Part shown: positions 1 to 32,596 of the stretch, piece by piece | Position numbering within the stretch: the stretch's first letter is position 1 | How the letters are laid out: each line of letters begins with the position of its first letter | Assembly: GCA_002167745.1 (NCBI GenBank) | Contig: NHCB01000006.1 | Location: 16,806 to 49,401, forward strand | From: Betaproteobacteria bacterium TMED22 | Lineage (GTDB): Bacteria > Pseudomonadota > Gammaproteobacteria > Burkholderiales > Eutrophovitaceae | DNA: 32,596 nucleotides | Reading direction: 5' to 3' | Notes under the pieces: generated by a model | Database searches by the model: none | Told to the model about the DNA's origin: nothing | What the model saw: only the letters and a program-made list of their open reading frames with translations | Position numbers and translations under genes: made by a program

Positions 1-169
1 AAGATTAACGATAACGCCAGCCAATACCGCTTATCCCATAACCGATGCATCAGATATATCTCCAATTACAACTGCTTAATGCTAGTAATCTCATGACAAA
101 GATGACTATATTTCTTAATTTTATAGCAATATATAGTCCTCAGATTTCTCTACTACTTTGTAATAAAAA
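1..169. other. Intergenic left edge, no gene seen
   Basis: This AT-rich stretch lies downstream of the helicase gene, which is read leftward. It contains one imperfect hairpin with 8-base arms (GACTATAT at 104-111 and ATATAGTC at 131-138, loop about 19 bases). There is no T-run of the kind expected of an intrinsic terminator. No start codon with a convincing ribosome binding site was found on either strand. Confidence 0.5.
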
Positions 170-1381
170 TTAAGCGGCTCTCTTTGACGGTGACCACTTC
201 TTTTTTTTGTCACGGCGAAATGGCACAACATCTCCTCGAGGTCTCGCATTCGAAGTACGTTTTCGTGGAGATCGCTTTTGATTACTATTCTTTTTCGCAC
301 CTGGATTTAACAAACGTTCAATTGCATTCCACTTACCTCGATCGCTTGGAGTAATGAAACTAAGGGCTGATCCAGTTGCCCCCGCTCGAGCTGTACGACC
401 AATTCGATGCACATAATCTTCAGCGCACTGTGGCAGATCATAATTAATAACATGCTCAATGTGAGGGATATCTAAACCACGTGCAGCTACGTCCGTAGCC
501 ACAAGAATTCGATACTTTTTATTTCTAAATGATGCGATCACCCGGTCCCGCTTGTTTTGCTTTAAGTCGCCATGAATTGCGTTGGCACTGTGGCCTTCCT
601 TAGCCAATCGTTTTGCCATCTTCTCGGTACCGTGTTTCGTTTTAACAAACACAATGATAGATCCATCTCGCTCATTCAGACTATCTAATAAAGACATATA
701 TTTTGCACCGTCACTAACCCGCATGGTGTCTTGTTTAATATTGGGTGCCGGTGCGGACGATTTACTCACTGTAATTCGAACCGGATCTCGTAAATATTTT
801 TCGGCAATACGCGCGATGTTGGGCGCCACGGTAGCTGAAAACAATAAAGTCTGCCTTTGCGACGCTAGGAAACCCATCACTTTCTCAATCTGAACAGTGA
901 AACCAGCGTCAAGCATACGGTCCGTCTCATCTAAAACCAGAAAGTCTGCATGCTTGAGCTTTAAGATACCTCGATCTAAATGATCGTTGATTCGACCTGG
1001 AGTTCCTACAATAATACGCGGTCGATCTTTTATTTGGCGAATCTGCTTTGACATAGAGTCACCACCAATCAATAAGGCGGTTTTTATGTTTCTTGATTTT
1101 CCCAACATCAGTCGCAACTGACCCAATACCTGTGTCGCAAGCTCCCGTGTGGGCGTCATTACTAACGCAGATCCTTGTGGATTAGCTAACAATCTTGCTA
1201 TTAGCGGTATTCCAAATGCTGCCGTTTTACCTGTTCCCGTTTGCGCTGAACCGAGAATATCCTTACCCTCTAGCGCCGGCGGTATAGCCTCCACTTGAAT
1301 CGGCGTTGGCTGACTGAACTTCATTGCCTGCAGCGTTTCTAGTAATTGATTGGGTAACTCCATATCCTGAAAATTTTTCAT
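170..1381 (-). CDS. rhlE: DEAD-box ATP-dependent RNA helicase, RhlE-like
   Basis: A cytoplasmic RNA helicase that uses ATP to unwind short RNA duplexes, probably in ribosome assembly or mRNA turnover. All the classical motifs are present: the Q motif around residues 23-30, Walker A (AQTGTGKT) near 46-53, PTREL near 77, VGTPGR near 125, motif II at 151-154, SAT at 182-184, and later ATDVAARGLD and HRIGRTARAG. Motif II reads DETD instead of DEAD, a conservative variant that keeps the catalytic Asp and Glu. The last 40 or so residues form a Lys/Arg-rich tail typical of RhlE-type proteins and likely bind RNA. The 403-residue length fits the family. AAGGA lies about 7 bases before the ATG and supports this start. 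The gene is monocistronic as far as can be seen. The family is certain; RhlE rather than another subgroup is likely. Confidence 0.93.
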   Translation of the reverse strand: MKNFQDMELPNQLLETLQAMKFSQPTPIQVEAIPPALEGKDILGSAQTGTGKTAAFGIPLIARLLANPQGSALVMTPTRELATQVLGQLRLMLGKSRNIKTALLIGGDSMSKQIRQIKDRPRIIVGTPGRINDHLDRGILKLKHADFLVLDETDRMLDAGFTVQIEKVMGFLASQRQTLLFSATVAPNIARIAEKYLRDPVRITVSKSSAPAPNIKQDTMRVSDGAKYMSLLDSLNERDGSIIVFVKTKHGTEKMAKRLAKEGHSANAIHGDLKQNKRDRVIASFRNKKYRILVATDVAARGLDIPHIEHVINYDLPQCAEDYVHRIGRTARAGATGSALSFITPSDRGKWNAIERLLNPGAKKNSNQKRSPRKRTSNARPRGDVVPFRRDKKKKWSPSKRAA

Positions 1382-1505
1382 ATTGCTTTCCTTATTGTGG
1401 ACGTGCCTCGTAACGTTTTATCACGCTACCTATTCACGGCCTGATTCATGTATCTGACGTGCGTGCGCTTACCATTGCACTCATTATTCCAAATGCAAGA
1501 TGCGC

Positions 1506-1664
1506 TTAAGATAAGGTCCTCTCGTCCAAAATTTGCCACTGCATGTGTGTGATTTTGCGATATACACCCTGAGGGTGTTGTAAAGGGTGATGCACCGTCT
1601 TAGCAGACGCAACAAACCCACGTTCATCGATGGCATGGCGCCATCGAGCATAAACTACTTCCAT
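1506..1664 (-). CDS. Possible small protein, 52 residues, unknown
   Basis: An ATG-started ORF of 52 codons inside the long gap. The product is basic and rich in histidine (five His between residues 10 and 40, including an HH pair) and has no membrane segment or signal peptide. Upstream there is only a weak purine-rich stretch (GGGAAAGAGAAC), so translation is uncertain. It is not recognisable as any family. It could be chance coding in an intergenic region or a remnant of a longer gene. It is listed because it is the only ORF of any size in the gap. Confidence 0.2.
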   Translation of the reverse strand: MEVVYARWRHAIDERGFVASAKTVHHPLQHPQGVYRKITHMQWQILDERTLS

Positions 1665-1800
1665 ATTTAGTTCTCTTTCCCGCCAACTTCAAATAGAGAG
1701 TCACTATCCGATGACAGCCACACCATGTGGGTCGCCGGTTTACTCTTATTCAAACACTTGAGATCTAGCCATTAGCATGATCTTGGAGGAACCCACAATT

Positions 1801-1818
1801 TTTCGTGGGACCACGAAA
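1801..1818. repeat. Perfect hairpin with a competing 5-bp partner
   Basis: TTTCGTGG at 1801-1808 is followed by GA and then the exact reverse complement CCACGAAA, an 8-bp stem with a 2-base loop as DNA. Just upstream, CCCAC (1792-1796) can pair with GTGGG (1805-1809), so two mutually exclusive stems are possible. There is no T-run on either side, so it is not an obvious terminator. It could equally be a protein-binding palindrome. Function unknown. Confidence 0.4.
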
Positions 1819-2145
1819 TACTTCTTACATTTCGCGGTTTTTGGTCAAGAGCAACAGAAACTCGGTGCCGAACCTTACCATCCTGCTAAATGCACCGCAA
1901 GCGGATAGAGGAATGAACCGGTTCACGGAAGACTAATCTATCGAGCCCAAATAACATAATGGGGGATGAACACCTAATTGGGGGGCAAATGGGGTTCCTA
2001 GAGCGAGTTACAAGTGATGAACGCAATAAAGATACTTGTTGCTTAAATGAGACATGAATGCCTATGCGTGGTATGTAAATATAAGTTTTTACAGCATCTT
2101 ACTCATCCTACTACTGTGCGTTATGTTTTATCGTATCTTCTTATA

Positions 2146-2160
2146 TGTTACAATGTAACA
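2146..2160. promoter_or_regulatory. Putative Zur box upstream of porin
   Basis: TGTTACAATGTAACA is a near-perfect dyad (TGTTAC, AAT, GTAACA). It differs from the core of the gammaproteobacterial Zur consensus (TGTTATAnTATAACA) at two symmetrical positions. It lies 54 bases before the porin ATG, and two similar sites occur at 7610 and 11438. Zur represses its targets when zinc is plentiful, so the porin would be induced by zinc starvation. The match is visible in the sequence; the identity of the regulator is inferred. Confidence 0.7.
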
Positions 2161-2214
2161 AATCGGTTAAAAAACAAACCGACTACCGACAACATAATTG
2201 GGAGACACATTTCG

Positions 2215-3555
2215 ATGACTATTAATACTTTTCGATGCCTCATCGCAATAATGAGCTTAGTGGCTTTTAGCTCAGCTCACGCGCAAGAGGATGTAAGTGA
2301 CCTACGGCAGGCTTTAGACGAACTTAGAAGTGAATACGAGCAAAGGATTTCTGATTTAGAGAAGAAATTAGAAATGGCTGTTCAATCTAAAGAGCATGCT
2401 GGATCTACAGGAACAACTAAATCAGTCGGAGGACGTACGATCAAAGGTAATATATTTAACCCGTCAATTGGTATCATTTTAAATGGTCAGTTTAAAGAAT
2501 TTTCCAAACGAACAGAGCCAGAACTCAAAGGGTTCTCCGTAGGCGAAGAGGCTCATCGAGGTGACGGTGGTATGGCTTTAGACCATACTGAATTAAACTT
2601 CTCGGCTAATGTGGATGACAAGTTCTACGGTAGCTTGACCTATGCCATCGCTGAGCATGAAGGTGTGGTAGAAACCGAGGTTGAAGAGGCTTACATTGAA
2701 ACACTTCCCGGTGCGGGCGCTCCAGCAAAATTTAAATTCGGTAAAGCGCTTTGGGCTATAGGCTATTTGAACGAACAGCATGCGCACGTTGATGATTTCG
2801 TTGGCCGTCCACTTCCATATGAAGTCTATTTCAACGGCGCTTTTAACGACGACGGTATACAGATCAGCAAGATCTTGCCAACGGACGTTTACCAAGAGGT
2901 CGGAGTTGGGTTATTCCGAGGTAACGACTTCCCATTTGGCACGACCGACAAGCAAGGTATTGGTGCAACCTCTTTATACTATCGAATAGGTGGTGACTTG
3001 GGCGTTAACGGCACCTGGAGACTGGGCGCATATAGGCTTGATGGCGAAACTGGAGGCCGTGTAGGAACAGAAGATCTCGTTACATTCATCGGCGATACAG
3101 ATATCACAGCATATGACCTTCGTTACACTTATGCACCGACTGGAAACGAAGCTAGCCAAGAAATTACCTTTACTGCGGAGCACTTTTCACGTTCTGAGGT
3201 CGGAAACTATACCGGCACTGGAGCCGAAGCCTTTGCCCAAACCGACATTAACCAAGACACCAGCGGTTATTATGTTGCAGCGACTTACAAATGGATGCCT
3301 CAAGCACGCGTTGGCGTGAGATACGCTGCTATGACTTCTGACAATATCGTAGGTGGCACTTTAGACGGCACGGTTGTGGATGGAGATGGATTTAATCCAA
3401 CTCAAACAGATATCATGTTCGATTGGACAAATAGTGAATATAGCCGGATCCGACTGCAAGTTGGCTCAGAGGAGGTCACTCGCGGTGAAAATGACGACTC
3501 ATTTATTCTCCAATACATCATGAGTTTTGGTGCTCACAGCGCTCACAAGTACTAA
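2215..3555 (+). CDS. Outer-membrane porin-like protein, probably zinc-regulated
   Basis: A predicted outer-membrane beta-barrel of 446 residues. It has a clear signal peptide (hydrophobic core about residues 8-18, likely cleavage after AHA near 24). A coiled-coil stretch (about 28-55, heptads rich in Leu, Glu and Lys) comes next, as in trimeric porins with an N-terminal coil. The rest has alternating strand-like segments and ends with an aromatic residue after a short His-containing tail (AHSAHKY). There is no TonB box or plug, so it is a porin rather than a TonB-dependent receptor. The reading frame is open back to 2047, but ATG 2215 is preferred because it begins the signal peptide, has GGGAG at 2200-2204, and the Zur-like box lies inside the longer version. 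The passenger is not known; zinc-related uptake is inferred from regulation only. Confidence 0.8.
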   Translation: MTINTFRCLIAIMSLVAFSSAHAQEDVSDLRQALDELRSEYEQRISDLEKKLEMAVQSKEHAGSTGTTKSVGGRTIKGNIFNPSIGIILNGQFKEFSKRTEPELKGFSVGEEAHRGDGGMALDHTELNFSANVDDKFYGSLTYAIAEHEGVVETEVEEAYIETLPGAGAPAKFKFGKALWAIGYLNEQHAHVDDFVGRPLPYEVYFNGAFNDDGIQISKILPTDVYQEVGVGLFRGNDFPFGTTDKQGIGATSLYYRIGGDLGVNGTWRLGAYRLDGETGGRVGTEDLVTFIGDTDITAYDLRYTYAPTGNEASQEITFTAEHFSRSEVGNYTGTGAEAFAQTDINQDTSGYYVAATYKWMPQARVGVRYAAMTSDNIVGGTLDGTVVDGDGFNPTQTDIMFDWTNSEYSRIRLQVGSEEVTRGENDDSFILQYIMSFGAHSAHKY

Positions 3556-3573
3556 AGACATACCTTATGATCG

Positions 3574-3605
3574 AAAAAAAACCGCGGGTCGCCGCGGTTT
3601 TTTTT
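3574..3605. terminator. Intrinsic terminator after porin
   Basis: An eight-A run, the stem ACCGCGG, the loop GTCG, the matching CCGCGGT and an eight-T run lie 19 bases after the porin stop codon. The structure is symmetrical and could work in both directions. Confidence 0.92.
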
Positions 3606-3835
3606 CGTCAGAGCATAACGATTTACATCCAAACAGTAACAGCTAATCTCATAACGGAACGTCATAGGATAGTTCAAGCAATCAATTGGCTACGGTGAAT
3701 CCTATTGAAATCAAAAGCGAGACAATAACCTTGTAATAAACGGATAAGCGTTGCCGGAGAGAAATGGTAAAACGAATAACCACTTAGGTTTTTTCTTTAT
3801 CGAGATCCCGCTATCGGATCAAAGGTTTACGCGAA
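3606..3835. other. Intergenic, convergent region, no gene
   Basis: This stretch lies between the porin terminator and the terminator of the leftward cyclase gene. The short plus-strand ORF beginning at 3751 runs into the cyclase coding region and has no plausible ribosome binding site or family resemblance. Nothing else was found. Confidence 0.6.
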
Positions 3836-3862
3836 ACAAAAAAGGGGAGCTAGCGCTCCCCT
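3836..3862 (-). terminator. Intrinsic terminator after cyclase-family gene
   Basis: Read on the minus strand, AGGGGAGC, a 4-base loop and GCTCCCCT form an 8-bp stem followed by a run of Ts. It lies about 25 bases after the stop codon of the gene ending at 3888. Confidence 0.88.
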
Positions 3863-3887
3863 ATCTGTTGCCAACTAAACTCAGTAC

Positions 3888-4946
3888 CTACCACGTAGCG
3901 ACTGGGCTACCAATTGAGCCTGTAGCACCTACGATTGGCACAGGAGAGTAAGTCCACATGAATTGGTATACACCTGCTTCCACCATCCCATCCAAGCTAA
4001 GGTTCTCTTGAATAGCTACACCATGTCTTGCCAGTAGAAACTGATGCACACAAAAAACACATGCTGGATCTGGGTTAGGTACTGCCTCAACAGCCCAAGT
4101 ATCCGCTCCGACAACGCCGACTTGACACTCCTCTGTGAGCCACCGCGCTACTTCCATGCCAATACCCGGCTCACCAGAATTATAAGTGGCGTTATCAGTG
4201 GCCCAATACTTGGTCCATCCGGTTCGGAAAGCAATCGCGTCCCCGGATTGGCACTGATAATCACTCATCCCTTGACGTTTTAATGCGGTTTTCACATCAG
4301 CCATGGTAATGACATCACCCTTCTCCATAGCTTCTACACCTCTTGCATTAGCAATGTCGATTAAGATTCCTCGAGCGATGATAGGGTTTAGATTCTCTGT
4401 GCCTAATTTTACCAGCCCATACGCACCTTCCATCTCTTGAACGGTTACACCGTTGTAGAAACGCATTTCATTTTTATCGCCATCTGCGCCTACCTGAACC
4501 CCAATGTGACCTAATCCGTCATACTGAGTCCCGACTTGACCAATCTCTGCAGTCAGCATTTCGTCGTACCACATCACTCTGTTTGGACCAAATGGACCTC
4601 CAGTAGGTGAGCCCGGAATCCTTAATGCAAATGTACGTGAACCAAAAAGCGGCATTTTTCCAGAATAAGGCTGACCAATTTTCATCGTCTTGCCTTCTTT
4701 CACTTGGGCAATCGCTCTTTTAACAACCTCAGGTTTTTTATACCAGTTTGTTGAACCCGCCTGATCGTCAGCACCCCAAAGCGGATTTGGCCACCATTTC
4801 TCTCCCAAAGGAGTCTCCATATTGGTACCATTTACCCAAGGTTTTCCAGCGCAAGACTTCCAGTCCTCTACCGTGCACGCGAAAGCGCTACTAGCGGAGA
4901 TTCCAAGCAGCACCGAAACTATCGTAGCTAAATTTCTAATTTTCAT
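3888..4946 (-). CDS. Secreted cyclase-family protein (kynurenine formamidase-like fold)
   Basis: A 352-residue protein of the cyclase family (PF04199), whose members include metal-dependent KynB formamidases. It starts with a Sec signal peptide (cleavage near AFA at residue 23), so it acts in the periplasm. The family metal motif HxGTHxD...H appears as QVGTQYDGLGH (residues 137-147): both histidines that normally bind metal are glutamine, while Asp143 and His147 remain. This Gln form may mark a distinct subfamily with altered metal use. Several Cys residues in the mature part could form disulfides. ATG 4946 is chosen over the upstream ATG at 4985 because it begins the signal peptide and is preceded by GGGAGGAG. 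It lies 52 bases after the Sel1-repeat gene and may share its transcript. The substrate is unknown. Confidence 0.82.
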   Translation of the reverse strand: MKIRNLATIVSVLLGISASSAFACTVEDWKSCAGKPWVNGTNMETPLGEKWWPNPLWGADDQAGSTNWYKKPEVVKRAIAQVKEGKTMKIGQPYSGKMPLFGSRTFALRIPGSPTGGPFGPNRVMWYDEMLTAEIGQVGTQYDGLGHIGVQVGADGDKNEMRFYNGVTVQEMEGAYGLVKLGTENLNPIIARGILIDIANARGVEAMEKGDVITMADVKTALKRQGMSDYQCQSGDAIAFRTGWTKYWATDNATYNSGEPGIGMEVARWLTEECQVGVVGADTWAVEAVPNPDPACVFCVHQFLLARHGVAIQENLSLDGMVEAGVYQFMWTYSPVPIVGATGSIGSPVATW

Positions 4947-4998
4947 CTTACTTACTCCTCCCAAAGTATTGATCTGATCGACCAAGGTTTATCTAGTT

Positions 4999-5496
4999 TT
5001 ACTTATCTTTATCGTAATAAGGCTTGTGATGATTACGAATATACTGCTCCACTTTCAACATCTTACCTTTGAGAAGTGCCAGACTTGTTCTAGCCTCTCG
5101 AAGATCCTGTCGCGCCGCTTGTTGATACAGTTTCTGCGCACGCCTTAAGTTAAGGGGCACTCCCTCACCAAATTCATACATCAGACCCAGTTCGAACTGT
5201 GCTTCCGCATGCCCGGCATCCGCCGCCTCTCTGAACCAAAGAGCTGCCTCACGATTACTCTTTTCTACCTTAGCCCACTCATATCGATATGTCATTCCCA
5301 GCTCATATTGCGCCTGACTATCTCCGTTTAACGCCCGCGTCTCCACGGTTTCAAGGCTTTTATTAGCCCTTTCTTGCGCGTCAAGTTTCTTTTTGTACTC
5401 TAGATAACCCGCGATGTCGGCGGCCTGTGTGGTTTGCACGGCAAAACCAGTAACACAAACTACTAAAGTCACTAGAGTAATAACCAAATTTTTCAT
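4999..5496 (-). CDS. Periplasmic Sel1-like repeat protein
   Basis: A 165-residue protein with a signal peptide (hydrophobic core about residues 4-20, likely cleavage after TQA near 25). It has two to three Sel1-like helical repeats between about 50 and 135, recognisable by the A..G...AQ.ELG..Y pattern seen twice (AQYELGMTY and AQFELGLMY), and a Lys-rich C-terminal helix. Sel1 repeats are protein-interaction scaffolds; no enzymatic motif is present. It lies 157 bases downstream of the FtsX-like permease gene and 52 bases upstream of the cyclase-family gene on the same strand, so it may belong to an extended zinc-region transcript. That is inference from order only. Partner and function are unknown. 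Confidence 0.8.
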   Translation of the reverse strand: MKNLVITLVTLVVCVTGFAVQTTQAADIAGYLEYKKKLDAQERANKSLETVETRALNGDSQAQYELGMTYRYEWAKVEKSNREAALWFREAADAGHAEAQFELGLMYEFGEGVPLNLRRAQKLYQQAARQDLREARTSLALLKGKMLKVEQYIRNHHKPYYDKDK

Positions 5497-5653
5497 GAGT
5501 TAAAGTTCCTTGTTTGTCTCAACCCCGGCCACATGACCCTAAGCGTCAGATCATAGTACTCAGAAAATCTCCAATTTCATAATTTGATAAGGTTAAAATA
5601 CCATAAAATCTATAGATACGTTATCACATCACGTGGGTCCGATATCGCTTAAC

Positions 5654-6898
5654 TCAATCTAAACCTTTCCTGGCTCGTAAATAGCTGACAAAGGATGGCA
5701 ATGCCGCCGCGATAAATGATGCTAAAAATACCATTAGAATCATATGGATACTATTTTCTGTGAAGATACTTACGTTAATATGCAACCCAAACTTTTCAAC
5801 AAGATAATCACGAGAAACTAACAAGGAACCCATGAGAAGAAGCGATCCTAGAATTACACCGAACAACGTAATAAAAAATGCTTCTAATTCGACTAGAAAA
5901 AATAGAAAGCGTGGTGGCGCGCCAATGACACGCAATAAATGAATCTCTTTCTGCCGCTCACGGATCGAGGCCAAGAGCATCGCACTCACGCCAAGGCAGG
6001 CCGCTAAAAACACTAATGCCGAAACTAACAGTAAAGTCTTCTCCAAGATCCCCATCATTTGCCAAAGCTCTGAGAGGGCGACACCAGGCAAAATAGCAAG
6101 TAATGGCTCACCTTTATAGTTATTAATACCTCTTTGAACACGGAAGGTTGCCATCTTCTCTTTAAGGCCTAACATGAAAGCAGTGATACTTTTCGGCTTA
6201 AGATCTATATCATCAAAATTATCGATAGGGGCCGATGAATTAGGAATTCTTACCCCATGCTGCCAATCGATGTGTATCGCCTCAATTCCTGCCAAGCTTA
6301 CGTGTAACGTTTGGTCAACCGGAGTACCAGTGGGTCGTAATATCCCCACGACGTCGAATGGACGGTCCTCATGCAAACTAAAGCTAGTCGCTGCCACACC
6401 ATGGGCGAGTACTAACCGATCCCCTAGTTGATAATTCAACTTTCTAGCGACCTCAGCGCCCAAAACTACATCAAACAAATCTTTAAAAGCCCTGCCATCC
6501 TTAAACTCTAGTAACTGCTTATCGCTGTAGCTGAAATACTTAAAATAGTCTGTTGACGTACCCAGCACACGATAACCCTTGTGTGAATCTCCAAGCGAAA
6601 TGGGTATAGCCCAATCAACTTTACGACTGGACGCAACTTTCTCGTAAGTTTCCCATCGGATATTGTTGGTTGGATTCCCCACTCGGAAGACCGAGTAAAG
6701 CAGTAAGTTGACACTTCCAGTTCTTGCGCCAACGATCAGATCAACTCCGGAAACGGTATTGGAAAAATTCTCTTTAGTCTGATGTCTAATGTGCTCTACG
6801 CCGAGCAAAACAAAAATGCTAACCGACATAGCTAGGAGGGAGACTAATACTGAGCTTTTTCGATCCAACAGACTCTTAATGGCAAGACGAATAAACAT
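5654..6898 (-). CDS. ABC transporter permease, FtsX/LolE-like
   Basis: A 414-residue inner-membrane protein with the MacB/FtsX layout: one membrane segment near residues 17-35, a large periplasmic domain (about 40-275), and three C-terminal membrane segments (about 283-305, 328-352 and 382-404). The cytoplasmic loop with RERQKEIHLLRVIGAP is the typical coupling region that contacts the ATPase. Its ATG follows the stop codon of the ATPase gene with no spacer, so the two form a transporter pair. Such pairs often move lipoproteins, peptides or cell-wall signals rather than metal ions. Homologous FtsX-like and LolD-like genes are, from memory, part of zinc-regulated zrg loci in Vibrio. Control by the Zur-like box at 7610 fits a zinc-starvation role. 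The real cargo is unknown. Confidence 0.88.
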   Translation of the reverse strand: MFIRLAIKSLLDRKSSVLVSLLAMSVSIFVLLGVEHIRHQTKENFSNTVSGVDLIVGARTGSVNLLLYSVFRVGNPTNNIRWETYEKVASSRKVDWAIPISLGDSHKGYRVLGTSTDYFKYFSYSDKQLLEFKDGRAFKDLFDVVLGAEVARKLNYQLGDRLVLAHGVAATSFSLHEDRPFDVVGILRPTGTPVDQTLHVSLAGIEAIHIDWQHGVRIPNSSAPIDNFDDIDLKPKSITAFMLGLKEKMATFRVQRGINNYKGEPLLAILPGVALSELWQMMGILEKTLLLVSALVFLAACLGVSAMLLASIRERQKEIHLLRVIGAPPRFLFFLVELEAFFITLFGVILGSLLLMGSLLVSRDYLVEKFGLHINVSIFTENSIHMILMVFLASFIAAALPSFVSYLRARKGLD

Positions 6899-7576
6899 CT
6901 AGGACTGCTTCCCAACGAGGTTAATCTCATTCAGCGAAACAACGCTATTGAAGTGCGTCGACAACGACATATCGTGGCTTACGAGCAATAAGGTTATTTT
7001 ATGCTCCTTCACGATGCTCATAAGCAAAGACATAAAAATATCTCGGTTGACCTGATCCAGAGACGAAGTCGGTTCGTCCGCGATCAATAGCTGAGGTTTA
7101 TTGATGAGCGCTCGGGCAATCGCTATTCGCTGCTGCTGACCGATACTTAGATTTCTGGCCGGCTCACTCCATTCATCTACCGATATGTTCAAGTCGGCCA
7201 ATAAACTCTTAATTTCCCGCTCAAGCGTTTCACCTCCTTGGCTAGAACCGAACGCGCTAGCGAGTTTAATATTGTCGATAGCGTCGAGATAAGAAATTAA
7301 GTTGAATTGCTGAAATACGAAACCAATATTTTCCGCCCTGAATTTATCTCTATGCCGAACAGACATTTCATTTAATGATTGACCAAACACGCTCACGCTA
7401 CCTGTTGTTTGTATCAAACCACTTAGCACGTTCAGCAAAGTGGATTTACCTCCACCGGAAGGTCCATGTAAAAAAGTCTTTTCACCCTCCGCAACCGACC
7501 AAGAGGAAATATTTAAAACCATTTTCCTGGGTTGACTTGGATAACAATATTGCGCATCTTTTATGGTGATAGTCAT
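6899..7576 (-). CDS. ABC transporter ATPase, LolD/MacB-like
   Basis: A 225-residue ATPase subunit that powers the adjacent FtsX-like permease. Walker A is GPSGGGKST (residues 38-46), the Q-loop reads VFQQFNLI, the signature is LSIGQQQ instead of the common LSGGQQQ, and Walker B with the following D-loop is LLIADEPTSSLD. Length and motifs match the LolD/MacB branch, not the ZnuC branch, so it is probably not the missing ATPase of the ZnuAB pair, although this cannot be excluded. It is the first gene of the operon and is divergent from the DUF3299 gene, with a Zur-like box (7610-7624) in the 89-base gap. Confidence 0.92.
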   Translation of the reverse strand: MTITIKDAQYCYPSQPRKMVLNISSWSVAEGEKTFLHGPSGGGKSTLLNVLSGLIQTTGSVSVFGQSLNEMSVRHRDKFRAENIGFVFQQFNLISYLDAIDNIKLASAFGSSQGGETLEREIKSLLADLNISVDEWSEPARNLSIGQQQRIAIARALINKPQLLIADEPTSSLDQVNRDIFMSLLMSIVKEHKITLLLVSHDMSLSTHFNSVVSLNEINLVGKQS

Positions 7577-7609
7577 GGTAGTCTTATACCCAAGTTTAAG
7601 ATTTCACAG

Positions 7610-7624
7610 TGTTACAATATAACA
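7610..7624. promoter_or_regulatory. Putative Zur box between divergent zinc genes
   Basis: TGTTACAATATAACA matches the Zur core TGTTATAnTATAACA at every specified position but one. It lies in the short gap between the ATPase gene (starting at 7576, leftward) and the DUF3299 gene (starting at 7666, rightward), so a single site could control both directions. This is the best core match of the three sites in the window. Confidence 0.8.
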
Positions 7625-7665
7625 AATTTGTAGCGACATGATGATCCAAAAAAGGGATGATTAAA

Positions 7666-8253
7666 ATGCGGTCTTCCAACCTAGTGGTGCTAATGACCAG
7701 CGCCTTGTTGCTCACTTCTCAAAATGAGACAAAAGCACAGGATCAAGGTGCCGATTTATCGGCATTTGAGGTAATTGAGTGGACTCAATTAATGCCGAAG
7801 GAAGATTTAGAAGCACTTCAGAACCCTCCGGACTACATAATGGACATTGAAGAAGGCTCTGAGGAAGATAAAGTAGTAAACCAAGGTGAACTATCGACGG
7901 ATATGTTTTTTGATGACGAATATCAAAGAGCCCTTTTATCAACAACAGTAGTTCCAGAGATGAACGGAAAGGCGATCCGCATACCAGGGTTCATCGTTCC
8001 GCTAGAATTTAATGACGATAAAACGGTAAGTCAGTTTTTTCTAGTACCTTTCTTCGGTGCATGCATTCACGTGCCGCCACCTCCACCAAATCAAGTGATT
8101 CATGTCACTAGTTCAAATGGCGTTGAACTTGAGAATCTATATACACCTCATTGGATTTCAGGTGTGGTAAATTCCATTTACACTGAAAACGAAATAGCGA
8201 CAGCAACCTACGCTATGGATGCAATAAGTGTCGAGGTTTACTGGGAAAAATAA
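7666..8253 (+). CDS. DUF3299 periplasmic protein, zinc-locus associated
   Basis: A 195-residue exported protein of the DUF3299 family. It has a short signal peptide (cleavage near KAQ, about residue 25), an acidic linker, and the family core with IPGFIVPLEF, followed by FFLVPFFGACIHVPPPPPN. The lone Cys and His in that block could bind metal. Two in-frame ATGs exist (7657 and 7666). The second is preferred because AAGGG lies about 9 bases before it but directly touches the first. DUF3299 genes commonly travel with LolD/FtsX-like ABC genes and DUF2796 genes, as they do here. A role in zinc uptake is plausible from this grouping and from the Zur-like box 42 bases upstream; the biochemical function is unknown. 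Confidence 0.85.
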   Translation: MRSSNLVVLMTSALLLTSQNETKAQDQGADLSAFEVIEWTQLMPKEDLEALQNPPDYIMDIEEGSEEDKVVNQGELSTDMFFDDEYQRALLSTTVVPEMNGKAIRIPGFIVPLEFNDDKTVSQFFLVPFFGACIHVPPPPPNQVIHVTSSNGVELENLYTPHWISGVVNSIYTENEIATATYAMDAISVEVYWEK

Positions 8254-8270
8254 CGACACTTTCCGTTCAA

Positions 8271-8301
8271 AAAGACGACTAACTAAAAATAAATCGTCTT
8301 T
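8271..8301. terminator. Possible bidirectional terminator
   Basis: AAAGACGA (8271-8278) and TCGTCTTT (8294-8301) are exact reverse complements with a 15-base A-rich loop, located between the convergent DUF3299 and MerC-like genes. The flanking A and T runs are short and the right arm overlaps the MerC stop codon, so termination efficiency is uncertain. Confidence 0.5.
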
Positions 8302-8695
8302 ATCCGCAGTTGGTTTTATCGTGTTGCTGACACAGCTTGAAATTAGTGAAATGTCCCCAAGCAATTAATCCGGCACCAAGCAGAGTAAGCAGCTTCTCAC
8401 CTGTTTCGCCGACTAGGCTTTCTAACAAAAGTGCTGCGATCAAACTGATTAAACCAAGTAAACCTAAACAAAATATCTTATATCTTTTGTGTTTTTTACA
8501 CCCTAAAGTCAACGCGAAGACACTGATTGGTAAAACGGCAACGACCATCCAAACATGGAATGTCTCGCTCTCAAGCGGCAATGACGCAAGGCTAGGCAAT
8601 ACAACCAATAACACAGGTACAAATAGGCAATGCACAGCGCATACCAAGGAAAGTCCGATAGATGTTTGATCTGTTAAAGCCTGAATACTTTTCAT
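8300..8695 (-). CDS. MerC-family inner-membrane metal transport protein
   Basis: A 131-residue protein with four predicted membrane helices (about residues 12-34, 48-65, 72-92 and 98-115). The MerC signature CAVHC lies at residues 19-23, and a cytosolic-type tail has Cys122, His125 and Cys130. MerC proteins are small inner-membrane mercury importers in mer operons. There is no MerA, MerP, MerT or MerR here. The neighbours are zinc genes, so a role in zinc (or other thiophilic metal) transport is more likely than mercury resistance. It lies 175 bases after the ZrgA gene on the same strand, which leaves room for its own promoter. A half-site resembling a Zur box (AAATGTTACA near 8740) lies in that gap but lacks the second arm. 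Confidence 0.85.
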   Translation of the reverse strand: MKSIQALTDQTSIGLSLVCAVHCLFVPVLLVVLPSLASLPLESETFHVWMVVAVLPISVFALTLGCKKHKRYKIFCLGLLGLISLIAALLLESLVGETGEKLLTLLGAGLIAWGHFTNFKLCQQHDKTNCG

Positions 8696-8870
8696 AACTT
8701 ACCCTCTATGTCTATTACCAGCCGCAGGACGATCAAGCTAAAATGTTACAACCTTTCTTACATCAATCTCAGTCATGCTCACTAAGGACCTCTTTCGACC
8801 CGGGGATACCCAACCTACCGTCGATACGATATCCACTAAACCGAACCAAAATAACGAGGAAGTTTACCTA

Positions 8871-9449
8871 TTAATTAACCTTCAACCTTGACTCAACTGG
8901 AGTTAAAGTTACCCCTCCCTGTTTCCCTTCCTTCAGCCACATCGTTCTTATTTCTTCAATTCCCGGAAATAACTTAAAAAGATGAACTTGAATCTCAGCT
9001 AATGTGGACAAGTTCTGACATTTAAAATGATAACCGGCAACAATATCGCTATGCGCTTCATGGTCATCATGCGCTTCATGGTCATCGTGTGCGCCCCCTA
9101 AAACTCCAGAGACGTCAACCGAGGAATCAAAAAGTTTGCATGTGACATCTATAAAAGTAAAAACTGTATCGTGTTGCTTAAGAGCTGCAGCTGCGCGCTC
9201 TGCAGTCTCAATGTCTATTGCGGATTGTGCCTTATATTCAAAGCCCACTATATTCATTGAGGGTGATTCAAATTCTATTTGGATTTCATTTCCCTCAATT
9301 GCTATCGTCAAATCCGACATTCCATGCACATGAGCATCTAAACTACCCTCTTCTGCTCTCGACTCTCGCGTGCTAAACGATTGGACGACGGTTATTAATC
9401 CAATCACCAATAACGTCACCTTCAATATATGTTTTACATCTAGTCCCAT
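8871..9449 (-). CDS. zrgA: ZrgA-like zinc-binding periplasmic protein (DUF2796)
   Basis: A 192-residue exported protein of the DUF2796/ZrgA family. The signal peptide covers about residues 8-32. The mature part begins with the family hallmark DAHVHGMSDL near 38-47, then beta-rich segments and an acidic, His-rich loop around residues 120-134, built from two copies of the hexapeptide DDHEAH. Conserved Cys residues flank the loop. ZrgA belongs to the zinc-regulated ZrgABCDE uptake system of Vibrio cholerae and probably binds periplasmic zinc. Here the gene lies 110 bases after znuB on the same strand and 175 bases before the MerC-like gene. Membership of the znuA transcript is plausible but not certain, given the gap. 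Confidence 0.88.
   Translation of the reverse strand: MGLDVKHILKVTLLVIGLITVVQSFSTRESRAEEGSLDAHVHGMSDLTIAIEGNEIQIEFESPSMNIVGFEYKAQSAIDIETAERAAAALKQHDTVFTFIDVTCKLFDSSVDVSGVLGGAHDDHEAHDDHEAHSDIVAGYHFKCQNLSTLAEIQVHLFKLFPGIEEIRTMWLKEGKQGGVTLTPVESRLKVN
9051..9086 (-). repeat. 18-bp tandem duplication coding the His-rich loop
   Basis: Two consecutive copies of an 18-base unit (plus-strand ATGCGCTTCATGGTCATC) at 9051-9068 and 9069-9086 encode the repeated DDHEAH of the ZrgA-like protein. A third partial copy may follow, where the reading continues with GAHDDHE-type residues. The near-identity of the copies suggests recent duplication or copy-number variation. Confidence 0.8.
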
Positions 9450-9559
9450 GTTAATGCTCTCCTTCTCTATCTCGATATTTTCTCATTGTGTAAATAACGT
9501 CATTGGAAACCGCATGCAGCCAACGCCCCAACGTCCCGACTAAACCTTTCGGGATTGGC

Positions 9560-10387
9560 TTACAATTTAGTTGTGTCTACTTGCCCAGCATCCCCTTTAG
9601 AAAACCTAGAACCAACCAATGCTGAAAAGATGCCAAGAATTCCTAGGCCCGCGTAGGTTGTTACCAATACTGGACCTGTAGGTGCATCGAGCATTGCAGA
9701 TAAAGCAATGCCAATAACAATAGCTGAACCGCTAAACAACCACGCCCATAACAACCGCCGACTTTTACCAATGGTCACTAAAGCAGGCAAAATAAGACTT
9801 GCGAACACCACATAAATTCCGACCAGCTGGACCGATGCGGTAATCGTTAAAGCGAACATAAAATAAAAGCCCACCCCTTGCCTCACACTTGGCACCGCCA
9901 TCCATGTAACTAAAATAGCAATAAAAAATGGCAGATGGAGTATGACGTCACTCATAGAAGCGAATAATATTTGACCAGACAGAAGATGCTTTAACTCCTC
10001 ATCGCCATGAGGATTATTGGTCAACACTAAAATTGATAAAGACGCGGATAGAACGAAAAAAACACCAATCCAGGCTTCTTGCTGCTTTGGAAAATGCTTT
10101 TCGATATCTCTAAAAATCAGCCCACCAATAAGGGCAAAAGATAATGCACCCAAAGATGGGCCTAAAGCGAATCCGGTGGGGTCCGAATGGACATGATTCT
10201 GCTGACCATAGACTGTGCGGCCCAACGTCTCAACAACGATGTAACCCAACCCTGCTATCTGGGCAATCGCCAAATCAATAAAAATTATTCCTCGCTTTAA
10301 AACTTCAATACCGAGCGGCGTATGCACTGAGGCTACCATCAAGCCGACTAAAAGTGCCGGCATTACAATATCCAGTAGCTCAACCAT
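9560..10387 (-). CDS. znuB: Metal (zinc) ABC transporter permease, ZnuB-like
   Basis: A 275-residue inner-membrane permease of the ABC-3 family (ZnuB/MntB/TroC type) with about seven to eight hydrophobic segments over its whole length. Family features include the N-terminal PLGIEVLKRGIIFIDLAIAQ segment and the AFALTITASVQLVGIYVVFASLILPAL-type region in the second half. It starts 7 bases after the stop of the ZnuA-like gene, so the two are co-transcribed. Normally a ZnuC ATPase is encoded next to these genes. None is present on either side, so the pump must borrow an ATPase encoded elsewhere. A short insertion with several His and Asp residues (QQNHVHSDPTG) lies in a loop near residues 62-72. 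Confidence 0.9.
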   Translation of the reverse strand: MVELLDIVMPALLVGLMVASVHTPLGIEVLKRGIIFIDLAIAQIAGLGYIVVETLGRTVYGQQNHVHSDPTGFALGPSLGALSFALIGGLIFRDIEKHFPKQQEAWIGVFFVLSASLSILVLTNNPHGDEELKHLLSGQILFASMSDVILHLPFFIAILVTWMAVPSVRQGVGFYFMFALTITASVQLVGIYVVFASLILPALVTIGKSRRLLWAWLFSGSAIVIGIALSAMLDAPTGPVLVTTYAGLGILGIFSALVGSRFSKGDAGQVDTTKL

Positions 10388-10394
10388 AAATATA

Positions 10395-11282
10395 TTAATT
10401 CAATAAAAGTTCTATTGTTTGATCATAAAGCGTAAATAAATCCGTCGCTTCTGATGATCCTCCGATTGTATAAGGAAGCGTTATCACACGCACATTTGTT
10501 TTTTTGGCCACCCACTCATTTGGGCCATCCGGATCATAGGGTGCAGTGATCACCGCAAGCGGAGGAGTTTTTTCAATAACGGATACAACCTTTGCGAGAT
10601 GACGCGCAGATGGTGGAATTCCAGGGCGCTCTTCAAGAGAAGTCAACGTATTCATCCCTAAAAATTTCAACAGGTAACTAAACGATTTATGGTGAGTAAT
10701 AACACTTTTACCTTTTAGGGACTCAGCAGCAATTATCCAATTCTGCAAGGCAGTCGCCCATCTTGCATTGAAAGACTTTAAGTTACTTTTATAAATTTCT
10801 GCGTTATTCGGATCTAGTATCGATAAACGTGCTTCGATGAGTGCCGCTGCCTCTATAATAATTTGAGGATCTAAATGAACATGCGGATTACCTTGAGGAT
10901 GAATATCACCCAAACTACGATCTAAAACGTCAGGTATCTCAATGTTTGTCACGTAATCACTGATCAACAAATGGCCAGGTTGACCAACCTGGACCCCTTT
11001 ATTGCCATTTCGGAGTAATAGCGGCAACCATCCGACCTCAAGATCAGCCCCAGAGCAGACAATTAAGTCTGTACGCCTTATTTTGCTCATCAAGCTTGGC
11101 TTAACTCGAATAAAATGTGGGTTTTGCTGCCCATGGGTTGCCGAATCGACCTTAATTAAGTCGCCACCAATCTCCATGGCTAGCGACTCCCATTCCGGCT
11201 CACAGGCTAGAACAAAAGGCTTTGCATGCGCTGTATTGATACTCAATGCAAATATAAATGCGAGTGCGGTGATTATTTTCAT
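10395..11282 (-). CDS. znuA: Zinc ABC transporter substrate-binding protein, ZnuA-like
   Basis: A 295-residue periplasmic metal-binding protein (cluster A-I). A signal peptide ends near AHA (residue 20). Expected metal ligands are visible as NPHF (His56), GNPHVHLDP (His134 and His136) and THHKSF (His197/His198), with an acidic ligand expected near the C-terminus. The long charged His-rich loop of classical ZnuA is reduced to a short segment, which suggests a different zinc-handling mode, perhaps assisted by the His-rich ZrgA protein encoded downstream. It is the first gene of the znuA-znuB unit. The promoter and Zur-like box at 11438-11466 lie about 155 bases upstream. Zinc is the most likely substrate; manganese is less likely, given three His ligands and the Zur site. 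Confidence 0.9.
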   Translation of the reverse strand: MKIITALAFIFALSINTAHAKPFVLACEPEWESLAMEIGGDLIKVDSATHGQQNPHFIRVKPSLMSKIRRTDLIVCSGADLEVGWLPLLLRNGNKGVQVGQPGHLLISDYVTNIEIPDVLDRSLGDIHPQGNPHVHLDPQIIIEAAALIEARLSILDPNNAEIYKSNLKSFNARWATALQNWIIAAESLKGKSVITHHKSFSYLLKFLGMNTLTSLEERPGIPPSARHLAKVVSVIEKTPPLAVITAPYDPDGPNEWVAKKTNVRVITLPYTIGGSSEATDLFTLYDQTIELLLN

Positions 11283-11437
11283 TCTTGTATTATCCCCTGA
11301 ATTAAGGCCCGAATTAAAAAAAACCCTAAAATGGTAGAAGAGGAGATTTCGTTGCGAAGAAATCAGTCACCATCTCAAGGTTATGAGCTGTTAAAGAGTC
11401 AGACTACTTGCGCCACTTAACTCTCATTCAACAATAA

Positions 11438-11452
11438 TGTTATAACATATCA
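11438..11452. promoter_or_regulatory. Putative Zur box upstream of znuA
   Basis: TGTTATAACATATCA matches the Zur core at 12 of 14 specified positions. The flanks extend the match (AA before, TTT after), in line with the 23-bp consensus GAAATGTTATAnTATAACATTTC. It overlaps the predicted znuA -10 element, the usual position for a repressor. Confidence 0.8.
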
Positions 11453-11466
11453 TTTATGAATTGCAA
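11439..11466 (-). promoter_or_regulatory. Predicted sigma70 promoter of znuA-znuB
   Basis: On the minus strand, TTGCAA (11466-11461) serves as -35 and TATAAC (11444-11439) as -10, with a 16-base spacer. The -10 lies inside the Zur-like palindrome, so zinc-loaded repressor would block polymerase. Confidence 0.6.
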
Positions 11467-11633
11467 TAGTTTACCTCCGGCACTAACGAGCACTAAAGAT
11501 CTAGTAATGGGTCACTCACCACTCGTAGATACAATTGACTAGGGGTTCCGCGTAAGGAACAAACAACCGGTACAATACTCCTAAAAGATCTCAATACTCT
11601 CAAAATAGTCTGATCTATCGTCGCGAGCCGCCT

Positions 11634-12578
11634 ATGAGTACGACATCTAACATAAAGAAAAGCATCTTAGTTCTGTCGATCAGCTTTACGGTAATGGTCG
11701 TTGAGATTCTAGGTGGCTATGCCTTTAATTCGATGGCATTGTTGGCGGACGGATGGCATATGGGTACGCACACCATCGCGATCGGCATCACCGTGCTCGC
11801 TTACGTTTATGCCAACAAGAAATCAAATGATTCCTCCTTCACCTTCGGGACATGGAAAGTCGAAATACTTGGTGCCTATACCAGCGCTCTACTTCTAATC
11901 GTTATTGGCCTAACGATGGGCTACGAATCAATAGATCGATTATTCAACCCGAAAACTATCGACTATGGATATGCGATTGCGACAGCGTTTATTGGTCTGC
12001 TTGTCAATGCGGTGAGCGCACTCATTTTAGGACACCACTCACACGACCACCATCATGGACATAGTCATGGTCCAATCCATGACCATAAGACTCCTTTGGA
12101 AACCGACCTCAACCTAAAAGCCGCTTATATTCACGTGATCACGGATGCGATTACCTCCGTATTAGCGATCGTAGCACTGATCGCGGGTTTATTATTTGGG
12201 TGGAATTGGATGGACCCCCTGATGGGGATTGTTGGCTCGATCCTCGTGCTTTTATGGTCACGCTCGTTACTAAAACAAACAACAAGGATTCTCATTGGCT
12301 CCGGCAGTCAAGATGGAACGTTGGAAAACCTTCGTAACAAAATAGAAAATATAGTTACTAGTGTTGCTAAACTTAGAGACCTACGATTATGGAGAACGAA
12401 TAACAGCCAATATGCTTGCGTTATCAAGGTTCAAGGGAGCGCAGAGACTGCTATTCGACAACATCTCGAGTTAGAGCTCTCAACACTACCTATTTCTTAC
12501 TTCGCATTGGATGTCCATCCTGAGTCAGAGGAACAAGACAACTTGGACGGGTCAATTCAAGCGAAAGAGAAAGCCTAA
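11634..12578 (+). CDS. dmeF: CDF-family divalent metal exporter, DmeF-like
   Basis: A 314-residue inner-membrane cation diffusion facilitator that exports a divalent metal in exchange for protons. There are six membrane helices, with a His-rich cytosolic loop between helices 4 and 5 (residues 134-151, ten or so His). The helix 2 site reads HMGTH (His42, His46) and the helix 5 site HVITD (His167, Asp171). The ADGWHMxxH pattern and the FTFGTWKVEILGAYTSALLL segment match the DmeF branch, described as cobalt/nickel exporters; zinc transport is also possible. Divergent from znuA, it may provide metal efflux opposite to uptake. No DmeR-type regulator is adjacent. The ribosome binding site is weak. 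A C-terminal cytoplasmic domain of about 100 residues is present. Confidence 0.87.
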   Translation: MSTTSNIKKSILVLSISFTVMVVEILGGYAFNSMALLADGWHMGTHTIAIGITVLAYVYANKKSNDSSFTFGTWKVEILGAYTSALLLIVIGLTMGYESIDRLFNPKTIDYGYAIATAFIGLLVNAVSALILGHHSHDHHHGHSHGPIHDHKTPLETDLNLKAAYIHVITDAITSVLAIVALIAGLLFGWNWMDPLMGIVGSILVLLWSRSLLKQTTRILIGSGSQDGTLENLRNKIENIVTSVAKLRDLRLWRTNNSQYACVIKVQGSAETAIRQHLELELSTLPISYFALDVHPESEEQDNLDGSIQAKEKA

Positions 12579-12628
12579 CCTTAAGCGATTCAGCCGAACC
12601 GCTTGGGGACAAAGGTCGAAGATGTCAG

Positions 12629-12705
12629 TGGGGTGGACGATGGGGCTCGAACCCACGACCACCGGAATCACAATCCGGGGCTCTACCAACTGAGCTACGC
12701 CCACC
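12629..12705 (-). tRNA. tRNA-His(GTG)
   Basis: A cloverleaf with a GTGGGCG/CGTCCAC acceptor stem, the extra G at -1 opposite C73 that is diagnostic of tRNA-His, anticodon loop TTGTGAT, a GTTCGAG T-loop and an encoded CCA end. It is the third gene of the tRNA operon. Confidence 0.97.
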
Positions 12706-12739
12706 ACAGACTTCATCAACGTCAGACTACAGAATCCAA

Positions 12740-12816
12740 TGGCACGCCCGACAGGAATCGAACCTGTAACCCCCAGCTTAGAAGGCTGGTGCTCTATCCG
12801 GTTGAGCTACGGGCGC
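12740..12816 (-). tRNA. tRNA-Arg(TCT)
   Basis: A cloverleaf with acceptor GCGCCCG pairing with CGGGCGT (the first pair is a G-U wobble), anticodon loop CTTCTAA, a GTTCGAT T-loop and an encoded CCA. It is the second gene of the operon. Confidence 0.97.
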
Positions 12817-12842
12817 AACTCGAACGCCTAAGCCGTCATTAC

Positions 12843-12919
12843 TGGTCGGGGTGGAGAGATTCGAACTCCCGACATCCTGCTCCCAAAGCAGGCGCGCTAC
12901 CAGGCTACGCTACACCCCG
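12843..12919 (-). tRNA. tRNA-Pro(TGG)
   Basis: A cloverleaf beginning with the typical C1 of bacterial tRNA-Pro (acceptor CGGGGTG pairing with CACCCCG), anticodon loop TTTGGGA, a GTTCGAA T-loop and an encoded CCA. It is the first gene of the operon, about 8 bases after the predicted transcription start. Confidence 0.97.
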
Positions 12920-12933
12920 ACTGAAGGGCCGAG

Positions 12934-12962
12934 ACTATATCGCCTCATGCCCCATACGTCAA
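12934..12962 (-). promoter_or_regulatory. Strong sigma70 promoter of the tRNA operon
   Basis: On the minus strand, TTGACG (12962-12957) and TATAGT (12939-12934) are separated by exactly 17 bases. Right after the -10 comes a GC-rich discriminator (CTCGGCCC), typical of stable-RNA promoters inhibited by ppGpp and DksA. Confidence 0.85.
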
Positions 12963-12990
12963 TCTGACAGGACTAATTTTACATCTAAAA

Positions 12991-13019
12991 TTGCATTAAT
13001 GAGATAAATCTGATATACA
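12991..13019 (+). promoter_or_regulatory. Possible dksA promoter
   Basis: TTGCAT (12991-12996) and TATACA (13014-13019) with a 17-base spacer lie about 45 bases before the dksA start. The match to consensus is modest. Confidence 0.35.
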
Positions 13020-13064
13020 CACCTCTTTTTTCAAATAGCGAATATTTTTTAAAATAAAAGCGCC

Positions 13065-13517
13065 ATGGCCACTCCAAGAAAAAGCACAACAAAATCAAAA
13101 TCCACAGTAAAGAGCGCATTTAAGCCTTACACCCCTAAAAAAGGCGAGGCGTATATGGGCACAAAACAGAAAAATCACTTTAAGAAAATTCTGCTCGAAC
13201 TTAAAGGACAACTTGGTGCGGACATTGATAAAACCGTGCACACCATGCAGGACGAAGCCACTGTCTTCGCCGATCCAAATGATAGAGCGAGCCAAGAATC
13301 AGATATGGCATTAGAACTGAGAAACAGAGATCGAGAACGAAAACTCATTAAAAAAATTAATGAAACAATTGGTCTAATCGAGGCAGGTGACTATGGCTAC
13401 TGCGATTGCTGCGGGATTGAAATCGGTTTAAAAAGGCTCGAAGCACGACCAACAGCCACGATGTGTATTGACTGCAAGACGTTAGATGAAATCCGCGAAA
13501 AACAAATGGCTAAATAG
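13065..13517 (+). CDS. dksA: RNA polymerase-binding transcription factor DksA
   Basis: A 150-residue DksA that enters the RNA polymerase secondary channel and, with ppGpp, represses stable-RNA promoters and activates biosynthetic ones. The coiled-coil tip keeps both key aspartates (Asp70 and Asp73, in DPNDRA). The zinc finger has all four cysteines (Cys113, Cys116, Cys134 and Cys137), so this is the zinc-dependent type and not a zinc-free DksA2 paralogue. Length and the CIDCK...[10 protein letters not shown]-terminus match the E. coli protein closely. The N-terminal 20 residues are Lys/Ser/Thr-rich and variable. The ribosome binding site is weak. The gene is divergent from a tRNA operon whose promoter looks DksA-sensitive. 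The usual neighbour gluQ is absent. Confidence 0.97.
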
Positions 13518-13556
13518 TAGCCGTCTAAGAACGTCTATATCATCTGTATCAAAATA

Positions 13557-13586
13557 CAAAAAAGCCATCTTAAAGATGGCTTTTTT
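13557..13586. terminator. Bidirectional terminator between dksA and radical SAM gene
   Basis: AAAGCCATC, a short loop and GATGGCTTT form a stem of about 9 bp with an A-run on the left and a six-T run on the right. The site lies just after dksA and just after the stop of the convergent radical SAM gene. Confidence 0.9.
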
Positions 13587-13587
13587 A

Positions 13588-14430
13588 TTATATGGACAAG
13601 TTAACCGTCACACCCATATCTCTTAAGCGATTCGCGAACGACTTTAACCAACCGCCGTCAAGAGGTGATAACCGAGCTGCCTCAGGCTGAAAGGAATCTC
13701 GAGCAAGTCCGTACAGAAGAATTCCTTTAAGCGGAATACCACTGGTCTTAACCTCATTTATCAGCTCACAGTAAGCGTCCAAATCAGAATCGCTGGGATT
13801 TAAGCCGTCCAGCTTAAATAAACACGTTTGTATCCAAGTCGGGCAAGCGTTTGCAGATGCTGCTAAATTCGTAATGATCCGAGATTTACTGACTTTAGTA
13901 TCATTGATTAATCGTGCACCCTTCCCTGTCGCGCGATCAATCTTGTACCAAACTTCCCCGTTTATACTAACCAATTCTTTTACGCCCCGAATCACTTTTG
14001 CTTGATGCATTAAACTACCGTTGGTGATTAAAACTGTTTTCACCGCGTCAGGAACATTACCCCTCGCCCTAACATCATAAACCGCTTGAACAGCATCTAA
14101 AAAATTCGGAGCGACCGTCGGCTCACCATTACCTGAGAAAGCGATATCATTTAAACGACGCTGCCCCTCTGGCACCTCGTCTTCCAAATATGAACCCCTT
14201 AAAATTTGATCTAGAAAAATACTTAACTCGTTCTTAAGTAAATCCAAATCAACTGGTGGAGGCGCCCCACGGATTAAATCTGGAACCTGGCAATAAATGC
14301 AACGCCAATTACACGCATTGTTAGTATTTAAATTAATACCTAGAGATACGCCACCAGCACGCCTCGAAACGACTGGATACACATATTCGAATCCCTCTTG
14401 AAAACGACTATGATCTTTAGTAGTCAGCAT
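13588..14430 (-). CDS. Radical SAM protein, COG0731-like
   Basis: A 280-residue radical SAM enzyme. The iron-sulfur motif CxxxCxxC is at Cys40, Cys44 and Cys47 (CNWRCIYC), followed by the GNGEPT segment that binds SAM. The sequence around YPVVSRRAGGVSLGINLN is characteristic of a proteobacterial family often annotated as wyosine synthetase-related. True wyosine occurs only in archaea and eukaryotes, so the real substrate is unknown, perhaps a tRNA or protein. It begins 19 bases after the nitrile hydratase accessory gene on the same strand and could be co-transcribed. Whether it has anything to do with nitrile hydratase maturation is untested. Length is normal for the family. Confidence 0.85.
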   Translation of the reverse strand: MLTTKDHSRFQEGFEYVYPVVSRRAGGVSLGINLNTNNACNWRCIYCQVPDLIRGAPPPVDLDLLKNELSIFLDQILRGSYLEDEVPEGQRRLNDIAFSGNGEPTVAPNFLDAVQAVYDVRARGNVPDAVKTVLITNGSLMHQAKVIRGVKELVSINGEVWYKIDRATGKGARLINDTKVSKSRIITNLAASANACPTWIQTCLFKLDGLNPSDSDLDAYCELINEVKTSGIPLKGILLYGLARDSFQPEAARLSPLDGGWLKSFANRLRDMGVTVNLSI

Positions 14431-14449
14431 ATCGGTCTATTTCACCTGA

Positions 14450-14839
14450 TTATTTAGCCGCTAATTGATCAGAAGGGTTCAGATCATCCTCTATCAACTC
14501 CATCGGCTGACCGTGCGGCGTACGTTCGGCGACTCGTGTCCAACCTGCTTGGTACTGCTCTAAGCCTTGGATCGAAATAATATTTTTCTTAATCAAAAGT
14601 TTTTCTAGCGCGCTGAGTACGTAAACATAATAATCGACTCCGGTATCGAGGTGAGAAGCGTCAAACTTAATTTCAGCTGCCAGCTCATCCGCCCACTCTG
14701 ACCAAGTAATTAAACCCCGCTTTTCAAGAGATACCAGCATGGCAAACGTGTCCGCCTCCCATGGCTCAGAAAATGCGGGGTCTTTAATACTGTCTGGTGA
14801 ACCTATTGAAAATAGTTCCCAGGAAAAGTCATCACTCAT
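14450..14839 (-). CDS. Nitrile hydratase accessory protein
   Basis: A 129-residue homologue of the small activator proteins encoded with cobalt-type nitrile hydratases, which form a complex with the alpha subunit and help load cobalt. Recognisable parts are the FSEPWEADTFAMLVSLEKRGLITWSEWADEL block (about residues 22-52), which resembles the start of nitrile hydratase beta subunits, and a C-terminal helical part with W...A..TPHGQP. The frame is open to an ATG at 14872. The ATG at 14839 is chosen because it gives the usual MSD-type N-terminus and overlaps the beta-subunit stop codon by 8 bases, as the alpha and beta genes also overlap. This suggests translational coupling and fixed stoichiometry. 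Confidence 0.87.
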   Translation of the reverse strand: MSDDFSWELFSIGSPDSIKDPAFSEPWEADTFAMLVSLEKRGLITWSEWADELAAEIKFDASHLDTGVDYYVYVLSALEKLLIKKNIISIQGLEQYQAGWTRVAERTPHGQPMELIEDDLNPSDQLAAK

Positions 14840-15500
14840 ATTCAGGTCTCGACAAATAAGGCTCAAATGCATCGACTAAATTGCTGACAGTTAAATCAGT
14901 TGCCTCGCCCCAAATCTCACATCCCTCAAATTCAACGGTATACAACCATTGAGGGGCCTCCTTTCCATGACTCACCACTGAATCTGGAAAAACATGTCGA
15001 CCTCTAACAGCAATGATGGTTCCGATTTTATCTCTTGCATAACGAGGTAAGCGAGTATGCCCACTGACATGCAGCTCTTTAGTAATTACGGCATCCCCGA
15101 CACAGAACTTCGGATCTTCGGTCCCTTCACGCTCGAAATTTCCTCTAACGAATGCCTTACCAATATCTTTAGCTGTCAAGGGATTTAATGACTTCGACAG
15201 GCGTCCGGTCTGACTAATCCCCGTTAGAAACTCCTCCTCATTGAAAAGACCTCGCTCAAGAGCGGTTGCAATCAACGTATGAGCCCACCGTTCATAGTAA
15301 GACCAAGATAGATATTCCATAGGGTGAATCCGTTCTTGCGCATGCCGAAACACATCGATGTTCCATAACCCCAGATAAAGAATCGCCCTCTGAAGGCCAA
15401 GCATAGTGCCCTCCCAGGCGTCATGGAATACCGGCTCATTACGTTCCGGCCTGACAGGACCAAAGTTCTCCATACCTCCGACATCATGAATACTATCCAT
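14832..15500 (-). CDS. nthB: Nitrile hydratase beta subunit
   Basis: The 222-residue beta subunit of nitrile hydratase, which hydrates nitriles to amides in the cytoplasm as an alpha-beta heterodimer. The start MDSIHDVGGMENFGPV is typical, as are the helical N-terminal half with YYERWAHTL (residues about 68-76) and the C-terminal barrel with HVSGHTRLPRYARDKIGTI, whose arginines contact the metal-site cysteines of the alpha subunit. Its ATG overlaps the alpha-subunit stop codon by 8 bases (ATGGATAG). Length is normal. No amidase or aldoxime dehydratase gene is adjacent, so the onward path of the amide is not apparent here. Confidence 0.96.
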   Translation of the reverse strand: MDSIHDVGGMENFGPVRPERNEPVFHDAWEGTMLGLQRAILYLGLWNIDVFRHAQERIHPMEYLSWSYYERWAHTLIATALERGLFNEEEFLTGISQTGRLSKSLNPLTAKDIGKAFVRGNFEREGTEDPKFCVGDAVITKELHVSGHTRLPRYARDKIGTIIAVRGRHVFPDSVVSHGKEAPQWLYTVEFEGCEIWGEATDLTVSNLVDAFEPYLSRPEYE

Positions 15501-16134
15501 TAACGTCTCGCTCAGTCAGTGATAACACCTCTCCGGTACCAATCATGCTATCTCTTGTAACAAGGTTAGCTAGATCCGGTTCCGACATTGTGTCAGCAAA
15601 AGCTGGCATTTGAGGTATGACCAAATAACGCGTTTCCGCAGTTGAGTCCCATACCCTTATTTTTTTATCTCCTGACAACTCCATACCAAAGTCTTTGAGC
15701 ACCGAACGAGGTTCACTGACGATACGCGAGCGATAAGGTGCCGACTTATACCAAACGGGCGGCAAGCCCAAAACATCCCATGGATAACAGGAACACAAGG
15801 TACAAACGACAACGTTATGAAGCGAGTCACTATTCTCAACCGCTATCAAATGTTGTCCGACCTCCGGAAAATCCGATTGCAAATTGATCGCTTTAGTAGC
15901 GTCCTCCAATAAGGCTCGTTTGAACTGTTGGTCGGTCCACGCGCGTGCCACGACTCTGGCTCCGACATGGGGTCCCACTCTACGTTCAAAGTGCTCGATA
16001 ATCTGATCGATCACTGCGCGCTCGACTAAGCCTTTTGAGACCAAAATTGATTCGAGCGCTTTAACGCGTTTTTGAATATCGGTAAGGGTTGACTCCTCCC
16101 CATGGGCGTGGTCGTGACGATCCAGGTCGGACAT
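15493..16134 (-). CDS. nthA: Nitrile hydratase alpha subunit, cobalt type
   Basis: The 213-residue metal-binding subunit. The metal claw VCTLCSC is at residues 110-116, with Cys111, Cys114 and Cys116 as ligands; Cys114 and Cys116 are normally oxidised to sulfinic and sulfenic acids. The Thr at position 112 indicates the cobalt type; iron enzymes have Ser there. The following YPWDVLGLPPVWYKSAPYRSR is strictly conserved in the family. A short His-rich extension (DRHDHAHGE, residues 5-13) at the N-terminus is common in cobalt enzymes. This is the first gene of the alpha-beta-accessory operon. The 300-base gap upstream, shared with a divergent operon, must hold its promoter. A thiocyanate hydrolase is less likely, because the beta subunit is a single full-length chain. 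Confidence 0.96.
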   Translation of the reverse strand: MSDLDRHDHAHGEESTLTDIQKRVKALESILVSKGLVERAVIDQIIEHFERRVGPHVGARVVARAWTDQQFKRALLEDATKAINLQSDFPEVGQHLIAVENSDSLHNVVVCTLCSCYPWDVLGLPPVWYKSAPYRSRIVSEPRSVLKDFGMELSGDKKIRVWDSTAETRYLVIPQMPAFADTMSEPDLANLVTRDSMIGTGEVLSLTERDVNG

Positions 16135-16434
16135 GATTGATGTTCATTCTCACTATTTTTTAAATTAACCGACATCATAAACTGCTCGAGCAACGATGTA
16201 ACCCCGCAGCCCAAAAATAATGGGTAAGTTACGCCAGACACTATTTCGCAACCGCACCAGAGATAATGGTTGACCTATTAAATCAACACAATGCATGACA
16301 AAGCGTAGAATTACGCATCTCAGGACTCTAACTATGTCAATAGATAAAACTTAGTATGCATCAGATGGTCTACCACCTATCCGTTATCAGCCACCCCAAA
16401 ACCACAGAAATCGACACTTCACGACATTTTTAGT
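16135..16434. other. Divergent intergenic region, nthA and lipid operon
   Basis: 300 bases between two divergent operons. No gene with a ribosome binding site was found; the short minus-strand ORF overlapping nthA (to 16241) is a shadow. I looked for ECF sigma-type elements (TGATCC-like -35 sites) before the FAD gene, because similar operons elsewhere are under such control, but found no clear match. Confidence 0.5.
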
Positions 16435-17730
16435 ATGAATAAACCCCATGTAGTTATCATCGGTTCGGGCATTTCCGGCCTATCTACTTGCTGGCATTTA
16501 AGAAATCATGCCAAAATCACAGTTATAGAGAAGGCGAACTATCTGGGGGGGCACACCCACACCCACAGGCTTAATATCGACGAAAAACCTATACAAATAG
16601 ATTCCGGGTTTATTGTATTCAACGATCGGACATATCCGGGTCTACGTGACTGGTTCTCCACGTTAAAGATAGATAGCCATCCGGCCGATATGTCATTTTC
16701 AGTTTCGCTTGGAAATGGAGAGTTTGAGTGGGCAGGCTCAAATTTAAATACGATCTTCACGCAAAGGCAAAGAATTTACGACATTGATTTTCTAAAGATG
16801 CTTCGGGATATTCTACGTTTTAACCGAAACGCGCCCAAGGATGTAGCTCGGTATGGCTCAACAGAAAAGGCGACTATTAGTCTTGGAGAATACCTCGACC
16901 AAGAAAGGTATGACCCATATTTTCAAAGTCGATACCTCTTGCCAATGGCAGGCGCGATTTGGTCTTGTCCAATCTCGGAGATACGCAAGTTTCCTCTGAA
17001 GTTCTTTGTCTATTTTTGCGAGAATCATGGTCTCCTATCAATACTCAATCGTCCTCAGTGGTTCAGCGTAAAGGGAGGAAGCAAAAGTTATATTGACGCA
17101 ATGCTTTCGTTTACCAAAGATAATGCCATATCATTTAAAAAAAATACCCAAGCGTTATCAATTAAAGATACGTCCTCAGGACTCGAGATCACAACTCAAG
17201 AGATCAACAAGAAACAATATTTCATTAATTGCGACCATATTGTCCTTGCATCTCATGCTGATGAATCGGCAAAAATACTTAGTCCAATGGACCACGCGAT
17301 GACTGAGCAGCTATCAAAGATAAAATTTCAAGTAAATACCGCTGTCATCCATGAGGATGAATCGTTGATGCCAAAATCAATAAGTGCATGGTCATCTTGG
17401 AATTATTTATCCCATGCCGCAATCGAAGAAAATCCTCGTATTGCAGTAACGTACTTTATGAATAAGCTTCAAAATTTACCAACCAATAGAAATTTGTTTG
17501 TTACATTGAATCCCCTAAAGCGAATAAATCCAGTCAAATTATACAAATCTATTCAATACTCTCATCCCGTAATGAATCAAGACAGAGAGACTGCCGCCAA
17601 ACATATTCAAAATCTCCAGGGTATAAACAACATTTGGGCGGCAGGCGCTTGGATGGGCAATGGTTTCCACGAAAGCGGCTTTCAAGCGGGACGACAAGTG
17701 GCCGAAAAAATCATCGAAAACCATAATTGA
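16435..17730 (+). CDS. FAD/NAD-binding oxidoreductase, amine-oxidase-like
   Basis: A 431-residue flavoprotein with an N-terminal dinucleotide fold (VVIIGSGISGLSTCWHL, residues 5-21), the second contact VIEKANYLGGHTHTH near 31-45, and a C-terminal FAD-closing segment with WAAGAWMGNGFHESGFQAGRQVAE. The family (COG2907) is encoded next to DUF1365 and Cfa-like genes in many proteobacteria and is thought to oxidise or desaturate acyl chains modified by the methyltransferase. From memory, related genes in Rhodobacter are linked to singlet-oxygen response and furan fatty acids. It is the first gene of the operon. Its TGA overlaps the next ATG by one base. Confidence 0.88.
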   Translation: MNKPHVVIIGSGISGLSTCWHLRNHAKITVIEKANYLGGHTHTHRLNIDEKPIQIDSGFIVFNDRTYPGLRDWFSTLKIDSHPADMSFSVSLGNGEFEWAGSNLNTIFTQRQRIYDIDFLKMLRDILRFNRNAPKDVARYGSTEKATISLGEYLDQERYDPYFQSRYLLPMAGAIWSCPISEIRKFPLKFFVYFCENHGLLSILNRPQWFSVKGGSKSYIDAMLSFTKDNAISFKKNTQALSIKDTSSGLEITTQEINKKQYFINCDHIVLASHADESAKILSPMDHAMTEQLSKIKFQVNTAVIHEDESLMPKSISAWSSWNYLSHAAIEENPRIAVTYFMNKLQNLPTNRNLFVTLNPLKRINPVKLYKSIQYSHPVMNQDRETAAKHIQNLQGINNIWAAGAWMGNGFHESGFQAGRQVAEKIIENHN

Positions 17731-18503
17731 TGGAAAATTATCCCCAAATTGTTGAAGGATACGTGAGTCACGAACGGGTTAGCCCACGCGCTCATGCTCT
17801 TACATCAAAAACGTTTTACTTGCGAATACCCATTCGATCAGTGCTACTCAACACCGAGGGGCGCCAATCGAGTTACGGTAACTGGATTTTTGGAATCAAT
17901 CGAAAAAGCTTAATTTCAATTCACGACAAGGATCATGGCTCAGGTAACAATATAAAAAGTTGGCTATCTGAAACACTCAAAAAAAATACTTTAAAAGATG
18001 TAGTTGACGGCGAAATCTGGTTGGTGTGTTTTCCTAGAGTTATGGGCTATCAGTTTAAACCTGTTAGTTTTTGGTTTTGCGAAAATTCTAATCGTGAGCT
18101 TGTAGCCGTTTTAGCCGAAGTCCATAACACCTTTGGAGAACGACATACGTATATTTTAAAGCCCGAAATAGGTCGACGTCGGTTTGACTCTGGAGACGTC
18201 ATCTCCACACCCAAGTCCTTTTACGTATCACCATTTTTATCTGTCAAGGGTCACTATCAGTTTCAATTTAACTATAACCCAACTACCCATCGTGATTTTT
18301 CACGCATAGATTACTACACCGACGAACTGATTCTTAAAACTTACATGACCGGGATAGCGGTGCCATTGACAAACCTTTCTGCGCTTAAAGCTATACTTAA
18401 ATACCCCTTCATTACTTTAAAAATTATCATTCAAATTCATTGCAACGCATTGATTTTATGGGTAAAGAAAATACCATTGACACTATCCGAAAGAAATAAA
18501 TGA
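17730..18503 (+). CDS. DUF1365 family protein
   Basis: A 257-residue protein of DUF1365 (COG3496). Visible family features are GYVSHERVSPRAHALTSKTFYLRIP near the N-terminus, PRVMGYQFKPVSFWFC (about residues 105-120) and AEVHNTFGERHTY (about 130-143). No catalytic mechanism is established. The constant pairing with FAD oxidoreductases and Cfa-like methyltransferases implies a role in the same fatty-acid modification. A TTG three bases upstream is also in frame, but the ATG at 17730 overlapping the previous stop is preferred. Its stop overlaps the next start as ATGA. One hydrophobic segment near the C-terminus (about residues 218-242) may associate with the membrane. Confidence 0.88.
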   Translation: MENYPQIVEGYVSHERVSPRAHALTSKTFYLRIPIRSVLLNTEGRQSSYGNWIFGINRKSLISIHDKDHGSGNNIKSWLSETLKKNTLKDVVDGEIWLVCFPRVMGYQFKPVSFWFCENSNRELVAVLAEVHNTFGERHTYILKPEIGRRRFDSGDVISTPKSFYVSPFLSVKGHYQFQFNYNPTTHRDFSRIDYYTDELILKTYMTGIAVPLTNLSALKAILKYPFITLKIIIQIHCNALILWVKKIPLTLSERNK

Positions 18504-19747
18504 AAGGTATCAAAGCAAGCCTGTGGGTAAACATTACATTTAAACTCCTAAACCGAATCGAGGTTGGACGTATAGACATCACGGATCCGAACGGTTTAGA
18601 ACACAGTTTTGGTAATGTTGGGGAGCAAGGGTCCAAACCAGCCGTAATAATGGTTAGTGACTGGACTATGTTTCGAAGCATCATCCTACGCGGAGATATT
18701 GCGTTCGGAGAAACATACATGGATGGCCAATGGACTACTCCCGACCTCAATCACCTACTCTGGGTCATAGGCCAAAATAGACAGCCATTAACTACAGCCA
18801 TAAGGGGTTTTAAATTTGCGAACGTGCTAAATCGCCTTCGCCATTTACTAAAAAAAAATACAAAAAGTCAAGCACGACATAATATCGAAGCGCACTATGA
18901 TCTCGGTAACGACTTCTATCGATTATGGCTAGATGACTCAATGACTTACTCAAGCGCAATTCGTCACGGAAATGAAGAAAAAGCAACCGATAGTCTCCAA
19001 GAAGCGCAGCGCTTTAAAATCAGGAGGGCCATATCCCAATTGGGTTTACTTTGTGAGGAATCAACAACTCTAGAAATTGGTTGTGGTTGGGGGGAATTAT
19101 CAAAAATTCGGTTAGAAACTCGTCCAGGACAACACGTCGGAATTACACTCTCCAAAGAACAAAAAGACTGGACGCGAAAAACAATAAAAGAAGCTGGATT
19201 GATCGGTCGAAATACTACGTTGTTGCAAGATTATAGGGATGTAAGCGAGCAATATGATGGGATTGTTTCTATTGAAATGATCGAGGCAGTCGGAAAAGCC
19301 TTCTGGGGAACCTTTTTCGAGACGCTTAAAAACTCATTGAAACCTAATGGTCGCGCCGTAATACAAGCAATCACTATTGATGAGAAACTGGCTGGAAAAT
19401 ATCAAACAGGTGTTGATTTCATCCAAAAATATATCTTTCCAGGCGGAATGCTCATGAGTAAGAGCCAATTAACCGCTCGGGCTGCGCAACACAAATTTAA
19501 TGTTTTAGATACCTACGAGTTTGGGAAAGATTATGCTTGGACATTACAAGAGTGGCTCAAGCGGTTTCAGCAAAATTGGGGGGCTATTGAGGCACTTGGG
19601 TTTTCTGCTCGATTTAAAAGAATGTGGGAGTTCTATCTTTGCTACTGCAGATCAGGTTTTATGAATGGTGACATCGATGTCGTACAGTACACCCTAGCCC
19701 ATTCACCGATAAAAGCGCCCAACAAAATTGACGAATCTAAACATTAA
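18500..19747 (+). CDS. Cyclopropane-fatty-acyl-phospholipid synthase-like methyltransferase
   Basis: A 415-residue SAM-dependent methyltransferase of the CFA synthase family, which acts on double bonds of membrane phospholipid acyl chains. The N-terminal 110 or so residues form the lipid-binding domain. The catalytic part starts with IEAHYDLGNDFYRLWLDDSMTYSSA-type sequence near 130. The SAM site is LEIGCGWGELSK; most members have GGFA instead of GELS. SIEMIEAVG and the IFPGGMLMS segment follow. In operons with DUF1365 and FAD genes, such enzymes may methylate rather than cyclopropanate. The ATGA overlap with the previous gene shows translational coupling. The family is certain; the exact lipid product is unknown. 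Confidence 0.92.
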   Translation: MKGIKASLWVNITFKLLNRIEVGRIDITDPNGLEHSFGNVGEQGSKPAVIMVSDWTMFRSIILRGDIAFGETYMDGQWTTPDLNHLLWVIGQNRQPLTTAIRGFKFANVLNRLRHLLKKNTKSQARHNIEAHYDLGNDFYRLWLDDSMTYSSAIRHGNEEKATDSLQEAQRFKIRRAISQLGLLCEESTTLEIGCGWGELSKIRLETRPGQHVGITLSKEQKDWTRKTIKEAGLIGRNTTLLQDYRDVSEQYDGIVSIEMIEAVGKAFWGTFFETLKNSLKPNGRAVIQAITIDEKLAGKYQTGVDFIQKYIFPGGMLMSKSQLTARAAQHKFNVLDTYEFGKDYAWTLQEWLKRFQQNWGAIEALGFSARFKRMWEFYLCYCRSGFMNGDIDVVQYTLAHSPIKAPNKIDESKH

Positions 19748-19750
19748 ACA

Positions 19751-20998
19751 TTGAAACTCACCCAACCCCAAGCACTAAAGTATGGCTTATCCGGTTTGCT
19801 GGTCTCGTCAACAAGTCTTCCTTTATATATTCTTGTGCCAAGTTTGTATGTGAAGTCATACGAACTATCACTAGCAACAATAGGTGTTATCTTGATGGTG
19901 ATCCGATTACTAGATGCAGTAACCGATCCATTCTTTGGAAAGCTAATAGACAAGACCCTCAATCGAAAAAAATTTCAGTTGTGGGCTGTTCCATCTGGCA
20001 TCTTAATGACTATCGGATATGCCGCGCTCATCAATCCACCCGGGGGGCTCAGCACCGATCTTGGAATCCTTACTTACATGGGATTTTGTACGCTCATCAC
20101 ATCAACTGCCGCTGGCGTCTTTAACGTGACAATACAGGCGTGGCCAATTCAGTGGACCTCAAATACTTTAGAACAATCAGAATTAGTGAGCCGAAGAGAA
20201 CAATTCACGCTTATTGGCATCATCGTTGCCTCAACCCTATCTACAGCCACCAATTCAACGATGTTTACTGCTTATTTATTGGTTTTAACTATTATCACGA
20301 GTATCGCTATCCTAAGTCTTCCAGCGGCTCGAGGCGCCTCAAGTTTTCAAAACGTATTTAATTGGGGTCGCTTACGCTCAATGACACTACTCATGAGCCC
20401 TTTGTTCATCAGTGCTTTAGCGAACGCAACAGCGGCAACCTTATTTATGTTTTATGTTACTGACTACCTAATGCTAAGCCAAGCAAATGGAGGAAAACTT
20501 CTCGCCATTTATTTTATTTCTGCTCTCGTGGGAATATGGCTTTGGCAAAAAACCATGACGAACCGCAATACAATCAACGTATACATGTTAACTGTTTCGA
20601 TGACGATCATCGTGTTCGTACCGGGATTTTGGCTGAACCACACTAATGCAGGATTGTTCACTTTAATCTGTATTGGTACTGGATTATTTGTAGGTGCCGA
20701 ACTCGTCTTATCCTCAATGTTATTGATCAAAAGAATAAAATATATAAATCAGGAGGATAATTCAGGAATCATATTGGGTACTTGGGGTCTACTAATAAAG
20801 TTAGGGCTAGCATTGGCCGCAGGACTATCGTTACCACTTTTGAATTTATGGGGCTATCAACCGGGACTAACGAAAGGACATGAAGGTTTAGCGCTAACCT
20901 ACCTGGCCACACCCATTATTTTAAAAATACTTTCTTTAATCCTTTTAAGTATTCACAATCATCAAAATGGTCATATTTACGCACCGAATAATTACTAG
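19751..20998 (+). CDS. MFS transporter, GPH (MelB)-like
   Basis: A 415-residue inner-membrane transporter with about twelve hydrophobic helices and the glycoside-pentoside-hexuronide signature RLLDAVTDPFFGKLIDKTLNRKKFQLW (around residues 47-73), which contains the cation-binding Asp pair. Homologues are regularly found in DUF1365/Cfa operons, which suggests a lipid-linked or fatty-acid-linked substrate rather than a sugar. The start codon is TTG at 19751, 3 bases after the previous stop. It gives the family's normal N-terminus, whereas the first ATG would remove two membrane helices. The gene overlaps the next one by 32 bases. Confidence 0.87.
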   Translation: MKLTQPQALKYGLSGLLVSSTSLPLYILVPSLYVKSYELSLATIGVILMVIRLLDAVTDPFFGKLIDKTLNRKKFQLWAVPSGILMTIGYAALINPPGGLSTDLGILTYMGFCTLITSTAAGVFNVTIQAWPIQWTSNTLEQSELVSRREQFTLIGIIVASTLSTATNSTMFTAYLLVLTIITSIAILSLPAARGASSFQNVFNWGRLRSMTLLMSPLFISALANATAATLFMFYVTDYLMLSQANGGKLLAIYFISALVGIWLWQKTMTNRNTINVYMLTVSMTIIVFVPGFWLNHTNAGLFTLICIGTGLFVGAELVLSSMLLIKRIKYINQEDNSGIILGTWGLLIKLGLALAAGLSLPLLNLWGYQPGLTKGHEGLALTYLATPIILKILSLILLSIHNHQNGHIYAPNNY

Positions 20999-21512
20999 TC
21001 TCAGCATTATTACTTTAGTTCTCACAATCACTGGGTGTTCTCATGAACAATCACCAAAACAGGACACAAATACAATGACAACATTCGATCTCGTTGACTT
21101 TTTTTCGGGAACCACCATAGGTTCCGGGTTCGTTCAGGATAGATCAGGTGAAATAATCAGAACGTTTGAAGTCGTCACAACGGGGGACTTCAATAACGAC
21201 TCAGGCACATTGAAAGAGGTGTTTACTTGGAATGACGGTGAAATTGAGAATCGAACATGGACCCTTAGCCGCACCGGAGAGACGGAGTGGTCGGGTTCCG
21301 CGCCTGATGTTGTGGGTACCGCACTAGGCAAAATAAAGGACGATAAACTTAGGTGGTCCTACACGCTGACACTTAAGGTCGGAGGGAAAAATGTTAATCT
21401 CAAATTTGATGACCAGATGTGGATCTCTAGAACCGGCGTTATGGTTAATCACGCTAAGTTCTCCAAATTTGGACTTCATTTGGGTGATGTGGTGGTTAGC
21501 TTCCGCAAGTAG
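20967..21512 (+). CDS. DUF3833 lipoprotein
   Basis: A 181-residue predicted lipoprotein with a hydrophobic signal and lipobox LTITGC (Cys24). The mature part is the DUF3833 domain, with FFSGTTIGSGFVQDRSGEIIRTF near 47-69 and a beta-rich C-terminal half resembling small lipid-binding barrels. It overlaps the transporter gene by 32 bases; the lipobox needs this start, so the overlap is real. DUF3833 proteins occur in the same conserved operon in many gammaproteobacteria and may carry or shield a modified lipid in the periplasm. That role is inference. Confidence 0.88.
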   Translation: MVIFTHRIITSLSIITLVLTITGCSHEQSPKQDTNTMTTFDLVDFFSGTTIGSGFVQDRSGEIIRTFEVVTTGDFNNDSGTLKEVFTWNDGEIENRTWTLSRTGETEWSGSAPDVVGTALGKIKDDKLRWSYTLTLKVGGKNVNLKFDDQMWISRTGVMVNHAKFSKFGLHLGDVVVSFRK

Positions 21513-21524
21513 CTATTATGAAAA

Positions 21525-22301
21525 ATGTTTAAATCAAATGTTCCCATCCATAATTGGTCTACTCGTCGCGTTTGGGTAATTGGCGCATCAGAGGGTATCG
21601 GACTTGCCCTCGCCCACGCACTCAGGATAAACAACGCAGAAATTATCGTCTCATCTAGGAATGAAACGAGGTTAAATGAAGAGTTCTCAGGTATGGCTAA
21701 GGTCTTACCCATGGATGTTACTGATCACGAACAAGTGGCAAACTCAATGGACATTCTGATTGCGGAGAATGCGATGCCAGACACAGTTTTTTGGTTACCC
21801 GCACTTTATCACCCTGGAAAACTCACCAATATAGACCCCGAAACGACAAGAAAGCGACTGCAAACTAACATTGTGGCTGCCTTCAACCTTTTTCCTAGAG
21901 TAATACAGCACTGGCATGCCACTCCATTGGTCGATAAGAGCTATCACTGGGTGTGGTTCTCAAGCTTGGCCGCGTACAGGGGACTTCCCAACGCCTCTGA
22001 CTACGGTGCGAGTCGAGCTGCCATCTCACATTTAGCACAATGCGCACATATCGAATTAAAGGCCAGCAATATCGACGTCTCACTCGTTTCACCAGGCTTT
22101 GTGGATACGCGCCTCACCCAAAAAAATGATTTCAAAATGCCACTATTAATGACACCAGAGCGAGCAGCTCAACTCACTCTTAGGGGCCTCAAAAAAGGAC
22201 AATTTGAAACTCATTTTCCAAAAAGAATCAGCTTAATATTTAAATTGCTGAGTATTATTCCGATTGGCTTGTACCTAAAGCTAATGCGGATTTTTAAGTA
22301 A
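21525..22301 (+). CDS. Short-chain dehydrogenase/reductase with atypical catalytic Arg
   Basis: A 258-residue SDR with a cofactor loop GASEGIG (residues 20-26) and SSRNETR at 43-49, suggesting NADP(H). The catalytic Ser is near 147 and Tyr at 160, but the lysine expected at 164 is Arg (YGASR), so proton relay may be altered. The C-terminus has a hydrophobic, basic tail that could bind membrane. It is the last gene of the six-gene operon, 12 bases after the DUF3833 gene. A short ATG just upstream (21518) opens only a four-codon frame. A keto-acyl or hydroxy-acyl lipid substrate would fit the operon. Confidence 0.88.
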   Translation: MFKSNVPIHNWSTRRVWVIGASEGIGLALAHALRINNAEIIVSSRNETRLNEEFSGMAKVLPMDVTDHEQVANSMDILIAENAMPDTVFWLPALYHPGKLTNIDPETTRKRLQTNIVAAFNLFPRVIQHWHATPLVDKSYHWVWFSSLAAYRGLPNASDYGASRAAISHLAQCAHIELKASNIDVSLVSPGFVDTRLTQKNDFKMPLLMTPERAAQLTLRGLKKGQFETHFPKRISLIFKLLSIIPIGLYLKLMRIFK

Positions 22302-22608
22302 ATTTTTCTTCACTAAACAAGCTAATTGAAAGAACACGAACAATACAAAACTCACAATTAACAGTTTTGACTAGAAGCTCATATTCGTAACAAAATAACA
22401 TTATTGATGACCTATTTGAATCGAGTTAAAAAGATCTTAAGTACGATGAGACCAATATCCATTTAAGGTAAAATAACCGAGGGCCTGAAATCGAAATGAA
22501 ACAATTCATGAGTATAAATAGGAAGCACAAGGGATCCGCCCACATAGTGCATATGTTTATGGTTAAAAAAGCGGTGTCACAACTTCCAAATCAATTAATT
22601 GGACAGAT
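22302..22608. other. Intergenic, no gene seen
   Basis: 307 AT-rich bases after the lipid operon. No terminator-like stem followed by Ts, no ORF with a good ribosome binding site and no tRNA were found. It presumably holds the promoter of the diiron protein gene. Confidence 0.5.
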
Positions 22609-23478
22609 ATGGAAGTAAAAGATAACGAAATGATCTACCCCAAGATTTATATTGATTTCGAACGCGCACGATGGTCGTTTGATGATATTGATTGGGAGCA
22701 GTTTGACGCATCACAGCTTACAGACGAACAAGCGCTTTCAATAAAAATGAATGCCATTACGGAATGGGCAGCGCTACCTGCTACTGAAATGTTCTTAAGG
22801 GACAACAGACATGACAGTGACTTTTCAGCGTTCATGTCTATTTGGTTCTACGAGGAACAAAAACATAGCTTAATACTCATTGAGTATCTGAGACGGTTCA
22901 GGCCAGACTTAGTTCCGACTGAGGAAGAGTTACACCAGATTCGGTTTGAATTTGATGAGGCGCCACCACTTGAAACCTTAATGCTTCATTTTTGTGGTGA
23001 AATTCGCCTCTATCATTGGTATCGACGAGCTGCAGAATGGCATACCGAACCTGTCATCCAATCGATTTACAACACAGTAGCAAAAGATGAAGCTCGCCAT
23101 GGAGGCGCCTATCTTCAATTCATGAAGAAAGAGCTCAAGAACAATACAGAAGAAGCGCAAAAGGCATTTACCAAAATTGGTGTGCTCATGGCCTCGGCAA
23201 GGCGGACAAATCAAGCGCTCCATCCGACTAATCTGCATGTTAACGAGGCTTTATTTCCAAACGACACCGTGCAAAGCAGAATGCCTGAACCTGGCTGGCT
23301 CGAGCATTGGCTGGACAAACAAATTCAATTCGATAAAGCTTGGGAAAGTAAGGTGTCTGGACGAATTTTGCAAAATCTAGGGATCCTTCTCAAACAGACG
23401 TTTAATTCCGTGCAAGATCTTAATAAATTTCGAAAGTCTCTGTCCTCAAATTCGCCTCAAAACTCGATTGCCGTATAA
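22609..23478 (+). CDS. Ferritin-like diiron protein, acyl-ACP desaturase-like
   Basis: A 289-residue soluble protein with a ferritin-like four-helix diiron site. The candidate ligands are Glu52 or Glu60, Glu83-x2-His86 (EEQKH), Glu131, and Glu161-x2-His164 (DEARHG). The two ExxH pairs and their spacing match the acyl-ACP desaturase and AurF-like oxygenase branch rather than iron-storage ferritins. It may insert a double bond or hydroxyl group into an acyl chain. It follows the lipid-modification operon in the same direction after 307 bases and is followed by a cupin gene after 23 bases. GGACAG about 5 bases before the ATG at 22609 supports this start. The substrate is unknown. Confidence 0.82.
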   Translation: MEVKDNEMIYPKIYIDFERARWSFDDIDWEQFDASQLTDEQALSIKMNAITEWAALPATEMFLRDNRHDSDFSAFMSIWFYEEQKHSLILIEYLRRFRPDLVPTEEELHQIRFEFDEAPPLETLMLHFCGEIRLYHWYRRAAEWHTEPVIQSIYNTVAKDEARHGGAYLQFMKKELKNNTEEAQKAFTKIGVLMASARRTNQALHPTNLHVNEALFPNDTVQSRMPEPGWLEHWLDKQIQFDKAWESKVSGRILQNLGILLKQTFNSVQDLNKFRKSLSSNSPQNSIAV

Positions 23479-23501
23479 AAATCAATAGGAGATCGCTCAA
23501 C

Positions 23502-23969
23502 ATGGCTGAGCAAAAATGGCGAAATGACGGCGTTCAGGTTATTCCGAATCATAAACTCGATGACAACGTACCATCAACACCTGGAATGGACCGGAAGGCG
23601 GCTATTAATTTTGCGCGAACTGGTGCGCAAAAGTTATGGGCGGGAACTGTCTCAATTGAAGCTAATGCCAAAACAGGTGCACACCATCATGGACATTTAG
23701 AAAGTGTCATTTATGTAGTGAAAGGTAAGGCGAGGATGCGGTGGGGGGAGGCGCTTGAGTTTCGTGCAGAGGCTGGTCCTGGCGATTTCATTTATGTCCC
23801 ACCTTACGTCCCGCACCAAGAAATTAATGCCAGCAAAGATGAAGTGCTGGAGTGTGTGTTGTGCCGCAGCGACGGTGAGGCTGTTGCTATCAATATCGAT
23901 ATCCAGCCGATCGAACCACCAGAAGAAGTCCTATGGATCGATCCCACTCATCCCGAAGGCGGATCATAG
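23502..23969 (+). CDS. Cupin-domain protein
   Basis: A 155-residue protein with a single cupin barrel. Motif 1 is visible as GAHHHGHLESVIYVVKGKARMRWG (residues about 57-80), with His59-61 and Glu65-type metal ligands, and motif 2 as PGDFIYVPPYVPHQEI (about 92-107). It likely binds one metal ion and acts as a small dioxygenase, isomerase or sensor. AGGAG lies about 10 bases before the ATG. It forms a two-gene unit with the diiron protein 23 bases upstream. Substrate and exact class are unknown. Confidence 0.88.
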   Translation: MAEQKWRNDGVQVIPNHKLDDNVPSTPGMDRKAAINFARTGAQKLWAGTVSIEANAKTGAHHHGHLESVIYVVKGKARMRWGEALEFRAEAGPGDFIYVPPYVPHQEINASKDEVLECVLCRSDGEAVAINIDIQPIEPPEEVLWIDPTHPEGGS

Positions 23970-24028
23970 TTTAGCGGCTCTGATACCGATTAACAGCTTA
24001 TCAACTTGGGCTGGTACTGCACCACCAG

Positions 24029-24136
24029 TCAGTCGTCTTCACCTTGTTTCTTAAACTCCTGAATCGTCATTATGGCACCAAGGATCGTAAGCGCCGAACA
24101 AAAAATGCCAATAATCAGAATTAGGTTATCACTCAC
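24029..24136 (-). CDS. Small membrane protein, 35 residues
   Basis: A GTG-started 35-codon ORF, short enough to be missed by most callers. An excellent ribosome binding site (AAAGGGAGGG) lies 5 bases upstream, and the GTG overlaps the previous stop codon as GTGA. The product is one hydrophobic helix (about residues 4-25, starting NLILIIGIF) followed by a charged tail (QEFKKQGEDD). This is the layout of single-pass small inner-membrane proteins that act as transporter or complex subunits. Family not recognised. Real translation is likely from the overlap and ribosome binding site. Confidence 0.65.
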   Translation of the reverse strand: MSDNLILIIGIFCSALTILGAIMTIQEFKKQGEDD

Positions 24137-24312
24137 TTTTTCCCTCCCTTTAACGCCAAAACGTTGAAGTAAATACCAAAACAAAGAATTGAAGGAACCC
24201 AAGTTGCAGTAAATAAGCCTTCTTCTTTATTTCCCGAGAACCACAAGTACGCTGAAACCGCAAAAGAAATTAAAACTGCTATTAAGATAAACATGTCTGA
24301 AATTTTGACCAT
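24133..24312 (-). CDS. Small membrane protein, 59 residues
   Basis: An ATG-started ORF with GAGGAG about 8 bases upstream. The product has two hydrophobic helices (about residues 6-25 and 35-54) separated by a short charged turn (GNKEEG), with a WVPSIL motif in the second helix and a Lys-rich end. It begins 30 bases after the 66-residue membrane protein gene and overlaps the 35-residue gene by 4 bases, so all three appear to form one operon. Family not recognised. The two-helix hairpin could be a subunit of a membrane complex. Confidence 0.7.
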   Translation of the reverse strand: MVKISDMFILIAVLISFAVSAYLWFSGNKEEGLFTATWVPSILCFGIYFNVLALKGGKK

Positions 24313-24342
24313 TGACGCTCTCCTCTTACAATAATTTTTAAG

Positions 24343-24543
24343 TTATTTTTCCCAAAAACCCCATGCAGCTACCATCAACGCCCCTACTGCCAAACCAGCA
24401 TGTGAGCGCAACATCGTTTCCCCGGGGATTTCGAACACAAATGGCACGTAGTTTAAAATCCCTAAAGGGAGCCACGCTGTAAACAGCCCGGCACCGGTCA
24501 CTGCCAACCAGCCAAGTCTCGTTCTAAATTTCCCTCGCTTCAC
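24343..24543 (-). CDS. Small membrane protein, 66 residues
   Basis: A GTG-started ORF with AAGGAG about 5 bases upstream. The product has a basic N-terminus (MKRGKFRTR), then two hydrophobic helices (about residues 11-32 and 45-63) linked by a loop containing PFVFEIPGE, and ends with a charged residue. It is the first gene of a three-gene set of tiny membrane proteins transcribed leftward. Family not recognised. The positive-inside rule puts the N-terminus in the cytoplasm. Confidence 0.72.
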   Translation of the reverse strand: MKRGKFRTRLGWLAVTGAGLFTAWLPLGILNYVPFVFEIPGETMLRSHAGLAVGALMVAAWGFWEK

Positions 24544-24644
24544 TCTAACTCCTTTTCACTTGCCTGTAGCAACTCCGACTGACCCAGTACTAATTAGTTC
24601 ACTGTGAGAAATTTTTAGTGCTGTAGGCCTCGGGGTGAGATCGC

Positions 24645-24672
24645 GGCTCAAACAGGACAAAATTATTGAGCC
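24645..24672. repeat. Inverted repeat after tRNA-Ser
   Basis: GGCTCAA (24645-24651) and TTGAGCC (24666-24672) form a perfect 7-bp stem just 3 bases past the tRNA-Ser 3' end. There is no T-run, so it may protect or delimit the precursor tRNA rather than act as a classic terminator. Confidence 0.4.
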
Positions 24673-24675
24673 TAA

Positions 24676-24765
24676 TGGCGGAAGCGGTGAGATTCGAACT
24701 CACGAAGGACTCGCGCCCTTGCCGGTTTTCAAGACCGGTGCATTCAACCGCTCTGCCACGCTTCC
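24676..24765 (-). tRNA. tRNA-Ser(TGA)
   Basis: A class II tRNA of 90 bases including CCA. The acceptor GGAAGCG pairs with CGCTTCC, the anticodon loop is CTTGAAA, it has a long variable arm typical of tRNA-Ser, and the T-loop is GTTCGAA. Confidence 0.97.
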
Positions 24766-24773
24766 AGGCGAAC

Positions 24774-24803
24774 ATTATCCACTATTTCATATAAATTCAC
24801 CAA
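24774..24803 (-). promoter_or_regulatory. Predicted promoter of tRNA-Ser
   Basis: On the minus strand, TTGGTG (24803-24798) and GATAAT (24779-24774) are separated by 18 bases. The -10 element ends 8 bases before the mature tRNA 5' end. Confidence 0.55.
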
Positions 24804-24931
24804 GCGAAAATCACAAAAATCGCTCTCATTTATTTATAATAGAAATATAGGTAGTAATGACCTCTGCGCGTTTTAATGCAAAATCACTGCGCGCCGAATT
24901 TAACTTTCTAAAATAAGGAGTTTTACACCAA

Positions 24932-25618
24932 ATGCAATCAAACATTCCTGCTCCATCCACTGGTGGCATCTTAGGAGCACAACAATTAAAAGTCTTGAGA
25001 AACACCTATCTGCTACTAGCCCTCACCATGGTTCCCACAATTATTGGAGCATTTGTTGGTATGGCCAGCAGCGGTATCGTTTTCAAGCATCCCATTATGA
25101 GCTCGCTTATCATGTTAGGAGCTGTCATCGGCATCCAATATGCGATAGCTGCCAATCGAAATAGCGCCCTCGGTGCGGGATTACTTCTAGGCATGACATT
25201 CATTCTGGGATGGTGGCTAGGCCCCATATTGAATATAGCGCTATCTCTAAGAAATGGTCCAGAACTCATTGGGCTAGCTGCGGCAGGTACCGGCGGAATT
25301 ATGGTGGTTATGAGCACAATCGCGACCACATCTAAACGTGACTTTAGCTTTATGGGCAAATTCCTGTTCGTCGGAATGATCGTGTTGATATTGGCCATGT
25401 TCGCAAATATGTTCCTCCAAATACCAGCGCTTGCCTTAACAATTTCATCCCTCGCCATAGTCGTGTTTTCCATGTTTCTTTTACACGACGTTAGCCGAAT
25501 TGTGAATGGCGGAGAGACAAACTACATCATGGCAGCTACCGGCGTTTATATGAGCTTGTTCAATATCTTTGTAAGCTTACTCCATTTGCTAATGGCTTTA
25601 GCGGGTAACAGAGATTAA
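24932..25618 (+). CDS. yccA: YccA-like Bax inhibitor-1 family membrane protein
   Basis: A 228-residue inner-membrane protein with seven hydrophobic helices, matching the BI-1/YccA family (UPF0005). In E. coli, YccA is a substrate and modulator of the FtsH protease and protects SecY under stress. Conserved traits are the N-terminal soluble stretch followed by VLRNTYLLLALTMVPT, and the C-terminal region LLHDVSRIVNGGETNYIMAATGVYMSLFNIFVSLL, with the Asp and His-Asp typical of the family's pH-sensing site. AAGGAG lies about 10 bases before the ATG. Convergent with rlmD. Confidence 0.93.
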   Translation: MQSNIPAPSTGGILGAQQLKVLRNTYLLLALTMVPTIIGAFVGMASSGIVFKHPIMSSLIMLGAVIGIQYAIAANRNSALGAGLLLGMTFILGWWLGPILNIALSLRNGPELIGLAAAGTGGIMVVMSTIATTSKRDFSFMGKFLFVGMIVLILAMFANMFLQIPALALTISSLAIVVFSMFLLHDVSRIVNGGETNYIMAATGVYMSLFNIFVSLLHLLMALAGNRD

Positions 25619-25641
25619 CCTAAAGCTATATGCGCATTAAG

Positions 25642-25671
25642 AAAAGGTGCGGCCATACCGTGCCTTTTTTT
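25642..25671. terminator. Terminator between yccA and rlmD
   Basis: AAAAGGTGCGG, loop CCATA and CCGTGCCTTTT pair over 11 positions with two G-U wobbles, and end in a seven-T run. It lies between two convergent genes and could serve both, because the left arm starts with As. Confidence 0.85.
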
Positions 25672-25677
25672 GTCTTA

Positions 25678-26970
25678 CTACTTAACGAATAAGGCTATGG
25701 ATTCCACGTGAGATGTATTTGGGAACATGTTAACAATACTCGCAGACATTAACCGATAGCCATGCTCATGTACCAGAGTACCAGCATCACGCGCTAAAGT
25801 TGCCGGGTTACAAGAGACATAAACAATTTTCTCCGGGCCACCGGTTCCGATATTTTTTATCAACTCCATGGCTCCATCTCTCGGCGGATCGATTAGTAAC
25901 TTATCGACCGACTTGAGAGACTTGTAAGCCGGACACCCTTCTAAGAAAAGATTAGCAGTCTCAAACTTACAAAGGTCGCTTAATTCGTTACGAGCAGCGT
26001 TGTTTATCGCTCGGTCAATTAACTCCTGATTAGCTTCAAGGCCGATGACCTCAGCACCGCTTCTAGCAATCGCCAAAGAGAAGTTACCGAGCCCACAAAA
26101 TAAATCAGCCACCCGATCAGTTGGTTTCAGGTCGAGCATACTCATCGCCCGACGAACTAATGTCAAATTAATATCAGAGTTGACTTGCGTAAACTCGGAT
26201 AAACCAAATTCAAATGTCAGATTCATGTCGGAGATACTGTACGTGAGCGTCACCGCCTCAGCAGGATATAGTTGAGTTAACGTTGCGGGACCACCACGCT
26301 GTGTAAAAATCACAACATCATGCTTCGCCCCGAAAAGCTCTAATGCACTCACATCATCGGCACTAAGATCTTCTAGTATCCTAAACGCCAATACGTTAAC
26401 GTCATCTCCACATGCCACCTCTATTTGCGGTACCCGCTCACGAATAGAAAATGATTGGATCAAAGACCTTAACTCTGGCAACAGATTCGAAATATGAGGA
26501 GGCAGCACCTCGCATGAGGTCATATCAACAACATAGCTCTTACCTTTCTCACGAAAACCCACAAGCGCTTTTTGTTTCTTTATTACGTAGCGGCTAGAAA
26601 AACGAGCCCGAGATCGATAATTAAATTGTGGGCCACATATCGGGGACAATATCTGCTCTGGTCTGACACCGCCGATTCTGTTCAGGGCATCTTCCAATAC
26701 CCTTTGCTTAATGGCCAACTGTGTTTTGGCGTCAATATGTTGAAAACTACATCCTCCACAGACACCAAAATTTACGCACCTAGGTTTAATACGAGCAGCA
26801 GAGGGAGATCTGATATATGTTGAGACTCCTGTCTCATAACTCGGTTTGCGTCGCCTAATATCTACGCCAACGATTTCTTGAGGAAGCGCATTTTCAACAA
26901 ATACAACCTTATCGTCATTTCGCCCAACGCCACGCGCTTCGTGATCAACAGACTCAATTAAAACCTCCAT
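25678..26970 (-). CDS. rlmD: 23S rRNA (uracil-1939-C5)-methyltransferase RlmD
   Basis: A 430-residue SAM-dependent rRNA methyltransferase that makes m5U1939 in 23S rRNA. It has an N-terminal TRAM-type RNA-binding part (residues about 1-55). The iron-sulfur cluster cysteines are Cys65, Cys71, Cys74 and Cys153 (CVNFGVCGGC...TSC). The methyltransferase domain has VADLFCGLGNFSLAIA (about 285-300) and LLIDPPRDG (about 350), and the catalytic cysteine is in YVSCNPATLARD near 390. The cysteine cluster separates it from TrmA. The N-terminus is shorter than in E. coli by some 15 residues, but the TRAM core is present. It is the last gene of the long operon, 12 bases after the exonuclease gene. Confidence 0.96.
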   Translation of the reverse strand: MEVLIESVDHEARGVGRNDDKVVFVENALPQEIVGVDIRRRKPSYETGVSTYIRSPSAARIKPRCVNFGVCGGCSFQHIDAKTQLAIKQRVLEDALNRIGGVRPEQILSPICGPQFNYRSRARFSSRYVIKKQKALVGFREKGKSYVVDMTSCEVLPPHISNLLPELRSLIQSFSIRERVPQIEVACGDDVNVLAFRILEDLSADDVSALELFGAKHDVVIFTQRGGPATLTQLYPAEAVTLTYSISDMNLTFEFGLSEFTQVNSDINLTLVRRAMSMLDLKPTDRVADLFCGLGNFSLAIARSGAEVIGLEANQELIDRAINNAARNELSDLCKFETANLFLEGCPAYKSLKSVDKLLIDPPRDGAMELIKNIGTGGPEKIVYVSCNPATLARDAGTLVHEHGYRLMSASIVNMFPNTSHVESIALFVK

Positions 26971-26982
26971 ACTAGTCTGTTG

Positions 26983-27756
26983 TTAATTCCAGGATTCCAA
27001 AAATTGAGACCAATGATCTCCGCTCAGTGTCTGTATATGCGTTTTCATAAGATCGATCTCCTCATCATAAACTGCCGTACTTATAACCCCTCGCATCAAC
27101 TGAAAGCGGACGTAAACTAAATAAGTATTCACCACATCTGTCTCGCAATAATTTCTGATCTCGACAAGTTTTCCCTCTTGATATTTCTCCCACACGCGAC
27201 CACCGGACATACCAACCTTACCGGGGAAACCTAATAATTGGGCGATCTCATCGAGTGGAGCATTAGCGCGCGGTTGAAATCGAGCGAGCACATCCATTAA
27301 ATCGAGATGTCTTGCATGATAGCGACTTATATAATTATTCCACTTGAACTCACGATCATCCTCACCCATATCCCAATAACGCATTGCGCTAATACCACCT
27401 ATCAAGCACCTATAATGAAGTACGGGTAAATCAAAACCAGTTCCATTCCAAGATATTATTTGAGGAGTGAATTTTTCAATCCCGTCAAAAAAACGCCTAA
27501 TGAGCTCTGATTCTGGATCTTCTAAATCACCCAATGACCAAACTCGGATTTCATCTTTTGCTCTCAACACACAAGAAATCGCAACGACCTGATGCAGATG
27601 TAGCGGAAGAAACTCTGAGCCAGTTTTCTCAGCACGTTCTTTAAATGCGAGGCTAGCAATCTCCTTGTCGCTTAAACCTTCATCGTAATTTCTTATTCGA
27701 CGGATCCCGACAACATCGGGAACCGTCTCTATGTCAAAAGTTAAGGTCGGAAACAT
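26983..27756 (-). CDS. PolB-related 3'-5' exonuclease domain protein
   Basis: A 257-residue protein of the DnaQ-like exonuclease fold, similar to the proofreading domain of family B DNA polymerases (COG3298). Exo I is TFDIETVPD (Asp8, Glu10), Exo II is the IISWNGTGFDLPVL region (about residues 100-113), and Exo III is YCETDVVNTYLVY (about 205-218). No polymerase domain is attached, so it is a free-standing nuclease whose role in repair or RNA processing is unknown. It lies between cysM (11 bases upstream) and rlmD (12 bases downstream). Confidence 0.92.
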   Translation of the reverse strand: MFPTLTFDIETVPDVVGIRRIRNYDEGLSDKEIASLAFKERAEKTGSEFLPLHLHQVVAISCVLRAKDEIRVWSLGDLEDPESELIRRFFDGIEKFTPQIISWNGTGFDLPVLHYRCLIGGISAMRYWDMGEDDREFKWNNYISRYHARHLDLMDVLARFQPRANAPLDEIAQLLGFPGKVGMSGGRVWEKYQEGKLVEIRNYCETDVVNTYLVYVRFQLMRGVISTAVYDEEIDLMKTHIQTLSGDHWSQFLESWN

Positions 27757-27767
27757 CGTGTGGACGA

Positions 27768-28661
27768 TTACTCTGCTGGGAAAACACCCGTCGACAGATA
27801 TCGGTCACCTCGATCGCATACGATTGAGACGATAGTCGCATTTTCAAGCACAGCCGATAATTGTAGGGCCGCCCACATTGCACCACCAGCTGAGATGCCT
27901 GCAAATATACCCTCCTCTTTAGCCATCCGACGGGTTGTCTCCTCCGCGTCCGCTTGCGATACTTCCATTACTCGATCAACACGACTGCGATCAAAAATCT
28001 TAGGTAAATAAGCCTCTGGCCACTTTCTAATACCAGGTATTTGTGATCCATCTGTCGGCTGACATCCAATAATCTCTATTTTTGGATTTTTGGACTTGAG
28101 GTAACGCGACACTCCCATAATCGTCCCAGTAGTTCCCATACTAGATACAAAATGAGTGATTCGTCCCTCTGTCTCCTCCCATATTTCTCGACCAGTATTA
28201 TCGTAATGAGCTAACGGATTATCAGTATTAGAGAACTGGTCCAAAATAACGCCTTCTCCCCGCGCTTGCATGTTTTCAGCAACATCACGTGCGCCCTCCA
28301 TGCCCATTTGCTCTGAAGTCAAGACGAATTTTGCGCCAAAAGCAGCCATCGTTTGTCTGCGCTCTATCGATAAGTGCTCTGGCATGACCAAAACCATATT
28401 ATATCCACGCATCGCAGAGACCATGGCTAGCGCTATACCCGTATTACCCGAGGTCGCCTCAATGAGGGTGTCTCCAGGTTTGATACGTCCAGACTGCTCC
28501 GCCCTCATAATCATCGATAGCGCTGGCCGATCCTTAACCGATCCTGCTGGATTATTACCTTCCAATTTACCCAAAACAACATTAGAAGTATCGCCCGGCA
28601 TTCTTTTTAACTTCACCAACGGCGTGTTTCCAACTAAGTCATCAATTGTTTTATAAGACAT
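27768..28661 (-). CDS. cysM: Cysteine synthase B (O-acetylserine sulfhydrylase) CysM
   Basis: A 297-residue PLP enzyme that makes cysteine from O-acetylserine and sulfide or thiosulfate. The PLP lysine is Lys43 in NNPAGSVKDR, the substrate loop is TSGNTG (residues 70-75), and the phosphate-binding GTTGT segment occurs near 176-180. Residues NNPAGSVKDRPA and the overall length fit CysM rather than CysK. It is preceded by hldD (8-base gap) and followed by the exonuclease gene (11-base gap). No CysB-type site was seen. Confidence 0.95.
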   Translation of the reverse strand: MSYKTIDDLVGNTPLVKLKRMPGDTSNVVLGKLEGNNPAGSVKDRPALSMIMRAEQSGRIKPGDTLIEATSGNTGIALAMVSAMRGYNMVLVMPEHLSIERRQTMAAFGAKFVLTSEQMGMEGARDVAENMQARGEGVILDQFSNTDNPLAHYDNTGREIWEETEGRITHFVSSMGTTGTIMGVSRYLKSKNPKIEIIGCQPTDGSQIPGIRKWPEAYLPKIFDRSRVDRVMEVSQADAEETTRRMAKEEGIFAGISAGGAMWAALQLSAVLENATIVSIVCDRGDRYLSTGVFPAE

Positions 28662-28669
28662 ATTTATTA

Positions 28670-29677
28670 TCAGGATTTAAAAAAATTGCTCTGAAAGAGG
28701 AAATCAACATATGCGTTGACTCCAGACTCAACATCATGAAATCTGACATCTGATCCAGAAGCTTTTAAGGCCTCTAAGTCCGCCTCAGTAAAACTTTGAT
28801 ACCGAGATTCCAAACCTTCTGGGAACGGTCTATAGGTTACTATCTCCTCGCTCAACATCTGCTCAAGTGTCAACGTCTGATTTCCATATTTTGCTCTTAC
28901 TGAGTTTATTGTTGCCACGGCAACCTCATTAAATGTCTGTGACTGACCGGTACCACAATTATAGATACCCGATCGATCCGGATTATCTAAAAAATCCAAA
29001 TTTACGTTTACGACATCATCAACGTAAATGAAATCTCTTCTTTGTTCACCCGCCGCATATCCCCCGCTGCCTTCAAATAGCTTTAACGCTCCGCCTTCTA
29101 ACATTTGGGTACTTAAATGATAAGAAACAGATGCCATCTGACCTTTGTGCCCCTCTCTGGGCCCATAAACGTTAAAGTATCGCAAGCCAACAATTTGCGA
29201 TTTAGCGTGGCCTAATCTACTTCTAACGAGCTCATCAAAAATCAGCTTTGAATAACCATAAACATTCAAGGGAGACTCGTTAACTCCGTCTTCCTTGAAC
29301 TCAGTGTTTGCTCCATATACCGCCGCTGATGACGCATAAATAAATGGAATTTGCTTTTCTGTCGCAAAATCCAATAGCTCAACCGAATACTGGTAATTAT
29401 TATCAATCATATAATTACCGTCCAACTCCATCGTATTCGAGCAAGCCCCTTGATGGAATATTGCAGAGACCTCGTTATCAAATCGGTTTTCACGAATAAG
29501 TTCACGAAATCGGTCTTTTTGTAGATATTGTTTAAACGTGCAACCAATAAGATTTTTAAATTTTAATGAGGTCCCCAGGTTATCTATAACCCAAATGTCT
29601 GTTACTCCTCGTGCATTCAAACCTCGTATCAGATTCGAACCAATGAAACCTGCGCCACCAGTTACGATAACCGTCAT
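28670..29677 (-). CDS. hldD: ADP-L-glycero-D-manno-heptose 6-epimerase
   Basis: A 335-residue extended SDR epimerase that converts ADP-D-glycero- to ADP-L-glycero-manno-heptose, the precursor of LPS inner core. The nucleotide loop TGGAGFIGSN is at residues 6-15. The family block SSAAVYG occurs near 115, followed by the catalytic YGYSK near 140-144. RYFNVYGPREGHKGQMASV is the typical HldD middle segment. It begins 3 bases after the kinase gene hldA. Cytoplasmic. Confidence 0.96.
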   Translation of the reverse strand: MTVIVTGGAGFIGSNLIRGLNARGVTDIWVIDNLGTSLKFKNLIGCTFKQYLQKDRFRELIRENRFDNEVSAIFHQGACSNTMELDGNYMIDNNYQYSVELLDFATEKQIPFIYASSAAVYGANTEFKEDGVNESPLNVYGYSKLIFDELVRSRLGHAKSQIVGLRYFNVYGPREGHKGQMASVSYHLSTQMLEGGALKLFEGSGGYAAGEQRRDFIYVDDVVNVNLDFLDNPDRSGIYNCGTGQSQTFNEVAVATINSVRAKYGNQTLTLEQMLSEEIVTYRPFPEGLESRYQSFTEADLEALKASGSDVRFHDVESGVNAYVDFLFQSNFFKS

Positions 29678-29680
29678 GTT

Positions 29681-30625
29681 TTAGTCATCCTGAGCAAATA
29701 GCTCGCTAAAATTCACTGTAGCGGTACCAAGCTTACCGACTACAATTCCCGCTGCACGATTCGCGCAGGTTACTGATTGATCAATCTCGCAGCCACCTCC
29801 TAACATAACCGCCAAAATTCCTATTACCGTATCACCAGCACCGCTAACATCATAAATTTCTTGTGCCGAGGTCGGAAAGTGACTTATATTTTCAGCCTGA
29901 TAGAGACTCATTCCTTCTTCGCTTCGCGTCAGAAGAACGCCATCCAAATCAAGATTGTCACGTAATAATTGAACCTTATCATTCAAATCGTCTTCAGAAC
30001 TCCACGAGCCAATTACATTCCTCAATTCTGCTTTATTAGGAGTGATGTAAGAGGCGCCACGATATTTCTCAAAATCAGTTCCTTTAGGATCTACAAGTAC
30101 ACATTTACCTGATTTTGTCGCCAACAAAATCATGCGTGTTATGTGCTCCAATCCTCCCTTTCCATAATCTGAAAACACAATCACATCTGAATCTTCTAAG
30201 AGGGCTGCATACCGCTCGAGAGTTTGATCCAATACCTCATGAGCAGGAGAATTCTCAAAATCAATTCTAACTAATTGTTGATGTTGTGCGATCACTCGAG
30301 TCTTGATCGTTGTTGAAAGTTTTTTATCAATAATAATTTGAGAATCAATATTATTATTATGAAGCAGAGACTCCAATTCATCACCCTCTTGGTCCTCACC
30401 TCTTACCGACAGCAAAGTAACTCCTACACCCTGTTTGGCAATATTCAATGCTACGTTCGCGGCACCGCCCAAGCGATATTCAGTTTGGTTTACTCGTACC
30501 ACAGGGACTGGCGCTTCTGGAGAAATCCGATCAGCAGTTCCAAACCAGTATCGGTCTAACATGGCATCTCCAACTACGAGAATACGAACAGTTTTTAATC
30601 TTTGTTTTAACTCGTTAATTTCCAT
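29681..30625 (-). CDS. hldA: D-glycero-beta-D-manno-heptose-7-phosphate kinase, single-domain
   Basis: A 314-residue PfkB-family kinase equal to domain I of bifunctional HldE (RfaE). It adds the 1-phosphate to heptose-7-phosphate in LPS heptose synthesis. Family features are GDAMLDRYWFG near 19-29, the RLGGAANVALNIA segment near 51-63, and the catalytic DVSGAGDTV near 262-270. The cytidylyl/adenylyltransferase domain II found in E. coli HldE is absent, and no separate hldC is present in the window, so that step must be encoded elsewhere. It lies between pyrF (61-base gap) and hldD (3-base gap). Confidence 0.94.
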   Translation of the reverse strand: MEINELKQRLKTVRILVVGDAMLDRYWFGTADRISPEAPVPVVRVNQTEYRLGGAANVALNIAKQGVGVTLLSVRGEDQEGDELESLLHNNNIDSQIIIDKKLSTTIKTRVIAQHQQLVRIDFENSPAHEVLDQTLERYAALLEDSDVIVFSDYGKGGLEHITRMILLATKSGKCVLVDPKGTDFEKYRGASYITPNKAELRNVIGSWSSEDDLNDKVQLLRDNLDLDGVLLTRSEEGMSLYQAENISHFPTSAQEIYDVSGAGDTVIGILAVMLGGGCEIDQSVTCANRAAGIVVGKLGTATVNFSELFAQDD

Positions 30626-30686
30626 GTCACTTAGATAGAAAACTTTAAAGCGGAAAGTTTACCTGCTTTTTGAGTCCTCCAAAAAT

Positions 30687-31385
30687 TCATGCAACTCCCG
30701 TTATATCGTCGATTACGCGCGTTAACACCCCTACTGGATCCTCCGCTTGGATAATTGGACGACCAATGACCAAGTAATTTGCCCCTTCCTTTATCGCTTT
30801 AATCGGACTCATTACTCGCTTCTGATCATCATTAGAGACCCCCAAGGGACGAATGCCCGGTGTTACTTTAATGAATTTAGTACCTAGTATCGATGTAAGT
30901 TCGCGCGTCTCATTAGCAGAGCAAACCACCCCGTCGGCTCCGGAAGATTGAGCCAGACCCGCTAATTTTTTTACCAGTGTCTCGGGAGCAACGTCAATCC
31001 CTATGGCTCTTAATGCTGCCGCATCCATTGATGTTAAAACAGTCACTGCGGTCAACAAAGGTCGATCAGATTCCATGCCAACACCTCTCCGAGCAGCGGC
31101 TATCATTTCCGAACCACCTAGGGCGTGCACATTAACCATCCAAACACCAAGGTTTCTAGCCGCAGCGCATGCCCGCTCGACTGTATTTGGAATATCATGG
31201 TACTTCAGATCGAGAAATACGGAAAAACCCTTCTCAACTAAAACTTCGACTATTCTCGGGCCAAGTGCAGTAAAAAGCTCCTTACCCACTTTAAGACCAC
31301 AAAGCTCTGGACTTATCCGCTCGACGAAATCCATTACACGTTGTTCACTAGACAAATCTAATGCGACAATAACCTTCGATTTCAT
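30687..31385 (-). CDS. pyrF: Orotidine 5'-phosphate decarboxylase PyrF
   Basis: A 232-residue TIM-barrel enzyme that makes UMP from OMP, the last step of de novo pyrimidine synthesis. It begins with VIVALDLSS (residues 5-13), has the catalytic block DLKYHDIPNTV near 58-68 and the phosphate-binding YLVIGRPI near the end. The frame is open 15 codons further upstream, but the ATG at 31385 fits the family start and overlaps the lapB stop codon as ATGA, the usual lapB-pyrF arrangement in gammaproteobacteria. Confidence 0.97.
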   Translation of the reverse strand: MKSKVIVALDLSSEQRVMDFVERISPELCGLKVGKELFTALGPRIVEVLVEKGFSVFLDLKYHDIPNTVERACAAARNLGVWMVNVHALGGSEMIAAARRGVGMESDRPLLTAVTVLTSMDAAALRAIGIDVAPETLVKKLAGLAQSSGADGVVCSANETRELTSILGTKFIKVTPGIRPLGVSNDDQKRVMSPIKAIKEGANYLVIGRPIIQAEDPVGVLTRVIDDITGVA

Positions 31386-32551
31386 GCTGGCACTCCCTTT
31401 GCCGACGATGTCAGAGTATAGGTATCCCACTGTCTACATGCTGGGCAACGCCAGTAATGAGCATGCGCTAGAAAACCACAGCTATCACAAATATAGGCTT
31501 CCTCTTGACGATATTGCTTCGCCATCTCAATAAGTAAATCCACATCCGCAGTCGAAGCCTCAGCAATGTCGTTTTTAATTGACTCGAGTATGGGTATAGC
31601 CCAACCTACATCGGTTGTTGTCTTCAAAAATTTTCTAGCTAAATCGCAAGCAGTCACTTGGCCCTCTAGCTCCATGCTCATTTCAAAAGTCTTAACTAAC
31701 AAGTCGTGGCTGGAAGATAAATCTATGAGTTTTTTAAATTTATCCAGACACTGATTTTTAGTTCCAAGCTTATCGTGACATTCAATAAGCGCATCTGAGA
31801 CCAGCCCAATAAAACTTGATGATTCTAACTCTAACTGAGTCAATTCATGAATAGCCTCTAGATAGCGACCTTGAGACTTTAATACTTGTCCTAGCGCAAT
31901 CCGAGGTCTGGGGGCTTGAGGATCTACATTTAACGATTTACGCAACCAATCTATAGCTTTCGCGTCATCGCCATCGCAATGATGTTGTGAACTAATTTCA
32001 ACCATGAAGTGCGCGACTTCGCTGGCATAAGACTGGCCACTGGCCAACTGCAACTGATTCGCCACGTCAACCGCTCGATGCCATTCATTCTGATTCACGT
32101 ATAGATCGATGAGCAATCTCAGTGCCACGGCTTTATATTTCCCCGTGCCTACCCGTTTAAGAAAATCTTCAGCACGATCATACATGCCAGACTTAAAAAA
32201 ATCCTCACCGACAGCGAGCACCGCACGATTTCTTTGCGCATTTGTGAGATCCGGTCGGTCAAGTAACCCCTGGTGCACAGCTAGAGCTCTTTGAATCTCT
32301 CCATTGCTTCGGAAAAGGCTTCCAACAGCAAACTGTAACTCTACAGAATCAGGCTCATTAACAGATAGCTTCACTAAAACATCTATAGCCTTGTCCCTCT
32401 CTTCATTAAGTAGGAAATTTAATCCCTCAATGTAGGTAGATGGAATGTTTTTAGACTCGTTTATCAATTGCTTAACGTCTATTTTAGCCGCCAGCCAACC
32501 CAACAAGAAAAATGAGGGAAAAGCTAATAGCCACCAATTCTCAAAATCCAT
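31382..32551 (-). CDS. lapB: LPS assembly regulator LapB (YciM)
   Basis: A 389-residue inner-membrane anchored protein that, in E. coli, guides LpxC to the FtsH protease and so limits LPS synthesis. An N-terminal membrane helix (residues about 5-22) is followed by about seven to nine TPR repeats (roughly 35-340) and a C-terminal rubredoxin-type metal knuckle with Cys355, Cys358, Cys369 and Cys372. Length equals the E. coli protein. GGAGG (32560-32564) lies 8 bases before the ATG. It overlaps pyrF by 4 bases. A heptose operon downstream keeps LPS control and LPS precursor synthesis on one transcript. Confidence 0.97.
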   Translation of the reverse strand: MDFENWWLLAFPSFFLLGWLAAKIDVKQLINESKNIPSTYIEGLNFLLNEERDKAIDVLVKLSVNEPDSVELQFAVGSLFRSNGEIQRALAVHQGLLDRPDLTNAQRNRAVLAVGEDFFKSGMYDRAEDFLKRVGTGKYKAVALRLLIDLYVNQNEWHRAVDVANQLQLASGQSYASEVAHFMVEISSQHHCDGDDAKAIDWLRKSLNVDPQAPRPRIALGQVLKSQGRYLEAIHELTQLELESSSFIGLVSDALIECHDKLGTKNQCLDKFKKLIDLSSSHDLLVKTFEMSMELEGQVTACDLARKFLKTTTDVGWAIPILESIKNDIAEASTADVDLLIEMAKQYRQEEAYICDSCGFLAHAHYWRCPACRQWDTYTLTSSAKGVPA

Positions 32552-32567
32552 CGGCTTAACCTCCGAA

Positions 32568-32594
32568 CTATTGCGATTTTTTTGTACTAAGTTT
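32568..32594 (-). CDS. Possible 3' end of lapA (partial)
   Basis: Eight codons and a TAG stop run in from the window's right edge in a frame different from lapB, ending 16 bases before the lapB start. lapA usually sits directly before lapB in gammaproteobacteria, so this may be its C-terminus. The stretch is too short to identify by sequence. Confidence 0.3.
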   Translation of the reverse strand, partial: KLSTKKSQ

Positions 32595-32596
32595 AC

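Follow-up and report, generated by a model that had tools for sequence, protein, structure and literature searches.

Gene content of the locus

The question raised by this locus is how a marine bacterium meets a shortage of zinc, and whether the genes lying side by side at positions 2215 to 11282 of the window (the whole stretch of DNA analysed, 32,596 nucleotides) answer to a single signal. We consider it quite likely that zinc-shortage genes are grouped here under one zinc-sensing switch. By its predicted protein families, the locus combines ZnuA-ZnuB, MerC and a porin with a Zrg module (ZrgA, a MacB-type ABC pair and DUF3299). The porin gene (2215..3555, plus strand) encodes 446 residues predicted to form an OprP/OprO-like barrel with an N-terminal coiled coil, its start having been picked by alignment of six genomes (the mechanical reading frame begins at 2047). 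It is followed on the minus strand by a cyclase-family gene (PF04199, 3888..4985, Pfam 81.6 bits) and, 13 bp before that, a Sel1-repeat gene (4999..5496, Pfam 62.9 bits). The Zrg set here comprises a zrgB-like MacB/FtsX permease (5654..6898, minus strand, PF02687 and PF12704), a zrgC-like LolD/MacB-type ATPase (6899..7576, minus strand, PF00005, with LolD as the best NCBIfam model, under its cut-off), a zrgE-like DUF3299 protein (7657..8253, plus strand, PF11736 at 152.4 bits, PDB 4hsp at E 2.8e-26) and the periplasmic zinc-binding type ZrgA (8871..9449, minus strand, PDB 7ahw, which is PA4063, at E 2.6e-17). The ZrgA assignment lies over the Pfam cut-off (PF10986, 147.7 bits vs 27.4) and under the NCBI one (123.3 vs 185). 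Between DUF3299 and zrgA lies a gene for a MerC-family membrane protein (8300..8695, minus strand, PF03203 at 101.2 bits). A znuB-type ABC-3 permease gene (9560..10387, minus strand, PF00950 at 55.3 bits) and a znuA-type gene (10395..11282, minus strand, PF01297 at 125.8 bits) come next; the PDB matches of the latter are zinc-binding proteins, ZnuA 2osv (E 2.9e-12) among them. A CDF metal exporter gene (11634..12578, plus strand, PF01545 at 136.6 bits) is divergent from znuA.

The closest known arrangement is ZrgABCDE of Vibrio, where Zur controls ZrgA, the permease, the ATPase and DUF3299 and a TGTTATATTATAACA-type box is predicted (PMC9817125). Unlike that system, DUF3299 is divergent here, zrgA stands behind merC, no zrgD (DUF2607) was recognised among the families assigned, and the porin and ZnuAB share the locus. 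The PA4063-PA4066 operon of Pseudomonas aeruginosa, zinc-repressed according to PMC11481552, likewise has a sequence relative of ZrgA (PA4063, 7ahw) and a MacB-type pair; the pair there is argued to export a pyochelin-cobalt complex.

Predicted Zur operators and the Zur protein

Three unstranded boxes are predicted to be Zur operators: one at 2146..2160 (TGTTACAATGTAACA, 54 bp 5′ of the porin start), one at 7610..7624 (TGTTACAATATAACA, where the ABC pair and DUF3299 diverge) and one at 11438..11452 (TGTTATAACATATCA, 155 bp from the znuA start and 181 bp from the CDF start). The initial annotation had described all three as 15-bp dyads. Read directly, the first is a perfect 7-1-7 dyad and the second a 7-1-7 dyad with one pair broken, whereas the third falls short of a true 15-bp dyad, with symmetry limited to ATGTTATAACAT. 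The placement of the first two relative to the porin, ABC and DUF3299 genes had been given correctly, and the one or two mismatches to the Zur core TGTTATANTATAACA were counted as 2, 1 and 2 in the order of the boxes. This core, contained in the Vibrio zrg box quoted by PMC9817125, had been called gammaproteobacterial and is better termed Burkholderiales-like; the sister genomes are mostly labelled Burkholderiales/Betaproteobacteria. The proposed position of the 11438 box over the znuA -10 element was not borne out by a consensus scan of 11283-11633, which gave no promoter-like site; the scan was blank at the other two boxes too and may not fit this organism.

The exact pattern TGTTAYANTRTAACA, whose Y and R letters were fitted to the sites, occurs twice in the window, and none of 600 dinucleotide shuffles contained even one copy. 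With up to three mismatches, nine occurrences in the window compare with a shuffle mean of 5.0, and nine were reached by 6 of 100 shuffles, so that enrichment is not clear; with up to two mismatches genome-wide, 11 occurrences vs 18 for a reversed-pattern control gave no excess. The single 15-bp consensus with loose mismatches was therefore dropped as evidence. A motif model, R1, was trained on 20 boxes from five sister genomes with the genome's own sites excluded. Among the 150 of 490 candidates scored, its top three matches in the 1.88-Mb genome are exactly the 11438 box (E 5.6e-4), the 2146 box (E 7.1e-4) and the 7610 box (E 0.0154), in a genome-wide scan of the kind that the initial annotation had proposed as a check. 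The next independent match, a weak Zur-like box 5′ of sel1-cyclase (5613..5633, minus strand), lies in the same locus at E 0.75. R1 is not fully independent, because the choice of boxes and the pattern were informed by the genome's own sites.

The zur gene expected of such a genome was found outside the window (G000:C4:64308-64772). Its product has Zur as its best NCBIfam model at 90.6 bits, under the NCBI equivalog cut-off of 167, an annotation threshold that does not define Zur, and in the PDB it matches the Fur-family regulator 7dh7 and the zinc uptake regulator 4mtd best. The genome codes for three proteins with a FUR domain, namely Zur, a Fur-like protein on contig C13 and a third paralogue on C8. 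Boxes of the Fur family look alike, and one of the latter two proteins might bind the sites, in which case the locus would respond not to zinc but to iron, manganese or peroxide. We regard this as very improbable: the genes predicted to be controlled by the boxes are zinc genes, zur itself has a box before it in the sister genomes G001 and G003, and G004, G005 and G008, in which no zur was found, have no boxes.

Conservation of the boxes within the genus

The expectation that the dyads would be kept in relatives held, with boxes at orthologous places in sister genomes. Orthologues of the 2146 box are present in G002, G003, G006 and G007, the 7610 box has exact copies in G006 and G002 and weaker versions in G007 and G003, and the 11438 box is conserved in G001, G002, G003, G006 and G007. 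A decayed second box 5′ of the porin (2123..2137, plus strand, ATGTTTTATCGTATC, two mismatches vs ATGTTAYAAYRTATC) corresponds to tandem copies that are better kept in G006 and G007, 27 bp from the main box. At one mismatch or fewer, all 19 distinct boxes in the genus lie 5′ of zinc genes (porin 6, abc/DUF3299 4, znuA 4, merC 2, zur 2, cobW 1); this count merged two contig-end copies, one in G002 (C92 and C139, sharing 127 identical bases) and one in G003 (the C2 and C18 ends, near-identical save at the tip). In the R1 search of the genus at E up to 1, where training sites match by construction, 40 of 41 rows fall at porin, abc/DUF3299, znuA, merC, zur or cobW sites, the remaining row being the window's sel1 box. 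The genome's own zur has no box 5′ of the gene at two mismatches or fewer. Within the genus, boxes occur in all 5 genomes that have zur (its own included) vs 1 of 4 without, the exception being G006, which is 80% complete and in which zur was not found.

Extent of the regulon

The initial annotation had taken the ten genes from 2215 to 11282 as largely one zinc locus. The zur gene and the conserved, top-ranked boxes uphold this for much of the region; the sel1-cyclase and merC genes are the weaker part. Zur may target only the zrg, znuA and porin units, with sel1-cyclase and merC as passengers and the ten genes not one regulon, a reading to which we give slightly less than an even chance. It draws on the weak sel1 box, without a counterpart in G003 (best match four mismatches), and on the cyclase and Sel1 pair, which three of five genomes carry at the locus (its own, G007 and G003) and which is missing from the porin-ftsX interval of G006 and G002. 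The merC box of the window is also decayed (8743..8757, plus strand, ATGTTACAACCTTTC) and is not among the R1 genome matches. Against passengers speak a two-mismatch box before sel1 in G007, the position of merC directly behind zur in G001, and the merC boxes of G002, G003, G006 and G007, which are better preserved than in the window and reach E 0.005 or better with R1.

Another view of the 11438 box is that of a two-way switch, at which zinc-loaded Zur would repress znuA and activate the divergent CDF exporter gene, like zitB in Streptomyces. The CDF gene adjoins znuA across a shared intergenic region both here and in the sister genomes G002, G003, G006 and G007, and elsewhere Zur activates an exporter gene or the exporter's activator (PMC5472717 and PMC9827704). 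The box is not beside the likely CDF promoter, since the CDF start is 181 bp away and, 119 bp downstream of the box, there is a conserved TACAAT element; in G001 the far side of the znuA box holds the porin, not the CDF gene. A two-way role thus appears improbable.

The reading that we favour, and hold to be likely, is that the three boxes are operators of the genome's own Zur and that the locus is a Zur-controlled zinc-shortage set, including a zinc-admitting porin, a ZnuB powered by an ATPase encoded elsewhere and a Zrg pair handling zinc or a metal carrier. It starts from the observed positions, conservation and genome-wide specificity of the boxes, the zur gene and the linkage of porin to znuA across families. 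Homologues are the main source for four inferred points, namely that Zur represses, that the porin carries zinc, which way the Zrg pair transports and where the missing ATPase partner of ZnuB comes from; Zrg homologues are under Zur in Vibrio (PMC9817125) and zinc-controlled in P. aeruginosa (PMC11481552). With ample zinc, zinc-loaded Zur dimers on the boxes would keep znuA, the porin and the zrg/DUF3299 pair repressed, with a probable weaker effect on sel1-cyclase. When zinc runs short, Zur would be released and the locus turned on. The porin would then let zinc cross the outer membrane into the periplasm, where ZnuA would bind it together with ZrgA; ZnuB would move it into the cytoplasm by means of an ATPase whose gene lies elsewhere, and zinc or a metal carrier would be handled by the MacB-type Zrg pair.

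A candidate zinc porin

Outer-membrane passage of zinc in shortage has been described mainly for TonB-dependent receptors. A porin tied to a zinc importer by operon and by Zur would add another outer-membrane route for a metal whose crossing is little known, as stated in PMC4176598. The initial annotation had counted the porin among the zinc genes, a claim that gains weight from other families, where porin and znuA are linked as well: the two lie side by side in all 20 stretches chosen at order level and all 20 chosen at class level (from 91 and 79 porin neighbourhoods, respectively). Four histidines (H189, H191, H441 and H444) are invariant in 48 of 48 porins, all 48 entered having been kept and the G008 porin, which is in two pieces, not entered. 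The position beside zinc-import genes in many families together with these residues suggests that the porin may be a dedicated zinc doorway, an idea that the four histidines make directly testable. Histidine-rich loops were rejected as a general mark: at least 5 His per 15 residues occur in 3 of 48 porins (9 in L230) and also in 9 of 180 neighbouring control ORFs, and the argument was restricted to the invariant residues because control ORFs reach five as well.

The porin could instead be a general channel made in zinc shortage without a preference for zinc, since higher permeability alone could suffice and the predicted fold is an ordinary barrel. The model (pLDDT 74, vs 33 for an earlier one from 6 sequences) is nearest to OprP 2o4v (Z 28.2, rmsd 3.4 over 316 residues), a prediction that speaks to fold only, and a PDB sequence search with the porin gave no matches. 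The linkage to znuA across families and the unchanged histidines argue against a general channel, which we judge rather unlikely. The OprP/OprO phosphate porins, the closest solved folds (Z 28), share 11-14% identity with the porin, and unlike phosphate genes its neighbours are zinc genes. MspD of Mycobacterium smegmatis, which zinc starvation induces and which loss of Zur induces too (PMC13098993), is set apart, by description, as an MspA-type porin of a different kind of envelope. Among the open-licence papers listed, neither a Gram-negative zinc porin nor a porin-znuA operon was found as a subject.

A ZnuB without a recognised ZnuC and a possible origin of the operon

Since no ZnuC gene neighbours the conserved ZnuA-ZnuB pair, the question arises of which ATPase powers it. 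The locus shares with the ZnuABC importer a ZnuA-type binding protein and an ABC-3 permease, but a search of the genus for a ZnuC ATPase found none (0 of 9 genomes at E up to 1e-32, 36 candidates scored in each). In its own genome znuB is the sole ABC-3 gene found, the best ZnuC score is 96.5 bits vs a cut-off of 306 (all 52 candidates scored), and the eight best candidates read as other ABC types. A PDB sequence search with ZnuB gave no matches; the ZnuB set left out G002, and L137 has no ZnuB before its contig end. ZnuAB lacking ZnuC was not found as a subject among the open-licence papers listed. In Table 1 of PMC9817125, the znuAII-znuBII-omr operon of V. parahaemolyticus likewise places an outer-membrane protein, ZnuA and ZnuB in the Zur regulon without an ATPase; it is set apart by description, with a TonB-dependent receptor there and a porin here.

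A joint reading, offered tentatively and at somewhat less than even probability, would make the porin a dedicated zinc porin of an unnamed family, in which H189 and H191, the H-x-H pair of the constriction loop, and H441 and H444, an H-x-x-H pair at the periplasmic C-terminus, would guide zinc to ZnuA next door. The Burkholderiales ZnuB, lacking an ATPase gene of its own, would borrow that of another transporter or run without ATP, and an older operon would later have been captured by Zur in the lineage of the window. An R1 search of the 20 order-level stretches gave no boxes. A separate scan of genome contigs gave seven loci (G001, G002 and G004 to G008), with nothing outside the genus. G004, G005 and G008 retain porin, znuA and znuB without a box. 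Control of the porin by Zur appears lineage-specific, since a box precedes it in 0 of 20 order-level and 2 of 20 class-level stretches. In these two distant class-level genomes the box TGTTATAACATAACA, which G326 carries exactly and G413 with one mismatch, is followed by a run of porin, binding protein, ATPase and permease.

Zur-like boxes and their regulator

Direct reading of the sequence places the three Zur-like dyads where the initial annotation had put them, with TGTTACAATGTAACA at 2146-2160 for the porin gene, TGTTACAATATAACA at 7610-7624 for the abc and DUF3299 genes, and TGTTATAACATATCA at 11438-11452 for znuA, and the observation of the boxes is confirmed. Exact TGTTAYANTRTAACA is found only in the boxes at 2146 and 7610 when the whole genome is scanned (1,881,163 bases, 95.3% complete), and 600 dinucleotide-shuffled copies of the window contain no match to it. 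Loose mismatch matching proves nothing about the boxes, as 11 sites at up to two mismatches on the genome forward strand stand against 18 for the reversed control, with no excess, and 9 sites at three mismatches in the window against 5.0 expected. The proposed genome-wide motif scan used R1, a sequence-only model of the box trained on 20 boxes from five sister genomes of the genus (G001, G002, G003, G006 and G007), which is not fully independent since these boxes were collected with a pattern informed by the genome's own. With 150 of 490 candidates scored, the three boxes are the best R1 matches (E 5.6e-4, 7.1e-4 and 0.0154), followed by a match at 5613-5633 upstream of sel1-cyclase (E 0.75). 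At E<=10, R1 matches four places in the genome, all within the zinc locus, and one of the three boxes recurs on the opposite strand.

Across nine genus genomes, own included, TGTTAYAAYRTAACA at up to one mismatch yields 27 rows in six genomes, and its reversed control yields 6 forward and 3 reverse rows, counted irrespective of position. Once strands, registers and duplicate contig-end copies had been merged manually, 19 distinct boxes remained, each of them in front of a zinc gene (porin 6, abc/DUF3299 4, znuA 4, merC 2, zur 2, cobW 1). Conservation in close relatives is borne out by alignment of orthologous intergenic regions, where the box forms a well conserved block between znuA and CDF, the divergent metal exporter gene, and between merC and zrgA. 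A COG0523/cobW GTPase gene in G003 (L068:250-1455) has an exact box upstream. A block at 11550-11580 that includes TACAAT (11571) is conserved in five genomes upstream of the CDF gene and is perhaps this gene's own promoter.

The genome contains three FUR-domain genes, and the zur gene required by the initial annotation is present about 15 kb beyond the window (contig C4, 64308-64772). Its best NCBIfam model is Zur (90.6 bits; cut-off 167, not reached), its best PDB matches are 7dh7, a Fur-family regulator, and 4mtd, a zinc uptake regulator, and its protein carries two CxxC pairs. Close zur homologues occur in five of the nine genus genomes, own included, all five of which have boxes; of the four without one, G004, G005 and G008 are boxless and G006 (80% complete) has boxes. 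This co-occurrence is suggestive only, given the relatedness of the genomes and the incompleteness of some of them. A box precedes zur in G001 and G003, and none at up to two mismatches lies upstream of the genome's own zur. In G001, merC directly follows zur, the pair running head to tail downstream of a Zur box (L078:4852-5709); among the matches listed, no MerC-family protein was met in the literature as a zinc-regulon member.

Gene content of the locus

The zinc-regulon interpretation is supported with corrections. Pfam assigns nine of the ten genes at 2215-11282 (cyclase, Sel1, FtsX/MacB permease, ATPase, DUF3299, MerC, ZrgA, ABC-3 permease and ZnuA), and the porin matches no Pfam family. 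ZrgA matches the PA4063 structure 7ahw, and the DUF3299 protein matches 4hsp. Excerpted text describes the Vibrio Zrg set as Zur-repressed (PMC9817125) and, in another source, the P. aeruginosa set as zinc-repressed (PMC11481552). The second source argues for export of a pyochelin-cobalt complex by the P. aeruginosa MacB pair, so import is only a possible reading for the Zrg pair of the window. Cyclase and Sel1 form part of the locus in the window and in G007 and G003; neither stands between porin and ftsX in G006 or G002. Nearby, a 134-aa ORF at 12603-13007 overlaps tRNA-His, tRNA-Arg and tRNA-Pro on the opposite strand and is probably no gene.

Linkage of the porin to znuA

The porin family is found in 91 of 300 order-level genomes, six of the 91 belonging to the genus, and in 79 of 274 class-level genomes. 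In 20 order-level neighbourhoods chosen outside the genus, mostly one per family with two from the own family, znuA adjoins the porin in 20/20 and znuB is next in 19, the contig of L137 ending before it. Among the matches listed, znuA lies within 1.5 kb of the porin in 27 of 30 order-level loci, the exceptions, with other genes in between, being the window, G002 and G003, and all 19 class-level non-own loci combine porin, znuA and znuB. In the chosen class-level stretches a znuA relative adjoins the porin in 20/20; ZnuB of the window is matched in 16, and the remaining four have an ATPase after the binding protein. Porin, znuA and znuB are contiguous in G001, G005 and G008, and probably in G004, where contigs are broken. 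Given this contiguity elsewhere, the zrg and merC genes seem to be later insertions into an older operon by the clade of the window.

In the distant class-level genomes G326 and G413 the porin is followed by binding protein, ATPase and permease in that order, and TGTTATAACATAACA precedes the run, exactly in G326 and with one mismatch in G413. With ORFs read by eye, the G413 box lies roughly 30 bp ahead of where the porin gene starts and that of G326 before a small ORF resembling a DUF2946-type gene. No comparable box was found at the porin in the other 18 class-level or all 20 order-level chosen stretches; the order-level stretch L132 has a canonical box before cobW. Small DUF2946-like genes with weak Pfam scores lie ahead of the porin in L122 and L129, and similar small genes occupy this spot in further stretches.

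The presumed ATPase partner of ZnuB

The ZnuB-type permease (9560-10387) is paired with ZnuA in the window and the genus, where a ZnuC gene was not found. The best ZnuC-model match in the genome reaches 96.5 bits against a cut-off of 306, and the eight best are read as other ABC types. With up to 36 candidates scored per genome, ZnuC matches at E<=1e-32 occur in 0 of 9 genus genomes, 2 of 61 genomes overall and 10 of 14 control genomes. A single ABC-3 gene, matching in two pieces, is present in every genus genome. ZnuC-like queries matched only L132 among the 20 order-level stretches, and L215, where the match adjoins a zur relative, and L220 among the 16 class-level stretches with a ZnuB match. 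The GQIL segment of ZnuB, which we take to be the ATPase-coupling helix, is invariant in 24/24 sequences, which makes an ATPase encoded elsewhere likelier than none.

The porin

The porin is the part that merits bench work. Among the matches listed, no publication on a znuA-linked porin was found; the nearest case is MspD of M. smegmatis, which is under Zur control (PMC13098993), and the table notes of a review (PMC6103462) name the outer-membrane porin oprD in their abbreviations for the Zur regulon. The porin model, built from 26 sequences (mean pLDDT 74), has OprP (Z 28.2) and OprO (Z 28.1) as best fold matches. Histidines H189, H191, H441 and H444 are each invariant in 48/48 aligned porins and may bind zinc. 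In the predicted model H189 and H191 lie between strands 172-179 and 211-220, a stretch taken to be the constriction loop, and H441 and H444 lie at the poorly modelled C-terminus. The G008 porin (L189:6443-8024) matches in two separated pieces, leaving approximately residues 181-204, H189 and H191 among them, unmatched, and is broken, divergent or misassembled. Very histidine-rich stretches occur in some porins, among them those of L230 (7654-8910; 9 of 15 residues His) and L229 (6 of 15).
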